This document shows positions 1 through 64,000 of a stretch of DNA of 64,000 bases, piece by piece. Below the pieces are notes generated by a model. It ran no database searches and had not been told where the DNA came from. It saw only the letters and a program-made list of their open reading frames with translations. The position numbers and the translations under genes are program-made. The first letter of the stretch is position 1. Each line of letters begins with the position of its first letter. The DNA lies in assembly GCF_003952385.1 (NCBI RefSeq), contig NZ_CP034444.1, positions 2,914,001-2,978,000 of the forward strand, read 5' to 3'. Origin of the DNA: Mesorhizobium sp. M1D.F.Ca.ET.043.01.1.1. Lineage in GTDB: Bacteria > Pseudomonadota > Alphaproteobacteria > Rhizobiales > Rhizobiaceae.

Positions 1-897
1 CTTCTCGGGAACGGCCCACCCAGTGGCTCCATCAAGGTCACCAAGATCTTTGATCCAATCTCTAATTTGAATAGCGTCAGGGCCGAGATGCTCGGTCTCG
101 CGGTAAATCCAAGCGTTGATAAGATCGACTGTCGAAACCTTCATTCCTGATAGATTTAACGTCTCGAAGATTTCGCATATTTTCCCGAGGTCATACTCTT
201 CTGGAACTATGCACGCTGCAAGTTTTGTTGACGTTATGCCGTCGAACGCGGATTGCAAGATATTGTCTCTGCGAGACAATTCCTCTGCATCGGGAAGTTG
301 GCTATTCGGATAATTTGCAGGGTTCTTAATCTCCTGGGCATAGCGATACCATTGCCTCATAACACTTTCGTCCGGCTGATCGCTGGAAAGCGGAAATAGG
401 CCGTGACCGATGCAGCTTGAGGTGCTCGTAAGCCCCCTCCGTTGGAGATCTGATCGCTTAATGAAGATGACCCGCTCCAGGGGGTCAGGTTGAGAGGCAT
501 TTAGAAAATACTTTCCGCAGTACTTGCTTCTCCCATACTCGGGCGCGAAACCGGCGAATGCCATTGCAATCGCGGTGCATCGTTGCCGTCCGTCAAGGAT
601 GGCTAACAAGTTGGGGTCGCCCGTCTCCTTTCCAAAATACGCGATCGCGTGCTTTTTGTTGACTGGGTCATAGTCACCAATTGAAAGACGCTCCACGTCT
701 AGCGGATTTTGGTGCGACTGCTGCCAAAGCGTTGCCATCCCGATTGGATAGGCGTCAATAATCGAAGTTGCGAGCTCGGCTACGGCGGACGTGTCCCAGA
801 CGAACTCTCGCTGAAATTTGGGAACCTGCCAACTCGCTTTGCGAAGGTTGTCTATGACCTCGGCGATACCGAGTTCGCCAATTCGTATTCCGCCCAT
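1..897 (-). CDS. DUF262 domain protein (GmrSD/ParB-like nuclease fold), C-terminus cut by window edge
   Basis: The frame is open from ATG 897 to base 1, giving 299 residues with no stop, so the C-terminus lies outside the window. The start follows an AGGAG and a GAGGGA. Seen motifs: VPKFQREFVWD at residues 24-34, LDGRQRCTAI at 101-110 and a FETLNLSG stretch further on. These match the DUF262 pattern (normally FQR.xxW and DGQQR); Arg replaces the usual second residue of DGQQR. Known: DUF262 forms the N-terminal half of type IV restriction enzymes such as GmrSD and occurs in other phage-defence proteins; it is a nucleotide-dependent, ParB-like fold. Inferred: an island-borne defence or nuclease gene. 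Without the C-terminal domain the subtype cannot be named. Confidence 0.8.
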   Translation of the reverse strand, partial: MGGIRIGELGIAEVIDNLRKASWQVPKFQREFVWDTSAVAELATSIIDAYPIGMATLWQQSHQNPLDVERLSIGDYDPVNKKHAIAYFGKETGDPNLLAILDGRQRCTAIAMAFAGFAPEYGRSKYCGKYFLNASQPDPLERVIFIKRSDLQRRGLTSTSSCIGHGLFPLSSDQPDESVMRQWYRYAQEIKNPANYPNSQLPDAEELSRRDNILQSAFDGITSTKLAACIVPEEYDLGKICEIFETLNLSGMKVSTVDLINAWIYRETEHLGPDAIQIRDWIKDLGDLDGATGWAVPEK

Positions 898-1287
898 AGT
901 TCCCTCGCTCCTAGCCCCGAACTCATTTTAGCTTTTACACGAAAATCTCAGAAGGCAATCCGTATCTTTGCGACAGCCCGGGCAGAAGTTTTATGCCGGA
1001 ATGACGGAGGCCAGGTAGCGGAGAGACGGATCAAATCGCGCCTTGTTCGGAGGCCCAACGGGCTATGGCCTGACCATCACACAAGAGCCGCCCATTCGAT
1101 TTTGCCGCCCACTCGACCCTTTCCATCTGTTTTGAACTCAGATGCCAATGGTTGATCTGCATCCGCGGAGTATGCCCCCCGAGTTTGGCGAGCTAACGCA
1201 AGAAATCCTTCCGGGCTGTCGATCTACGGTTTGAGAACTTGCCACTAAGCTGTCTTCCTTCGCCCGGCGGTCTCGGTAGGGGATGCG
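898..1287. other. Gene-free stretch with a possible decayed reading frame
   Basis: There is no intact gene in this 390-bp gap. On the minus strand, one frame from about 1265 to the TGA at 1031-1033 reads like protein (RKDFLR, then LAKLGGHTPRMQ) but has an in-frame TAG at 1193-1195. It may be the remnant of a mobile-element gene; I do not recognise the family. The promoter of the DUF262 gene should lie just above 897. Confidence 0.35.
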
Positions 1288-2316
1288 TCATAAAATTGCG
1301 CCAGCTGCGTTGCTAATGAAAAGGTCGATGTCCCGAATATAGCGACCTAGCATGGCATCGCTGGCGTGGCCGGTTTGTTGCCGGATTTTCCAGGGGGATA
1401 CCCCGACCATAGCTGCCGATGTGACCAGCCCGGCCCGCAACGAGTGAGCTGAAAAGCCATCCGGGCTGACGTCGGCGGCCAACAGTCTCCCCTTCAAGAC
1501 CAGCGCCACTGCCTCTGCAGACAGACGCTGTTCGCTGATGTGACCGTGACGGCTGACACAACGGAATATTGGTCCAGCACCAATTGTGGCGGTGGACAGC
1601 CATTGGTCGAGAGCGTTGACGGGGCAGCACCGAGTTCGACCGAACGGAATGCCGATCTTTCGACCAACCCCCTCCTGGTCCGTCTTCGAACGCCGCAATT
1701 GGATGATGATCCCCTGTCGAACTTGCTCGATGTCCTCCACGTCGAGGCCTACGAGTTCAGATCGTCGAAACCCTCCTGCGAAGCCGATCAGGAGCAACGC
1801 TCGATCCCTAGTACTCTTGGGGTCGTCACCCATGCGCTCTAGCACTGCGAACAAGTCATCGCGCAGGAGGGGCTTGGCTTCAACTTGAGCGGTTCCGCGA
1901 CTGCGTTTGATGCCGCGAATTGTCGCCTTCACCAGTTCAGACCTTGTCGGGCTGGCGAACCCCTCTGCGGCATGCGCCTTGGTGATCGTTGCCAGACGCC
2001 GACAAAGTGTGGCGACGCTTAATGTGTCCGCATGCTCCGCAAGATATTTGGCAATCGTCATATCGGTGGCCGGAATGCTGCCGCCCCAGGCCTGGAAGTG
2101 AGCAAGATCGGCGGCATATGCCCGGCGGGTATTTTCGGACAGGCTCTTTTCCACATACCCGGCTACGTCGTCGGGCAACTCGGTTGTGAAGTTAATTTCA
2201 CAAAGCGGCGTGGTGGCGTTCGTAGCGGCTCCGGGGGGTACTGACAGGTCTGCCAAAGGCCCCAATATGGGTCGTGATAAGAGGGGATTATCACGAGTTA
2301 GACGGCCTTTAGACAT
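1288..2316 (-). CDS. Tyrosine recombinase (phage integrase / XerCD-like)
   Basis: 342 residues, with a core-binding (SAM-like) domain at about residues 45-140 and a catalytic domain at about 160-340. The catalytic set is visible: Arg in GGFRRSEL (184/185), Lys in RRSKTD (211), HSLR (His291, Arg294), TGHAS (His317) and LGRYIRD (Tyr326). It performs site-specific DNA strand exchange. It overlaps the upstream 359-aa gene by 8 bp, so the two are probably translationally coupled. It is unrelated in layout to the 579-aa integrase beside the tRNA, so it may serve a different element or a DNA inversion/excision role. Family assignment is secure; its target is unknown. Confidence 0.92.
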   Translation of the reverse strand: MSKGRLTRDNPLLSRPILGPLADLSVPPGAATNATTPLCEINFTTELPDDVAGYVEKSLSENTRRAYAADLAHFQAWGGSIPATDMTIAKYLAEHADTLSVATLCRRLATITKAHAAEGFASPTRSELVKATIRGIKRSRGTAQVEAKPLLRDDLFAVLERMGDDPKSTRDRALLLIGFAGGFRRSELVGLDVEDIEQVRQGIIIQLRRSKTDQEGVGRKIGIPFGRTRCCPVNALDQWLSTATIGAGPIFRCVSRHGHISEQRLSAEAVALVLKGRLLAADVSPDGFSAHSLRAGLVTSAAMVGVSPWKIRQQTGHASDAMLGRYIRDIDLFISNAAGAIL

Positions 2317-3388
2317 GTTGGCGCTCCTCGTTCAGGAGCGGGATATCGTTGCGAAGCAGTGAGATGATTTCGGTGGCGTTTGGACAATGCGAGCCTTGGC
2401 TTTCGATTTCCCACAGCCGCCGAAGTTCGTCTGCTAGTGGCCATCGGTAGTGTGTCCGCAACAGGCCGCCCTCGACTGCAAACAGTATGTCGCCGAGGAA
2501 TTTAATCCGCTGCGCGGGCGAGACATGGCTGCGGACCCAGCGAGCCGTGTTGCAGTTGCGTCCGAGAAACCGTCTCAGCGCCTGCTGCCCTTCGCGGCTA
2601 TAAACGTCGAGCGCCCAACTAGGCAGCACGCCGCACATGGCTTCGGGAGGAAAGTCGTCGTCCTCGATCACTGCCGGCTGCTCAGGCTTTAGCGACGCCA
2701 GCAGCACGACCAGCGGGCACAGGACCTGCCCGGCCCTTCGAAAACCTTCCCGCGCAATCTCGACCAGGGTGTGGGGATGACCTGCTTCGCAAAGATCATC
2801 GAAGAGGGCTTGTGGTGTTCCCTTTCGTGTCCGGAGCTGCGGTGAGGCGCAACGATCAGTCCCGGCCAAATACCAGGCGGCCAGCGCACGCTTCGGCAGC
2901 GGGGCACTGCTCCTCACAAACGCGAGCAATTCGGAGGTTGTGCCATATGTGAGGCCCAGCCGAAGATGCTCATACGATGGGTGCCGTTCGGCGAGCATGA
3001 GTAGATCGTCAGCGCTCCGGCATTTCGGTGCGTCGCACATTCGCTCGACAAGATAGCTTGCGACGGACCATTCGCCGCCGATTTTTGCCCGAAATGATTT
3101 CCCCGCGAGCGAGGCCGTGACGAGGCCAACGGTGTCGATATCAGCGACCCCGACATCCTCGAACGCTATCGAGCAAGCCCGTCGCCAGAACCTTTCTGGC
3201 GACTGCCGAAGCAGCGTGGCGGCTGCCTGCAATGCGAATTGTCCGTGCCCGCGCCGGATAGCTTTCTGAAGCAAGGCCATGGCCAACCAGGGTGAAATAT
3301 CGAGGGGATGGGGAACGGGCGGCTCATGGCGAAGCAGTTGCTGCACCAATTCGTGTCGCAGGATAGAGAGGGTTTCGGGACAGTTCAT
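2309..3388 (-). CDS. Stand-alone protein resembling the C-terminal region of RarA/MgsA, coupled to a recombinase
   Basis: 359 residues, with a strong ribosome-binding site (AAGGAGG) 7 bp before ATG 3388. Residues about 37-83 (ALLQKAIRRGHGQFALQ, then SIAFEDVGVAD) match the start of the MgsA/RarA C-terminal helical domain, where family members read like AL.KS.RG.D..AALYW and R.ASEDIGLAD. There is no AAA+ ATPase domain, so the region is detached from its usual partner. RarA acts at stalled replication forks and its C-terminal part mediates oligomerisation and SSB contact. Here the gene overlaps the recombinase start by 8 bp, suggesting an accessory factor for recombination. The domain call is from a short motif and is moderate; the function is inference. 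Confidence 0.6.
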   Translation of the reverse strand: MNCPETLSILRHELVQQLLRHEPPVPHPLDISPWLAMALLQKAIRRGHGQFALQAAATLLRQSPERFWRRACSIAFEDVGVADIDTVGLVTASLAGKSFRAKIGGEWSVASYLVERMCDAPKCRSADDLLMLAERHPSYEHLRLGLTYGTTSELLAFVRSSAPLPKRALAAWYLAGTDRCASPQLRTRKGTPQALFDDLCEAGHPHTLVEIAREGFRRAGQVLCPLVVLLASLKPEQPAVIEDDDFPPEAMCGVLPSWALDVYSREGQQALRRFLGRNCNTARWVRSHVSPAQRIKFLGDILFAVEGGLLRTHYRWPLADELRRLWEIESQGSHCPNATEIISLLRNDIPLLNEERQHV

Positions 3389-3444
3389 GTGGCTTCCTCC
3401 TTGGAGTTCAAGGGAGGAGCTGAGCGTTCAGTCCCACTATTAAT

Positions 3445-3457
3445 GATATAGTATATC
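3445..3457. promoter_or_regulatory. 13-bp perfect palindrome upstream of the recombinase operon
   Basis: GATATA-G-TATATC is a perfect dyad about 57 bp above the start at 3388, inside an AT-rich stretch that would carry the promoter of the RarA-C-like/recombinase operon. It is a candidate operator or part of the -10 region. The binding protein is unknown. Confidence 0.4.
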
Positions 3458-3516
3458 AGGTCTTTATCAAGTTATATTAGCCATCTACAACAAATAGCTG
3501 GCCAACGGGGCAATAC

Positions 3517-3780
3517 CTATAGAAATCGGCGCTGCTGTTTACGCGAGGATTTGAACACAGTCTTCACAATTTTACCAGAAACCGGCACGAAGACACCCCG
3601 CAATCTCTGAGCTAGATCGATTTGGTGCTTTGCCTCTGCTTCTATTTTCTCAAAATCGTGCTCTGAGAGTAGGAACCCATGAGCCGTTTCGGTGCCGTTC
3701 TCAATCACAAACTGAACCTCCGCGGGTCGAATGCCTCGTTGACGCATTCGCAAATGAGCATGATCGCTAAATTCAAGCAT
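3517..3780 (-). CDS. DUF4258 domain protein
   Basis: 87 residues. The N-terminus FSDHAHLRMRQRGI matches the DUF4258 signature (S.HA..RM..RGI), and the C-terminus is basic (KSSRKQQRRF). Known: DUF4258 proteins are small, occur on mobile elements and are often suspected RNase-like toxins, but no activity is firmly established for most. The gene overlaps the end of the RAMA-like gene by 8 bp and is the last of three overlapping genes. Inferred: part of a small toxin or defence cassette. The family call is good; the function is open. Confidence 0.7.
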   Translation of the reverse strand: MLEFSDHAHLRMRQRGIRPAEVQFVIENGTETAHGFLLSEHDFEKIEAEAKHQIDLAQRLRGVFVPVSGKIVKTVFKSSRKQQRRFL

Positions 3781-4114
3781 TTGTTTCCTGCCCCTTTTTC
3801 GAGCGGAGTGTCTGAGCGGGAACCCAATCCTTAGTCAGAGGCAACCTGAACCAAAGGTCTCGCCAGGCATTTCGCGACGTGCCACCCGCGACCTTTGACG
3901 CCCACTCCGACGGCGAGTATTCACCGGAAGCGTCGACAATCTTTCCGCCTTGGATCTTGGCATAGTGATGGTCTGCTCCATACGCCATTCGGACCTCTGA
4001 TCCCTGGGGTATCGTCACCTCTTTCCAAACAAGTGGCTTGTTGAATTCGCTCATCTCCGCCACGGCCAACGCCAGCCGATTTTTGTACAAGGCCGGCGCG
4101 TATTTCTGCATCAC
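3773..4114 (-). CDS. Small protein with a RAMA-like domain
   Basis: 113 residues from GTG 4114; ATG 4111 is in frame and also possible. Residues about 28-95 run VWKEVTIPQGSEVRM, GGKIVDASGEY, SPSEWASKVAGG, NAWRDLWFR. This follows the RAMA (restriction enzyme adenine methylase associated) layout: a strand-rich dG.i.d..G..y half, then SPS.aA....gg..nGW..W. Known: RAMA domains accompany restriction, methylase and nuclease proteins and are thought to read modified DNA. The start overlaps the stop of the 58-aa gene as GTGA, and the end overlaps the DUF4258 gene. It could instead be a related domain such as DUF4357. Confidence 0.55.
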   Translation of the reverse strand: MMQKYAPALYKNRLALAVAEMSEFNKPLVWKEVTIPQGSEVRMAYGADHHYAKIQGGKIVDASGEYSPSEWASKVAGGTSRNAWRDLWFRLPLTKDWVPAQTLRSKKGQETNA

Positions 4115-4287
4115 CGCCCCCAGGCGGTCTCCCCAGTGATCCTCCCCCCAACTTCTACGCTATTTTCTATCCACCTTTCGACTAACGTCTCCGCGAGTTG
4201 CTCGGGGCTCACCTTGCCATCGGAAAAGCGCACGATGTCGCTATAAAGCTCGCGAGAAAATGGGATAAATACGACGCTTGTAGGCAT
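4111..4287 (-). CDS. 58-aa protein of unknown function, first gene of a three-gene overlapping operon
   Basis: Small reading frame, ATG 4287 to TGA 4111. The product starts MPTSVVFIPF and continues with a helical, acidic stretch (SPEQLAETLVERWIEN). A TAGGAACC element lies just before the ATG. Its TGA overlaps the GTG start of the RAMA-like gene (GTGA), and the three genes together form one coupled unit, 4287 to 3517. I do not recognise the family. The size and position resemble an antitoxin or a small regulator, but no DNA-binding motif is clear. That it is a real gene rests mainly on the 4-bp overlap and on in-frame continuity. Confidence 0.55.
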   Translation of the reverse strand: MPTSVVFIPFSRELYSDIVRFSDGKVSPEQLAETLVERWIENSVEVGGRITGETAWGR

Positions 4288-4487
4288 ATCTGGTTCCTAT
4301 AATTTCGCTCTAGCACGTTATAGCCCCACAATAGGCTCAACTTTTAGCAGGCGTCAATAGCCGTTGTTTGGAAAAAATAGTTTCTTTTAGCTGGATCGCC
4401 GTAGAGTTGGTTCTCTTGCGCAGGGCTTTGCGTCCCACCAAAATGCGCCAGCTGGCATATCTGTCAGCGGGGATTGGAGGATAGCTG

Positions 4488-5549
4488 GTGCCACTACGCT
4501 GCCTCGGGGCTGAAGGCGAGAGTATCCTGGCATTCGACCTGAATAGGGAGGAATGGGCAGCGCTGCGGAAGGGCAATGCGCAATCGCGGCATCTGCGAAT
4601 GCCGTGTTGCACCTCTCATGCGGTAATGAAGGTGTCGTCTCGCGGGCAGCAGTTTTTTGCACATCAGCCGCATGGAATTTGCACCACCGCTCCCGAGACG
4701 GAACAACATCTTCTCCTCAAGAGCCTTGCGGTCGAGGCCGCTCGAAAGGCCGGGTGGACGGCATCGACCGAAGTCCGGGGCTTCTCGCCAACCGGTGAAG
4801 AATGGACCGCCGACGTTCTTGCCGAAAAAGGCGATCATCGTGTTGCGGTCGAAATTCAGTGGTCGCCACAATCCTTAGATGAAACGATGCGACGACAGGA
4901 GCGCTACAGGCAGTCTGGCGTTCGCGGCCTGTGGCTACTTCGAAGACTGGGCTTTCCCATCTCCAAGGAACTCCCCGCTGTTGTTGTGTCGGGGGATAGT
5001 CAGGGCGGTTTCGAAGCCAGGATCCCGAATGGAACTCGGCAGAACAAGAAGAACCTCGATGATCCGAGGAACTGGCGACAGCAGATGCCGATTGCATCGT
5101 TTCTGCATGCCGCGTTCGAGCGTCGATTTCGCTATGGGATCGAGACTGACATGCCGGCAATCGTCACCGTGCAGTCGCGCAAACTTTGGTGCCGAGAGTG
5201 CCGTGCGCCAACCTGGGCAATTAAGTCAATCGAGATAACGGTAGGGCCGTACTCCTCTCAACGAACGCTTCTCGACTTACCAGATCAGGCTGTCATGGAG
5301 GTTGTTCAGAAGCTTCCTCTGGATGAACCCGTCGGGACCATCAAGTCTCGGTTTGTACGTCCTCTTGGACGACCCCGCTTCAGCAACGGCTGCTTTAATT
5401 GTGATGCCCTGATCGATGATTTTTTTGAAAATCAGGCATGGTGCTCAGAGCTGAAAACCCTCGCCATTTTCCCAGTACAGCTGTCTAATGGCTGGCAGGA
5501 TGTCATAGGACCGCGGTACGGCTGGGGAGTTCACCCACAAGGACCGTGA
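4488..5549 (+). CDS. CoiA-like nuclease family protein
   Basis: 353 residues from GTG 4488. Seen: a cysteine/histidine region (MPCCTSHAVMKVSSRGQQFFAH, 38-59), PETEQHLLLK (69-78), then WTADVLAEKG...VAVEIQWS (106-126). The last has the D109...E122-x-Q124 pattern of a PD-(D/E)xK nuclease core. Two CxxC pairs near the C-terminus (CRECRAP, CFNCD) suggest a zinc ribbon. Known: CoiA is a competence-induced protein of Gram-positives; homologues in proteobacterial islands are annotated as competence-like but may be defence nucleases. It is divergent from the 58-aa/RAMA/DUF4258 operon and shares a 200-bp control region with it. Family call good; role unknown. Confidence 0.8.
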   Translation: MPLRCLGAEGESILAFDLNREEWAALRKGNAQSRHLRMPCCTSHAVMKVSSRGQQFFAHQPHGICTTAPETEQHLLLKSLAVEAARKAGWTASTEVRGFSPTGEEWTADVLAEKGDHRVAVEIQWSPQSLDETMRRQERYRQSGVRGLWLLRRLGFPISKELPAVVVSGDSQGGFEARIPNGTRQNKKNLDDPRNWRQQMPIASFLHAAFERRFRYGIETDMPAIVTVQSRKLWCRECRAPTWAIKSIEITVGPYSSQRTLLDLPDQAVMEVVQKLPLDEPVGTIKSRFVRPLGRPRFSNGCFNCDALIDDFFENQAWCSELKTLAIFPVQLSNGWQDVIGPRYGWGVHPQGP

Positions 5550-5945
5550 GGGACAAAAAATGTCTCCGGCAAGAAGTTCGGCGACAAGCCTCCTGAGCCG
5601 AAATGGGTTTCCGTCAGACCAAGCAAACTCTGCTATTCTTAAGAAGGCGACTGTCGGCTGAACCTCCCCCGGGTAAGTGCTTGATTATCGCAAAGTATTC
5701 GTCATAGACGGGGTGCCCCGTACCCCTTCCTGGATATATCCGGGGCGTATCCCTGGATGTGTCTTTAGACATCTGAGAAGGACACGCTGTAAGCAGGGAA
5801 CAAGCTCTTCGCCCCGCTCTAAGTCGAGCGCTCTAAACGGCATATCCTATAGGCCAGTTGGTTCAAATCACCCCATCTCGCGGGGAGCTACGTGCGCGAG
5901 AGTGTAGTTAATTTCACCAGCCTATTGCTGGTTGACCCAGCAAAC
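5550..5945. other. Gene-free stretch
   Basis: About 396 bp between the CoiA-like gene and the HNH-type gene, which converge here. Short frames exist but show no codon pattern or domain. A TTCAAATC string near 5870 looks like a tRNA T-loop, but no tRNA can be folded around it. I see no clear terminator. Confidence 0.5.
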
Positions 5946-6875
5946 CTAAACCTTGCTCTTCAACATACGCTTGACGTCTTCCTTAGCGTTCACTGCCGCA
6001 ACGTATGCAGGATCGATCTTCCTGATCAACTCTTGCTGTGCCGGGGGCAAATTGGCGAAAATCACGTGCGGGCGATGTTCGGGCCAAATCTTGGCGAAAC
6101 GACGCTCGTATTGCTCCCGGGTAACTGACGAAAAGTGCTCGGGAAATTCCTCGATCAGGAATTCATAGCTGGGCATCACTTCCTCCGGGTGGCCGTCCTC
6201 CCGCATATCCCTGTACCTCTCGGCCATTCGCTGAAACGCGATATCCCGAGCCCAACGCGAAGGGGCAGTCCTGGCAGATGGCTGGGGTGCTACATGGAAC
6301 TGAGCGCGCTCGGACTGCTGAGATGTCGGGGCCGCACGTCTGCCTTCGATGATTTCGTCATCTGACCAGCCGCGTTCCTTGCGTTTCCTAATCGTGCTCG
6401 GAGCGACGCCCCGCAACTTGGCGAGCTGGGAAACGGTGTAGGTGAAGCCAGTGCGTGAGTAGTAGAAAATCAGGGTGTCCGACTTGTTGTTGTTCTGTGT
6501 GCGCTTGTCTGCCCACCTTACCTTACCAGGGCCATATTCCGGATCCGCATTGTCGATCCGGTCCAGTGTCGCACCGAGCGCAGGGATCGACCCGACATGG
6601 CGAAGGAAACTGGCAAAATCTCGGAAATCACGATGGATCACCGCCCCATGGCTTTTTTCCCGGGTGAGCATATTCCGATGCGTGTTCGCCTCGTGCTTAT
6701 AGCGTTGCCGCAACTGCATTTTGGAAAGCGTTTCGCAGTCGGTTGTCACCTTAGGCCTAGTGGTTTTCCCGATTTTCTTGACTGCGCGACACGACATTTT
6801 CTTTTTACTCATGACCGTGACACCCGGGTTCGTTTTTCGGCCTAAACGGCACCATTTTGCGTCTTTGCCGAGCAT
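5946..6875 (-). CDS. HNH-type endonuclease / DNA-binding protein of phage type
   Basis: 309 residues from ATG 6875; an alternative start at 6812 (MSKKKMS) would remove 21 residues and is equally plausible. The core GATLDRIDNADPEYGPGKVRWADKRTQNNNKSD matches the second half of HNH endonucleases common in phages and islands (LDRIDN.g.YEPGNVRWA...EQ..N). A helix-turn-helix-like segment follows (VSQLAKLRGVAPSTIRKRKERGW) and then a charged C-terminal region. The canonical upstream HNH residues are not obvious, so catalysis is uncertain; it may be a DNA-binding remnant of the fold. It lies downstream of the AlpA-like regulator on the same strand. Confidence 0.6.
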   Translation of the reverse strand: MLGKDAKWCRLGRKTNPGVTVMSKKKMSCRAVKKIGKTTRPKVTTDCETLSKMQLRQRYKHEANTHRNMLTREKSHGAVIHRDFRDFASFLRHVGSIPALGATLDRIDNADPEYGPGKVRWADKRTQNNNKSDTLIFYYSRTGFTYTVSQLAKLRGVAPSTIRKRKERGWSDDEIIEGRRAAPTSQQSERAQFHVAPQPSARTAPSRWARDIAFQRMAERYRDMREDGHPEEVMPSYEFLIEEFPEHFSSVTREQYERRFAKIWPEHRPHVIFANLPPAQQELIRKIDPAYVAAVNAKEDVKRMLKSKV

Positions 6876-6943
6876 GCGTGCCTGTCGCGCTCGTCCAGAA
6901 AATCAACCGAGTTCCATGCGAGTACCCCGATGGAACCGCTGTG

Positions 6944-7150
6944 CTAAGTCGAGCTGGTAGAGATGCGCCGGCTCTTCAGCAGCCAATCGTCGATGTCGGT
7001 AGTCCGATATACGACCAGGCGCTTGCCCGCCTTCGAGTAGGCCGGGCCTTGGCCACGCATCCGCAATTTGGCCAACGTTGACGGGGCGATGCCAATGTAT
7101 CGAGCTGCTTCGGTCGTCCGCAATGTCTTCGGGGCAGATTGCACGTCCAT
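6944..7150 (-). CDS. AlpA/excisionase-like helix-turn-helix protein
   Basis: 68 residues, ATG 7150. The sequence LRTTEAARYIGIAPSTLAKLRMRGQGPAYSKAGKRLVVYRTTDIDDWL is the standard HTH_17 (MerR-like excisionase) layout: recognition helix, wing, then D.dWL. Known: such proteins act as excisionases or activators of integrase genes in islands and prophages. It lies 68 bp above the HNH-type gene on the same strand and diverges from the 168-aa gene at 7433. Probably controls excision or transcription of this element. Confidence 0.85.
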   Translation of the reverse strand: MDVQSAPKTLRTTEAARYIGIAPSTLAKLRMRGQGPAYSKAGKRLVVYRTTDIDDWLLKSRRISTSST

Positions 7151-7371
7151 CTTCCGGGCTCCTGGTGACCATTGAAGAAAGGATCGGACATGTAGGTCTA
7201 CGCGACAAGCGCGGCCAGCAGTTCTGGACGCGAAGTCACACCAGGGCCGTTAACTTTCAAACCCGAGCAGCTCGCGTAAGGTTCAGTTTTGAAAGATTTT
7301 TCTCACGCTCAGGCTGCCCTGTCACAGGGTGGCATTTCGCAACCACCCGGCGATCCTAAATACCAATGTAT

Positions 7372-7413
7372 CATACTTCTTGCATAGTTTCTGATAGAAT
7401 GTTACAAAGTATG
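7372..7413. promoter_or_regulatory. Inverted repeat in the divergent island promoter region
   Basis: CATACTT (7372-7378) and AAGTATG (7407-7413) are exact inverted arms separated by 28 bp. They lie 20-61 bp upstream of the GTG start at 7433, in an AT-rich stretch containing TTGCAT and TAGAAT boxes. They may bind the neighbouring AlpA-like regulator. The promoter elements are not spaced ideally, so only the repeat itself is certain. Confidence 0.35.
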
Positions 7414-7432
7414 TCTGCTGAGGGAGATCGAC

Positions 7433-7939
7433 GTGAGCACAACTGCCATCGCCATTTTCACGGGAAAATCAACCGCCATGGTTCTGGAAGACGGCGGATC
7501 CCGTTCGTGGGTTCTTGACCAAAAGAAAGCTCGGGGCTGCGAATACGCGGTTCTCTATTTCAACGAGCAGTCTAAATATCCAACCAAAGGGTTCACTGGC
7601 CACCGGGAGGCCTTTCTTGTGGGGCGGATTTCCAATGTCGTTCCGTCTCGATGGGTAGGGGGACGTTACCTCATCCAGTTTGACGCCTATGCCGAGTTGA
7701 GCGGCGACGGTGTCTGGCCCGGATGGCGAAATCCCGTTCGTTACACGACGCTGGAGGATCTCGGCATCGACGAAACTCAACTGAAATTTATGCCAATGCC
7801 CGAGGTGAAGCACGGGCCAGAGGCCCCCACTGATGTCGAGGCCGACCAATCCCCACTGACTATCCAGGCGGCGAAGGTAAGGCTGGCCTCACACTATGGC
7901 GTCAAGCCGGAGCAGATCGAGATCGTGATCCGGGCCTGA
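7433..7939 (+). CDS. Island protein of unknown function, 168 aa
   Basis: GTG start with a good ribosome-binding site (GAGGGAG 6 bp upstream). The product has an N-terminal strand-rich segment (MSTTAIAIFTGKS), a middle part rich in aromatic residues (GRYLIQFDAYAELSGDGVWPGWRNPVRYTTLEDLGI) and a C-terminal helical tail (AKVRLASHYGVKPEQIEIVIRA). There is no signal peptide or membrane segment. I do not recognise a domain. It is transcribed away from the AlpA-like gene and converges on the 579-aa integrase, a usual place for element-specific accessory genes. Confidence 0.7.
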   Translation: MSTTAIAIFTGKSTAMVLEDGGSRSWVLDQKKARGCEYAVLYFNEQSKYPTKGFTGHREAFLVGRISNVVPSRWVGGRYLIQFDAYAELSGDGVWPGWRNPVRYTTLEDLGIDETQLKFMPMPEVKHGPEAPTDVEADQSPLTIQAAKVRLASHYGVKPEQIEIVIRA

Positions 7940-7985
7940 CCGATCATCGCTTGATACAGGAGGCGTCGCCCATGGCGATGTCTCC

Positions 7986-9725
7986 TCAGGTACTTCCTGA
8001 AAGTGGCCTCAAGAATTTCAGATCCAGTCCTGGATATGAAACCTTTGCCATCGCCGCTACGTGGAGATCAGGATCGGCGTTGTTGCCGTAACCATCGCTT
8101 GCCAAGCTGCCTTGGGCCCAACCCCCGAGGGCCCTCAGAGTATCGGGGCCAGCTTCGCTACGGCGCAATGCGTCGCGAAAACTGTGCCTGAGCGAATAGA
8201 ACGACTGTCTCGGCCCGACGACGATTGCTTCCTTCAAGAAGCTGTCACGGAAGCGCTTCAATGAATACGAAGCCCAGTTCCCGTACATATCTTTCTTAAG
8301 GCCTCCGAGCAGACGCTCGGCTTTGGCTTTCTGTTTGCCCTGGGCAAACTCGACAAACCCGAGTGCAATCAGCTCTGGATGAACAGGTACTTTCCTTCTG
8401 CTTGTCGAGGTTTTCAGGGTTTTTGTGGGCTGGTCCGTTCCGTCATCGTCGTCGTCATATGAGGCGACCACATCGACAAACCAGGTGCCGTTGGCTGAGC
8501 ATTTCACGTCGGACGGCAACATTTGACAGATCTCGTTCGGTCGCATGCCCATGAACAGGGTGAGCAACGGCAGCCAGTATCGCCATTCGCGATCCGGCTT
8601 AACATACTGGACCATCGCATCGGGAGCGCAGCTCTGGTAGAACGAACTGCTGAAGAATGCCTTGATCTGATCGAGCGAAAATGGCTCACGCTTGTCCTCG
8701 GCCTTTTCCGCATCACGCCTCAGCGGGCGCAGAGTTGCGGCGGGGTTATGAGGGAGCAGCCGCTTGAGTTCAGCCAACTGCAGGATGCCGCGAAGGGTAT
8801 CCAGATACGTTGCCTGAGTGACCGGCGACAGGAGGGGCTTGCCGTCCTTCGCGCCTTTCTTGATGGCTTCTTCCAGCGCCAGCCCAGGGTAGTGCTTCTT
8901 TCGGTTGCTAGGCGTCCGAGCCAAAAGGCTGCGGGCGCGCAGGCACAGATCGTAGTCGATGGCGGAGACCGGGGTGTCGTCCCCGACCAGTTCCCGCACC
9001 AGCGCGACCTGGGCCTTCACCTTGTCTTGCCATTTGGCTGACATGCCGTTGGCTTCCGCCTCCTCGATCTGCATCGTCTGATACTGATTGGCCAATTGCT
9101 CGAAACGAAGCGGCTTAGGACGGGCAGGATCGAACGCGTTGTCGAAGAAGCTATGGCCGAAATCATCCTGGTATCGAGCCAACTTTCGTTTTTGAAGTTC
9201 GAGCAATCCCCGTCTGACCAGTTCCGCATACAGTGCAGCATGACCGCTCTGTAGCGAGTTGGGATCGTGGCCCGCCTCTTGAAGCAGTTTGTCGCTGACA
9301 GAACCAATCCACTGGCCGGCACCGAGATCGTCCGGGTCACGGAGGAGCGCGATATCGATCTCCAGGTTTACGACCGCCTCTTTTCGTTCTGCATTCGTGG
9401 CCGGGATCGCTTTCTCTCGTTCCTCGAATTGGCGCGAATTGCTTGCGACGTAGGCCTGAACGAGTTCGAGCAGCTCCTGATCTCCGAGCACCTTAGAAGG
9501 CTGGGCGATGGGTTGGTGTTCGCCGGCTTCGAGCGATGCGAACCGCGCACTCCATGTCACGTCCTCGATTTCGCGGAGCCTCTTGGCCTTCTTTTTCTCC
9601 GACGTATGCAGCGAGTGGAAAATCATCGCTTTGCCCAACGCCTGCACGAGGTGCTTGGGGACTACGCGACGGTAGTACCAAGTTCCTTTACGGCATTGGA
9701 GGTGAGTATCGGCCACGTCCTTCAT
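7986..9725 (-). CDS. Tyrosine integrase of the island, tRNA-adjacent
   Basis: 579 residues. The N-terminus (LQCRKGTWYYRRVVPKHLVQALGK...SLHTSEKKKAKRL) is the arm-type DNA-binding segment common in proteobacterial island integrases. The catalytic domain occupies the last ~230 residues, with Arg in MGMRPNEI (about 400), SLRHSFRD (about 510-518), GGWAQGS, and Tyr in DGYGN near the end. An acidic insertion (YDDDDDGTD) sits inside the catalytic domain. The start lies 94 bp from the 3' end of tRNA-Ala, which is the expected attachment site. It catalyses integration and excision of the island. Confidence 0.93.
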   Translation of the reverse strand: MKDVADTHLQCRKGTWYYRRVVPKHLVQALGKAMIFHSLHTSEKKKAKRLREIEDVTWSARFASLEAGEHQPIAQPSKVLGDQELLELVQAYVASNSRQFEEREKAIPATNAERKEAVVNLEIDIALLRDPDDLGAGQWIGSVSDKLLQEAGHDPNSLQSGHAALYAELVRRGLLELQKRKLARYQDDFGHSFFDNAFDPARPKPLRFEQLANQYQTMQIEEAEANGMSAKWQDKVKAQVALVRELVGDDTPVSAIDYDLCLRARSLLARTPSNRKKHYPGLALEEAIKKGAKDGKPLLSPVTQATYLDTLRGILQLAELKRLLPHNPAATLRPLRRDAEKAEDKREPFSLDQIKAFFSSSFYQSCAPDAMVQYVKPDREWRYWLPLLTLFMGMRPNEICQMLPSDVKCSANGTWFVDVVASYDDDDDGTDQPTKTLKTSTSRRKVPVHPELIALGFVEFAQGKQKAKAERLLGGLKKDMYGNWASYSLKRFRDSFLKEAIVVGPRQSFYSLRHSFRDALRRSEAGPDTLRALGGWAQGSLASDGYGNNADPDLHVAAMAKVSYPGLDLKFLRPLSGST

Positions 9726-9818
9726 GCTCCGAAATGTATCACTAGAGTGATGCAGAGGGGAGATGTAAGCCGTTGAATTTGCTATTATCTAAGCGTTACA
9801 GGTGCTTAGAGGACTGTT

Positions 9819-9894
<76 letters not shown>

Positions 9895-10058
9895 ACTCCC
9901 GGCAGTCAGCCGGCGCCGTTTCCGGCGAAGAGATCCGGCGCGGTGGGAACCCGCGCCGTCGTTTAGTGCTGGCGGCTTCTAGCGCCGCCTTCGGTCAAGA
10001 TCAAGCCTTCAAAAGCCGCTTTTTCGTCACAGGCCAAAATGGCCGGCAAACGATCCAA

Positions 10059-10454
10059 TCAGACCTCGTCCTCGTCGTCGCCGACGCCGATCATATCGGA
10101 GACGTCGTCGTCCTCTTCCTCTTCGTCGGCAAGGAAGGTGTCGTCGTCATCGTCGCCGAGATCGACATCGTCCTCGTCGTCGCCGAGATCGGGAAGATCG
10201 TCGCCGCCGCCCTTGGTCTCCTCGTCCGCATCTTCCAGCGAGACGACTTCGGCGCCTTCCTCTTCCTCGGAGTCGACTTCCTTGTCGGCGACGTCCTCGT
10301 CGTCTTCGATCGCGGAAATCTTGCCTTCCTCGAAATAGGAACGCGGATAGCTCTTGCCGGTATAGGGCGAGACGATCGGGTCCTTGTTCAGGTCGTAGAA
10401 TTTCCGACCCGTTTCGGGGTCGACACGCTTGGTGCCAAGTTCAGCTTTTGCCAC
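10059..10454 (-). CDS. FYDLN-acid family protein (TIGR02300)
   Basis: 131 residues from GTG 10454, preceded by GAGG; longer upstream frames lack the family's start. The N-terminus AKAELGTKRVDPETGRKFYDLNKDPIVSPYTGKSYPRSYF is the diagnostic FYDLN block. The remaining ~85 residues are almost entirely Asp/Glu. Known: a conserved alphaproteobacterial family of unknown function, with an acidic tail of variable length. Some relatives have CxxC where this one has VDPETG, so the cysteines of the possible zinc site are absent. It is divergent from aroA across a 195-bp region. Confidence 0.9.
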   Translation of the reverse strand: MAKAELGTKRVDPETGRKFYDLNKDPIVSPYTGKSYPRSYFEEGKISAIEDDEDVADKEVDSEEEEGAEVVSLEDADEETKGGGDDLPDLGDDEDDVDLGDDDDDTFLADEEEEDDDVSDMIGVGDDEDEV

Positions 10455-10607
10455 GTCAGGCCTCGTCAAAAAAAGAATGGTCCCCATAACCGCAGTTTTT
10501 CGCGCTGTCAAAGCCAAAAGACATGTCCAGAAAACCCGCTTTTCAAAGGCCCTTGCCAAGGGGATGACCATTGCCGCGCGCCGTGATACGAGACCGCCGC
10601 AACATGA

Positions 10608-12008
<1,401 letters not shown>

Positions 12009-12056
12009 CGGGCGATGGCAATCGCAAACCTTCGAGACTGGCGTCCGGCATTCGTC

Positions 12057-12232
12057 CCTTCGTCATCCTGGGGCGAAGCAAGGAGCGAAGCGACGCGGCG
12101 CAGACCCCAGGATCCATGCCGCGACTCCAAGGCGTTGCTACGGTGCAGAATTCTGGTCCGTCGCATGCTTCGGCTGATGTCACGGCATGGATCCCAGGGT
12201 CTTCGCTTCGCTACGCCCTGGGATGACGAAGG
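12057..12232. repeat. Long imperfect inverted repeat between aroA and cmk
   Basis: The outer arms CCTTCGTCATCCTGGGGCG (12057-12075) and CGCCCTGGGATGACGAAGG (ending 12232) pair almost perfectly. Inner GGATCCATGCCG / CGGCATGGATCC segments extend the dyad. This matches the ATCC(C/T)GGG-type intergenic elements scattered through rhizobial genomes. The transcript would form a long hairpin within the aroA-cmk spacer. Confidence 0.75.
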
Positions 12233-12274
12233 CGCGAGGACTGGTCGCCAATCACGGAGAGTGTCGACCCACCC

Positions 12275-12925
12275 ATGACCCACACCTTCACCATTGCCAT
12301 CGACGGACCCGCAGGCGCGGGCAAAGGCACGCTTGCGCGCCGGCTCGCCGACCATTACCGCCTGAACCTGCTCGACACCGGCCTCACCTATCGCGCCGTG
12401 GCCCACAAGCTGCTCGAGCTCGGCCTGCCGCTCGACAATGTCTCGGCGGCGGAAACCGCGGCGCGGCAGGTCGATCTCTCGAACCTCGACCGCACGGTGC
12501 TGTCGGCGCACGCGGTGGGCGAGGCCGCCTCGAAGGTCGCGGTCATTCCCACTGTCCGGCGCATTCTGGTCGAAAAGCAGCGCGCGTTCGCCAAGGCGCC
12601 ACCGGGCGCGGTGCTCGACGGCCGCGATATCGGCACCGTCGTGTGCCCGGACGCCGACATCAAGCTCTATGTGACGGCGAGCGCCGAGGTGCGGGCCAGG
12701 CGCCGGCTGGCCGAGATCGAGAGCATGGGCGGCAGCGCCGATTTCGCCACCATCCTCGCCGACATCGAACGCCGCGACGAGCGCGACATGGGCCGCGCCG
12801 ACTCGCCCTTAAAGCCCGCCGCCGACGCGCACTTGCTTGATACCAGCGAAATGGCTATAGAAGCCGCGTTTCTGGCGGCGATGGCGATCGTTGACGACGT
12901 CCTGGCCAAAAGAAGCAAGGCCTGA
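12275..12925 (+). CDS. cmk: (d)CMP kinase (cytidylate kinase)
   Basis: 216 residues. P-loop [18 protein letters not shown] (about 7-24), then [11 protein letters not shown], the [21 protein letters not shown] block, RARRRL and [15 protein letters not shown]. It phosphorylates CMP and dCMP with ATP, supplying CDP/dCDP. The position between aroA and rpsA is conserved in many proteobacteria. The length is normal for the family, slightly short of the E. coli enzyme. No anomaly seen. Confidence 0.96.
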
Positions 12926-13118
12926 TCCGGGTTTTCGATTGCCGTCGGCGCCGAAAATACCCATATCGGGCACGAACCAGCCTGCCAGCATTCTTCATGC
13001 GCCGGACTTGCCGCCAAAAGCGGCCAAGGGCTTTTCAGCCCGGAACGCCGGCAGGCTCACGCAACGCTAACCCACGGCGCCCGCTCCGCTCGTCATGCGG
13101 AGCACTCCAGGAGAAACA

Positions 13119-14816
13119 ATGTCAGCTGCTAATCCCACTCGCGATGATTTCGCGAGCATGCTCGAAGAATCATTCACCGCCGGCCATTCCGGCGAGGGCC
13201 AGGTTGTCCGGGGCACGATCACCGCGATCGAAAAGGACATGGCCATCATCGACGTCGGCCTCAAGGTCGAAGGCCGCGTGCCGCTGAAGGAATTCGGCGC
13301 CAAGGGCAAAGAGTCCTCCCTCAAGGTCGGCGACACCGTCGAAGTCTATGTCGAGCGCATCGAGAACGCGCTTGGCGAAGCCATGCTGTCGCGCGAGAAG
13401 GCCCGCCGCGAGGAGAGCTGGGTGCGTCTCGAGGAGAAGTTCACCAAGGGTGAGCGCGTCGAAGGCGTCATCTTCAACCAGGTCAAGGGCGGCTTCACCG
13501 TCGACCTCGACGGCGCCGTGGCGTTCCTGCCGCGCAGCCAGGTCGACATCCGTCCGATCCGCGACGTCTCGCCGCTGATGCACAACCCGCAGCCCTTCGA
13601 GATCCTCAAGATGGATCGCCGCCGCGGCAACATCGTGGTGTCGCGCCGCACCGTGCTCGAGGAGAGCCGCGCCGAACAGCGTTCGGAGATCGTGCAGAAC
13701 CTCGAGGAAGGCCAGGTTGTCGAAGGCGTGGTCAAGAACATCACCGATTACGGTGCGTTCGTCGACCTCGGCGGCATCGACGGCCTGCTGCATGTCACCG
13801 ACATGGCATGGCGCCGCGTCAACCATCCGACCGAGATCCTCAACATCGGCCAGACGGTCAAGGTGCAGATCATCCGCATCAACCAGGAAACCCACCGCAT
13901 CTCGCTCGGCATGAAGCAGCTCGAGTCGGATCCGTGGTCGGATATCGGCACCAAGTTCCCGATCGGCAAGAAGATCAAGGGCACCGTGACCAACATCACC
14001 GACTACGGCGCGTTCGTCGAGCTGGAGCCGGGCATCGAGGGCCTCATCCACGTTTCGGAAATGTCGTGGACGAAGAAGAACGTGCACCCCGGCAAGATCC
14101 TGTCGACGACGCAGGAAGTCGACGTGGTCGTGCTCGAGGTCGATCCGGCCAAGCGCCGCATCTCGCTCGGTCTCAAGCAGACGCTGGAGAACCCGTGGGA
14201 AGCCTTCGCGCGCAGCCATCCGGTCGGCAGCCAGGTCGAGGGCGAGGTCAAGAACAAGACCGAGTTCGGCCTGTTCATCGGCCTGGAAGGCGACGTGGAC
14301 GGCATGGTGCACCTCTCCGACCTCGACTGGACCCGTCCGGGCGAGCAGGTCATCGAAGAGTACAATCGCGGCGACATGGTCAAGGCGCAGGTGCTCGACG
14401 TCGACATCGAGAAGGAGCGCATCTCGCTCGGCATCAAGCAGCTGGCCCGCGACACGGTCGGCGAGGCGGCGAGCAGCGGTGAGCTGCGCAAGAACGCCGT
14501 CGTCACCTGCGAGGTCATCGCGGTGAAGGATGGCGGTCTGGAAGTGCGGCTGGTCGACAGCGGCCTCGAGACCTTCATCAAGCGTTCGGACCTTTCGCGC
14601 GACCGCGACGAGCAGCGCCCCGAGCGCTTCACCGTCGGCCAGAAGGTCGACGCCCGCGTCATCGCCTTCGACAAGAAGACCCGCAAGCTGCAGGTCTCGA
14701 TCAAGGCGCTGGAAATCGCCGAAGAGAAGGAAGCGGTCGCCCAGTACGGCTCGACCGACTCCGGCGCTTCGCTGGGCGACATCCTGGGCGCGGCGCTGAA
14801 GAAGCAGGGCAACTAA
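13119..14816 (+). CDS. rpsA: 30S ribosomal protein S1
   Basis: 565 residues. ATG 13119 was chosen because AGGAG lies 6 bp upstream and the product begins MSAANPTRDDFASMLEESF. Six S1/OB repeats can be read, the clearest starting GVVKNITDYGAFVDLGGIDGLLHVTDMAW, GTVTNITDYGAFVELEPGIEGLIHVSEMSW and GEVKNKTEFGLFIGLEGDVDGMVHLSDLDW. S1 brings mRNA to the small ribosomal subunit and is needed for leaders with weak ribosome-binding sites. It follows cmk after a 193-bp spacer, which may carry its own promoter and leader, and ends at a strong terminator. Confidence 0.97.
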   Translation: MSAANPTRDDFASMLEESFTAGHSGEGQVVRGTITAIEKDMAIIDVGLKVEGRVPLKEFGAKGKESSLKVGDTVEVYVERIENALGEAMLSREKARREESWVRLEEKFTKGERVEGVIFNQVKGGFTVDLDGAVAFLPRSQVDIRPIRDVSPLMHNPQPFEILKMDRRRGNIVVSRRTVLEESRAEQRSEIVQNLEEGQVVEGVVKNITDYGAFVDLGGIDGLLHVTDMAWRRVNHPTEILNIGQTVKVQIIRINQETHRISLGMKQLESDPWSDIGTKFPIGKKIKGTVTNITDYGAFVELEPGIEGLIHVSEMSWTKKNVHPGKILSTTQEVDVVVLEVDPAKRRISLGLKQTLENPWEAFARSHPVGSQVEGEVKNKTEFGLFIGLEGDVDGMVHLSDLDWTRPGEQVIEEYNRGDMVKAQVLDVDIEKERISLGIKQLARDTVGEAASSGELRKNAVVTCEVIAVKDGGLEVRLVDSGLETFIKRSDLSRDRDEQRPERFTVGQKVDARVIAFDKKTRKLQVSIKALEIAEEKEAVAQYGSTDSGASLGDILGAALKKQGN

Positions 14817-14837
14817 GCCCCCTCGCCTCGACTGAAA

Positions 14838-14875
14838 CAAAAACCCCGCCGGATCGCTCCGGCGGGGTTTTTCTT
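14838..14875 (+). terminator. Rho-independent terminator after rpsA
   Basis: A GC stem AACCCCGCCGGA / TCCGGCGGGGTT with a TCGC loop is followed by TTTCTTT. The run of A on the other side makes it usable by the converging SDR gene as well. Confidence 0.92.
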
Positions 14876-14895
14876 TGTCCCTAACAGTTGGCGTG

Positions 14896-15603
14896 TCAGG
14901 CGCGGCCGTAGAGCGGCACCAGCGTGCCGCTCATCGCCTGGTTGGCGGGCGAGACGAGATAGGCAATCGCCTCGGCGGCGGCTTCGAGGCTGACCCATTT
15001 GGTGAAATCGGCGTCCGGCATGTCGGCGCGGTTGGCGGGCGTGTCGAGCGTCGAGGGCGCCACGGCGTTGACCAGGATGCCCTTGTGCTTCAGCTCCTCC
15101 GCCATCGCCACCGTTATCGCGGCGACGGCGGCCTTGCTGGCGGCGTAGGCGACCATGCCGGCGCCGCGCCTGGGATCGAGCCCGGCGCGCGCGCTGACGT
15201 TGACGATGCGCCCCGCCGTGCCGGAGGCCAGCAGCGAGCGCACCGCGGCGCGGCTGCACAGGAAGGCGGTGCGGGCATTGGTGTCCATCATCTCGGCAAA
15301 GGACGCCGATTCGATCTTTTCCACCGGCGCCATGGTGAAACCGCCGGCGAGGTGGATCGAGCCCCAAAGCTCGGGCACCTGATGGTAGAAGGCCTCGACC
15401 TTGGCGGAATCCGACAAGTCGACATTGTGCGCGAGATGGACGCTGGCATGCGCGGCGAAGGGGAAGTTCGGGGGGGCGGCCGCATGCGCGTTGGGCACGT
15501 GGCAGATGGCTCCCTGCTCCAGCAACCTGCCGACAACCGCGCCGCCGAGCGCCCCAGTGCCGCCCGTCACCACGACATGCCTGCCGTTAAGCGTTTCCGT
15601 CAT
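14896..15603 (-). CDS. Short-chain dehydrogenase/reductase (SDR)
   Basis: 235 residues. The Rossmann motif VVVTGGTGALGGAVV (about 10-24), a modified NAG-type region (GSIHLAGGF), catalytic Ser in IVNVSARAG, and YAASK (Tyr and Lys of the active site) are present; the C-terminus has PSTLDTPANRADMP. It is an NAD(P)-dependent oxidoreductase of the classical type. The substrate cannot be told. It converges on rpsA and shares its terminator region. Confidence 0.88.
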   Translation of the reverse strand: MTETLNGRHVVVTGGTGALGGAVVGRLLEQGAICHVPNAHAAAPPNFPFAAHASVHLAHNVDLSDSAKVEAFYHQVPELWGSIHLAGGFTMAPVEKIESASFAEMMDTNARTAFLCSRAAVRSLLASGTAGRIVNVSARAGLDPRRGAGMVAYAASKAAVAAITVAMAEELKHKGILVNAVAPSTLDTPANRADMPDADFTKWVSLEAAAEAIAYLVSPANQAMSGTLVPLYGRA

Positions 15604-15729
15604 ATTTCGACTGCTCCTGTCGTATTCTTATGGTTAGGCCGCCCCAGCCTCGAACGTCGCGCCTTTCGTCCTGTCACTCAATTGAAATATCGACATGGCT
15701 GGCGTCCCGTCTTTGCATGCGTCGCCGCA

Positions 15730-15753
15730 CCGCCGCGTGACCTCACGCGGCGG
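15730..15753. terminator. Strong GC hairpin below the TPP-enzyme gene
   Basis: An 11-bp perfect stem CCGCCGCGTGA / TCACGCGGCGG with a CC loop lies 33 bp beyond the stop of the decarboxylase-like gene. No T-run follows on either strand, so it may stabilise the 3' end or attenuate rather than terminate. Confidence 0.45.
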
Positions 15754-15785
15754 CGTCGCGGCTGATGGGATGGCCGCCAGGAGCT

Positions 15786-17366
15786 TCAATCGACAGTGAT
15801 TTCGATAACGCGCGGCTTGCCGGCCGCTCGCGCCCGCTTCAGCGCCTCGGCCAGCCCGCCGATGCCGCTCAGCCGCTCGGCCTCAATGCCATAGGCTTCG
15901 GCAAGCTTGCAGAAATCCGGCGGCGCCGGCGACACGCCGACCGGCTCGACGCCGACGTCGAGCATCGAGGTCTCGATCTCGCGATAGCCGCGATTGTTCC
16001 ACACGACGAAGATCACCGGCGCGCCTGCATCGAGCGCGGCACCCAGCTCCGGCAAGGTGAACTGGAAGCCGCCGTCGCCCGTGAGACACACGACCGGCGC
16101 CTCGGGCACGGCAAGGGCAGCGCCGATCGCAGCCGGCGGGCCGTAGCCAAGCGCGCCGAAGCCGGTCGCGGCGTTGAACCAGCCAGCCGGACGATCGTGA
16201 TCGTAATAGAGGTTGGCGGCGTAGATCGGCTGGGTCGAGTCGCCGACGATGATGGCGCCGGGCAGCGCGTCGCGGATCGCCTCCACGGCGCGCACCTGCG
16301 CCAGATAATCGGGCTTCAGCTCGGCCAGCGCCGCCTCTCTAGCCGCCGCGGCGCGGGCCTCGCCGTCCTTCGCCGCGACATGAGCTGCGCCGAGCTCAGC
16401 CAGCAGAGCGCCAAGCGCCTCGGCGCAATCGGCCTGGAGGCCGACCGTCACCGGACGGCGGGCGATCTGGTCGGCGCCGATGTCGATGCGGATGAGGTTC
16501 GGCGGCAGCACGAAGCCGCCGTCGCCATAGCCGTCATAGTCGGTCGGGCCGAATTCGGTGCCGGCGGCAATCACCAGATCGGCGTCCGCCATCAGAGCGC
16601 GCACCACCTTCAGGCTCGGGCTCGCCGGCACGCAGAGCGCATGGCCATGCAACAGGCCGCGCGCATTGGCGGTCTCGACGACCGGCGCGCCAAGCGCTTC
16701 GGCGAAGCGCGTTAACGTCGAATCGGCCTTCTTGGCGCCGCCGCCCGCGAGGATCAGCGGCCGGCGGGCCGCCTTGATCAAGCTCGCAGCCTCGGCGACC
16801 GCCGCAGCTGCCGGAGCGGGCGGCGCAGCGTTGCGGAGCACCGGCGCGAGCCCGTCGGCGGGCTTCACCATGACGTCGGTCGGGATCTCGATATGGACTG
16901 GACCGGGTCGCGACGAGGAGAACACGGCGAAGGCGCGGGCCAGCGCGCCGGGCAGTTCCTCAGCCTCGGTGATGCGCTCGGAGAACAGCGCCACCTTCTC
17001 CATCATGCCGCGCTGGTCCGGCAGTTCGTGCAGGAAGCCCAGCCCCTTGCCCAGCGTATCGGTGGCATTGACGCCGGAGATCACCAGCATCGGCACCGAA
17101 TCGGCGCGTGCCTGGCCCATGGCGGTGATGGTGTTGGTGAGCCCCGGCCCGGTGATGACGAAGGCGACGCCCGGCCGGCCGCCGGCGCGGGCGTAGCCGT
17201 CGGCCATGAAGCCGGCGCCCTGCTCATGGCGCGGCGTGACGTGGCGGATCCTCGAGCGCGCCAGCCCGCGATAGAGCTCGACCGTGTGCACGCCGGGAAT
17301 GCCGAAGACGGCGTCGACGCCGTGCGCCTCGAGCAAGGTGATCAGCGCTTCGCCGACGGTTGTCAT
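15786..17366 (-). CDS. aruI: TPP-dependent decarboxylase, 5-guanidino-2-oxopentanoate decarboxylase-like (acetolactate-synthase fold)
   Basis: 526 residues with the three-domain TPP fold: N-terminal GIPGVHTVELYRGLA...RHEQGAGFMADGYARA with the catalytic Glu (RHEQGA), a central nucleotide-like domain, and the TPP motif GDGGFQFTLPELGAALDAGAPVIFVVWNN. The GIPGVHTVELYRGL and PRHEQGAGFMADGYAR blocks match AruI of Pseudomonas, which decarboxylates 2-ketoarginine in arginine transamination. Its ATG overlaps the TetR stop as ATGA. The neighbours (a DDAH-like hydrolase and a basic amino-acid importer) support an arginine-related substrate. A generic acetolactate-synthase-like enzyme is the alternative. 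Confidence 0.72.
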   Translation of the reverse strand: MTTVGEALITLLEAHGVDAVFGIPGVHTVELYRGLARSRIRHVTPRHEQGAGFMADGYARAGGRPGVAFVITGPGLTNTITAMGQARADSVPMLVISGVNATDTLGKGLGFLHELPDQRGMMEKVALFSERITEAEELPGALARAFAVFSSSRPGPVHIEIPTDVMVKPADGLAPVLRNAAPPAPAAAAVAEAASLIKAARRPLILAGGGAKKADSTLTRFAEALGAPVVETANARGLLHGHALCVPASPSLKVVRALMADADLVIAAGTEFGPTDYDGYGDGGFVLPPNLIRIDIGADQIARRPVTVGLQADCAEALGALLAELGAAHVAAKDGEARAAAAREAALAELKPDYLAQVRAVEAIRDALPGAIIVGDSTQPIYAANLYYDHDRPAGWFNAATGFGALGYGPPAAIGAALAVPEAPVVCLTGDGGFQFTLPELGAALDAGAPVIFVVWNNRGYREIETSMLDVGVEPVGVSPAPPDFCKLAEAYGIEAERLSGIGGLAEALKRARAAGKPRVIEITVD

Positions 17367-18004
17367 TGCTCTTCTCCCCTTTGCGGCGCGAGGCCGAGCT
17401 CGGCCTCGACAGCCGTGATGCCGATCGCCGCCAATTCGCCGGGCAGAAATATCTCGCCGGCCAGGCAGCCTTCAATCCAGAGCCCGTCGATGATCGCATT
17501 GATCGCGATGGCATGATGGCGCAGCTCGCTTGCGTCCGGTTTTCGCCGTTCGGCGGCGAGCACTTCGGCCACAACCGCTTCCACCTCGTTGCGGAAGCCC
17601 AGATAGCCTTCGCGGTGGGCACGGGCCAGCGTCGGATCCGCGCCGGCGCGGCCGAGGAAGGTTGCCCACAGCGAAAACACCCGCGCGTCGATGATCGGCG
17701 CGTTGAGGTTGGCGGTGACGAAAGCCGCAAGACGCTGGCGCGGCGAGGCATCCTCCATGACCAATGCGGCTTTCGCCTGCTCGGTCATGCGGCCGACCAG
17801 CGCCGTATAGGCTTCCTGCAGCAATTCTTCCTTGCTGGGGAAATAATGCCGGATCAGCCCGGCGGTGACGCCGGCGCGCAATGCGATTGTGCGCAACGTG
17901 GCGCCCTCGAGGCCATGTTCGGCCACGCTGTCCAGAGTCGCCTCGATCAGATCCTGCCGCCGCCGCTCCTCGCCCTCGCGACGGAACTTACGGCGCGTGT
18001 TCAT
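17363..18004 (-). CDS. TetR-family transcriptional regulator (BetI-like)
   Basis: 213 residues from ATG 18004, chosen because that ATG overlaps the stop of the DDAH-like gene (ATGA). HTH: RRRQDLIEATLDSVAEHGLEGATLRTIALRAGVTAGLIRHYFPSKEELL, the BetI-type variant with GLIRHYFPSKE. The C-terminal ligand domain is typical (HAIAINAIIDGLWIEG). Being inside the operon, it likely controls this operon and the divergent importer. The ligand would be an arginine-type compound by context; this is inference. Confidence 0.9.
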   Translation of the reverse strand: MNTRRKFRREGEERRRQDLIEATLDSVAEHGLEGATLRTIALRAGVTAGLIRHYFPSKEELLQEAYTALVGRMTEQAKAALVMEDASPRQRLAAFVTANLNAPIIDARVFSLWATFLGRAGADPTLARAHREGYLGFRNEVEAVVAEVLAAERRKPDASELRHHAIAINAIIDGLWIEGCLAGEIFLPGELAAIGITAVEAELGLAPQRGEEQ

Positions 18005-18873
18005 TGGCGCAGGATCGGCCGCGTCAGGCATGTCGGCCCGCCTTCACAGGCGATGCAGAGCGCATCCGCCTCGAATATCTCAACCGCGCAGCCGGCGGCT
18101 TCCATCGCGGCTTTGGTCCTGGGGAAGCCCGCAACGGCAATGACCTTATGCGGGCTGGTCGGCAGCACGTTCAGGCTGAGGCCGTTGGAAGCGGCGAACT
18201 CCTCGGCGTCGCCTTCGACCAGCCGGATGCCGCGTGCCTTCAGCGTCTGATAGAACGGGGCCGGCAAAAGCGGCGAATAGACAAGCGCGAGGTCGTCGGC
18301 CAGCGGGCTGATCACCGACATCAGATGCAGGCATGCCTCTTCGCCCTGCCATAGCGGCAAGTCGAAGCCGTAGACGGAAATGCCCAGCGGCGTCAGCAGG
18401 TTGGAAACCTGCTGGATGCCTTCCTGGTTGGAGCGGACACCGCGCCCGATCGCCAGCGTGCGGGCGTCCACCCATACACAATCGCCGCCTTCGACCTGGC
18501 CGGGGGCCTCGATGCGGCCGAGGATCGGAATGCCCAGTCTTGTGTAGGTTTCCTCATGCAGGGAGGGCTCGCCGGCGCGCAATGGCTTGCCCATGGACAG
18601 GATCAGCGCGCCGCGGTCGGTCATCAGCGACGGGTCGTGCGTGAACACCGAATCCGAAAGCCCGTCGGCCCTGTCCTCGATCCATTCGATCTTGGCGCCG
18701 GAAGCCGCCACCAGTTCAGCAAGGGCCGCATGCTGCGATGCCGCTTTCGCCGGGTTGAACCCCGGGCCATAGTGCCAGGCAGCCCTGTCGGCGTCGCGCA
18801 TGGCGTTGGCCGCCGACCGCATCAGAACACGCCGCAGCGGCGCCGCCATGGATTGTGATCCGAAAGCGCTCAT
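18001..18873 (-). CDS. ddaH: DDAH-like amidinohydrolase (dimethylarginine dimethylaminohydrolase / arginine deiminase fold)
   Basis: 290 residues. Guanidine-modifying pentein fold motifs: SVFTHDPSLM (acidic residue), EAPGQVEGGDCVW, GEEACLHLMSVISPL with the catalytic His, and near the C-terminus EGGPTCLTRPI with the catalytic Cys. DDAH splits N-methylated arginine to citrulline and a methylamine; relatives act on arginine or other guanidines. First gene of a coupled operon with the TetR and TPP-enzyme genes. The order suggests conversion of imported (methyl)arginine. Exact substrate unproven. Confidence 0.78.
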   Translation of the reverse strand: MSAFGSQSMAAPLRRVLMRSAANAMRDADRAAWHYGPGFNPAKAASQHAALAELVAASGAKIEWIEDRADGLSDSVFTHDPSLMTDRGALILSMGKPLRAGEPSLHEETYTRLGIPILGRIEAPGQVEGGDCVWVDARTLAIGRGVRSNQEGIQQVSNLLTPLGISVYGFDLPLWQGEEACLHLMSVISPLADDLALVYSPLLPAPFYQTLKARGIRLVEGDAEEFAASNGLSLNVLPTSPHKVIAVAGFPRTKAAMEAAGCAVEIFEADALCIACEGGPTCLTRPILRQ

Positions 18874-18923
18874 CGATGCCCTTTTTTAGCTGAAAAAAAT
18901 CGAAAAAATTTCATGGAGGGCTA

Positions 18924-18951
18924 TTTATACACTTGCATAACAAGGCCGCAA
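18924..18951 (-). promoter_or_regulatory. Candidate promoter of the DDAH operon
   Basis: On the minus strand TTGCGG (18951-18946) and TATAAA (18929-18924) are separated by 16 bp. They lie 51 bp above the start at 18873, in an AT-rich stretch. An interrupted TTAT-N8-ATAA dyad overlaps the -10 box and could be the TetR operator. Confidence 0.4.
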
Positions 18952-19085
18952 GTGCCGTAATGAGCGGGATTGACGGGCTCGCGCTGTTGGGTCCATGCTG
19001 AAATCCGGAGCGGGGCAGTACAGCGTATGTTGATTAGCCGGATGGACGTTCGACGACCTGCCTTCGACCGAATAGAGGTCACCCG

Positions 19086-19901
19086 GTGAGCGCGGTGGAA
19101 GCTGCCGCAGTCTCATCCGGCAAGGTGCAGAGCGGCGCCGCCGAAGCCATCCATGTCGAAAACCTGCACAAGAAGTTCGGCCAGCTGCACGTGCTGAAGG
19201 GCGTCTCGCTGTCGGCGCGCGACGGCGAGGTGATCGCCATCATCGGCGGCTCCGGTTCCGGCAAGTCGACGCTGCTGCGCTGCATCAACTGCCTGGAGAA
19301 CCCGACCAGCGGCATCATCCGCGTCAACGGCGAGGAGATCAAGCTGAAGGCCGACAGCCACGGCCACACCGTTCCCGCCGACCGCAAGCAGATCGAGCGC
19401 ATCCGCTCCAGGCTCGGCATGGTGTTTCAGAATTTCAACCTGTGGAGCCACATGACGCTGATCGAGAACGTCATCGAGGTCCCGGTGCACGTGCTTGGCG
19501 TCAAGCGTGACGAGGCGATCGCCCAGGCCGAGAAGCTGCTTGCCCGCGTCGGTCTGGCGGAGAAGCGCGACGTCTACCCGGCATTTCTGTCGGGCGGCCA
19601 GCAGCAGCGCGCCGCGATCGCCCGGGCGCTGGCGATCAATCCACGCGTCATGCTGTTCGACGAGCCGACCTCGGCGCTCGATCCGGAACTGGTGGGCGAG
19701 GTGCTGAAGGTGATCGGCGACCTGGCGCGCGAGGGGCGCACAATGGTGCTGGTGACGCATGAAATGAAGTTTGCCCGCGAGGTCGCGACGCATGTCGTCT
19801 ACCTCTACAACGGGCTGGTCGAGGAAGAAGGCCCGCCGGAACAGCTGTTCGGCGCGCCCAAATCCGAAAGGCTCAAGCAATTCCTCCGCAACGTCGGCTA
19901 G
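19086..19901 (+). CDS. Polar amino-acid ABC transporter, ATP-binding protein (HisP/ArtP-like)
   Basis: 271 residues, GTG start. Walker A GGSGSGKST, Q-loop MVFQNFNLWSHMTLIENV, signature LSGGQQQRAAIARAL, Walker B VMLFDEPTSALD and switch VTHEMKFA. It is 15-25 residues longer than typical at the N-terminus (MSAVEAAAVSSGKVQSGAAEAIHVENL). It energises the importer formed by the next three genes. Position facing the DDAH operon suggests uptake of arginine-like substrates. Confidence 0.95.
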   Translation: MSAVEAAAVSSGKVQSGAAEAIHVENLHKKFGQLHVLKGVSLSARDGEVIAIIGGSGSGKSTLLRCINCLENPTSGIIRVNGEEIKLKADSHGHTVPADRKQIERIRSRLGMVFQNFNLWSHMTLIENVIEVPVHVLGVKRDEAIAQAEKLLARVGLAEKRDVYPAFLSGGQQQRAAIARALAINPRVMLFDEPTSALDPELVGEVLKVIGDLAREGRTMVLVTHEMKFAREVATHVVYLYNGLVEEEGPPEQLFGAPKSERLKQFLRNVG

Positions 19902-19957
19902 GGCCGGCGTCAAGCGGGGCGAAAAACCGGGAACAACAACAAACTGGGAGTCCTGAA

Positions 19958-20752
19958 ATGAAGACTGTTTTCAAGACCTTCGCCGCGGCGCTGCTGTTCG
20001 GCGTCGCTGCGATGGGCGTGGCCAAGGCCGATCAGGTCAAGATCGGCGTCGCCGCCGAGCCTTATCCGCCCTTCACCTCGCCGGATGCGACGGGCAAGTG
20101 GGTCGGCTGGGAGATCGACTTCATCGACGCCGTCTGCGCCGAGGAGAAGCTCGACTGCGTCATCACGCCCGTCGCCTGGGACGGCATCATTCCGGCGCTG
20201 ACCACCAAGAAGATCGACCTCATCGTCTCCTCGATGTCGATCACCGACGAGCGCAAGAAGACGATCGACTTCTCGGACAAGTATTACAACACGCTGCCGG
20301 CGATCATCGGGCCGAAGGACCAGAAGTTCGGCGCCACGCCGGATGACCTGAAGGGCAAGGTTCTCGGCGTCCAGGTATCGACCACACACGCGGTGTACGC
20401 CAAGAAGCACTTCAGCGGGGCGCAGGAAATCAAGGAATACCAGACGCAGGACGAAGCCAACAACGACCTGGCGGCCGGCCGTCTCGATGCGGTGCAGGCT
20501 GATTCGATCGCGCTCGTTGAATACCTCAAGAGCGACCAGGGCAAGGCCTGCTGCGACCTCAAGGGCATGGTCGCGCCGGACGATGAAGTGCTCGGGCCGG
20601 GCATCGGCGCCGGCGTGCGCAAGGAAGACACCGCGCTCAAGGAAAAGATCAACGCCGGCATCAAGGCGATCCGCGCCAGCGGCAAGTATGACGAGATCAC
20701 GAAGAAGTACTTCGATTTCGACATCTACGGCGGTCCTTCGCAGTCGAACTGA
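19958..20752 (+). CDS. ABC transporter periplasmic binding protein, polar/basic amino-acid type
   Basis: 264 residues. Signal peptide MKTVFKTFAAALLFGVAAMGVAKA with likely cleavage after AKA. The mature part starts DQVKIGVAAEPYPPFTSPDATGKWVGWEIDFIDAVCAEEKLDC, with the family block VAWDGIIPALTTKKIDLIVSSMSIT and FSDKYYNTL. It delivers substrate to the permease pair. LAO/HisJ-like proteins of this layout bind arginine, lysine, ornithine or histidine; the exact ligand is not readable. Confidence 0.93.
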   Translation: MKTVFKTFAAALLFGVAAMGVAKADQVKIGVAAEPYPPFTSPDATGKWVGWEIDFIDAVCAEEKLDCVITPVAWDGIIPALTTKKIDLIVSSMSITDERKKTIDFSDKYYNTLPAIIGPKDQKFGATPDDLKGKVLGVQVSTTHAVYAKKHFSGAQEIKEYQTQDEANNDLAAGRLDAVQADSIALVEYLKSDQGKACCDLKGMVAPDDEVLGPGIGAGVRKEDTALKEKINAGIKAIRASGKYDEITKKYFDFDIYGGPSQSN

Positions 20753-20797
20753 CGTCTCCGCATGAGCTTGAGGGGCATGGCCGAGCGCCGTGCCCCC

Positions 20798-20901
20798 TAG
20801 AGCAATTCCAGGAAAAGTGTGAAACGGTTTTCCGTCCGGAATTGCGTCAAACAACGGGATAGAGCAGATCGCCGTCTCCGTGAAACCGGTGAAATGCTCT
20901 A
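20798..20901. repeat. Rhizobial intergenic palindromic element (AGAGCAATTCCAGG type)
   Basis: It begins TAGAGCAATTCCAGGAAAA and contains the imperfect dyad TTCCAGGAAAAGTGTGAAACGG / CCGTCCGGAATTG; it ends with GAAATGCTCTA, which mirrors the start. A related copy lies at 25147-25195. It separates the binding-protein gene from the permeases and supplies the only GTG start of the first permease. Confidence 0.8.
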
Positions 20902-21722
20902 GGCCAAACCTTGCCACGCATGCCTGTCGCCGAACGCTGCCGTCGGCGGTTGCCAGCAATCCGGGGGCGAAGCTGATCGACGTATTTCTTCCGGCCTCGG
21001 CGGCCGGCATCATCGAACTCCTGTCACCGGTGCCGCCGGGCTGGGGCGGCACCTTGCTTTTCGGACTGCTGCATTCGGTCGAGATCGCCATCGGCGCCAC
21101 CTGCCTCGGGCTGTTGATCGGCACCGGCGGCGCCTGGGGCAAGCTCTATGGCGGTCCGGTGACGCGCGACCTGCTCGCCGTCTACACCACCGTGGTGCGC
21201 GCCGTTCCGGAGCTGGTGCTGATCCTGCTGCTCTATTACGCCGGCACCGATCTCATCAATCAGGTGCTGACGGCGATGGGCTATCAGCGCGTCGACATCA
21301 GCGGGCTGGCGGCCGGCATCTTCGTGCTTGGCGTCGTCCAGGGCGCCTATTCGACGGAGGTCATCCGCGGCGCCATCCTGTCCATTCCGCAAGGCCAAAT
21401 CGAAGCCGCCCGCGCGTATGGCATGCCGCCTGGCCTGATGCTGCGGCGCATAACGCTGCCGGCGATGCTTCCCTTCGCCATCCCGGGCCTTGCCAATCTG
21501 TGGCTGATCGCCACCAAGGACACCGCGCTGCTGGCCGTCGTCGGCTTCTTCGAACTGACGCTTGCGACGCGGCAGGCCGCAGGCGTCACCAAGGCCTATC
21601 TGCTGTTCTTCGTCGCGGCCGGCGTGCTCTATCTGGCGCTGACGCTGTTCTCCAACCTGATCATCGGCCGGATCGAAACATGGTCGCGGCGCGGCATGCC
21701 TTCGGTCAAGGAGGCGCGCTGA
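20880..21722 (+). CDS. ABC transporter permease (HisQ/ArtQ-like)
   Basis: The frame is open from GTG 20880 (280 aa), but the first ~31 residues derive from a repeat element and lack family similarity. The real N-terminus is probably near LIDVFLPASAAGIIELL, where CTG 20973 follows GGGGGCGAAG; no ATG is available there. Membrane segments are clear, and the EAA-type loop reads GAILSIPQGQIEAARAYGMPPGLMLRRITLPAMLPFAIPGLANLW. Partner of the next permease, whose ATG overlaps this stop (TGATG). The start is uncertain; the function is secure. Confidence 0.9.
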   Translation: MKPVKCSRPNLATHACRRTLPSAVASNPGAKLIDVFLPASAAGIIELLSPVPPGWGGTLLFGLLHSVEIAIGATCLGLLIGTGGAWGKLYGGPVTRDLLAVYTTVVRAVPELVLILLLYYAGTDLINQVLTAMGYQRVDISGLAAGIFVLGVVQGAYSTEVIRGAILSIPQGQIEAARAYGMPPGLMLRRITLPAMLPFAIPGLANLWLIATKDTALLAVVGFFELTLATRQAAGVTKAYLLFFVAAGVLYLALTLFSNLIIGRIETWSRRGMPSVKEAR

Positions 21723-22531
21723 TGCCGGCTGAAGCGACCGCGATCAACATGGCGGCGCGCGCCTCGCTCTGGCTCAAGCCGCACCGGATCGTGCTGATCC
21801 TGATCGCCCTGGCGCTGGTGTTCTGCGCGGCCTTCTTCATGCGCTGGGACTGGCTGCCGCAATATTGGCAAATGGGGCTGCTCGGCATCTGGCGGGCTCT
21901 GTGGATCCTCGTCGTCACCTGCGCGCTGGGCTTTATGCTGGCGGTGCCACTTGGGTTGGCGCAGGCCGGCGGGCCGTTCTGGTTCGCGGTGCCGGCGAAG
22001 GTCTTCTGCACGATCATCCGCGGCACGCCACTCTTGTTGCAGCTCTGGCTGCTCTATTACGGGCTCGGATCGCTTTTTCCGCAATATCCATGGATCCGCG
22101 AGTCCTGGATGTGGACATATCTGAGGCAAGCCTGGCCCTATGCCGTGGTGGCGCTGACCTTGTCCTTCGCCGGCTATGAGGGCGAGGTGATGCGCGGCGC
22201 CTTCGCCGGCGTGCCGAAAGGACAGCTCGAGGCCGCCCGCGCCTTCGGCATGAGCCGCTTCAAGATCTTCCGCCGCATCTGGCTGCCGCAGGCCTTCTAT
22301 CGCGCGCTGCCGACGCTGACCGGCGAGACCGTGCTGCAGCTCAAGTCGACGCCGCTGGTGGCGACGATCAGCGTCATCGATATCTTTGCAGTCTCGTCCA
22401 AGGTCCGGCAGGACACCTACCTGACCTACGAGCCTTTGCTGCTGCTGGCTTTGATCTATATGACGATCACCGGCATCCTGGTGCTCATATTCAGCAGAAT
22501 CGAGGCGCGGATTCCGATCAAGATCGGGTAG
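21722..22531 (+). CDS. ABC transporter permease (HisM/ArtM-like)
   Basis: 269 residues, starting one base inside the previous stop. Several membrane helices and the EAA loop GAFAGVPKGQLEAARAFGMSRFKIFRRIWLPQAFYRALPTLTGE. Completes the polar amino-acid importer (ATPase, binding protein, two permeases). The last gene of the transporter set, followed by an inverted repeat and then the Ldh-family reductase. Confidence 0.94.
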   Translation: MPAEATAINMAARASLWLKPHRIVLILIALALVFCAAFFMRWDWLPQYWQMGLLGIWRALWILVVTCALGFMLAVPLGLAQAGGPFWFAVPAKVFCTIIRGTPLLLQLWLLYYGLGSLFPQYPWIRESWMWTYLRQAWPYAVVALTLSFAGYEGEVMRGAFAGVPKGQLEAARAFGMSRFKIFRRIWLPQAFYRALPTLTGETVLQLKSTPLVATISVIDIFAVSSKVRQDTYLTYEPLLLLALIYMTITGILVLIFSRIEARIPIKIG

Positions 22532-22618
22532 TGAGTAGTCAATAGCGAGCAGTGAGCAGGGCTGTTCGCGTTTGTCACCACTCACTAATCCCTACTCACT
22601 ATTCGCTACTCACTAAGG
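22530..22618. repeat. Inverted repeat of TAGTGAGTAGT type
   Basis: The left arm TAGTGAGTAGTCAATAGCGA and the right arm CTATTCGCTACTCACTA are imperfectly complementary, with additional CACTCACTA copies inside. The element fills the whole spacer between the second permease and the reductase and would form a long hairpin in the transcript. Elements like this are common in rhizobial spacers. Confidence 0.75.
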
Positions 22619-22626
22619 CAATCGCC

Positions 22627-23628
22627 ATGCAGCTCACTCTCGACCAGGCAACAGGCCTATGCCGGATGGCGGCGCTCGGCGCCGGCGCCAACGAGGAGGC
22701 GGCGCAGTCGCTCACCGCCTCGATCATCGCGGCGGAGGCGGAGGGCCTGGCGAGCGTCGGCCTGTCGCATTTCATCGACTATCTCGAAGCGATCGAAGCC
22801 GGCCGCATCGACGGCAATGCCGATCCTGTCATCACCCGGCCGGCGCTGGCGGTCTATCTCTCCGACGCGCGCGGCGGGCTTGCCCATACCGGCTTCGACC
22901 GCACGATCGAGGATCTCGCCAAGGCGGCAAGGCTGTTCGGTGTCGCCATCTTCTCGCAGAAGAACGCCTATACCTGCGGCGCGCTCGGCTATTTCACCGG
23001 ACGGCTGGCCCAGCAGGGCCTGGTCTCCTTCGCCGCCACCAACGGACCGGCGGTGCTCGCCGGCTCCGGCTCCGTCAAGCCGGTCTACTGCACCAATCCG
23101 ATGTCCTTTGCAGCACCTGCCGCCGACGGATCGCCGCTGGTGATCGACCAGTCGTCGAGCGCCACCGCCTTCGTCAACATCCGCAAGGCGGCGGAAGACG
23201 GCAAGAAGATCCCCGAAGGCTGGGCGCTGGACGCCAGCGGCAATCCGACCACCGACCCGGCGGCGGCGATGAAGGGGGCGATGCTGGCCTTCGGCGGCCA
23301 GCGCGGCGCCAACATCGCGCTTATGGTCGAAGTGCTGGCGGCAGGCATTTCCGGCGCCAACTGGTCGCTCGACGCGCCCTGGTTCACCGGCGGGCCGGAC
23401 AGCCCCGGAACCGGGCTCTTCGTTTTGGCCATCGAGCCCAAGCTGCTCGACCCGGACTTCGAGCAGCGCATGAAGGACCAGCTGGACCGGCTGCGGCGGC
23501 GCTATGGCGTGCACATCCCCGGCCGCGCCCGCGCCGAGGCCGCCGAGAAGGCGGGCGCGCGCGGCATCGACGTTCCGAAGGCGGTTGTGCAGCGCATTTC
23601 CGAATTCGCCGAACGCTATTCGGCCTGA
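22627..23628 (+). CDS. Ldh-family (malate/L-lactate dehydrogenase type) NAD(P)-dependent oxidoreductase
   Basis: 333 residues from ATG 22627. Family blocks: GLASVGLSHFIDYLEAIEAGRID, GVAIFSQKNAYTCGALGYFTGRLAQQG, KPVYCTNPMSFAAP and LVIDQSSSATAFVNI. Known members reduce cyclic imines (delta1-piperideine-2-carboxylate / pyrroline-2-carboxylate), oxidise ureidoglycolate, or act on 2-hydroxyacids. Downstream of a basic amino-acid importer, the imine reductase role fits best because such imines arise from lysine/ornithine/arginine keto acids. Substrate inferred only. Confidence 0.85.
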   Translation: MQLTLDQATGLCRMAALGAGANEEAAQSLTASIIAAEAEGLASVGLSHFIDYLEAIEAGRIDGNADPVITRPALAVYLSDARGGLAHTGFDRTIEDLAKAARLFGVAIFSQKNAYTCGALGYFTGRLAQQGLVSFAATNGPAVLAGSGSVKPVYCTNPMSFAAPAADGSPLVIDQSSSATAFVNIRKAAEDGKKIPEGWALDASGNPTTDPAAAMKGAMLAFGGQRGANIALMVEVLAAGISGANWSLDAPWFTGGPDSPGTGLFVLAIEPKLLDPDFEQRMKDQLDRLRRRYGVHIPGRARAEAAEKAGARGIDVPKAVVQRISEFAERYSA

Positions 23629-24099
23629 TCAAGACAATCCACGGCAGCAGGCCGCGTTTCTTCACACGGCCCTTGAACCTTTTTTCACCCGGCGGCGACC
23701 CATCAGCGGCACCCACATCGCAAGCCGCAGAGAGGGTGGCTTGGGTAGCGGCTTGCGGTTGGCGGCGCCGCGCCGGGCGTCCAGGGCCGGGGCGGGCGTG
23801 CTTGCTTCACGCCGCCTTGATACCGTCTCAGGTCAGGCCGCCTCGTTGGTCCCTGTTTCGGTGCGCGCACTGCCCGGAAAACCCCGCTTCGGCGGGGTTT
23901 TCTGTTTTCGGCTAAAGTGCAGCGATCCCGTGCCTTTAGTCATCCGCGGCTGGCACCGCGATCAGGTCGACGCGCCTATCGGCAAGGTGTTCCGGGCGGG
24001 TGAAAAACAAGGCGGCGGCGACCTCCGGTCGCTCTTTGCCTTTGACGCGAAACGGATTAAGAAGCGGCTTCAGCCAAGCTTTTGCGCGCGGAGCCAACC
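23629..24099. other. 471-bp gene-free stretch, candidate small RNA ending at a terminator
   Basis: No protein gene is supported. The stretch is GC-rich and self-complementary in places (GGCGGCGCCGCGCC), and ends at a strong intrinsic terminator at 23877-23908 that lies 250 bp below the reductase stop, too far to be only its terminator. A structured RNA from roughly 23.7 to 23.9 kb is possible. It does not match the 4.5S, 6S, RNase P or tmRNA features I know. Confidence 0.35.
23877..23908 (+). terminator. Rho-independent terminator
   Basis: The stem AAAACCCCGC / GCGGGGTTTT with a TTCG loop is followed by CTGTTTT. It ends whatever is transcribed across 23629-23876. Confidence 0.88.
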
Positions 24100-25083
24100 A
24101 TGACCGAAATCCTGCAGACCCCCAAGCTCGTCGTCGTGTTCGGCGGCTCGGGATTCGTCGGCCGTCATGTCGTTCGCGCGCTGGCCAAGCGCGGCTACCG
24201 CATCCGGGTCGCCTGCCGGCGGCCGGACCTTGCCGGCCATGTGCAGCCGCTCGGCAATGTCGGCCAGATCCAGCCGGTGCAGGCCAATGTGCGGGTACGC
24301 TGGTCGGTCGACCGCGCGGTGCAGGGCGCCGACCACGTCATCAATCTGGTCGCCATCCTGCATGAGACCGGACGGCAGAAATTCGGCTCCGTGCACGAGT
24401 TCGGTTCGCGCGCCGTCGCCGAGGCGGCGCGCTCGGTCGGCGCCGGCGTCACCCATGTCTCGGCGCTCGGCGCCGATTTGAGGTCGCCGTCGGGTTATGC
24501 CCGCACCAAAGCGCTCGGCGAGAAGGCGGTGTTCGAGACGGTACCCGATGCCGTCATCTTCCGTCCGTCGATCAATTTCGGACCCGAGGACAGCTTCTTC
24601 AACCGCTTCGCCAGCATGGCGCGCTACTCCCCTGTCCTGCCGCTGATCGGCGGCGGCCAGACAAAATTCCAGCCGGTCTATGTCGGCGATGTCGCCGAGG
24701 CGATCACGCGCTCGGTCGACGGCAAGGTCAAGGGCGGCGACATCTATGAGCTCGGCGGTCCGCAGGTGCTGACCTTCAAGGAATGCATGGAGGAGATGCT
24801 CGCCGTGATCGACCGCAGGCGCTTCCTGGTGCCGGTGCCGTGGTGGGTGGCGAACCTGCAGGCCTCGATCCTTCAGCTGTTGCCCAGTCCGCTGCTGACT
24901 AAGGACCAGGTGCTGCAGCTGCGCGAGCACAATGTCGTTTCCGAAGCCGCCGCCAAGGCGAACAGGACGATCACAGGCCTCGGTATCCAGCCGCAGGCGA
25001 TCGCGACGATCCTGCCGAGCTATCTCTGGCGCTTCCGCGCCGCCGGCCAGTTCCAGCAGCGCCGGCCGATAGCCGACCGGTAG
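24100..25083 (+). CDS. Complex I NDUFA9-like NAD(P)-binding protein (atypical SDR)
   Basis: 327 residues from ATG 24100 (GGAG upstream); an ATG 18 bp earlier is less likely. The Rossmann motif VVFGGSGFVGRHVVRALAKRG is near the N-terminus, with HVSALGADLRSPSGYARTKALGE and a C-terminal region typical of the mitochondrial complex I accessory subunit NDUFA9. In alphaproteobacteria such proteins are linked to quinone or complex I assembly, but the chemistry is not established. No complex I gene is nearby. Single gene, ending before a palindromic element. Confidence 0.85.
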   Translation: MTEILQTPKLVVVFGGSGFVGRHVVRALAKRGYRIRVACRRPDLAGHVQPLGNVGQIQPVQANVRVRWSVDRAVQGADHVINLVAILHETGRQKFGSVHEFGSRAVAEAARSVGAGVTHVSALGADLRSPSGYARTKALGEKAVFETVPDAVIFRPSINFGPEDSFFNRFASMARYSPVLPLIGGGQTKFQPVYVGDVAEAITRSVDGKVKGGDIYELGGPQVLTFKECMEEMLAVIDRRRFLVPVPWWVANLQASILQLLPSPLLTKDQVLQLREHNVVSEAAAKANRTITGLGIQPQAIATILPSYLWRFRAAGQFQQRRPIADR

Positions 25084-25146
25084 GCAAATCGGGCAAATGC
25101 CCGACGGGTGTTTCCGTCCGGGATCGCTCTCATCTGCGAGAGCGCC

Positions 25147-25195
25147 TAGCGCAATTCCAGGAAAAGTGTGAGCGGTTTTCCTGGAATTGCTCTAG
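25147..25195. repeat. Second copy of the CAATTCCAGG palindromic element
   Basis: Perfect 15-bp arms, GCAATTCCAGGAAAA (25151-25165) and TTTTCCTGGAATTGC (25176-25190). The TAG stop of the cytochrome P450 gene lies at its edge, so the hairpin probably also forms the 3' end of that mRNA. Related to the element at 20798-20901. Confidence 0.85.
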
Positions 25196-26562
25196 CCGCG
25201 AGGGGAAACCTGCATCGGCAGTCCGCCCTGCGGCTGCGTGGTCAGTTTTTGCACCGGCCATGGCCGGGTTTCCGACGTCACGTCGAAGCGGAAGCGCGAC
25301 AGCAGTACAGCCAGCGCAATAATCGCCTCCTGCATGGCGAAGCTGGCGCCGATGCAGACGCGCGGGCCGGCGCCGAAAGGCAGGTACTGGAAGCGGTCGA
25401 TCCGGTCGCGGTTTTCCGGATGGAAGCGCTCCGGCATGAAGGCGTCCGGCCTGTCCCACAGCTTGCGGTGGCGATGCACGACCCAGGGCATCACCAGCAC
25501 GGCGGCGTATCTCGGGATGTAGAGACCGTTCCAGGTTTCGGGCTCGATCGGCTCGCGGTTGATCGAGGGCGCCGGCGGATAGAGCCGGAGCGCCTCCTCG
25601 AAGGCGGCACGGGTGAGCGGCATGGCGTCCAGCCACTTGGTCGGATTGGGCTCTCTTGCCAGCACCGCGTCGATCTCGCGCTCGACGCGGTCGCGCTCCC
25701 AGGGCGCTTCGGCGAGGCAATAGATCGTCCAGCCCAGCGCCCGCGCCGTGGTCTCGTGACCGGCGCCGATGAAGGTGATGATATTGTCCTCGACTTCCGA
25801 GCGGGTGAGGCCATCCGGCCCCTCGGCCTTCAGGAGAAGCGTCAGGAAATCCTGCGGCACGCCGTCGGGGTCACGCTTCAGCCGCTCCTCGCGCAGCTTC
25901 ACCGTGTTGGCGACGATGTTGCGGAAATAGGCCATGGTCTTGCGGCCGCGGATACGGGTCAAGCGCGGCAGCCATTCGGGCGCGCGCAGCAGGTCGAGCG
26001 GATCGACGCGGCCCATGGTCTCGAACAGGCGGTCGACCTCCTTGGCGAAGCTGCCCTGCTCGCCGGCGATCTCGCCGGAAAACAGCGTCTCGGCGAGGAT
26101 GTCGTAGGTGAGCATCGTCATGTCACGGGCGACATCGGTCGTGCCGCCGGCCTCGTAGCGGGTGACGAAATCCAGCGTGCGCTTCAGCATCGGCCCGGCG
26201 AAGCCGAAGATGTGGCGCGGCGTGAACACCGGCGCCATGGCCTTGCGCGAGCGTTTCCACATCTCACCCTCGGCGGTAAGCAGGCCGTCGCGCAGGATCG
26301 GGCGCAGGATCAGCTGGCGCACCGTCGCCATCTTGTAGTTCTTGGCGTTGTCGATCAGCACATGGCGGATGAGGCCGGGATCGTTGGCGATGACCAGCGG
26401 CCCGCCGACGCCGGTCACCGATATCCACGGCTCGTTGTAGGTGTGCTCGCCCCACAGCTCGAGCGGGTTGCGGTAGACGATGCGCATCATCTCCAGCGTC
26501 GAGGGCGGCTGGGTGCGCGGCTTCGGCGCGGGCGGCACGAAGGGGGCGGGCTTGGTGTCCAT
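25192..26562 (-). CDS. Cytochrome P450
   Basis: 456 residues from ATG 26562, preceded by GGAG at 7 bp; two further ATGs upstream have poorer spacing. I-helix FIGAGHETTARALGW, K-helix EALRLYPP (ExxR), and haem-binding loop FGAGPRVCIGASFAMQE with the thiolate Cys. The profile is of the CYP102/CYP4-like bacterial group (class with eukaryote-like FGAGPR.CIG). Monooxygenase; needs redox partners not encoded beside it. The diverging FMN reductase is not an obvious partner. Substrate unknown. Confidence 0.95.
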   Translation of the reverse strand: MDTKPAPFVPPAPKPRTQPPSTLEMMRIVYRNPLELWGEHTYNEPWISVTGVGGPLVIANDPGLIRHVLIDNAKNYKMATVRQLILRPILRDGLLTAEGEMWKRSRKAMAPVFTPRHIFGFAGPMLKRTLDFVTRYEAGGTTDVARDMTMLTYDILAETLFSGEIAGEQGSFAKEVDRLFETMGRVDPLDLLRAPEWLPRLTRIRGRKTMAYFRNIVANTVKLREERLKRDPDGVPQDFLTLLLKAEGPDGLTRSEVEDNIITFIGAGHETTARALGWTIYCLAEAPWERDRVEREIDAVLAREPNPTKWLDAMPLTRAAFEEALRLYPPAPSINREPIEPETWNGLYIPRYAAVLVMPWVVHRHRKLWDRPDAFMPERFHPENRDRIDRFQYLPFGAGPRVCIGASFAMQEAIIALAVLLSRFRFDVTSETRPWPVQKLTTQPQGGLPMQVSPRG

Positions 26563-26689
26563 GGGCATGCTCCGCTGGCAACGCTGAATGTAGGGTCCGG
26601 CAGAGCCCGCGTCCATGTGACTGAACGACAGGCCGCGAACAGACCGCCTCGCCTGAATGTGAACGGCGTCGCCCGGTGGCTTGTTGACT

Positions 26690-26710
26690 GTGACTGTTTA
26701 TTTTAGTCAC
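26690..26710. promoter_or_regulatory. Inverted repeat GTGACT-N9-AGTCAC between P450 and FMN reductase
   Basis: Exact 6-bp arms around an AT-rich centre (GTTTATTTT). A flanking TTGACT could be a -35 box, and outer GTTG / CAAC extend the dyad. The spacing and symmetry resemble operators of MarR/HxlR-type redox-responsive regulators upstream of reductase genes. The regulator is not in the window next to it. Confidence 0.5.
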
Positions 26711-26740
26711 CAACGGATACCGCCAAACAGGGAGTCACCC

Positions 26741-27322
26741 GTGAAGCATCAGTTGAGCATCATCATCGGCAGCACGCGGCCCGGACGCGCCGGCCCGATC
26801 TTCGCCGAGCGCCTGGAGACTATCGCGCGCGAGCACGGCAGGTTCGAGCCGGCGCTGACCGACATTGCCGCCTTCAAGCTGCCGCTGCTCGACGAGCCGC
26901 ATCATCCGCGCCTGGGCAAATACGAGAACGACCACACCAAGGCCTGGTCGAAGGCGATCGACGCCGCCGACGCCTTCGTCTTCGTGGCGCCGGAATACAA
27001 TTATTTCGTGGCCCCGGCGATCGTCAACGCCGTCGACTATCTGCTCAAGGAGTGGCGCTACAAGCCGGCCGCGATCTTCAGCTACGGCGGCGTTTCAGGC
27101 GGCCTGCGCGCGGCGCAGGCGCTGAAGCCCCTGCTGACCGCGGTCGGCGTCATGCCGATCCCGGAAGGCGTGGCGTTGCCCTCCTACAGGGCGTTGCTCG
27201 ACAAGGACGGCGCGTACCATCCGAGCGAACAGGTGCTGGGCGGCGCCAGGACCATGCTGGACGAACTGTTCCGGTGGAGCGAGGCGCTGAAGACGCTGCG
27301 CGCCGGCCTCCCTTCGCAATAG
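26741..27322 (+). CDS. NAD(P)H-dependent FMN reductase
   Basis: 193 residues from GTG 26741 with AGGGAG upstream; an in-frame ATG at 26681 would lie inside the operator region. Flavodoxin-like fold: IIIGSTRPGRAGPIFAE (phosphate loop), VFVAPEYNYFVAPAIVNAVDYLLKEW, and FSYGGVSGGLRAAQ. Reduces FMN or quinone/azo compounds with NAD(P)H. The upstream inverted repeat suggests induction by electrophiles or oxidants. Single gene followed by the gyrB promoter. Confidence 0.9.
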   Translation: MKHQLSIIIGSTRPGRAGPIFAERLETIAREHGRFEPALTDIAAFKLPLLDEPHHPRLGKYENDHTKAWSKAIDAADAFVFVAPEYNYFVAPAIVNAVDYLLKEWRYKPAAIFSYGGVSGGLRAAQALKPLLTAVGVMPIPEGVALPSYRALLDKDGAYHPSEQVLGGARTMLDELFRWSEALKTLRAGLPSQ

Positions 27323-27468
27323 CAGACGTCGCGGCATGACCTGCTGCGAGGCCGTGCCCAGGCGCGGCTTCGCAGCTGCATGGTCTCGCCCTCCGCGCCC
27401 GCTTCCCGGCACGTCGCGCCGGGGCTTGCGAAAGGTCGCCCGCCAAGCCGGCAAAATGCCTGCAAACC

Positions 27469-27497
27469 TTGGAAAAACGGCCGTTTGCGCCTATATC
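27469..27497 (+). promoter_or_regulatory. Candidate gyrB promoter
   Basis: TTGGAA (27469-27474) and CTATAT (27491-27496) with a 16-bp spacer fit the alphaproteobacterial housekeeping pattern. They leave a leader of about 65-70 nt before the ATG at 27571. Confidence 0.55.
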
Positions 27498-27564
27498 TAG
27501 GACATCAAAACGGCGCGATTCGGGGCGATTTTCCCGCGCCGGATCATCGTCATCAATCAGATAG

Positions 27565-30042
<2,478 letters not shown>

Positions 30043-30063
30043 GCAGGCCGATAGCCTTCTGCA

Positions 30064-30095
30064 CAAAAAAGCCCGGCGGACGCCGGGCTTTTTTG
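30064..30095. terminator. Bidirectional terminator between gyrB and pntB
   Basis: AAAAAAGCCCGGCG / CGCCGGGCTTTTTT: the stem is flanked by an A-run on one side and a T-run on the other, so it serves both converging genes. Confidence 0.93.
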
Positions 30096-30114
30096 CTGCA
30101 GACGCTGCGGCCGA

Positions 30115-31512
30115 TCAGTGATCAAACGCCTTGACGATTTCCTCGGTCATCTTCTTGGCGTCGCCGAGCAGCATCATGGTGCCGTCCTTGTAGAACAGCG
30201 TGTTGTCGATGCCGGCATAGCCGGAGCCCAGCGAGCGCTTGACGAACAGGCAGGTGCGGGCCTTGTCGACGTCGAGGATCGGCATGCCGTAGATGGGCGA
30301 GGACTTGTCGTCGCGCGCGGACGGGTTGGTGACGTCGTTGGCGCCGATGACATAGGCGACGTCGGCCTGCGCGAATTCGGAGTTGATGTCCTCGAGCTCG
30401 AACACCTCGTCATAAGGCACGTTGGCCTCGGCCAGGAGCACGTTCATGTGGCCGGGCATGCGGCCGGCGACCGGATGGATGGCGTATTTCACCTCAACGC
30501 CGTTGGCCTTGAGCTTGTCGGCCATCTCGCGCAGCGCGTGCTGCGCCTGGGCGACCGCCATGCCGTAGCCGGGCACGATGATGACCTTCTGCGCGTTCAT
30601 CATCAGATAGGCGGCGTCGTCGGCCGAGCCCTGCTTGACGGTGCGCTCGATGCCGTCGTCGGCAACTGCCGCCGTCTCGCCGCCGAAGCCGCCGAGGATG
30701 ACCGAGATGAAGGAGCGGTTCATGCCCTTGCACATGATGTAGGACAGGATCGCACCCGACGAGCCGACCAGCGCGCCGGTGATGATCAGCGCCAGATTGC
30801 CGAGCGTGAAGCCAAGTGCCGCGGCAGCCCAGCCCGAGTAGGAATTCAGCATCGACACCACGACCGGCATGTCGGCGCCGCCGATCGGGATGATCAACAG
30901 CACGCCGAGCACCAGCGAGGCGGCGACGATCAGCCAGAAGACGAACTTGGATTCGGTGGTGACGAGCAGCACGATCAGCACCACGAGCGCAACGCCAAGC
31001 GCGATGTTGATGAGGTGGCGGCCGCCGATCATGATCGGCTTGCCGGACATGCGGCCGTCGAGCTTGAGGAAGGCGATGACCGAGCCGGTGAAGGTGATGG
31101 CGCCGATGGCGACGCCAAGGCTCATCTCGATGAGCGCCTGGGCATGGATGTCGCCCGCCGTGCCGATGCCGAAGCTTTCCGGCGCATAGATGGCGGCGGC
31201 CGCCACCATGACGGCGGCGAAGCCGACGAGGCTGTGGAAGGCGGCGACAAGCTGCGGCATCGAGGTCATGGCGATGCGGCGGGCCACATAGGCGCCGACG
31301 CCGCCGCCGATGGCGAGACCCAGCACGATCAGGCCGAAGCGCCCAGCCGAGGGCAGCGCCAGCGCCAGCGTCGTGCATAGAGCAATGCCCATGCCGATCA
31401 TGCCGTAGAGATTGCCCTGGCGGCTGGTGGTCGGATGCGAGAGGCCACGCAGCGCCAGGATGAACAGGATGCCGGAGACCAGATAGAGGAAGGAGGCGAG
31501 ATTGACGGTCAC
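30115..31512 (-). CDS. pntB: NAD(P) transhydrogenase subunit beta
   Basis: 465 residues from GTG 31512, one base after the pntAb stop; the longer frame upstream is antisense-like. Product VTVNLASFLYLVSGILFILALRGLSHPTTSRQGN, about nine membrane helices, and a soluble NADP domain with VIIVPGYGMAVAQAQHALREM and VIGANDVTNPSARDD. Hydride transfer between NADH and NADP+ coupled to proton flow, supplying NADPH. Last gene of pntA-pntAb-pntB. Confidence 0.96.
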   Translation of the reverse strand: MTVNLASFLYLVSGILFILALRGLSHPTTSRQGNLYGMIGMGIALCTTLALALPSAGRFGLIVLGLAIGGGVGAYVARRIAMTSMPQLVAAFHSLVGFAAVMVAAAAIYAPESFGIGTAGDIHAQALIEMSLGVAIGAITFTGSVIAFLKLDGRMSGKPIMIGGRHLINIALGVALVVLIVLLVTTESKFVFWLIVAASLVLGVLLIIPIGGADMPVVVSMLNSYSGWAAAALGFTLGNLALIITGALVGSSGAILSYIMCKGMNRSFISVILGGFGGETAAVADDGIERTVKQGSADDAAYLMMNAQKVIIVPGYGMAVAQAQHALREMADKLKANGVEVKYAIHPVAGRMPGHMNVLLAEANVPYDEVFELEDINSEFAQADVAYVIGANDVTNPSARDDKSSPIYGMPILDVDKARTCLFVKRSLGSGYAGIDNTLFYKDGTMMLLGDAKKMTEEIVKAFDH

Positions 31513-31513
31513 G

Positions 31514-31939
31514 TCACTTTTCCTTCTTCTTGTACATGGCCAGCATGCGCTGGGTGACGAGGAAGCCGCCGAAGATGTTGACCGAGACCAGCACCAGGGC
31601 GACGAAGCCGAAGCCCGCCGCAAGGCCGGAAGCCGCGATGCCGACGGCAAGCAGCGCGCCGACGACGATGACCGAGGAGATGGCGTTGGTGACGGCCATC
31701 AGCGGCGTGTGCAGCGCCGGGGTCACCGACCAGACGACATAATAGCCGACGAAGATCGCCAGCACGAAGATGGCGAAGCGGAAGACGAAGGGGTCGATGG
31801 CGCCGCCGGAGAGCGCATGCGCCGCGTTGCCGGCAGCCTCGGCGCCGGCGGGCGCATTGGCCAGATCCTGCACCGCAAGGCGGACGGCGGCGGTCGCCTG
31901 ATCGAGCTGGTCGAGGGCTTTTTGCAGCTGTTCCATCAC
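31514..31939 (-). CDS. pntAB: NAD(P) transhydrogenase subunit alpha part 2 (membrane subunit)
   Basis: About 141 residues. Starts GTG 31939 or ATG 31936 both overlap the pntA stop. After a helical N-terminus come 3-4 membrane helices ([44 protein letters not shown]...) ending KKKEK. In alphaproteobacteria the alpha subunit is split into a soluble NAD-binding part and this proton-channel part. Contributes to the membrane domain with PntB. Confidence 0.94.
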
Positions 31940-33216
31940 GCGGTCCCTTTCGACTTGGACGAGGCCGACTTGGCTGCGGCAGGCTTCTTCGCCGCTGTCT
32001 TCTTCGCGACCGGCTTGGTCGAGGCGTCAGCGACAATGATCGTGGCGGGAATGGCCGCCGGTTCGGTGCGCGGCGCCTCCGCCGCCTTGGAGAAGTTCGG
32101 ATGCACGACCTGGCCGCCATCGGTCAGCATCGTCGCCTTGACCAGTTCGTCGTCGCGCTTGATGGCAAGCTCTTTCGTTGCCTTGTCGACCATCGTCTCG
32201 AGGAAGGCGTAGAGGTTCTTGGCATAGAGCAGTGATGCCGAGGCCGCGACGCGGCCAGGCACGTTGAGATGGCCGACGATCTTGACGCCGTTTTCCGTCG
32301 TCACGACCTTGCCGGGCACCGCGCCCTCGACATTGCCGCCGCGCTCGACGGCGAGATCGACGATCACCGAGCCCGGCTTCATGGAGGCGACCATGGCCGC
32401 GGAGACCAGCTTCGGCGCCGCACGGCCGGGGATCAGCGCCGTGGTGATGACGATGTCCTGCTTGGCGATGTGCTCGGCGGTCAGCGCCGCCTGCTTGGCC
32501 TGGTATTCCTTCGACATTTCCTTGGCGTAGCCGCCGGCGGTCTCGGCCGCCTTGAACTCCTCGTCCTCGACCGCCAGGAACTTGGCGCCGAGCGACTGCA
32601 CCTGCTCCTTCACCGCCGGGCGCACGTCCGTGGCGGTGACGACGGCGCCGAGGCGGCGCGCGGTGGCGATCGCCTGCAGGCCGGCGACGCCGACGCCCAT
32701 GATGAAGGTTTTGGCCGCCGGCACGGTGCCGGCCGCCGTCATCATCATCGGCAGCGCCCGGTCATATTCGGCGGCCGCGTCGACCACCGCCTGGTAGCCG
32801 GCGAGATTGGCCTGCGAGGACAGCACGTCCATCACCTGCGCGCGGGTGATGCGCGGCATGAATTCCATGGAAAACGCGGTGACGCCGGCCTTGGCCATCG
32901 CGGCGAGCGCTGCGTCGTTGCCGTAGGGATCCATGATGGCGATGACGGCGGCGCCGGGCTTGTAGCCCTTCAGCTCCGCATCCGTCGGCCGGCGCACTTT
33001 CAGCACCACGTCGGCTTTCGACGCGTCGGCAGCCTTGCCGATCGCGGCACCCGCAGCGGCGAAATCCTGGTCGGTGATGCGGGAGCCGAGGCCGGCGCCC
33101 TTCTCGACGATCACCCCGAAGCCCAGGCCCACCAGCCGTTTCACCGTTTCCGGCGAGGCAGCGACGCGCGGCTCGTTGGCGTCAAGCTCACGAGGGATGA
33201 ATACCGTCTGCCCCAC
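31936..33216 (-). CDS. pntA: NAD(P) transhydrogenase subunit alpha part 1, with Lys/Ala-rich tail
   Basis: 426 residues from GTG 33216, which follows AAAGGA at 7 bp; the upstream extension is not family-like. [46 protein letters not shown] (NAD site) and [12 protein letters not shown] are diagnostic. The last ~40 residues ([19 protein letters not shown], then repeated Lys-Ala-Ser) form a low-complexity basic tail that the family core does not need. Soluble NAD(H)-binding component; operon with pntAb and pntB. Confidence 0.95.
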
Positions 33217-33302
33217 CGCATGATCCTTTCGGCTGGAACCTTGCTGCACAAGGCGTCGGCCGGGACTCCCGGCAGGACGTCGAACGCAATGGCTTGGAAA
33301 GT

Positions 33303-33527
33303 CTACCGCAGAATGAAATAGCCGACGGCCATGATCACGATGAACAGGATAGTGGCCGAGAAGAAGCCGCCCGCGAAGAAGCCGAAGGCCATGGCGAGCA
33401 GGATGGCGGCGCAGACGAGCGAGCCGTATTTGGCGAGCGAGAGGAACGCCTTGTAGGTGCGATCATGCTCGGCATAGTCCATCTGCGCACCCAGTTCGAC
33501 AGGACCGGTCGGCGTGTGATCAGCCAT
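33303..33527 (-). CDS. aa3-type cytochrome c oxidase subunit IV family protein
   Basis: 74 residues from ATG 33527 with AAGGGG upstream. The soluble N-terminus contains MDYAEHDRTYKAFLSLAKYGSLV and continues into one long hydrophobic region to the C-terminus (AAILLAMAFGFFAGGFFSATILFIVIMAVGYFIL). This is the bacterial COX4_pro_2 pattern (HxxTY..F) of the small subunit IV of the aa3 oxidase. Stand-alone gene, 86 bp above pntA on the same strand, as often seen in this order. Confidence 0.88.
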   Translation of the reverse strand: MADHTPTGPVELGAQMDYAEHDRTYKAFLSLAKYGSLVCAAILLAMAFGFFAGGFFSATILFIVIMAVGYFILR

Positions 33528-33675
33528 AGGAATACCCCTTCGAAAATGCCTTCGAGGCACATAGCGAAAAGCCGGAGCAAGAGCAATGGCGCTATTGCCG
33601 CACGGCCAGCGACAACAGCCTCAAATGAAAGTTGAAATTGGGACGGACGTTGCCGCTACGCAGGATCCCGCGATT

Positions 33676-33825
33676 TCAGCCGGCCAAGTGAGGAAACAGG
33701 CCGAGCAGACCGACGACGATCAGGTAGAGCGCGACGATGTAGTTGAGCAGGCGCGGCATCACCAGGATCAATATGCCGGCGATCAGCGAGATCAGGGGCG
33801 TGAGCGCAAGCGAGTGGATGGTCAC
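33676..33825 (-). CDS. DUF3096 family small membrane protein
   Basis: 49 residues from GTG 33825, with GGAAGGAA about 9 bp upstream. The product, with ISLIAGILILVMPRLLNYIV followed by ALYLIVVGLLGLF, forms two short hydrophobic helices around a PRLLNY turn, the signature of DUF3096. Function unknown. Too short for many gene finders but a clear family match. Confidence 0.85.
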   Translation of the reverse strand: MTIHSLALTPLISLIAGILILVMPRLLNYIVALYLIVVGLLGLFPHLAG

Positions 33826-33971
33826 GATCGTATTCCTTCCCATGAACAACCCGACATGAGCCCGGGGCGAAGCGCCTGTTGGGCAGAATTGCGGCGGCGC
33901 CCGATCGCGGCGCCGCTACTTATAACGGCAAAGTTGCAGGAAAGGTCCATTGTGCGCGGAGGACGCCCTTT

Positions 33972-34733
33972 TCAGGCGGCGTCGCGATAGTATTTCGCCG
34001 TCGGCACGATGGAGAGCGGCGTCAGTCGGTTGATGGCCGGATTGGCGAACATCATCCGCTGTTCCACCGCCGTCGACTTGAAGAACGGGAACCGCTCGAG
34101 CGTCTGGCGCAGATTCTCGCCGCAGGGGATTTCGAACAAGGCGATCGGCGCAAGAACGCCGGGAAACACCTTGCCCTCGGTCCGCTGCACGGCATGGAAG
34201 ATGCGGGCGTAGTAAGCGGAATGCTCGACCTTGACCGGCGTGAGCACCGCGGTCTGGCCAAAATAGCTGGAAGCCACCATGCCTAGCCTGAGCGTCAGGA
34301 AAGGCAGGACCCCCGGCGCGGGCGCGCTGTCCGCATCGGTTGCGAAGCGGGTTCCGTCGATGAAGCTCTCGCCGCGGGCAAGCCGCTCGGCCAGGATTTC
34401 CGGATAGGCGTCGACGGAGGGCGAATAGGGGTGCTCGCGGGAAATGTAGTGGAGCCGCAGCGTGCTGACCAAGTGGCCGTCGAAATAAACGCCGAAGCGA
34501 TAGGAATTCGGCAGATTGTCCCAGCGATCCTCGAACATCCCGCTGGCGATCGGACCGCACATGCCCGAGCGCAGGTAGGAGTGATAGCGAAGGCGGTAGA
34601 TCGCCTCCAGATCCTCGCCCCCCGTGATGAGACGATAGTCGACATGCTCCAGCAATTGCATGATCGAACGGTTCAGCGCCGACCCAGCGTTCGCGCCGGC
34701 GCCAGCCTGCGCATCGTTTCTCGCAGCATCCAT
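33972..34733 (-). CDS. FeeM-like N-acyl amino acid synthase / autoinducer-synthase-fold acyltransferase
   Basis: 253 residues from ATG 34733, preceded by GAGGACTTGAGG; an upstream in-frame ATG (34958) lies in AT-rich DNA without a good site. The core IYRLRYHSYLRSGMCGP...FEDRWDNLPNSYRFGVYFDGHLVSTLRLHYISREH matches the FeeM/LuxI-like GNAT fold (R.rYhvy, D..D, R.h). FeeM makes long-chain N-acyl tyrosines from acyl-ACP. No acyl-carrier protein gene or LuxR regulator is nearby. Substrate unknown. Confidence 0.78.
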   Translation of the reverse strand: MDAARNDAQAGAGANAGSALNRSIMQLLEHVDYRLITGGEDLEAIYRLRYHSYLRSGMCGPIASGMFEDRWDNLPNSYRFGVYFDGHLVSTLRLHYISREHPYSPSVDAYPEILAERLARGESFIDGTRFATDADSAPAPGVLPFLTLRLGMVASSYFGQTAVLTPVKVEHSAYYARIFHAVQRTEGKVFPGVLAPIALFEIPCGENLRQTLERFPFFKSTAVEQRMMFANPAINRLTPLSIVPTAKYYRDAA

Positions 34734-35158
34734 CCTCAAGTCCTCGTATCCGCCTATGAATAGGCTATTCGAGTTGAAATGGGACACAAGCCGAAAATTC
34801 GATCCCGCTGATTTACCCTTCGTTAACCTTAACAATCGGGCGAACTGCTGCCGACGGCGTTGCGTTGAAGAAGCACACCAGGCGTCCGGATCTAAGCTCG
34901 TGCCTTTGCTATGAATTACGCCATCAATTCGGTAATATTGAACGATGCGTTGATTCATGCTTCTGATGGAGAAATCCGTATGTCAAAATATTTGGACCTA
35001 TACAGATTTAAACTCGAAACGTTATGAATCCTTCACATAAAATTATTCCATAACTTGCAGAAATGAAATTTCATGAAAGCTTGCGTTTTTGCTCGATGAC
35101 TGCATGGTCCAAGCAACCCGTATCATAGATACAGGTAATCGAAAATATATAGTTGCGA
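34734..35158. other. AT-rich 425-bp intergenic stretch
   Basis: Clearly lower GC than its surroundings, with many TTAA/ATTAC strings (such as TTCGTTAACCTTAAC near 34820). It should hold the promoter of the FeeM-like gene and the 3' end of the GGDEF-EAL gene, which runs toward it. I see no gene and no clear terminator. Confidence 0.6.
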
Positions 35159-37474
35159 CTATCTGGCCGTCCGCTTGGCCGCGAGACGCAGGTCCGCGGC
35201 GAACGGCCAGGTGACGTTCGACATCGTCTCGATGCCGGACGCGCTGAGCGCGGCGCCGAAGAGGAAACCTTGCACGAGGTCCGGCTTGACCGAACGCACC
35301 AGTATCTTCAGCTGCTCGAAGGTCTCGACCCCTTCGATGGTGACGACCAGGCCCAGCGTCCGGGTCAGGCCGACGATGCCCTTCAGAAGGTCGAGCGACT
35401 TGGGGCTCTGGGTCACGTCGATCAGGAAGGAACGGTCGATCTTGATCTTGTCGAGCGGCAGCTTGTGCAGGTAGCTGAGGCTGGAATAGCCGGTGCCGAA
35501 GTCGTCGAGCGCGATGCGGACGCCCAGGGTCTTGAGCTCTTCGATCAACTCGCGGGTCAGCGATTTGTCGTCGAGCAAGGCGGTCTCGGTGACCTCGATC
35601 TCGAGGCGGTGCGGCGCAAGGCCCGACGCAGCCAGGGCGTCGCGCACCTTCTGCACGACGTCTCGGTTGCGGAAATCCTTGGCCGAGAGGTTGATCGAGA
35701 CGCTGGTCTGCGCCGGCCATTTGGCGCATTCGGCGCAGGCAGCCTGCAGCACGAAGGCGCTGATCTCGGAGATGATGCCCATCTCCTCGGCCAGCGGAAT
35801 GAAGACACTTGGCGAAATCGGGCCGAGATCGGGATGGTCCCAGCGGCAGAGCGCCTCGCAGCTGGCGATGCGCATGGTGCTCATCGACACGATCGGCTGG
35901 TAGACGACGCGCAGCTCCCTGGCCTGAACGGCGCTGCGCAGATCGGCCTTCATCAGCTGTCGGTTGCGGAAGGCGGCATCCATCGAAGCCTCGAACAGCC
36001 GCCAGCTGTTCTTGCCGAGTTCCTTGGCCTTGTAGAGCGCGAGGTCCGCCTTGACGATCATGGCGTCGACATCGGTGTCCTTGACCCGGGACAATACCGC
36101 GCCGCCGCTGGCCTGGATGCGCAGGCCGTGGCCGGCGACGTCGACCTCGCCTTGCAAATCCGCGAAGATCTCGTCGAGCAGGCCGCCCAGATGGCTCTCG
36201 TCCTCGATGCGGTCGAAATAGACCATGAACTCGTCGCCGCCGAAACGGCTGACATTGATGCCGGGCCCGGCGATCGCCGCCAGGCGCTCGGCCACGGCAT
36301 AGATCAAGCCGTCGCCGACGGGATGGCCGAGCGTGTCGTTGACGCTCTTGAAATCGTCGAGGTCGAGCACCGCCAGGCCGCAGAGCCGGTCGCGGTCGCC
36401 AGAAGCCATGGCCCCGCCGGCCAGCTCGTGGAAGTAGGCGCGGTTCGGCAGACCGGTGAGGTTGTCGTAGCGCGCCATGAAACGGATCTTTTCCTCGGCC
36501 TCGACGCGGGCCGTCACATCCTCGAAGGTGACGACGCCGAGTTCCTGGCTGCCTTCGCGCGCGGAGAATTCGTAGTGCTGGCCGTTGGCGAGCGACACCA
36601 GCACCTTGCGGTCCCGGCCCTCGCGCAGGGCGCGCGTCAGTTGCGCTTCGATGTAGCGGCAGTCCTTCGGCGCCAGCATGCCGCCGGCGACGCCGCGCAT
36701 CAGCAGGCCGTGGATCGAGCGCCCGAGCAGCGCGTCGGCCGATTTCAGCGACATCAGATGGGCGGCCTCGGCATTGGCGACGGCGACGCGTCCGTCCGGG
36801 CCGAGCATGACCAGGCCGTGCGACATGGTGTTGAGCGCGCGGTCGAACCTGCGCGTCAGGTTCCTCGCCTGCTTGTGGCCGATAACCGCCGAGAACAGCA
36901 CGTTGCGGACATGATCGGCGCCGGTGATGGTGATGAACGTCATCGGGATGATCATCAGGCCGAGGACGACGGACGGCGCGTCCATGCGCAGCAGGAGCGC
37001 AAGCGCCGCCGGACCGATGAAGGTCACGGAAAAGATCCGCACCATGCGCGGCGACCCGTAGTTGCGGGCGACGACGGTGACCAGCGTCGCCAGGGTCAGC
37101 GACATCGCCGCCAGCTCGGCGAAGGGATCGGGATAGACATAGATCGACACGAAGCACAGCGCGCCCAGTCCGAGGCCCTGGAGGCAGCCCTTGAGGATGT
37201 AGCTGCGCTCCAATCGCTGCGCGTGTTCGACATCGGCAATCACGCCGCCGGTCTTGAGGAAATCGCGAATGCCGAAGTAACGGATAAGGCTGACGGAAAG
37301 CAGAGCAAAAGAAAACGCCAGGAACAAGGGATCGTGCGTGCGCAGATAGATCATCAACCCGAGGATCCAGTAGCACGCACCACCGATCAACAACATGTGC
37401 GCGTTGTCGAACAACGAGCGCACAAATTGGATATAAACATCCGCGGGGATGCTTTCGGTCTTTGTTTTGCCCAT
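35159..37474 (-). CDS. Membrane-anchored diguanylate cyclase / phosphodiesterase (PAS-GGDEF-EAL)
   Basis: 771 residues. About five or six membrane helices in the first ~210 residues, a PAS-like segment (DRALNTMSHGLVMLGPDGRVAVANAEAAHLM), then GGDEF (DNLTGLPNRAYF...VSRFGGDEFMVYF) and EAL (CEALCRWDHPDLGPISPSVFIPLAEE, NLSAKDF, DDFGTGYSSLSYLHKLPLDKIKIDRSFL). Both catalytic motifs are intact (GGDEF and EAL), so synthesis or breakdown of c-di-GMP is possible. The membrane sensor may choose. A palindrome lies just upstream (37490-37530). Confidence 0.95.
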   Translation of the reverse strand: MGKTKTESIPADVYIQFVRSLFDNAHMLLIGGACYWILGLMIYLRTHDPLFLAFSFALLSVSLIRYFGIRDFLKTGGVIADVEHAQRLERSYILKGCLQGLGLGALCFVSIYVYPDPFAELAAMSLTLATLVTVVARNYGSPRMVRIFSVTFIGPAALALLLRMDAPSVVLGLMIIPMTFITITGADHVRNVLFSAVIGHKQARNLTRRFDRALNTMSHGLVMLGPDGRVAVANAEAAHLMSLKSADALLGRSIHGLLMRGVAGGMLAPKDCRYIEAQLTRALREGRDRKVLVSLANGQHYEFSAREGSQELGVVTFEDVTARVEAEEKIRFMARYDNLTGLPNRAYFHELAGGAMASGDRDRLCGLAVLDLDDFKSVNDTLGHPVGDGLIYAVAERLAAIAGPGINVSRFGGDEFMVYFDRIEDESHLGGLLDEIFADLQGEVDVAGHGLRIQASGGAVLSRVKDTDVDAMIVKADLALYKAKELGKNSWRLFEASMDAAFRNRQLMKADLRSAVQARELRVVYQPIVSMSTMRIASCEALCRWDHPDLGPISPSVFIPLAEEMGIISEISAFVLQAACAECAKWPAQTSVSINLSAKDFRNRDVVQKVRDALAASGLAPHRLEIEVTETALLDDKSLTRELIEELKTLGVRIALDDFGTGYSSLSYLHKLPLDKIKIDRSFLIDVTQSPKSLDLLKGIVGLTRTLGLVVTIEGVETFEQLKILVRSVKPDLVQGFLFGAALSASGIETMSNVTWPFAADLRLAAKRTAR

Positions 37475-37489
37475 AGGGTCGGCCCAACG

Positions 37490-37530
37490 CTAAGCCTTGT
37501 CATGACACAACCGCCTTAAGAAAGGCTTAG
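37490..37530. promoter_or_regulatory. 9-bp inverted repeat upstream of the GGDEF-EAL gene
   Basis: CTAAGCCTT (37490-37498) and AAGGCTTAG (37522-37530) are exact inverted arms 23 bp apart, 16-56 bp above the start codon at 37474. Candidate operator or 5' leader hairpin. Confidence 0.45.
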
Positions 37531-37630
37531 AACAGGACCGGCTTAAGCAAACGCTTCGGCTCGCCCGCGTGCCAAAGGCGCAAGGATCCGGGCCGATCTG
37601 AGAAAGCTTCGGGCAATCGGTTTGGCGCAA

Positions 37631-40600
37631 TCACTCGGCGGCGCTGAGGACCGGCACCGGCGCGGCCTCACTCAGCCGCTGCAGCAGCCTCGAGCGCTCC
37701 TCAGCCGCCCTTGCGGCGCTGGCCTGCCGGACATGACCGTAGCCGCGGACGAGCGCCGGCACGGACGCCAGCGCCGCGGCGGCGTCGATCCTGCCCGGCG
37801 CAAGTGCTGTGGCAATCAGGTCGAGATCGGCCTCGTATTGCGCAAGCAGCTGCCGCTCGGCGCGGCGTTCGGCGGTGCGGCCGAACACGTCGAACAGAGT
37901 GCCGCGCAGGCCTTTCATGGCGGCCAGCAGGCGAAATGCCTTCATCATCCACGGGCCAAAGCCCGATTTCCTTGGGCGACCGTCATTGCCGCGCCGCCCG
38001 AGGATCGGCGGCGCGAGATGGAATTCCAGCCTCTCGTAGCTCTGGAACTGCCTGGCGAGATCGGCTGCGAAGGCGCCATCGGTATAGAGCCGCGCCACCT
38101 CATACTCGTCCTTGATCGCCATCAGCTTGAACAGGTTCTTGGCGGCAGCCTCGGTCACGGCCGTCGAGCCGGGAAGCGCCTTCGCCTCGGCGGCACGCAG
38201 CGCGGCGATCCTGCCGGCATAGCGCTTGCCGTAGGCCGCGTTCTGATAGGCGGTCAGGAACGCGACGCGCCGGGCGATGATGTCGTCGAGCGTCTCGGCT
38301 GGCGCCGACGCCGGCTTGCCGGTACGGCCGACCAGGCCGCGCACGAAATCCGGCTGGTGCGCGGCGCGACGGCCCCAGCGGAAGGCGGCGATGTTCATCG
38401 CCACCGCTTCGCCGTTCAATTCGATCGCCTTTTCAACGGCTTCGGCCGAGAGCGGCAGCCCGCCATGCTGGAAGGCGAAGCCGAGCATGAACATGTTGGC
38501 GCCAAGCGAATTGCCGAACAGCGCCGTCGCCGTGCGGGTGGCGTCGAAGAAGTGGGCCTTGTCGTCGCCGGCGGCGGCACGGATCGCCTTCTTGAGCCGC
38601 TCGACCGGCAGCGAGAAATCGGCCGAACGGGTGAATTCGCCAGGCATGATTTCGGCGGTGTTGGCGAGGAACATGGTGTGGCCCTCGCGCACAGCGGCGA
38701 GCACTTTCTTGGCGCCGGAGACGACGAGATCGCAGCCGAGCACGAGGTCGGCCTTGCCGGCCGAAACGCGGATGGCGTGGATGTCCTCGGGCGTCGGGGC
38801 AATGCGGACATGGGTGAAGACCGAGCCGCCCTTCTGGGCAAGGCCCGCCATGTCGATCATGCCGCAGCCCTTGCCTTCGAGATGAGCTGCCATGCCGAGC
38901 ACCGCGCCGATGGTGACGACGCCGGTGCCGCCGACGCCGTCGATGATCGCCGCCCAGCCCTCCGCGCCGAGCGGAAATTCGATGGGCTCCGGCACGCCGT
39001 CGAGCGGGTCGCTCTTGCCGGCAATGCCTTCGGCCTTCCTGATCTTGCCGCCGTGCACCGTCACGAAAGAGGGGCAGAAGCCGTTGATGCAAGAAAAATC
39101 CTTGTTGCAGCTCGACTGGTCGATCCGGCGCTTGCGGCCGAATTCGGTCTCGACCGGCTGGATCGAAACGCAGTTCGATTGAACGCCGCAATCGCCGCAG
39201 CCTTCGCAGACCAGCTCGTTGATGAAGACGCGCTTGTCCGGGTCGGGGAAGGTGCCGCGCTTGCGGCGGCGGCGCTTCTCCGCGGCGCAGGTCTGGTCGT
39301 AGAAAAGCACCGAGATGCCTTTCACGCCACGCAATTCGCGCTGGACGAGGTCGAGGTCGTCGCGGTGATGGATGGTGGCGCCGGCCGGGAAATCCGCCTT
39401 GCCGACATATTTGTCCGGCTCGTCGGTGACGACGGCGATGCGCTCGACGCCCTCGGCGCGCACCTGCCTGGCGATCATATCCACCGTCAGGCCGCCTTCA
39501 TGCGGCTGGCCGCCGGTCATGGCGACCGCGTCGTTGTAGAGGATCTTGTAGGTGATGTTGGCATCGCTCGACAGCGCGAAGCGGATCGCCAGCAGGCCGG
39601 AATGGTTGTAGGTGCCGTCGCCGAGATTCTGGAAGATATGATCGCGCCTGGAGAACGGCGCCTGGCCGACCCATTGCGCGCCCTCGCCGCCCATCGCGGT
39701 AAAACCGACCGTGTTCCGGTCCATCCACAGCGCCATGAAGTGGCAGCCGATGCCGGCGGCGGCGAGCGAGCCCTCCGGCACCTTGGTCGAGGAATTGTGC
39801 GGGCAGCCGGAGCAGAAGAAAGGCGTGCGCGAACCGATGTCGACGGTGTCGGCAAGCATCGCCTGGAACTGGCGCAGTTTCGCCACCCGCGCCGCGATCT
39901 CCTCCGAGGGGCCGATGGTGCGCAGGATCCGCTCGCCGAGCGCGATCGCGATCTCGTTCGGGTCGAGCGCGCCCTTGGCCGGAAACAGCCAGTCGCCGCG
40001 CTCGTCCTTCTTGCCGACGATGGCCGGCTGGATGGCGGAGCCGTAGAGGTTCTCGCGCAATTGCACCTCGATCAGCGAGCGCTTCTCCTCGACGACGACG
40101 ATGGTGTCGAGGCCGCGGGCGAAGTCGGCGATATGCTGATAATCGAGCGGCCAGGGGCAGCCGACCTTGAACAGGCGGATGCCGATGCGGTTGGCGGCCT
40201 TCTCGTCGATGCCGATATCCTCGAGCGCCTGGCGGACATCGAGATAGCTCTTGCCGATGGTGATGATGCCGAGCTTCGGGTTGCGGCCGCCGGAATAGAC
40301 GACGCGGTTCAACCCATTGGCCTGGATGAAGGCGGAAGCGGCGGCGCGCTTGTGCTCATGCAGCCGCTCCTCCTGCCCGAGCATGTCGATCTCGTGGCGG
40401 ATGTTGAGGCCGCCGGGCGGCATGTCGAAGTCGGGGATGACGATCCCCAGCCGCTCGATCGAGGCGTCGACCGAGGCCGTCGATTCGATGTTGTCCTTGA
40501 CGCATTTGATCGCCGCCCAGGTGCCGGCGAAGCGCGACATGGCAAAGCCGTAGAGACCGTAGTCGATGATCTCCTGGACGCCGGCGGGGTTGAGGATCGG

Positions 40601-41104
40601 CACCATGGTGTCGACGAACAGGAATTCGGTGGCGTGCGCGTTGGTCGAGGATTCGGCCATGTGGTCGTCGCCCATCAGGGCGAGAACGCCGCCGTTTCTC
40701 GACGAGCCGGCAAGGTTGGCGTGGCGGAACACGTCGCCGGAGCGGTCGACGCCCGGCCCCTTGCCGTACCAGACCGCAAAGACGCCGTCATGCGTGCCTT
40801 CGCCGAGCAGCTCGGTCTGCTGCGAACCCCAGCAGGCGGTGGCGGCGAGCTCCTCGTTGAGGCCCGGCTGGAAGACGATGTCGGCCTGGGCAAGCTGCCG
40901 CTTCGCTCTCCACAGCTGCATGTCGAGGCCGCCGAGCGGCGAGCCGCGATAGCCCGAGACGAAGCCGGCGGTGTTGAGGCCGGCGCGGCGGTCGCGCTCG
41001 CGCTGCATAAGAAGCATGCGCACGACGGCCTGCGCCCCGGACAGGAAAACGCGCTCCTTGCCAAGGTCGAACTTGTCGTCGAGCGCGACGTCATGCAGCG
41101 TCAT
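37631..41104 (-). CDS. Indolepyruvate ferredoxin oxidoreductase, single-chain fused form
   Basis: 1157 residues from ATG 41104 with AGAGGA upstream; 40 further upstream codons are not family-like. The order is TPP/alpha-type domain, then a double [4Fe-4S]-type cysteine region (CEGCGDCGVQSNC, later CNKDFSCINGFC), then the gamma-type domain (GVGGTGVVTIGAVLGMAAHLEGKG). Archaea use separate IorA/IorB; many proteobacteria have this fusion. Oxidises aryl 2-oxo acids such as indolepyruvate to acyl-CoA, reducing ferredoxin. Single gene. Confidence 0.95.
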   Translation of the reverse strand: MTLHDVALDDKFDLGKERVFLSGAQAVVRMLLMQRERDRRAGLNTAGFVSGYRGSPLGGLDMQLWRAKRQLAQADIVFQPGLNEELAATACWGSQQTELLGEGTHDGVFAVWYGKGPGVDRSGDVFRHANLAGSSRNGGVLALMGDDHMAESSTNAHATEFLFVDTMVPILNPAGVQEIIDYGLYGFAMSRFAGTWAAIKCVKDNIESTASVDASIERLGIVIPDFDMPPGGLNIRHEIDMLGQEERLHEHKRAAASAFIQANGLNRVVYSGGRNPKLGIITIGKSYLDVRQALEDIGIDEKAANRIGIRLFKVGCPWPLDYQHIADFARGLDTIVVVEEKRSLIEVQLRENLYGSAIQPAIVGKKDERGDWLFPAKGALDPNEIAIALGERILRTIGPSEEIAARVAKLRQFQAMLADTVDIGSRTPFFCSGCPHNSSTKVPEGSLAAAGIGCHFMALWMDRNTVGFTAMGGEGAQWVGQAPFSRRDHIFQNLGDGTYNHSGLLAIRFALSSDANITYKILYNDAVAMTGGQPHEGGLTVDMIARQVRAEGVERIAVVTDEPDKYVGKADFPAGATIHHRDDLDLVQRELRGVKGISVLFYDQTCAAEKRRRRKRGTFPDPDKRVFINELVCEGCGDCGVQSNCVSIQPVETEFGRKRRIDQSSCNKDFSCINGFCPSFVTVHGGKIRKAEGIAGKSDPLDGVPEPIEFPLGAEGWAAIIDGVGGTGVVTIGAVLGMAAHLEGKGCGMIDMAGLAQKGGSVFTHVRIAPTPEDIHAIRVSAGKADLVLGCDLVVSGAKKVLAAVREGHTMFLANTAEIMPGEFTRSADFSLPVERLKKAIRAAAGDDKAHFFDATRTATALFGNSLGANMFMLGFAFQHGGLPLSAEAVEKAIELNGEAVAMNIAAFRWGRRAAHQPDFVRGLVGRTGKPASAPAETLDDIIARRVAFLTAYQNAAYGKRYAGRIAALRAAEAKALPGSTAVTEAAAKNLFKLMAIKDEYEVARLYTDGAFAADLARQFQSYERLEFHLAPPILGRRGNDGRPRKSGFGPWMMKAFRLLAAMKGLRGTLFDVFGRTAERRAERQLLAQYEADLDLIATALAPGRIDAAAALASVPALVRGYGHVRQASAARAAEERSRLLQRLSEAAPVPVLSAAE

Positions 41105-41308
41105 CAGGCATTTCCTCTGCGGAGGCACGCCTGAGGCGGCCAACGTCGGAGTGGGAGGCCGCAGTCTTTCTTCCCTTGCGGGAGAGGTCAAACAAAATCG
41201 CAGAGGCCAGAGCCGACGCAACAAACGGTCCGATTGGGAGCGGCCGGCGCATTCAAGACCATGCTAAAAGCCTTACCGCGCACGAAAATTTCGAGCGGCC
41301 GGCGCGCT

Positions 41309-41836
41309 TCACACGGCCTTGGAGCAATCCGGCTTGGGCGCATCGGGCAGCTTGCCGTCGGGATGACCGGCAAGGTCCGGGTTGAGCTCGTAATTCGGGC
41401 CGATCACCAGCGGCCGGTCCGGCAGCATGGTCTGGTCCTCCGACGAGGTCATCGTCGTGTCGATGCTCTGGAGCAGTGTGCCGCTGGAATCCTCGATGCG
41501 GATCGAGACAGAATAGGGCTTGTCCTTGACGACGCAGGTGAGCGGCGGGCTGGTCAGGGTGATGTGCGGAAGCTTTGGCCAGATCTTCTGGTTGACGACG
41601 ATCGGATCGCCGCCGGCCGGATTCTGGAAATTGACCACGGCAACCTGTCCCTCGCCCATGGGCCGCAGCGGCCTCAGCGTGATGACGTAGGTGGCGATGC
41701 CGAGCCGGTAGTTGAATTCGAACAGCTTGCCGGAAATGGCGAAGAGCTGCTCCTTGCCGGTATCGCGGCAGGCTCCGAGCACCGTGGCGGCGATCAGCGC
41801 CGCACCGAGAGCGATCGAACGGAATTTTCTAGGCAT
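41309..41836 (-). CDS. Putative lipoprotein, function unknown
   Basis: 175 residues from ATG 41836, which overlaps the end of the CGNR-regulator gene by 8 bp; the longer frame upstream is a shadow. N-terminus MPRKFRSIALGAALIAATVLGACRDTG is a lipoprotein signal with lipobox LGAC. The mature part is mostly strand-like (YVITLRPLRPMGEGQVAVVNFQNPAGGDPIVVNQKIW). No domain recognised. Coupled to a transcription regulator, unusual for an envelope lipoprotein. Confidence 0.75.
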   Translation of the reverse strand: MPRKFRSIALGAALIAATVLGACRDTGKEQLFAISGKLFEFNYRLGIATYVITLRPLRPMGEGQVAVVNFQNPAGGDPIVVNQKIWPKLPHITLTSPPLTCVVKDKPYSVSIRIEDSSGTLLQSIDTTMTSSEDQTMLPDRPLVIGPNYELNPDLAGHPDGKLPDAPKPDCSKAV

Positions 41837-42437
41837 TGGTGACCTCCCTGGCCGCCGTGCGGCGGCGGTAGTAGCGGTTCGCCTTCTGGCGATTGCCGCA
41901 GACGGCCATGTCGCACCAGAGGCGACTGGAGTTGCGGCTGCGGTCGACGAAGAGCCAGCTGCAATTCGGACAGATCCTGAGCCGCGCAACAGTTTCGTCG
42001 CGCAACAGCGAAAGCGCCGAGACGGCCAAAGCCGCCTCGAAGGCGATCGGCGTCGCCGGATCGCCGAACGGCCGACCCGGCGCAGCGATTTCTGTGCTGC
42101 TGCCGGAGAGGCCGCCGGCGCAGGCCGTCAGGAAATCCGGAAGATGGGCGGCGGCGATCGCGCCTTTCGCAATGGCGTGGCGGAACAGGCGGTCGGTCGC
42201 CTCGCGGATCGACAGCACGACCGGGGCGATGCCGCCCGGTTCCGGCGCCTCCAGCCGCCGGCCGCCGAGCTCGGCGGCGCGGAAGCCGCTCGCCGCCTCG
42301 GCAAAGCGGGCGATCTCGGCCGGATCGTCGAAACGGTCGAACGTCCTTTCCGGATCGTTGCGCAGCACGACGGTGTTCGCCGTATCGAGCGCAAGGATGC
42401 CGCCGGTGAAGCGGTGCGGGGTCCAGGATACCGTCAT
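41829..42437 (-). CDS. CGNR zinc-finger (ABATE domain) regulator
   Basis: 202 residues. N-terminal ABATE domain (FTGGILALDTANTVVLR...DRFDDPAEIARFAEA) and C-terminal zf-CGNR: LRICPNCSWLFVDRSRNSSRLWCDMAVCGNRQKANRYYRRR. Known: a stress-linked putative DNA-binding family; the ligand of ABATE is unknown. Its own gene diverges from livH. Overlaps the lipoprotein start, so both are probably co-transcribed. Confidence 0.92.
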   Translation of the reverse strand: MTVSWTPHRFTGGILALDTANTVVLRNDPERTFDRFDDPAEIARFAEAASGFRAAELGGRRLEAPEPGGIAPVVLSIREATDRLFRHAIAKGAIAAAHLPDFLTACAGGLSGSSTEIAAPGRPFGDPATPIAFEAALAVSALSLLRDETVARLRICPNCSWLFVDRSRNSSRLWCDMAVCGNRQKANRYYRRRTAAREVTNA

Positions 42438-42530
42438 GCCAGAAATCTAACCGATAAAACGTATTTGACAAGTTAGATTCCGGGTGCAACCTTCCCAACG
42501 GGCCCAGGTCGCACGGCCCGGGGATGCTCG

Positions 42531-43436
42531 ATGCTCTATTTCTATCAGCAGGTGCTCAACGGGCTGCATTCCGGCGCGCTCTATGCGCTGCTCGCCTTCG
42601 GCTATGTGCTGACCAACGGCATCCTGCACCGCACCAACCTTGCCTATGGCGCGCTGTTCGCCTTTTGCGGCCACACCATGATCCTGGCCGCCGCCTTCGG
42701 CTACCAAGCGCTGTGGCTGACGCTCGCCGCCTCGGTCGCGCTCGGCATCGTCGCCGCCCTGCTTTATGCTGTGCTCGTCAGCCAGGCGCTGTCGCGAAGC
42801 GTGTTCGAGAGGCTGGCGGACCGGTCGCCCAATGCCATCGTGGTGACGACCCTCGGCATCCTGCTGTTCCTGTCGGAAGCAAGCCGTATCGCCGCCGACA
42901 CCCATGATCTGTGGCTGCCGCCGATGCTCGCCCAACCCGTCATCTTCGCCCAGGGCGCCAGCTTCAAGGTGACGCTCACGGTCATCCAGCTTATGGACTG
43001 CGCGGCGGTGGTGGCGGTGGTGGCGCTGGCGGCCTGGACGTTTTCGCATTCGCGCTTCGGCCGCGCCTGGCGTGCCGTGTCCGACGATCCGAAGGCGGCG
43101 GCGATGTGCGGCATCGACGTGCGCGCCGTGTTCCGCCGCGCGGTGCTCTATAGCGGGTTCTGCGCGGCTTTTGCCGGCGTGCTCGCCGGCCTCTATTACG
43201 GCAACATCAGCTTCGGCACCGGCCTCGTCTATGGCCTCAAGATCCTGTTCGTGACGGCTGTCGGCGGCTACATGTCGCCGCTCAAGGCGGCCCTTGGCGC
43301 CGCAGCCTTCGGCATGGCCGAATCGCTCTGGGCCGGCTATTTCCCGATCGAATGGCGCGATGGCTGGATCTATCTCTTCCTCGTCGCCATGCTGGTGCTG
43401 ATCGGCGCCGGCCGCGACCAGTCCAAGGTCGCCTGA
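42531..43436 (+). CDS. Branched-chain amino-acid ABC transporter permease (LivH family), orphan
   Basis: 301 residues, eight or so membrane helices. GLHSGALYALLAFGYVLTNGILHRTNLAYGALFAF matches the LivH start, and the EAA-like part is FRRAVLYSGFCAAFAGVLAGLYYG. LivM, LivG/F and a binding protein are absent around it, so it must work with subunits coded elsewhere or be unused. Lies between the CGNR regulator (divergent) and the TRAP genes. Confidence 0.88.
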   Translation: MLYFYQQVLNGLHSGALYALLAFGYVLTNGILHRTNLAYGALFAFCGHTMILAAAFGYQALWLTLAASVALGIVAALLYAVLVSQALSRSVFERLADRSPNAIVVTTLGILLFLSEASRIAADTHDLWLPPMLAQPVIFAQGASFKVTLTVIQLMDCAAVVAVVALAAWTFSHSRFGRAWRAVSDDPKAAAMCGIDVRAVFRRAVLYSGFCAAFAGVLAGLYYGNISFGTGLVYGLKILFVTAVGGYMSPLKAALGAAAFGMAESLWAGYFPIEWRDGWIYLFLVAMLVLIGAGRDQSKVA

Positions 43437-43611
43437 ATCCCATAGACTTTGGTTGCATGACCCGCGGTGAGCTGGCGGCTTTCCACCGCCGCCGCCGTTT
43501 GTCGCGCCCCGTCATGTTGACCTATCGGACCACGCACTGCATACCCTTGGGCCAAGCGGTGCGACACCGGATGGGGGAATCGGGCGCGCCGCATGATCAG
43601 GGAGGACATGC

Positions 43612-44217
43612 ATGGCAGGGCTGCTCGCTCTATCCAGGACGATCGACCGCATCAATGAGTTCATCGGCCGCTGGGTCTCATGGCTGATCCTGCTGGCGAT
43701 CCTTGTGAGCGCCGGCAACGCCGTCATCCGCAAGACGTTCGACATCTCCTCCAATGCCTGGCTCGAACTGCAGTGGTACCTGTTCGGCGCCGCCTTCATG
43801 CTGGCGGCCGCCTACACTCTGAAGCAGAACGACCATATCCGCATCGACATCGTCTACGGCATGTTTTCCCGCCGCGTGCAGCACTGGATCGACCTTCTCG
43901 GCCACCTCCTCTTCCTGATGCCGTTCGTGGTGCTGATGGTGATCTATTTCGTGCCTTACGTGTCGCTATCCTTCCGCAGCGGCGAGATGTCGACCAATGC
44001 CGGCGGGCTTATCGTATGGCCGGCAAAGGCAATCCTGCTCACCGGCTTCTTCCTGCTGGCCATCCAGGGCGTCTCCGAAATCATCAAGAAGATCGCCATC
44101 ATGAGCGGCCATATGGACGATCCCAACCCCTTCATATCGGCGCATGACCAGGCAAAGCTCGAGGCCGAGGCGCTGGCCGAGGAAGCCAAGGCCCTTTCCG
44201 GCGAGGTGCGCTCGTGA
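43612..44217 (+). CDS. takQ: TRAP transporter small permease (TakQ/DctQ)
   Basis: 201 residues with four membrane helices (WVSWLILLAILVSAGNAVIRKTFDI, WYLFGAAFMLAAAYTLKQNDHIRID, DLLGHLLFLMPFVVLMVIYFVPYV, IVWPAKAILLTGFFLLAIQGVSEI), the DctQ fold. The C-terminus is a Glu/Ala-rich helix. Its stop overlaps the DctM start (GTGA). Partners: the large permease that follows and the binding protein at 47127-48233. Confidence 0.93.
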   Translation: MAGLLALSRTIDRINEFIGRWVSWLILLAILVSAGNAVIRKTFDISSNAWLELQWYLFGAAFMLAAAYTLKQNDHIRIDIVYGMFSRRVQHWIDLLGHLLFLMPFVVLMVIYFVPYVSLSFRSGEMSTNAGGLIVWPAKAILLTGFFLLAIQGVSEIIKKIAIMSGHMDDPNPFISAHDQAKLEAEALAEEAKALSGEVRS

Positions 44218-46010
44218 TCGAATTCATCGCGCAGAACATGGCGCCGATCATGTTCGCCTCGCTGATCATCTTCCTTTTGATCGGCTACCCCGTCGCCTTC
44301 TCGCTCGCCGCGAACGGCCTGTTGTTCTTCTTCATCGGCGTGCTCCTGTCGCCGTATTCGGGGGGATCGATCAACCTCGCCTGGCCGCTGCTGCATGCGC
44401 TGCCGGACAATTTCTACGGCACCAGGGTGATGTCGAACGACACGCTGCTGGCCATTCCGTTCTTCACATTCATGGGCATTGTTCTCGAACGATCCGGCAT
44501 GGCCGAGGACCTGCTCGACACGGTTGGACAGCTCTTCGGCCCGATCCGCGGCGGGCTCGCCTATGCGGTGATCTTCGTCGGCGCGCTGCTTGCCGCGACG
44601 ACTGGCGTGGTGGCGGCTTCCGTTATCGCCATGGGGCTGATCTCGCTGCCGATCATGCTGCGCTACGGCTACGACCGGCGCCTCGCCTCGGGCGTGATCG
44701 CGGCTTCCGGCACGCTGGCCCAGATCATCCCGCCCTCGCTGGTGCTGATCGTGCTGGCAGACCAGCTCGGCCGCTCGGTGGGCGACATGTATGCGGGCGC
44801 GCTGATCCCCGGACTGGTGCTCACCGGCATCTACATGCTCTACATTCTGATCACGTCGATCATCCGGCCGAACGCGATGCCGGCATTGCCGCTCGAAGCC
44901 CGCACGCTCGGCCGCGGCGTGATCTCGCTGATCGTGGCGCTGCTGGCTACGGGTGCGATATCCTATGCCGCCTACCGCTATCTCGAACCTGCCCATGGCG
45001 ACAATGCCGACATCCTCGGCGCCGCCGTCGGCGTGATCGTCATCTACATCGTGGCGATCGCCGACCAGCGGCTCGGGATCAACGTCATGTCCAAGCTGGC
45101 GCAGCAGGTGGTGATCGTGCTGATCCCGCCGCTGGCGCTGATCTTCCTGGTGCTCGGCACCATCTTCCTCGGCATCGCCACGCCGACCGAAGGCGGCGCG
45201 ATGGGTTCGGTCGGCGCACTGATCATGGCCGCGGCAAAGGGGCGGCTGTCGTTCGACGTCATCAAGCAGGCGCTCGCCTCGACGACCAGACTCTCCTCCT
45301 TCGTGCTGTTCATCCTGATCGGCGCGCGGGTCTTCTCGCTCACCTTCTACGGCGTCAACGGCCATATCTGGGTCGAGCATCTCCTGGTCTCGTTGCCGGG
45401 CGGCGAGACCGGCTTCCTGATCGGGGTCAACATCCTGGTCTTCCTGCTCGCCTTCTTTCTCGATTTCTTCGAGCTCGCCTTCATCATCGTGCCGCTCCTG
45501 GCGCCGGCCGCCGACAAGCTCGGCATCGACCTGATCTGGTTCGGCGTGCTGCTCGGCGTCAACATGCAGACCAGCTTCATGCATCCGCCCTTCGGCTTCG
45601 CGCTGTTCTACTTGCGCTCGGTCGCGGCGCGCGTGCCCTATCTCGACCGCATCACCGGCAAGCAGATCGCGCCGGTCACCACCGGCCAGATCTACTGGGG
45701 CGCCGTGCCCTTCGTCTGCATCCAGGTGATCATGATCGCGCTGACCATCGCCTTCCCGCAAATGGTGATGCGCTACAAGGGCGCCGCCGTCGAGCCCAGC
45801 ACGATAGACCTGAAGCTGCCGGAGATGCCGGGACTGGCGCCGCTCGGCACGCCGCCGGCCGACAATGGTGCGGCGCCCGCCAATGGCGGCGCCGCACCGG
45901 CTGCACCCGGCACGACGGACCTGTCGCAGCCGCCGAATTTCGGCGACACGGCGCCAGCCAAGCCGGCCGCGCCGGCGCCCGATCTTTCGAAGCCGCCGAG
46001 CTTCAATTGA
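44214..46010 (+). CDS. takM: TRAP transporter large permease (TakM/DctM), with Pro/Ala-rich tail
   Basis: 598 residues, GTG start in the 4-bp overlap with the small permease. About 12-14 membrane helices (FTFMGIVLERSGMAEDLL, GLISLPIMLRYGYDRRLASGVIAASGTLAQIIPPSLVLIV, FIIVPLLAPAADKLGIDLIWFGVLLGVNMQTSFMHPPFGFALFYLRSVA). An insertion of roughly 70 residues in the middle adds helices. The last ~65 residues (LGTPPADNGAAPANGGAAPAAPG...) are low-complexity Pro/Ala/Gly, not part of the transport domain. Na+-driven uptake of keto acids by family type. Confidence 0.93.
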   Translation: MIEFIAQNMAPIMFASLIIFLLIGYPVAFSLAANGLLFFFIGVLLSPYSGGSINLAWPLLHALPDNFYGTRVMSNDTLLAIPFFTFMGIVLERSGMAEDLLDTVGQLFGPIRGGLAYAVIFVGALLAATTGVVAASVIAMGLISLPIMLRYGYDRRLASGVIAASGTLAQIIPPSLVLIVLADQLGRSVGDMYAGALIPGLVLTGIYMLYILITSIIRPNAMPALPLEARTLGRGVISLIVALLATGAISYAAYRYLEPAHGDNADILGAAVGVIVIYIVAIADQRLGINVMSKLAQQVVIVLIPPLALIFLVLGTIFLGIATPTEGGAMGSVGALIMAAAKGRLSFDVIKQALASTTRLSSFVLFILIGARVFSLTFYGVNGHIWVEHLLVSLPGGETGFLIGVNILVFLLAFFLDFFELAFIIVPLLAPAADKLGIDLIWFGVLLGVNMQTSFMHPPFGFALFYLRSVAARVPYLDRITGKQIAPVTTGQIYWGAVPFVCIQVIMIALTIAFPQMVMRYKGAAVEPSTIDLKLPEMPGLAPLGTPPADNGAAPANGGAAPAAPGTTDLSQPPNFGDTAPAKPAAPAPDLSKPPSFN

Positions 46011-46022
46011 GGTGACCGCGCC

Positions 46023-47048
46023 ATGAAAGCAGTCCGGCTGGAAGCAATCGGCGGCATCGCGCTTCGCGATGTCGCCAAACCCGCGCCGGGTCCGGAAGAC
46101 GTTCTCGTGCGGATCGAGGCCTGCGGCGTCTGCGGCACCGACCGCCACCTGTTCCATGGCGAGTTCCCGTCAAAGCCGCCGGTCACGCTCGGCCACGAAT
46201 TCTGCGGCATCGTCGAGGCGGTCGGCGAGGCCGTCGCCGATATCGCCGTCGGCGACCGCGTCACAGGCGACCCCAATATTTCCTGCGGGCGCTGCAGCCA
46301 CTGCCGCGCCGGCCGCGTCAATTTGTGCAGCAACCTCAGGGCCATCGGCATCCATCGGGACGGCGGTTTCGCCGACTATGTCGTGATGCCGCAAAGCCAG
46401 GCCTTCCTGCTGCCCGCCGATCTCAAGCCGACGCATGGCGCCTTCTGCGAGCCGCTGGCCTGCTGCCTGCATGGCATCGATCTCGCCGCCATCAGACCCG
46501 GCGCCTCGGTGGTGGTGCTGGGCGGCGGCGTCATCGGCCTGCTCACGGTGCAGCTGGCGAAGCTCGCGGGCGCGGCGACCATCATCCTGTCGACCAGGCA
46601 GGCCTCGCGCCGGGCGCTGGCCGAAGAGCTCGGCGCTACGGCCACGGTCGATCCCAGCGCCGTCGATCCCATCGAGGCCATCGCCGGAAAGGCCGGCCTG
46701 GTGCCGGGCGGCGTCGACGTGGTGCTCGAATGCGCGGGCGTCCCGGACACCGTCGAGCAATCGATGCGGCTGGCCAAGTCCGGCGGTACGGTGGTGATCG
46801 TCGGCGTGATGCCGCAAGGGCAGAAGGTGGCCTTCGAGCCGTTCGACGTCCTGTTCCGCGAGCTGAAGGTTCTCGGTTCCTTCATCAACCCCTTCACGCA
46901 TCGCCGCGCCGCCGACCTTGTCGCATCGGGCGCGATCGAAATCGACAAGCTGATTTCGAGGCAAGTGCCCCTAGAAGAGGCGTCGCGCGTGATCTCGAAT
47001 CCGGCGGCTCCCGGTGAGGTCAAGGTGCTGGTCGTGCCGAACGGCTGA
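46023..47048 (+). CDS. Zinc-dependent medium-chain alcohol/polyol dehydrogenase
   Basis: 341 residues. Catalytic zinc site CGVCGTDRHLF and GHEFCG; structural zinc CGRCSHCRAGRVNLC; NAD site VVVLGGGVIGLLTVQLAKLAGA. Sorbitol/threonine dehydrogenase-like. It lies 12 bp below the TRAP large permease on the same strand and so belongs to the same operon. The probable role is oxidation of an alcohol that yields or uses a keto acid taken up by this transporter; substrate not known. Confidence 0.92.
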   Translation: MKAVRLEAIGGIALRDVAKPAPGPEDVLVRIEACGVCGTDRHLFHGEFPSKPPVTLGHEFCGIVEAVGEAVADIAVGDRVTGDPNISCGRCSHCRAGRVNLCSNLRAIGIHRDGGFADYVVMPQSQAFLLPADLKPTHGAFCEPLACCLHGIDLAAIRPGASVVVLGGGVIGLLTVQLAKLAGAATIILSTRQASRRALAEELGATATVDPSAVDPIEAIAGKAGLVPGGVDVVLECAGVPDTVEQSMRLAKSGGTVVIVGVMPQGQKVAFEPFDVLFRELKVLGSFINPFTHRRAADLVASGAIEIDKLISRQVPLEEASRVISNPAAPGEVKVLVVPNG

Positions 47049-47076
47049 AGCAGCGTCCGCTACCGGCGCAAACGAA

Positions 47077-47102
47077 GAGACCCCGGACAAGCCGGGGTCT
47101 CC
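47077..47102. terminator. Hairpin between converging ADH and TakP genes
   Basis: GAGACCCCGG / CCGGGGTCTC with a short loop; no T-run follows on the + strand (CCCAG). It may act as a weak bidirectional terminator or protect 3' ends. Confidence 0.5.
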
Positions 47103-47126
47103 CAGATCGAACTTCGATGAAAACGC

Positions 47127-48482
<1,356 letters not shown>

Positions 48483-48485
48483 TCA

Positions 48486-49277
48486 ATGGAAACCGTATCC
48501 AAAATGCAGCAGCCGCTCGTTGCCGTCTCGACAGATGTCCGCCAGTTCGACAACTACACCTGGCACGCCGCGCCGCAGCAATATATCGAGGCGGCGATCG
48601 CCGGCGCCGGCGTGTTCCCGCTGCTGGTGCCGTCCTTCGGCGACCGGCTGGATTTCGACGAACTGCTGTCCTCGGTCGACGGCGTCATGGTCACGGGTTC
48701 GAAATCCAATGTGCATCCTGTGCTCTATGGCGGCGATGCCAGCGAGGCCAACGGCCCCTACGATCCGGCGCGCGACTCGACCACGCTGCCGCTGATCCGC
48801 AAGGCGATCGAGCGCGGCGTGCCGCTGCTCGCCATCTGCCGCGGCATCCAGGAACTCAACGTGGCGCTGGGCGGCACGCTGGGCACCGAGATCCAGGAGC
48901 GCGAGGGCTCGCTCGATCACCGCGCGCCGGTGAGCGACAATCAGGACGAGCGTTTCGGCATCCACCAGACGATTTCGATCAAGCCCGGTAGCTGCCTCGC
49001 CGGCGTGTTCGGCGCCGGCGAGATCAAGGTCAATTCGCTGCATCGCCAGGCGATCGACCGGCTCGGATCGAAACTGCAGGTCGAGGCGGTCGCCACCGAC
49101 GGCACGATCGAGGCGGTCTCGGTGAAGGATGCCCGCGCTTTTGCAGTCGGCGTCCAATGGCACCCGGAATATTGGGTGAAATCGGACAGCAACTCAGCCA
49201 AGATCTTCCGCGCCTTCGGCGATGCCGTGCGCCTGCACGCGGCGGCAAAAAGCGGCGCCCGCGCCGCAGCGGAATAG
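48486..49277 (+). CDS. Class I glutamine-amidotransferase-like hydrolase, gamma-glutamyl-GABA hydrolase (PuuD) type
   Basis: 263 residues from ATG 48486; ATG 48504 (MQQPLVAV) is also possible, and neither has a good ribosome-binding site. VMVTGSKSNVHP, the nucleophile loop LLAICRGIQELNVALGG (Cys), RFGIHQTISI and VQWHPEYW (His-x-Glu) are present. PuuD frees GABA from gamma-glutamyl-GABA in putrescine breakdown. A PuuA-like synthetase is 10 kb away (59846-61252), but these two are not in one operon. Confidence 0.85.
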   Translation: METVSKMQQPLVAVSTDVRQFDNYTWHAAPQQYIEAAIAGAGVFPLLVPSFGDRLDFDELLSSVDGVMVTGSKSNVHPVLYGGDASEANGPYDPARDSTTLPLIRKAIERGVPLLAICRGIQELNVALGGTLGTEIQEREGSLDHRAPVSDNQDERFGIHQTISIKPGSCLAGVFGAGEIKVNSLHRQAIDRLGSKLQVEAVATDGTIEAVSVKDARAFAVGVQWHPEYWVKSDSNSAKIFRAFGDAVRLHAAAKSGARAAAE

Positions 49278-49320
49278 ACGATAGCGGCGCCCCCGGCGCC
49301 GCCTTCGCAATCAGCCGATA

Positions 49321-49551
49321 TCAGAACTTGTAGCTGAAGCCCACGCGGACAGCTTGTGTTGTCACGTCGGTCGGATAGAGGAAGGTGCCGTCGGTCGCCG
49401 GATTGTCGGTGAACTTGCCGAAATCGCTGTAGCGATATTCGACACGCGTCGTCCAATTCTGCGTGAATGCGTATTCAACGCCGGCGCCCAGTGTCCATCC
49501 CGCTTTTGTATGGGACGAACTGTCCGTCGTGACGCCGTCGTTCGGGCACTT
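49321..49551 (-). pseudogene. 3' fragment of an Omp25/Omp31-family outer-membrane beta-barrel gene
   Basis: In this minus-strand frame the sequence reads WTLGAGVEYAFTQNWTTRVEY and RYSDFGKF...TQAVRVGFSYKF followed by TGA (49323-49321). This is the characteristic last two or three strands of Omp25/31-type porin-like proteins, with the terminal Phe. Upstream of about 49545 the frame loses similarity and there is no start codon with a signal peptide. I take it as the truncated remnant of an outer-membrane protein gene. Confidence 0.75.
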
Positions 49552-49599
49552 GGAGGATATTTTCCTACCTGAAGTTGCAGAAAGATCACGGCTTGACGG

Positions 49600-50079
49600 T
49601 TAGTTGTCGTTGCTCAGGGCCAGCAGCGGCGCGACAGGTGCGTAGGATTCGTAGCCGTCGCCATCGGCGACGCTGAAAGTGACGATCGGGTCGATGCCGT
49701 TCTCGCTGAAAGCCACCGTGCCGTCGGCCTGCTCGCGCCAGAACTTCGCGCGCTCGATGCCGGGCAGAAGCTTGCGGCAGTTCGTAGCGACGGAGAGTAG
49801 CGACACGCCGTGCGACACCTCGGCGCCGCGCCTGACAGCGCAGGCCGCTTCATCGCCATTGGCCGTCAGACGAAAGCTGTCGGATGATGTTGTCTCGCTG
49901 GCGATGCTTTCGCCGCTGCCGCCATGGAAGAGCTGGACGCCGCCGGCCAGCGCGGCAACCGCCATGCACATGTAAAGGACCTTCACGCCGTCTCTCCGTA
50001 GCTTCGAAACGCGCGCTGGCGCTTCGGAATTTACCCCCATGCCCAAGGCCTGAACCGCACGCGGCTTCGATTCATGCAT
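49600..50079 (-). CDS. AprI/Inh-like metalloprotease-inhibitor family protein
   Basis: 159 residues from ATG 50079, or 146 from ATG 50040 (MGVNSEAP). Membrane/signal segment VKVLYMCMAVAALAGGVQLFHGG, then FRLTANGDEAACAVRRG...LSVATNCRKLLPGIERAKFWREQADGTVAFSENGIDPIVTFS. The pattern of the Inh fold is two cysteines, ...W...DG.l.l...G. Known members inhibit serralysin-type proteases in the periplasm. No such protease gene is nearby. The upstream palindrome overlaps the first start, favouring the second. Confidence 0.6.
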   Translation of the reverse strand: MHESKPRAVQALGMGVNSEAPARVSKLRRDGVKVLYMCMAVAALAGGVQLFHGGSGESIASETTSSDSFRLTANGDEAACAVRRGAEVSHGVSLLSVATNCRKLLPGIERAKFWREQADGTVAFSENGIDPIVTFSVADGDGYESYAPVAPLLALSNDN

Positions 50080-50093
50080 AACGAAGTATGCAT
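50074..50093. promoter_or_regulatory. 7-bp palindrome ATGCATA-N6-TATGCAT
   Basis: ATGCATA (50074-50080) and TATGCAT (50087-50093) are perfect inverted arms 6 bp apart. They overlap the first possible ATG of the inhibitor-like gene. Likely an operator, which argues for the later start at 50040. Confidence 0.4.
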
Positions 50094-50118
50094 AGTGTTT
50101 CCAAAGCGTTAAGCGCGC

Positions 50119-50144
50119 GTTAAACAGTTAAGTTAAACAGTTAA
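50119..50144. repeat. Tandem 13-bp direct repeat (GTTAAACAGTTAA, two copies)
   Basis: Two exact adjacent copies, 50119-50131 and 50132-50144, lie between the 2-hydroxyacid dehydrogenase stop and the palindrome above. They may be regulator half-sites. Confidence 0.8.
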
Positions 50145-50165
50145 TAAGTGTGGCAGTCCGCTTGG

Positions 50166-51149
50166 TCAGCTTCTCGGCCTGACCTGCGCGGTCTCCGGCA
50201 CCGGGGTCAGCGGCCGGCGCTCGCCGAACCAGGAGATGAGATTGTCGACGCACAGATCCGCCATGGCCCGGCGGGTATGGTCCGATGCCGAGCCGACATG
50301 CGGCAGGAGCGAGGCGTTGGGCGCGTCGAGCAGCGCCTTGGGCACGTTCGGTTCGTCGGCAAAGACATCGAGCCCGGCGGCGGCGATGGTGCCCTTGTCG
50401 AGGGCGGCGACGAGAGCCGCCTCGTCCACCGTGCTGCCGCGGCCGATATTGACGAAGACGCCGTTCGGGCCCAGCGCCGACAGGATTTCCGCATTGATGG
50501 CCTTTTCCGTCGCGGCACCGCCGGGAGCTATGCAAATCAGCGTATCGACCGCTTCGGCCAGACCCTTCAGCGTGACATGGTATTCGTAGGACAGGCCTTC
50601 GACCTTGCGGCGGTTGTGATAGGCGATCGGCAGGCCGAAGGCCTCGAGGCGATGCGCGACGGCAAGGCCGATGCGGCCCATGCCGAAGATACCGATGCGG
50701 CGGCCACGCAAAGTGAGCCGGCTCAGAGGATAGTTGCCCCTATTCACCCAGTCGCCGTCGCGCAGCCATTTCTCGGCGTTGTAGAGCTCGCGCACGGTGT
50801 TGATCAGGAGGCCGATCGTGGTGTCGGCGACCTCTTCGGTCAGCACGTCCGGCGTGTTGGTGACCATGACGCCGCGCGTGGCCGCGTGGCGGGCATCGAC
50901 CGAATCGTAGCCGACGCCGAAATTGGCGATGATCTCGAGGTTGGGCAGCGCGTCGATCATGGCCGCGCTGATGCCGCCGAAGGAGGCGATGCCGCGCACG
51001 GCTTGCCGCATCTCGCCGGTGACGAGGGACGGATCGGCGCGCTCGATCCACACGCGCCGGAACGCCTTGTCGATGCGGCCGATCGCATGGTCGTTGAATT
51101 GCCCCGGCACCAGGATGGAGGTCGGGGAATTTGCCTCGGCTCTGGTCAT
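50166..51149 (-). CDS. D-2-hydroxyacid dehydrogenase family protein (glyoxylate/hydroxypyruvate reductase type)
   Basis: 327 residues. NAD(P) motif RRIGIFGMGRIGLAVAHRLEAFG, catalytic Arg region ICIAPGG..., VFVNIGRGSTVDEAALVAAL, Glu in ADEPNVP, and His in LLPHVGSASDHTR. Reduces 2-keto acids such as glyoxylate or hydroxypyruvate. Its ATG overlaps the stop of the LacI-family gene by 4 bp, so the regulator and enzyme form one coupled unit; the enzyme's substrate may be the inducer's metabolite. Confidence 0.9.
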   Translation of the reverse strand: MTRAEANSPTSILVPGQFNDHAIGRIDKAFRRVWIERADPSLVTGEMRQAVRGIASFGGISAAMIDALPNLEIIANFGVGYDSVDARHAATRGVMVTNTPDVLTEEVADTTIGLLINTVRELYNAEKWLRDGDWVNRGNYPLSRLTLRGRRIGIFGMGRIGLAVAHRLEAFGLPIAYHNRRKVEGLSYEYHVTLKGLAEAVDTLICIAPGGAATEKAINAEILSALGPNGVFVNIGRGSTVDEAALVAALDKGTIAAAGLDVFADEPNVPKALLDAPNASLLPHVGSASDHTRRAMADLCVDNLISWFGERRPLTPVPETAQVRPRS

Positions 51150-52168
51150 TGACGCTCCACCGGCTTGCCGGTGGACTGGCGCACGTGCAGCTCCGGCTTG
51201 ATCAGTTCTTGCGAGGGCCGCACGGCCTGCCCGTTCAGCTTGTCGAGCAGCGCGCTGGCGGCACGGCGGCCGACCTCGCGCTGGCCGTTCCAGACCGTCG
51301 TCAATGCCGGCGTCGCTATCGCAGCCTCCTCCAGGTCGTCGTAACCGGTGACGGAGATATCGACACCCGGCACCAGGCCGGCGCGCGCGATGCCGTTCAT
51401 CAGCCCGATCGCAACCAGATCATTCCAGCAGCAGGCGGCGGTCGGCTTGTCTTTCAGCGCCAGAAACTGTCCTGCGGCCTCGAATCCGGCCTGCTTGGTG
51501 CGCGGCCCGGGAATGCGCCAGGACGGCCTGACTTCCAGCCCGGCCGCCTCCATGGCGTTGACATAGCCCTGATAGCGGTCGCGGCCCGTGGACGTCTGGT
51601 CGGTGCCGCCGATCATGGCGATGCGCTTGTGGCCGAGCGAGATCAGATGGTTGGTGGCAAGCGCCGTGCCATAGGCGTCGTCGCCGCGGAAGACCGGCAC
51701 GTCGGCGCCGGCGACCGTGCGCGCGATCAGGACCGCCGGCAGGCCGTTTTCCTCGGCCATGATGATGTCCTCGGCGGGCGTGCCGATGGCTGGCGACATG
51801 ATGACGCCGTCGGCGCCGAGCTGCAGCAGCGTGTCGATGAAGGTGCGCTGCTTCTCCAGCTGATCGTAATGGTTGGACAGGATGAAGGTCTGGCGGCTGC
51901 GGTCGAGCTCGCTTTCGATTGAGCGCAGGATCTCGGCGAAGAACGGGTTCATGATGTCGTGCACGACGACGCCGACGATGCCGGAGCGCGAGGTGCGCAG
52001 CGAAGCCGCCCGGCGATTGTAGATATAGCCGATGGCGCGTGCGTGTTCCTTGATGCGCTCGCGCGTCGAGCCGGCCACCAGTGGGCTGTCGCGCAGCGCT
52101 AGCGATACCGTTGCCGTGGATACGCCGAGCGCGTCCGCGATGGTCGAAAGCTTGATCTTCTGTGCCAG
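51146..52168 (-). CDS. LacI-family transcriptional regulator with a CTG start
   Basis: 340 residues if translated from CTG 52168. The frame encodes the complete LacI HTH (KLSTIADALGVSTATVSLALRDSPLVAGSTRERI) above the first conventional start (GTG 52078), which would delete it. An in-frame stop lies 27 bp above the CTG, and no ATG, GTG or TTG occurs between, whereas GGGGAG lies 8-9 bp upstream of the CTG. The C-terminal effector domain reads SGIVGVVVHDIMNPFFAEILRSIE. Controls the coupled 2-hydroxyacid dehydrogenase and possibly the exporter above. Confidence 0.85.
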   Translation of the reverse strand: MAQKIKLSTIADALGVSTATVSLALRDSPLVAGSTRERIKEHARAIGYIYNRRAASLRTSRSGIVGVVVHDIMNPFFAEILRSIESELDRSRQTFILSNHYDQLEKQRTFIDTLLQLGADGVIMSPAIGTPAEDIIMAEENGLPAVLIARTVAGADVPVFRGDDAYGTALATNHLISLGHKRIAMIGGTDQTSTGRDRYQGYVNAMEAAGLEVRPSWRIPGPRTKQAGFEAAGQFLALKDKPTAACCWNDLVAIGLMNGIARAGLVPGVDISVTGYDDLEEAAIATPALTTVWNGQREVGRRAASALLDKLNGQAVRPSQELIKPELHVRQSTGKPVERQ

Positions 52169-52191
52169 TGCCCTTCGCTCCCCAGGGTCTC

Positions 52192-52206
52192 TTTAAATTT
52201 TTTAAA
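52192..52206. promoter_or_regulatory. AT-rich palindrome TTTAAA-N3-TTTAAA
   Basis: Perfect dyad 24 bp above the CTG start of the LacI-family gene. Likely to overlap the promoter; it could be an autoregulatory operator, though classic LacI operators carry a central CG. Confidence 0.35.
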
Positions 52207-52237
52207 TGCGGCCTTATGCCACCGGTTTTGGAGCAAA

Positions 52238-53248
52238 TCAAAGTTTTTTAGCGAGCGTTTCGGCTTCCGTGTCCAACGAGGCGGAATTGCGCAGGCGAAG
52301 CCTGTGCTCGCGGTGGATGATGTAGAGGCCGCTGGCGACGATGATGGCAGCACCGAGCAGCGTCCAGCGGTCGGGAAGCTGATGGAAGATCAGCCAGCCG
52401 GAAATCACCATCCACACCATCTGCGAATACGGATAGGGCGCCAGCGCCGTCGTCGTCGCCAGGCGATAGGCCTGGACCAGCAGCCAATGGCCGCCGGCGC
52501 CGAACACGCCCAGCATCAAAAGGATCACCCAGTGCCAGCCATCCTGCGGCAGCGCATGCGAGAGAGGCAGCAGCGGCACAAGCAGCACCGCCGGCGCCAG
52601 GGCGGAAAACAATATCAGGCTCTCCGACGTTTCGCTGGCGGACATGCGCCGGGTCATGATGACGTAAAAGGAGTTCGACAGCATCGAGCCGAGCGCGAAG
52701 AGATGGCCTATGCCGAAGACGCCGACGCCGGGCCGGGTGATGATCAAAACGCCGACGAAACCGGTGAGGATCGCCAGCCAGCGTCGCCAGCCGGCCCATT
52801 CTCCAAGCAGCGGACCGGCCAAAGCGGTGATCACCATCGGACCGAAGAAATAGATCGAGGTGGTTTCGGCGAGCTGGAGCGTGCGCAGCGCCAGGATGTT
52901 GAACATGGTCGAGCCGAAAAGAAGGCATCCGCGAAGGATGTGCGCCGGCAGGTTGTTGGCGCGGAAGCGCGACGGCTCGCGCCAGCCGCGCAAAAAGACG
53001 CCGACCAGCAGCACATGAACGGTAAAGCGCGCCCAGGCGACGATCAGCGCCGAGACGCCGGCAAGCACCAGATATTTGCTCGAGGTGTCGAGAAAGGTGA
53101 AGCAGACGTAGACGCAGAGCATCAAGAGCATCGCCGCGGGCGGCGTTGCGCTGTCGTCTGGGGTTCGGGAAGCAGACAAATTCAGGCCGGGAGGAAGCGA
53201 AGGCGGACACGCCACCTTTGCGGCAACCAAAGCGTGCCGGCAAGCCAA
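52238..53248 (-). CDS. DMT-superfamily (EamA) transporter
   Basis: Up to 336 residues from TTG 53248; the first ~37 residues are not membrane-like, so the start is uncertain (TTG 53179 or an internal ATG are options). Ten membrane helices in two EamA repeats (SALIVAWARFTVHVLLVGVFL..., LLGVFGAGGHWLLVQAYRLATTTALAPYPYSQMVWMVISGWLIFHQLPDRWTLLGAAIIVASGLYIIHRE). Typical of small-molecule exporters. Transcribed in the same direction as the LacI-family gene, 70 bp above it. Confidence 0.85.
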   Translation of the reverse strand: MACRHALVAAKVACPPSLPPGLNLSASRTPDDSATPPAAMLLMLCVYVCFTFLDTSSKYLVLAGVSALIVAWARFTVHVLLVGVFLRGWREPSRFRANNLPAHILRGCLLFGSTMFNILALRTLQLAETTSIYFFGPMVITALAGPLLGEWAGWRRWLAILTGFVGVLIITRPGVGVFGIGHLFALGSMLSNSFYVIMTRRMSASETSESLILFSALAPAVLLVPLLPLSHALPQDGWHWVILLMLGVFGAGGHWLLVQAYRLATTTALAPYPYSQMVWMVISGWLIFHQLPDRWTLLGAAIIVASGLYIIHREHRLRLRNSASLDTEAETLAKKL

Positions 53249-53306
53249 TTATGGGGCGTGGCCGGACCGAAAGAAGCCGCTGCAACAACAACCACGGCTT
53301 TGCTGC

Positions 53307-53714
53307 TCAGGCGTGCATGCGGGCGCCCTTGGTGATCTTGTCGACCAGCTTCTTTTCGGCGCGCAGCGCGATGCCGACCATCTTGGCATCGTCGGGCGCG
53401 AATTCGGCGAAGACGGCGCGGTTGGCCACGTCATGGCCGGTCGCGAACATTTCCTCGACATAAGCCGATGTCGTCACCCCGCGCTCCAGGGCCCGGCAGC
53501 GGATCGCGGCAAGCGTCGGCCCGTCCGCCGAAAGCACGATCACAGGCTGGATCGAGAGCGGGTTGAAGAGATTGCCGGCGCGGTCGCGATAGGGTTCGCC
53601 GATGATTTGAGGGAATTGCGCGACGATGCCGCTGGTCAGGAACGCGGTGACGTTGAGCTTCTGCCAGACGGCGAGGTCTTCCTTGAGCACGATTGCAAAT
53701 TTCGTGTCGAACAC
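53307..53714 (-). CDS. DUF2000 family protein
   Basis: 135 residues from GTG 53714, with GGAGAG 8 bp upstream; the longer frame overlaps the divergent AraC gene. FDTKFAIVLKEDLAVWQKLNVTAFLTSGI, then YRDRAGNLFNPLSIQPVIVLSADGPTLAAIRCRALERGV, then the C-terminal VGIALRAEKKLVDKITKGARMHA. DUF2000 has a peptidyl-tRNA hydrolase 2-like fold; function unknown. Diverges from an AraC regulator, which is a common pairing for this family. Confidence 0.85.
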   Translation of the reverse strand: MFDTKFAIVLKEDLAVWQKLNVTAFLTSGIVAQFPQIIGEPYRDRAGNLFNPLSIQPVIVLSADGPTLAAIRCRALERGVTTSAYVEEMFATGHDVANRAVFAEFAPDDAKMVGIALRAEKKLVDKITKGARMHA

Positions 53715-53750
53715 CAAAATGTCTCTCCGAGAGGTAGCCCCGCAACGGGC

Positions 53751-54647
53751 ATGGATGAGGCGATGGCGCACGGTCTAGGCGATGAGGCGCTGGAAGGTCT
53801 TGAACGTTCGTGCGCGGACGACGACCGGATCGTTTCGGCGCCCGGCACCGCCGGCCTCGAGCGCATCGAGGCGCGCTTTCACGGCAATGCCTTCGAGCTG
53901 CACCGGCACGACACCTATGCCATCGGGGTCACGCTCGATGGCGTGCAGCGCTTCCATTATCGCGGTGCGCTTCAACACAGCCTGCCGGGCCAGGTCATCG
54001 TGCTGCATCCCGACGAGTTGCATGACGGCGGCGCCGGCACCGAGGACGGATTACGCTACCGGATCCTCTATCTGGAGCCGTCGCTGCTGCTCGATTGCCT
54101 CAATGGCGCGCCGCTGCCTTTCGTGCGGGATGCCGTGGTGAGCGACCAGGCCTTGCGCGGCACGCTGCTCTCAGCCCTCGCGCCCTTGGACGAGGAGCTG
54201 GACGATTTGTTTGTCGCCGATTTCATTTCGCAGCTGGCGCGGCAATTGAAACGCCATGCCGGACAGCCGGCAAAGCCGACGGGAACGATCGCGTGGCGGG
54301 CGGCGGCGCTGGCCCGCGACTATCTCGAAGAGAACGCCGAACGGGCGGTGCGCTCCGACGAGCTTGAAGCGATCACCGGGCTCGACCGTTACGCGCTGTC
54401 ACGCCATTTCCGCGCGACCTATTCGACCAGCCCGCATCGCTTCCTCGTGATGCGCCGGCTGCAGCGGGCCCGGCGCATGATCGAAGCCGGCGAGCCTTTA
54501 GCCGAGACAGCCGTTGCTGCCGGCTTCAGCGACCAGAGCCATTTCAACCGGCATTTCAAGAAGGCGTTCGGGCTGACGCCCGGACGCTGGGCGGCGCTGG
54601 TGCGCGCGACGCGGAGCGTCGTCGCTCAATCGCGAGACGTCCGGTGA
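53751..54647 (+). CDS. AraC-family transcriptional regulator
   Basis: 298 residues from ATG 53751; ATG 53763 follows GATGAGG and is also possible. Cupin-type sensor domain (FHGNAFELHRHDTYAIGVTLDGVQRFHYRG...VIVLHPDELHDGGAGTEDGLRYRILYLEP) and two C-terminal HTHs (SDELEAITGLDRYALSRHFRATYSTSPHRFLVMRRLQRARRMI / PLAETAVAAGFSDQSHFNRHFKKAFGLTPGRWA). Likely controls the divergent DUF2000 gene. The end of the gene overlaps a large inverted repeat. Confidence 0.94.
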   Translation: MDEAMAHGLGDEALEGLERSCADDDRIVSAPGTAGLERIEARFHGNAFELHRHDTYAIGVTLDGVQRFHYRGALQHSLPGQVIVLHPDELHDGGAGTEDGLRYRILYLEPSLLLDCLNGAPLPFVRDAVVSDQALRGTLLSALAPLDEELDDLFVADFISQLARQLKRHAGQPAKPTGTIAWRAAALARDYLEENAERAVRSDELEAITGLDRYALSRHFRATYSTSPHRFLVMRRLQRARRMIEAGEPLAETAVAAGFSDQSHFNRHFKKAFGLTPGRWAALVRATRSVVAQSRDVR

Positions 54648-54832
54648 TAGCGCTGAAGCGCGACGCGTAGGCGCGATGCGCAGCATCGTCGCGAACCGCG
54701 GGACGTCCGATACTGGTGTTTCAGCTAAGCCGCCGATGCTTGGGTCCGCGCGGTTGCGCGACGATGCTGCGCATCGCGCTTTAGCTGGATTGCGAACGCC
54801 TCGCGGTTGAGCGACGACGCTGCGCGTCGCGC
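54602..54832. repeat. Nested inverted repeats after the AraC gene
   Basis: Outer arms at about 54602-54633 and 54801-54832 pair with few mismatches (GACGCGGAGCGTCGTCGCTC against GAGCGACGACGCTGCGCGTC). Inner arms 54671-54700 and 54749-54779 pair almost perfectly (GCGCGATGCGCAGCATCGTC against GACGATGCTGCGCATCGCGC). Direct copies of the ACGATGCTGCGC core occur as well. The outer left arm overlaps the last codons of the AraC gene. It may be a REP-like element or act as a terminator for both converging genes. Confidence 0.8.
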
Positions 54833-54839
54833 TAACGCG

Positions 54840-55313
54840 TCACGCTTCGTCCAACTCCGCGTCGTCGTCGATGAGGATCAGCTCCTCGTTCGACAGGTTC
54901 GCCTCGATGCGGGCAAGCAGCTTGAACAGCGCCTTCTGGTCTTTCTTGTCGAGGCCCTTCAATGCCTGCTTCTCGGTCTTCTTGACCGACTTCTCGATGG
55001 CGCGGATGGTCTCGCGGCCGGTATCGGTGAGGAAGATGTGGGCCTGGCGGGCATCGGCGTTGGAGGCGCGCTTCTCGAGGAAACCCTGCGCCTGAAGCCT
55101 GTTGATGGTCTTGGTGATGGTCGGCGGACGCACGCCGAGCTTGCCGGCAAGATTGCCCGGGGTCTGGCCGTCCTCGCGATCCAAGGCCAGCATGATCTGG
55201 TCCTGGCCGGCATAGAAGCCATGCGCCAGAAGCCGCGCCGCAAGTGCCGTCCGCGCCAGCCGCGCCGCCGAATGCAGCCGGCTCATTGTCGCTGTCTTGT
55301 CCGCCTTGGCCAT
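54840..55313 (-). CDS. MarR-family transcriptional regulator
   Basis: 157 residues from ATG 55313 with AGAGGGA upstream; earlier in-frame codons are not family-like. Winged helix: LAGKLGVRPPTITKTINRLQAQGFLEKRASNADARQAHIFLTDTGRETIRAI. The C-terminus is acidic (EELILIDDDAELDEA). No operon partner on its strand; the CobW gene diverges from it. Ligand unknown. Confidence 0.92.
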   Translation of the reverse strand: MAKADKTATMSRLHSAARLARTALAARLLAHGFYAGQDQIMLALDREDGQTPGNLAGKLGVRPPTITKTINRLQAQGFLEKRASNADARQAHIFLTDTGRETIRAIEKSVKKTEKQALKGLDKKDQKALFKLLARIEANLSNEELILIDDDAELDEA

Positions 55314-55694
55314 GGTCGTTCCCTCTTCGGCCGAACCGGAGCGGAAAGCATAGAGGCTGTCCGGCGGCTGGCAAATGACGATTTCAAGAGTCCGGCTTGC
55401 AAAACGCTTTGCCGGCAAGCATTGCGGTGCCCGCGCAGGTGATGCCAGATGTTTATTTCAGTTAGATGACAAACGACTTTTGGCCTGGCGAGATTCACAG
55501 CGCAAGCCGGCGAGAGCCCGGCGACGCCCACGCGGCTCCTCCCTTTGACCGGCCTCGATCGCCGCCGGTCCACCCTGTGCGCCGTCCCGATTGGTGGCAC
55601 CGCCTGGCCCATCGCTTTGCCGCGTGCAAAAGCTTGGGCCACACCCTATATGAGGCCGACAAATCCTTTAGGGCACAGATTTTCGAGGCAAGCC
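55314..55694. other. Divergent control region of marR-like and cobW-like genes
   Basis: 381 bp without a gene. An AT-rich patch near 55450-55480 (GTTTATTTCAGTTAGATGACAAA) is the most likely promoter or regulator site. I do not find a clear Zur-box palindrome, although a zinc-responsive site would be expected if the CobW protein handles zinc. Confidence 0.45.
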
Positions 55695-56744
55695 ATGAGC
55701 GATGCACAGACGCAGATCCCCGTAACCGTTCTCACCGGCTATCTCGGCGCGGGCAAGACGACGCTGCTCAACCGCATCCTGTCGGAGAACCACGGCAGGC
55801 GTTACGCCGTCATCGTCAACGAGTTCGGCGAGATCGGCATCGACAACGACCTGATCGTCGAATCCGACGAAGAAATCTACGAGATGAACAATGGCTGCGT
55901 CTGCTGCACGGTGCGCGGCGACCTGATCCGAGTCGTCGAAGGCCTGATGCGGCGGCCCGGCCGCTTCGACGCCATCGTGGTGGAAACCACCGGCCTCGCC
56001 GACCCGGTACCGGTGGCGCAGACCTTCTTCATGGACGACGACGTGCGCACCAAGACCAAGCTCGACGCCGTGGTGGCGCTTGTCGACGCCAAGCACCTGC
56101 CGCTGCGGCTCAAGGATTCCAAGGAAGCCGAGGACCAGATCGCCTTCGCCGACGTGGTGGTGCTGAACAAGACCGACCTCGTCACGCCTGAAGAGCTCGA
56201 AAAGGTCGAGGCGACGATCCGCGCCATCAACCCGGCGGCGAGGATCCATCGCACGGAACGCGCCGGCGTGGCGCTGGGCGAGGTGCTCGACCGCGGCGCC
56301 TTCGATCTCGCCCGCGCGCTGGAGAACGACCCGCATTTCCTCGAGGCGCACGATCACGATCATGACCACCACGACCATGATCACGACCATCACGACCATG
56401 ACGGCCACGACCACCATCATCACGACCATCCGTCCGACATCCATGATGTGACGGTGAAGTCGGTGTCGCTGCGCGGCGGCGAGATGGATCCGAAGAAATT
56501 CTTCCCGTGGATCGAGAAGGTGACCCAGATGGAAGGACCGAACATCCTGCGGCTGAAAGGCATCATCGCGCTCAAGGGCGACGACGAGCGCTATGTCCTG
56601 CAGGGCGTGCACATGATCCTCGAGGGCGACCACCAGCGCGCCTGGAAGGATGGCGAGAAGCGCGAGAGCCGGCTGGTGTTCATCGGTCGCGAGCTCGACG
56701 AAGAGCGGCTCAGGAAGAGTTTTGAAGCCTGCCAGGCGGCTTGA
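55695..56744 (+). CDS. CobW/COG0523-family GTPase with His-rich loop
   Basis: 349 residues from ATG 55695. Walker [11 protein letters not shown] (14-23), metal-binding CVCC motif at 68-71 inside [12 protein letters not shown], guanine-specificity NKTD, and a His/Asp-rich stretch at about 217-250 ([15 protein letters not shown]...). The C-terminal CobW_C domain ends [22 protein letters not shown]. Known: metal chaperone GTPases for zinc, cobalt or nickel; the His loop is typical of zinc-linked members. It is followed by a WD40-type gene, a pairing seen in other rhizobia. Confidence 0.94.
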
Positions 56745-56893
56745 TTTCACGCCTTCTTCCTTCTCCCCTAGTTGTGAGAAGGGGAAACCGCACGCCAACG
56801 CCCCTACTGCTGTAGTCCAAGATCCGAAGCGGGTTGAGACCCGTAGCTCAACCCCTTATGGGGAAGGGCAAGAATCTCGAATGGACAGTCCAT

Positions 56894-57868
56894 ATGCCCA
56901 CAGTCGCCCCGCTTGATCTCGAAGGCCATTGCGTCGCCGCCGTCTTCCTTAACGACGTGCCGCATTTCGCTTTGGCCGACGGCGCGATCCACAGGCTGGA
57001 TAACGGGCAAAAGACGGCGCAGGCCAATGACGGGCTGCTCGCCGCCTTCCACGACGCGGCCAACGACCGGCTGATCACCGGCGGCGAGGACGGCAAGGTG
57101 TTTGCCGTCAAGGCCGGCGGCGAGGTGAGCGAACTCGCCAGCGCCGGCAGGAAGTGGATCACCAGCGTCGCCGCCGGTCCGCAAGGTGCGGTCGCCTATG
57201 CCTCGGGCAAGACCGCCTTCGTGCGCTTCGCCGACGGCAAGACCAAGGAATTTACCCATCCGCGCTCGGTCGAAGGGCTCGCCTTCTCACCCAAGGGCAT
57301 GCGCTTCGGCGTTGCCCGCTACAATGGCGCGACATTGCATTTCCCGGCGGCCGAGGGCAAGCCGGTTGAGCTTGAATGGGCCGGCGCCCACACCGGCATA
57401 ACCTTCTCGCCGGACGGCGCCTTCCTGATCACCACCATGCAGGAGAACGCGCTGCATGGCTGGAAGCTGGCCGACGGCAAGCACATGCGCATGAGCGGCT
57501 ATCCCGGCAAGGTCAAAAGCCTGTCGTGGAGCGTCAAAGGCAAGTGGCTGGCGAGCTCCGGCGCGCCGGCGGCGATCGTATGGCCGTTTTCAGCCAAGGA
57601 CGGGCCGATGGGCAAGGCGCCGCTGGAGCTCGGCACGCGCGGCAACACGATGGTGACCTGCGTTGCCTGCCATCCCAGCCAGGAGGTGGTGGCGATCGGC
57701 TATGAGGACGGCATGGTGATCGCGGCACGTTTCGCCGATGCCAAGGAAGTGCTGCTGCGCCGCCCCGGCAAGGGCGCCATCACCGCGATGATGTGGGACA
57801 AGGAAGAGCGCCGCATCGTCTTCGGCAGCGCGGCCGGCGATTGCGGCGTGATCGACATCACCGCCTGA
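56894..57868 (+). CDS. WD40-like repeat protein beside the CobW GTPase
   Basis: 324 residues from ATG 56894 (MPTVAPLDLEGHCVAAVF). Short repeats of the WD40/quinoprotein propeller type: AAFHDAANDRLITGGEDGKVFAV, GLAFSPKGMRFGVARYNGATLHF, ITFSPDGAFLITTMQENALHGW, LSWSVKGKWLASSGAPAAIVW and ACHPSQEVVAIGYEDGMVIAARF. No signal peptide, so cytoplasmic. Scaffold or partner protein; placed 150 bp after the CobW gene, suggesting a shared metal-related role. Function not established. Confidence 0.88.
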   Translation: MPTVAPLDLEGHCVAAVFLNDVPHFALADGAIHRLDNGQKTAQANDGLLAAFHDAANDRLITGGEDGKVFAVKAGGEVSELASAGRKWITSVAAGPQGAVAYASGKTAFVRFADGKTKEFTHPRSVEGLAFSPKGMRFGVARYNGATLHFPAAEGKPVELEWAGAHTGITFSPDGAFLITTMQENALHGWKLADGKHMRMSGYPGKVKSLSWSVKGKWLASSGAPAAIVWPFSAKDGPMGKAPLELGTRGNTMVTCVACHPSQEVVAIGYEDGMVIAARFADAKEVLLRRPGKGAITAMMWDKEERRIVFGSAAGDCGVIDITA

Positions 57869-58312
57869 TCATTCGGCGCCGCAGGAAACATCGCCTTTGA
57901 ACTCGACGGGTTCGCTGTCCGTGCCGCTGCCGTCATAGACCGAGAGCGTGTAGCGCCCGTCATAGGTACTTTCGTCGCTGGCCTTGGTCAGGATCGTCAG
58001 TTCCACCGAGCGATAGCTGTCCCCTGCTTCATGCTCGCGATAGACGAGCAGCCGCAACTCCTCGCCGTCGAGCCAATATTGCGCGAGGTTCTGATCCTCG
58101 AACACGGTCTTGCGCAGGCTGTCGCCCGTGGGCCGCGCCTTGATTTCGAGATCGCCCCTGAAGTTGAAGGTTGGGCCGCCGAGGCCCCGGGTGACGCCGG
58201 CATCGAGCTGGAAAGCGACCTGACGGTCGTCGACCGAGCACCAGAGGGCACCCGAGGCGGAGGCCACGTTCGCCGATGCAAGAAGCGCTGCCGCGCAGAA
58301 GACCGTCCGCAT
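57869..58312 (-). CDS. Secreted/periplasmic protein of unknown function
   Basis: 147 residues from ATG 58312, with GGAGGGGAA directly upstream. Signal peptide MRTVFCAAALLASANVASA. The mature part has several strands (GALWCSVDDRQVAFQLDAGVTRGLGGPTFNFRGDLEIKARP...YDGRYTLSVYDGSGTDSEPVEFKGDVSCGAE) and two cysteines, one near each end, that may form a disulphide. I do not recognise the family. Its stop abuts the WD40 stop from the other strand. Confidence 0.8.
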   Translation of the reverse strand: MRTVFCAAALLASANVASASGALWCSVDDRQVAFQLDAGVTRGLGGPTFNFRGDLEIKARPTGDSLRKTVFEDQNLAQYWLDGEELRLLVYREHEAGDSYRSVELTILTKASDESTYDGRYTLSVYDGSGTDSEPVEFKGDVSCGAE

Positions 58313-58454
58313 TTCCCCTCCCTTCAAGCCTGCCGCATTGAGGCCCAGACCGCTGCGCCGGGTCAATAGCGCTGATCCAACAGGAGCTCCCGCCCGGCCA
58401 ATTGCGGTTTTGCAAACCGGTTGGCAGAGTGCCGCCCGAAACAAAGGGGTTTTC

Positions 58455-59834
58455 ATGCAGGCATCGGATTCAAGGACTTCCATCGGCGGCATCGACGTCG
58501 CCCGCATCGCTGAATTGCGTGAGTCCGAAGCGGCGACCTTCCGCAAAGCGCGGCCGAATTCCGAGGCCAAGGTCGGCAACGGCATGGCAGGCTTCCTCGG
58601 CGGCGTGCCGATGCACTGGATGACCGACTGGCCGACGCCGTTTCCGATCCTGGTCGAAAGTGCCAAGGGCGCAACCATCACCGATGTCGACGGCAACAGG
58701 CTGGACGATTTCTGCCTCGGCGACACCGGCTCGATGCTCGGACATTCGCCGGCTCCGGTCGCCCGCGCCATCCGCCGGCAATCCGGGCGCGGCCTGACCT
58801 ATATGCTGCCCAGCGAGGATGCGATCGCCATCGGCCCGCTCTTGCAGCAGCGCTTCGGCCTCCCCTACTGGCAGATCGCCACCACCGCCACCGACGCCAA
58901 CCGCTTCGCGCTGCGCGTCGCCCGCGCGGTGACAGGGCGCGAGAAGATCCTGGTCTTCAACGGCTGCTATCACGGCTCGGTCGACGAGACGATGGTGCGG
59001 TTGATCGACGGCAAGCCGGTCAACCGGCCGGGGCTGGCCGGCGAATTCCGCGACCTGACGCGGGCAACGAAGATCGTCGAATTCAACGATATCGGGGCAT
59101 TGGAGGCGGCGCTTGGCAACCGTGACGTCGCCTGCGTCATCACCGAACCGGTGCTGACCAATTCCTGCATGGTGCTGCCGGAACCCGGCTTCCACGACGC
59201 GCTGCGGCGCCTCACGCGCGCCGCCGGCACGCTGCTTTTGATCGACGAGACGCACACCATTTCGACCGGGCCTGGCGGCTATGCGCGCAAACATGGGCTG
59301 GAGCCGGACCTGTTCGTGCTCGGCAAGCCGGTGGCGGGCGGCGTGCCGGCGAGCATCTGGGGCATGAGCGAGGACGTCGCCACCCTCTACGGCGCCTATA
59401 ACCGGACCAAGGAGCCCGGATATTCCGGCATGGGCACGACGCTGTCGGCAAACCCGCTGCAATTCGCGGCGATGCGCGCGACGCTGGAAGAGGCGATGAC
59501 CGAGGCAGCCTACGCCTATATGGACCGGCTGGCGCGCCGCCTCGACGCCGGGCTCACTGCCGTCATCGACCGATACAGGCTGCCCTGGCACGTCGCGCGG
59601 GTCGGTGCCCGCGTCGAGTTCATCTGCGCGCCCGGCCCGCTGAGGAATGGCGGCGAGGCGGAAAAGGCGCATGCGCCCGAGCTAGAAGCCGCCATCCATG
59701 TCGCGCTGGTCAACCGCGGCGTGCTGATCGCGCCGTTCCACAACATGATGCTGATCTCGCCGGCGACGACGGCGGCGCAGGTGAGCCGGCTGATCACCGC
59801 TTTCAGCGCGGTTGCGGCAAGGCTTGCGGCGTGA
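58455..59834 (+). CDS. Class III aminotransferase (PLP-dependent)
   Basis: 459 residues from ATG 58455, with AAAGGGG upstream. GATITDVDGNRLDDFCLGDTGSMLGHSPAPV, FNGCYHGSVDETMV, DETHTISTGPGGYARKHGLEPDLFVLGKPVAGGVPAS with the PLP Lys, and YSGMGTTLSANPLQFAAM place it with glutamate-semialdehyde-aminotransferase-like transaminases. Its stop overlaps the GTG frame of the following glutamine-synthetase-like gene, so the two are one operon. A role in polyamine or amino-acid breakdown is inferred. Confidence 0.9.
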   Translation: MQASDSRTSIGGIDVARIAELRESEAATFRKARPNSEAKVGNGMAGFLGGVPMHWMTDWPTPFPILVESAKGATITDVDGNRLDDFCLGDTGSMLGHSPAPVARAIRRQSGRGLTYMLPSEDAIAIGPLLQQRFGLPYWQIATTATDANRFALRVARAVTGREKILVFNGCYHGSVDETMVRLIDGKPVNRPGLAGEFRDLTRATKIVEFNDIGALEAALGNRDVACVITEPVLTNSCMVLPEPGFHDALRRLTRAAGTLLLIDETHTISTGPGGYARKHGLEPDLFVLGKPVAGGVPASIWGMSEDVATLYGAYNRTKEPGYSGMGTTLSANPLQFAAMRATLEEAMTEAAYAYMDRLARRLDAGLTAVIDRYRLPWHVARVGARVEFICAPGPLRNGGEAEKAHAPELEAAIHVALVNRGVLIAPFHNMMLISPATTAAQVSRLITAFSAVAARLAA

Positions 59835-59845
59835 GACAAGCTGCC

Positions 59846-61252
59846 ATGGACAATCCGAACGCTGTCACGACCTCGCCTTCCGGATCGACGCCCGCCGAGG
59901 CAAAAGCCTTTCTCGACGCCCATCCCGAGATCGAGGCCTTCGACATCGTGCTCACCGACGCCAACGGCATCGGCCGCGGCAAGATCGTGCGCCGGCATGA
60001 GCTGAAGAGCATCTTCGAGGGTGGCCGGCACATGCCGATCTCGATCCTCGGCCTCGACATCACCGGCGAGGATGTCCACGACACCGGCCTGATCTGGGAC
60101 ACAGGCGACGGGGATCTGCGCGCATGGCCCATTCCCGGCACGCTGGTGCCGCTGCACGGCACCAGGCCGCCGCGCGGCCAGGTGCTGATGTCGATGTATC
60201 ATCTCGACGGCCAGCCGATGACCTCCGACCCGCGGCTGGTGCTGGCAAGGCAGGTGGAGTTGCTGGCGGCAAGAGGCCTGCATCCGGCCGGCGCCTTCGA
60301 GCTGGAATTTTTCCTGCTCGCCAACGAACGCGACGCTGACGGCAAGGTGCAGCCCGCCCGCGCCGTGCTCGACGGCCGCCGCTCGGGTAAGACGGAGGTC
60401 TATTCGGTCGACCATCTGCACGGCATGGAGCCGCTGTTTTCCGACATCTACGCCGCCGCGAAGGCGCAAGGCATACCCGCCGAGACGATCATTTCCGAAT
60501 ATGCGCCCGGCCAGTACGAGCTGACGCTCAACTACCGCCGGGACGTGATGCGGGCGGCCGACGACCTCATCATGCTGAAGCGGCTGGTCAGGGCGCAGGC
60601 GCGCCGGCACGGCGTCACTGCCTGTTTCATGGCCAAGCCGATCGAGACCTATGCCGGCTCGGGCATGCATTTCCACGTGTCGCTGCAGGACGACGCCGGC
60701 AGGAACGTGTTCACCGAAGCCGCCGGCGAGAAATGGTCACCAAAGCTGCTCAACGCCCTTGGCGGCCTTGTCGGCACAATGGCGGAATCGATGCTGGTGT
60801 TTGCACCGCACGCCAATTCATGGCGCCGCTTTGTCTCGCAGTCCTACGCGCCGGTGGCGCCGACCTGGGGCGTCAACAACCGGTCGGTGGCGCTTCGGGT
60901 GCCGGCGGGTGACGCCGGGAACCGCCGCATCGAGCACCGGCCGTCTGGCGTCGACGCCAACCCCTATCTGGTGGCGGCGACGGTGCTGGCCGGCATCGTC
61001 AAGGGCCTCGACGAGGGGCTGGACCCCGGCCCGGAAACAACCGGCAACGGTTATGAGCAGACCACGGAAACCTCGGCCATGCCGGCCGACTGGCGCGCCG
61101 CGATCGAAGCGGCAAAGGCTTCCGATTTCCTGAAAGCGGCGCTCGGCCACGACCTGCACCGCACCTTCGTGGCGATCAAGCAGGCGGAATATCTGCGCGT
61201 CGCGCGCACCGTCAGCGAGCTGGACTACCACCTCTACCTGCACGAGGTGTGA
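59846..61252 (+). CDS. Glutamine-synthetase-family gamma-glutamyl-amine ligase (PuuA-like)
   Basis: 468 residues from ATG 59846; GTG 59831 overlaps the previous stop and is also possible. N-terminal beta-grasp part (EIEAFDIVLTDANGIGRGKIVRRHELKSIFEGGRHMPISILGLD) and catalytic GS-type motifs: AGAFELEFFL, EYAPGQYELTLNY, CFMAKPIETYAGSGMHFHVSL and NRRIEHRPSGVDANPYL. Family members glutamylate putrescine or other amines. Operon with a class III aminotransferase, as in many polyamine-degradation loci. Substrate unknown. Confidence 0.88.
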   Translation: MDNPNAVTTSPSGSTPAEAKAFLDAHPEIEAFDIVLTDANGIGRGKIVRRHELKSIFEGGRHMPISILGLDITGEDVHDTGLIWDTGDGDLRAWPIPGTLVPLHGTRPPRGQVLMSMYHLDGQPMTSDPRLVLARQVELLAARGLHPAGAFELEFFLLANERDADGKVQPARAVLDGRRSGKTEVYSVDHLHGMEPLFSDIYAAAKAQGIPAETIISEYAPGQYELTLNYRRDVMRAADDLIMLKRLVRAQARRHGVTACFMAKPIETYAGSGMHFHVSLQDDAGRNVFTEAAGEKWSPKLLNALGGLVGTMAESMLVFAPHANSWRRFVSQSYAPVAPTWGVNNRSVALRVPAGDAGNRRIEHRPSGVDANPYLVAATVLAGIVKGLDEGLDPGPETTGNGYEQTTETSAMPADWRAAIEAAKASDFLKAALGHDLHRTFVAIKQAEYLRVARTVSELDYHLYLHEV

Positions 61253-61312
61253 GGAACGGGAACCATCGCCAGCCTCGGCCATTTCAAGTTCAAAAGCGGG
61301 CGAGATAGGACG

Positions 61313-61999
61313 ATGGCAACAACACCGTCAGCAACGGCCTTGCAGCGTGAAGCGAGGCGTCCAGTGAGGCACATCCCTGCGCCCGAGGCAGAGCCGGCTG
61401 CAGGGGAAGATGCCACCTCCATCGGCGAGGCGCGCGAGGCGGCAAAGGGCTGCCGCCGCTGCCAGCTCTGGCGCAATGCGACGCAAACCGTATTCGGCGA
61501 GGGGCCGGAAACCGCAGAGGTGGTCTTCGTCGGCGAACAGCCCGGCGACCAGGAGGATTTGGCCGGCAAGCCCTTTGTCGGCCCGGCGGGCAGAATATTC
61601 GACAGCATCCTCGACGACGCCGCGATCGACCGCCGCAAGGTCTATGTGACCAATGCGGTGAAACACTTCAAATTCGAGCCGCGCGGCAAAAGACGCATCC
61701 ATTCCAAGCCGAATGCCGGCGAGATCCGGGCCTGCCGCTGGTGGCTGGACAAGGAACTCGACCTGATCGAGCCGAACCTGGTGGTGGCGCTGGGCGCGAC
61801 GGCGGCGCAAGCGCTGCTCGGCAAGGCGGTGCCGGTGTTGAAGATGCGTGGCGCGGTGATCGAGCGCGATGGGCTGCGCGTGTTCATCACCATCCACCCC
61901 TCGCTCATCCTGCGCATCCGCGAACCGGCGGACAAGGACGCCGAGCGCGAGCGGTTTTTGAAGGATATGCGGAAGGTGAAGCGGCTGATGGCTGCTTAG
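61313..61999 (+). CDS. udgX: UdgX-type uracil-DNA glycosylase
   Basis: 228 residues from ATG 61313 with AGGA upstream. VVFVGEQPGDQEDLAGKPFVGPAGRIFD (motif 1, 74-82 GEQPGDQED), YVTNAVKHFKFEPRGKRRIHSKP with KRRIH at 126-130, and IHPSLILRI (motif 2). KRRIH is the hallmark of UdgX, whose His in this loop becomes covalently linked to the DNA after uracil removal. Three Cys (47, 50, 141) are available for the Fe-S cluster. Follows the PuuA-like gene after 60 bp, probably by its own promoter. Confidence 0.92.
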   Translation: MATTPSATALQREARRPVRHIPAPEAEPAAGEDATSIGEAREAAKGCRRCQLWRNATQTVFGEGPETAEVVFVGEQPGDQEDLAGKPFVGPAGRIFDSILDDAAIDRRKVYVTNAVKHFKFEPRGKRRIHSKPNAGEIRACRWWLDKELDLIEPNLVVALGATAAQALLGKAVPVLKMRGAVIERDGLRVFITIHPSLILRIREPADKDAERERFLKDMRKVKRLMAA

Positions 62000-62019
62000 G
62001 CTCTTTCGCCCCGACCGTG

Positions 62020-63279
62020 CTATCTAATCAAAATCGCCCTGAGATCGTTGACGTTCGTGCCCGTGGGACCGGGGACAAACAGATCATCCACCGCATTGAA
62101 GGCCGTCCAGGCATTGTTGCCGGCAAGCATCGCCTTGGCGTCGACACCTGCCGCACGCATACGCGCCACCGTCGAGCCGTCGGCGAAGGCGCCGGCATTA
62201 TTCTCCGAGCCGTCGATGCCGTCGGTATCAGCGGCCAAGGCATGGATGCCGTTCATGCCATCGATACCGATGGCGAAGGCGAGCAGGAATTCGGAATTGC
62301 GGCCGCCCTTGCCCTTGGCCCGCAAGGTAACGGTCGTCTCGCCTCCCGAAAGGATCAGCACCGGCTTGGCGAAAGGCCGGTTGCGCGTCGCGACCTCGCG
62401 GGCGATCGCGGCATGGACGCCGCCGACCTCGCGCGCCTCGCCCTCAATCGAATCCGACAGGATGACGGCGTCGATGCCTTGCCGCTTCGCCTCGGCAGCC
62501 ACCGCCTCCAGCGAGACGCCGGCCGAGGCGATGAGATGCACTTCATTGCCGGCAAAGCGCGGATCGTCGGGACGCGGAGCATCGGCGGCGGACGACTGGA
62601 TGTGCGCCATGACGGAGGCCGGCAGCTTCATGTTGTAAGCGGCAATCGACGCCAGCGCGTCTTCGCGGCTGCCGCTATCGGGAACGGTCGGCCCTGAGGC
62701 GACCAATGCCGGATTGTCGCCGGGGATGTCGGAGACGACCAGCGACACCACCCTGGCCGGATGCGCGGCAGCGGCCAGGCGCCCGCCCTTGATGGTCGAG
62801 ACATGCTTGCGGATGGTGTTCATCGCCGCGATCGGCGCGCCGGAGGCGAGCAGCGCCTCGTTGACGGCGATCTCGTCGGCTAACGTCAGACCGGAGGCAG
62901 GCGACGGCAGCAGCGCCGAGCCGCCGCCGGAGATCAGCGCCACCACCAGGTCGTCCGAGGTCAGGCCTCGCACCTTCTCCAGCAGTCGGCGCGAAGCCTC
63001 GAGGCCGGCAGCGTCCGGCACCGGGTGCGCCGCCTCGATGATCTCGATGCGCTCGCATTTGGCGCCATAGCCGTAGCGGGTGGCGACCAGGCCATCGATC
63101 GGCCCGTCCCAGACCTTCTCGAAGGCCGCGGCCATTTGCGCGGAGCCTTTGCCGGCGCCGATGACGGTGGTGCGGCCCTTCGGCTTTGCCGGCAAATGGT
63201 TGCTGATCGTCTTTTCCGGATCGGCGGCAGCGACGGCGGCGTTGAAGATGGAAACGAGAAACGACTTGGGATCGGTCAT
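62020..63279 (-). CDS. ttuD: Glycerate 2-kinase (MOFRL family, TtuD/GckA type)
   Basis: 419 residues. Two domains: N-terminal TTVIGAGKGSAQMAAAFEKVW, the glycine-rich LVVALISGGGSALLPSPASGLTLADE, AMNTIRKHVSTIKGGRLAAAA, and C-terminal MOFRL LILSGGETTVTLRAKGKGGRNSEFLLAFAI and LAADTDGIDGSENNAGAFADG. ATP-dependent phosphorylation of D-glycerate at C2, feeding central metabolism. Some members were described as hydroxypyruvate reductase. The upstream UPF0303 gene overlaps it by 4 bp. Confidence 0.93.
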   Translation of the reverse strand: MTDPKSFLVSIFNAAVAAADPEKTISNHLPAKPKGRTTVIGAGKGSAQMAAAFEKVWDGPIDGLVATRYGYGAKCERIEIIEAAHPVPDAAGLEASRRLLEKVRGLTSDDLVVALISGGGSALLPSPASGLTLADEIAVNEALLASGAPIAAMNTIRKHVSTIKGGRLAAAAHPARVVSLVVSDIPGDNPALVASGPTVPDSGSREDALASIAAYNMKLPASVMAHIQSSAADAPRPDDPRFAGNEVHLIASAGVSLEAVAAEAKRQGIDAVILSDSIEGEAREVGGVHAAIAREVATRNRPFAKPVLILSGGETTVTLRAKGKGGRNSEFLLAFAIGIDGMNGIHALAADTDGIDGSENNAGAFADGSTVARMRAAGVDAKAMLAGNNAWTAFNAVDDLFVPGPTGTNVNDLRAILIR

Positions 63280-63779
63280 TTTTCCTCTGGTGGTAGCGCT
63301 AGTTGTTTCCGATCAGCGCCGAGATGGGCACAGAGCGCATCGACCACGACGCCGTGGTCCTCTCGCTCTGGCAGGCCGGAGACGGCAATGGCCCCGATGA
63401 CGCCGGCGCCTTTCACCGTGACGGGAAAGCCGCCGCCGGCGAGCACATAGTCGGCAATGTCCAGGCCCTCGCCGACCTTGAAGGTGCGGTCGGGCCGCTG
63501 CTGCTCCAGCACCATGCGGTAGGTGCTTCTCAAGAAGCGCCTCACGACATTGATCTTGCGCCGCGCCCAGTCCGGATTGGAGGCGTTGGAGCCCGGCATC
63601 GCGGCGTAGAACAGCGGCCGGTCGAAGGTCCTGATGTCGACGATGATCGGCAGGTCTTCTTTCAGCGCCCGGTCCCTGATCGCCGAGCCGATCTCGAAGG
63701 CCACGGCCTCGTCGAAGGCCGGAAAGACCAGCGTGGCTTCCTGTTTCTTGATCAGAGCGATGTCGGCGGCGGCAGCCAT
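63276..63779 (-). CDS. UPF0303 / GlcG-HbpS-like (haem-degrading fold) protein
   Basis: 167 residues. FDEAVAFEIGSAIRDRALKEDLPIIVDIRTFDRPLFYAAMPGSNASNPDWARRKINVVRRFLRSTYRMVLEQ and GLDIADYVLAGGGFPVTVKGAGVIGAIAVSGLPEREDHGVVVDALCAHLG are diagnostic. Relatives include HbpS, a haem-binding sensor partner, and GlcG of glycolate loci. Function here is not known; translational coupling to glycerate kinase points to glycolate/glycerate metabolism. Confidence 0.9.
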   Translation of the reverse strand: MAAAADIALIKKQEATLVFPAFDEAVAFEIGSAIRDRALKEDLPIIVDIRTFDRPLFYAAMPGSNASNPDWARRKINVVRRFLRSTYRMVLEQQRPDRTFKVGEGLDIADYVLAGGGFPVTVKGAGVIGAIAVSGLPEREDHGVVVDALCAHLGADRKQLALPPEEK

Positions 63780-63854
63780 GGCGTTCCCCTGTCAAATGTC
63801 GACGCACGCTTTGGCCGATGGCTGACGCGGGGTCAAGCGAAGAGCGCACTCGAT

Positions 63855-64000
63855 CTATGCGACAATCGCGCTCTTCGCCGGCCGGCCCGCCACATAGACC
63901 TCGCGCACGGCGCGGTCGTCGCCCAGCGTCTGCAGCAGGAAAAGTTCCTCTGCCAGCGTTTCCACCGTCTCCATCCTCAGCCGCATCGCTGGCGTGGCGT
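63855..64000 (-). CDS. C-terminal end of an amidohydrolase-family protein, cut by window edge
   Basis: The frame enters from the right edge and ends at TAG 63857-63855, giving the tail ...METVETLAEELFLLQTLGDDRAVREVYVAGRPAKSAIVA. The TLGDDRAVREVYVAGRPA ending resembles the C-terminus of guanine deaminase and related amidohydrolases (...LGDDR.i...yVaGr). The rest of the gene lies outside the window. Too short for a firm product name. Confidence 0.5.
   Translation of the reverse strand, partial: ATPAMRLRMETVETLAEELFLLQTLGDDRAVREVYVAGRPAKSAIVA

Follow-up and report, generated by a model that had tools for sequence, protein, structure and literature searches.

The locus lies within a 64,000-nucleotide stretch of contig NZ_CP034444.1 of Mesorhizobium sp. 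M1D.F.Ca.ET.043.01.1.1 (hereafter, the window) and consists of three overlapping open reading frames (ORFs) on the minus strand and a divergent gene on the plus strand. Read along the minus strand, the ORFs encode proteins of 58 aa (4111..4287), 113 aa (3773..4114, with a GTG start), and 87 aa (3517..3780); the start of the second overlaps the stop of the first by 4 bp, and the second and third overlap by 8 bp. The plus-strand gene, separated from these by a divergent gap of 200 bp, encodes a 353-aa CoiA-like protein (4488..5549). An earlier sequence-only reading had given the same ORF positions, overlaps, and gap, and had placed D109 and E122-x-Q124 in the CoiA-like protein, all of which were confirmed; it had also joined the genes into a three-gene cassette with a nuclease on the other strand, a grouping that did not hold.

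Sequence comparison shows that the 58-aa ORF and the 113-aa ORF belong to one gene, of which they are successive parts. At E<=1e-3, 146 proteins related to the 113-aa ORF were identified, and among the best 120 of these, close relatives are mostly 170-190 aa long. The 113-aa ORF spans these relatives from residue 59 to the end, and the 58-aa ORF aligns with residues 1-54 of the same proteins (best E ~2e-18 in the small database formed by the best 120 of the 146 relatives). Because the same relatives match both ORFs over successive parts, we consider the two a single split gene, and the three-gene unit was rejected. MAFFT placed the tail of the 58-aa ORF poorly, so its match rests on the BLASTP and phmmer comparisons. 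The pieces occupy different minus-strand frames, and translations in the two frames, compared with intact relatives from other genomes, place one frame change in the stretch 4111..4165 (minus strand). The split might reflect a fresh gene break, a sequence error, or production of the two domains as separate chains.

The family to which this gene belongs, denoted here RHH-RAMA, appears to combine a ribbon-helix-helix (RHH)-like N-terminus, represented here by the 58-aa piece, with a RAMA domain, represented by the 113-aa piece; the RAMA assignment is supported by the predicted fold. The two ORFs themselves are without a Pfam match (at E<=0.1 for the 113-aa ORF). Among their relatives, 9 of 24 matched the RAMA family (PF18755) at E<=1, with a best E of 1.5e-4, and, for one relative, the model of the last ~83 residues matches known RAMA structures, those of MPND and of the CcrM C-terminus, in agreement with the earlier description of the 113-aa protein as RAMA-like. 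Unlike CcrM and MPND, the close family has no attached methylase, nuclease, or peptidase and carries the RHH-like N-terminus instead. In the same model, an N-terminal extended segment is followed by helices at residues 12-21 and 28-46, an order that fits RHH. No Pfam RHH match was obtained for any of six close-family N-termini, Foldseek returned nothing at E<=0.001 for the whole RHH-RAMA model, VIA-align listed no RHH structure, and a PDB sequence search with the RHH-RAMA profile gave no match.

In two larger proteins (L022 and L025), a RAMA part forms the C-terminus and the domains found alongside it are GmrSD_N (E 1.4e-26) and HNH (E 5.5e-9). In several distant RAMA proteins (L035, L041-L044, L046, and L053), the RAMA domain is preceded by an N-terminus that appears SeqA_N-like by eye; of three distant N-termini tested, SeqA_N (PF17206) was matched in L043 and L044 and not in L042. 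These relatives resemble SeqA in combining a SeqA_N-type N-terminus with a DNA-binding C-terminus, but their C-terminal domain is RAMA rather than the domain of SeqA itself, and the close family has no SeqA_N match.

The 87-aa protein matches DUF4258 (PF14076; E 3.6e-6, 27.6 bits against a cut-off of 25) and is a putative toxin, as the sequence-only reading had suspected. In the available part of a 2025 survey, DUF4258 is listed as one of the toxin families that type II modules draw from the RelE/ParE superfamily, with the gene order antitoxin/toxin, activity given as unknown, the toxins called undescribed, and MqsA fusions mentioned (PMC11980606). A table in another survey, likewise available in part, connects DUF4258/CdiA with DNA breaks (PMC8790059). 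Modeling of the DUF4258 protein gave a poor model, for which the best Foldseek match had E 2.2 and a colicin E5 complex, listed at rank 16, was set aside; a PDB sequence search with the DUF4258 profile returned one match at E 0.1, and among three candidate homologues of the window protein, only the protein itself was recovered.

The RHH-RAMA and DUF4258 genes form a pair that resembles type II RelE/ParE modules (relBE, parDE, brnTA) in several respects: two small, overlapping, co-oriented genes in the order antitoxin/toxin, a putatively DNA-binding, RHH-like protein encoded next to a small toxin-family protein, a location in a mobile island, and several partner families. The RAMA domain is a DNA-binding fold, and what sets the putative antitoxin apart from those of the known modules is the presence of this domain after the RHH-like segment. 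A word search of PMC11980606 did not find the RAMA domain, and a search of the open-licence literature returned no paper joining RAMA domains to antitoxins.

We surveyed the genes downstream of RHH-RAMA in 30 related loci (L002-L031) from the genome collection, counting as a partner any small gene that overlaps RHH-RAMA or starts within 50 bp after it. Such a gene was found in 12 of the 30 loci. The partner is DUF4258-like in seven (L002, L016, L019, L020, L023, L026, and L031, of which L026 is a weak case, L002 is truncated, and L031 has a partial RAMA gene), a conserved protein of ~64 aa in four (L003, L004, L006, and L011), and a PIN-domain protein in one (L005). L020, from Nitrosospira, and L023, from a Thiobacillus bin, carry intact pairs. 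In the remaining 18, L022 and L025 among them, a partner is unrecognised or absent. A further case of the ~64-aa partner, L038, came from a genome search. This partner, which by eye resembles HicA but is left unnamed here, had no NCBIfam match in any of four members, no PDB match below E 0.64, and, for the L003 member, no Pfam match. For 13 neighbours, the Pfam families listed included no toxin models apart from DUF4258 and PIN. In an all-against-all comparison of 102 downstream candidates from 36 loci (distant RAMA loci lay outside it), the DUF4258-like and ~64-aa proteins were the only small families; the other groupings came from a locus present in duplicate and from one gene that also appeared in a second frame.

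Three of the loci have additional features. In L005 (5998-7043), the RHH-RAMA gene has a C-terminal extension and the PIN-domain gene lies 2 bp downstream. In L018 (5207-5763, minus strand), a parDE pair, recognised by the Pfam families ParE_toxin and ParD_antitoxin, is located beside the RAMA gene, on the opposite strand. In L009 (6677-7477), a DUF3800 protein is encoded 136 bp after the RHH-RAMA gene and was counted as no partner.

The window DUF4258 protein had foreign matches at E<=0.5 in four genes, all located directly after RHH-RAMA, with only the L002 match strong. A profile built from five DUF4258 neighbours ranked the window protein first after its training members (E 0.0029 among 7,488 frames, ten duplicate or own-genome loci being left out), followed by a frame of L072 that overlaps another ORF (E 0.037). 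In a tree of 27 RHH-RAMA proteins (L017, L018, L022, L025, and L031 left out), partner labels are unclustered: the starred branches, 6 of 24 inner branches, force at least five changes for DUF4258 and at least two for the ~64-aa partner, and DUF4258-like genes recur across the three main groups of the tree, one of which (91/95) is unstarred. Antitoxin families repeatedly gain or lose unrelated small partners. The scattered partners fit this behaviour, yet a loose association fits as well.

The pair is carried by an integrative island, as had been proposed. A 27-bp direct repeat at 9810..9836, the 3' end of a tRNA-Ala gene, recurs without mismatch 16,071 bp further left, outside the window (G000:C1:2907739-2907765), which gives an island of ~16.1 kb from the repeat copy to tRNA-Ala. 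Beside tRNA-Ala lies the island integrase (7986..9725, minus strand), with a DUF6538 N-terminus (E 1.8e-15) and a Phage_integrase match of 25.2 bits, just under the cut-off of 27.1. A sister island in a congener (G1379) contains, in the same order, the integrase (82%), a 309-aa protein (74%), the CoiA-like protein (81%), a 359-aa protein (80% identical; 2309..3388 here, minus strand), and a tyrosine recombinase (71%; 1288..2316 here, minus strand; Phage_integrase E 4.4e-15). The slot between its CoiA-like and 359-aa genes is occupied by two other genes, encoding 145 and 241 aa and without a Pfam match, and RHH-RAMA is absent among the ORFs called in 18 kb of that island. Because the sister island keeps the CoiA-like gene and has other genes in the slot, sequence comparison makes the CoiA-like gene most likely part of the island backbone and the pair exchangeable cargo, a status that for the pair rests on this one comparison. 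The left cargo differs as well, comprising GmrSD, Schlafen/AlbA_2, and AAA_21 next to DUF4276 here (window -4294 to 897; L062:4706-9897) and an HD-domain gene with a type I methylase in the sister island.

The 359-aa gene and the recombinase gene (window 1288-3388, minus strand) form a conserved overlapping two-gene unit of their own. Of 10 further loci of the family, 9 have relatives of both genes next to each other (L065-L073, not L074), and the two also adjoin in the sister island (L063). For the 359-aa protein, the only matches obtained were a sub-threshold one to MgsA_C in Pfam and one to an ATPase in PHROG (E 0.061).

RHH-RAMA and related RAMA genes are rare. In genomes drawn from the family they were found in 4 of 297, at the level of the order in 4 of 397, at that of the class in 10 of 385, and at that of the phylum in 4 of 398. 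These counts include the own genome each time, come from overlapping draws at thresholds of 1e-8 or 1e-10, and take in RAMA proteins of the SeqA_N type and of other kinds. Searches widened to the order or family of other genomes yielded three and two genomes, respectively. Metagenome contigs hold 564 relatives. Among 72,556 plasmid records, a single one, the same in each search, holds an RHH-RAMA relative. Viral contigs gave two pattern matches (A2 query), none of which was confirmed, and a phage origin of RHH-RAMA was accordingly set aside.

Taken together, we interpret the locus, with a probability of roughly 60%, as a two-gene toxin-antitoxin-type cargo module of RHH-RAMA and DUF4258 in which the first gene is split in this genome. 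The RHH-like segment, as judged from its sequence pattern and predicted helices, would mediate dimerisation and operator binding, and the RAMA domain, on the strength of its fold, would provide DNA binding at the C-terminus; the second gene would encode a toxin, a role suggested by its family match. An operon is suggested by the regulator-first gene order and by the short overlaps; in it, the product of the first gene would repress transcription and neutralise that of the second. Upstream of the pair, a consensus scan found a sigma-70-like promoter candidate (TTGACG-18-TATTGT, 4328..4357, minus strand; 9 of 12 matches), a weak one, since the region holds two such sites and shuffled sequences average 0.8. 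Immediately ahead of the first ORF, an exact-arm search found an inverted repeat with 6-bp arms and a 15-bp spacer (4297..4323, minus strand), possibly an operator, although chance occurrence may also explain it. Filling an exchangeable slot of a tRNA-Ala island that also carries defence-type genes, the pair would serve either to stabilise the island or in defence of the abortive type.

A different role for RHH-RAMA, in which it would bind and regulate the DNA of the chromosome or the island much as SeqA does, with the downstream genes as hitch-hikers and DUF4258 as an accessory rather than a toxin, is possible, if on the unlikely side. Consistent with such a role are the SeqA_N matches in distant RAMA proteins, the lack of a small toxin-like gene directly after those SeqA_N-type genes in an unsystematic look at downstream listings, and the 18 close-family loci in which no partner was recognised. 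However, the occurrence of unrelated partners is a pattern typical of antitoxins, extending from the PIN-domain gene to a PemK/MazF-type toxin gene (PF02452, E 2.3e-11) located 1 bp after a distant RAMA-like gene (L045:1098-1956, minus strand), and the recurrence of DUF4258-like genes in the three main tree groups also argues against this role.

The split gene raises the question of whether the locus is a decaying remnant in which the split gene is a pseudogene and no function survives, irrespective of what the family does in other genomes. The frame change interrupts a gene whose relatives are intact, and RHH-RAMA was found only once in the genome; a split putative antitoxin beside an intact toxin-family gene calls for caution, unless the C-terminal piece is still made and sufficient. 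Against decay, the RAMA piece retains all 28 invariant columns and all 40 columns conserved at >=90% in an alignment of 24 proteins, so that decay, if any, would be recent; moreover, the DUF4258 frame is open, and the overlapping stop and start could sustain translation. We consider a remnant improbable.

The plus-strand neighbour contains the nuclease-like domain of the CoiA family (CoiA_nuc, PF06054; E 2.5e-7, 31.4 bits against a cut-off of 20.3), in line with the sequence-only reading, but it did not prove to be part of a unit with the pair. Compared by phmmer with the ORFs of 36 loci (flanks of <=6 kb), the CoiA-like protein matched only its own genome, along with one match at E 0.21. CoiA relatives are present in 85 plasmid records; the 8.4-kb surroundings of the single RHH-RAMA record name no CoiA gene, and neither of two CoiA neighbourhoods viewed names RAMA or DUF4258, several neighbours in one being annotated as hypothetical only. 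Within the genus, the CoiA-like gene was detected in 3 of 41 genomes (own included; one partial, a 42% match). Co-occurrence of the four genes, which had been proposed as the test of a shared system, was not seen in the 36 loci, around the plasmid RHH-RAMA gene, or in the sister island. The proposal that all four genes form a defence system that senses modification and includes the CoiA-like nuclease, which the divergent arrangement around a shared 200-bp intergenic region, the CoiA_nuc domain, and the defence-type genes elsewhere in the island would suit, is rejected as highly improbable on this lack of co-occurrence and on the sister island with its CoiA-like gene and other genes in the slot, and none of five scanned proteins matched a PADLOC model at E<=0.1, which also removes a named defence system from consideration.

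Within the toxin-antitoxin interpretation, RHH-RAMA antitoxins might gate the toxin by DNA modification: the RAMA domain would keep the complex bound to host DNA that bears the correct mark (or none), and a change in marking, such as the arrival of modified phage DNA or the disappearance of the host's adenine methylation, would free the DUF4258, PIN, or ~64-aa toxin. This extension is doubtful. A role in telling DNA apart fits the fact that the same RAMA profile also matches the GmrSD_N and HNH proteins. The RAMA domain has been proposed as a reader of adenine methylation, with disputed biochemistry. In the part available, one structural study describes the MPND and CcrM RAMA domains as contacting DNA without base-specific contacts, DNA binding by the MPND domain being unaffected by 6mA (PMC9963953); the other calls a preference for methylated DNA unconfirmed and also cites some evidence of sensing (PMC11037411). 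With published evidence mixed, modification sensing is a possible role here and the least certain step of the mechanism. CcrM-type wiring through GANTC was considered for the locus and not retained: the site is absent from 3301-5600, against 64 sites in 64 kb, an expectation too low for the absence to carry meaning.

If one RHH-RAMA family serves several unrelated toxins, DNA reading would be linked with toxin-antitoxin control, DUF4258, undescribed according to the available part of the 2025 survey (PMC11980606), would gain a defined partner, and the small intact pairs would offer direct tests of RAMA function. Modification gating, if true, would make these modules a class of toxin-antitoxin systems that respond to the epigenetic state of DNA and whose toxins can be interchanged.
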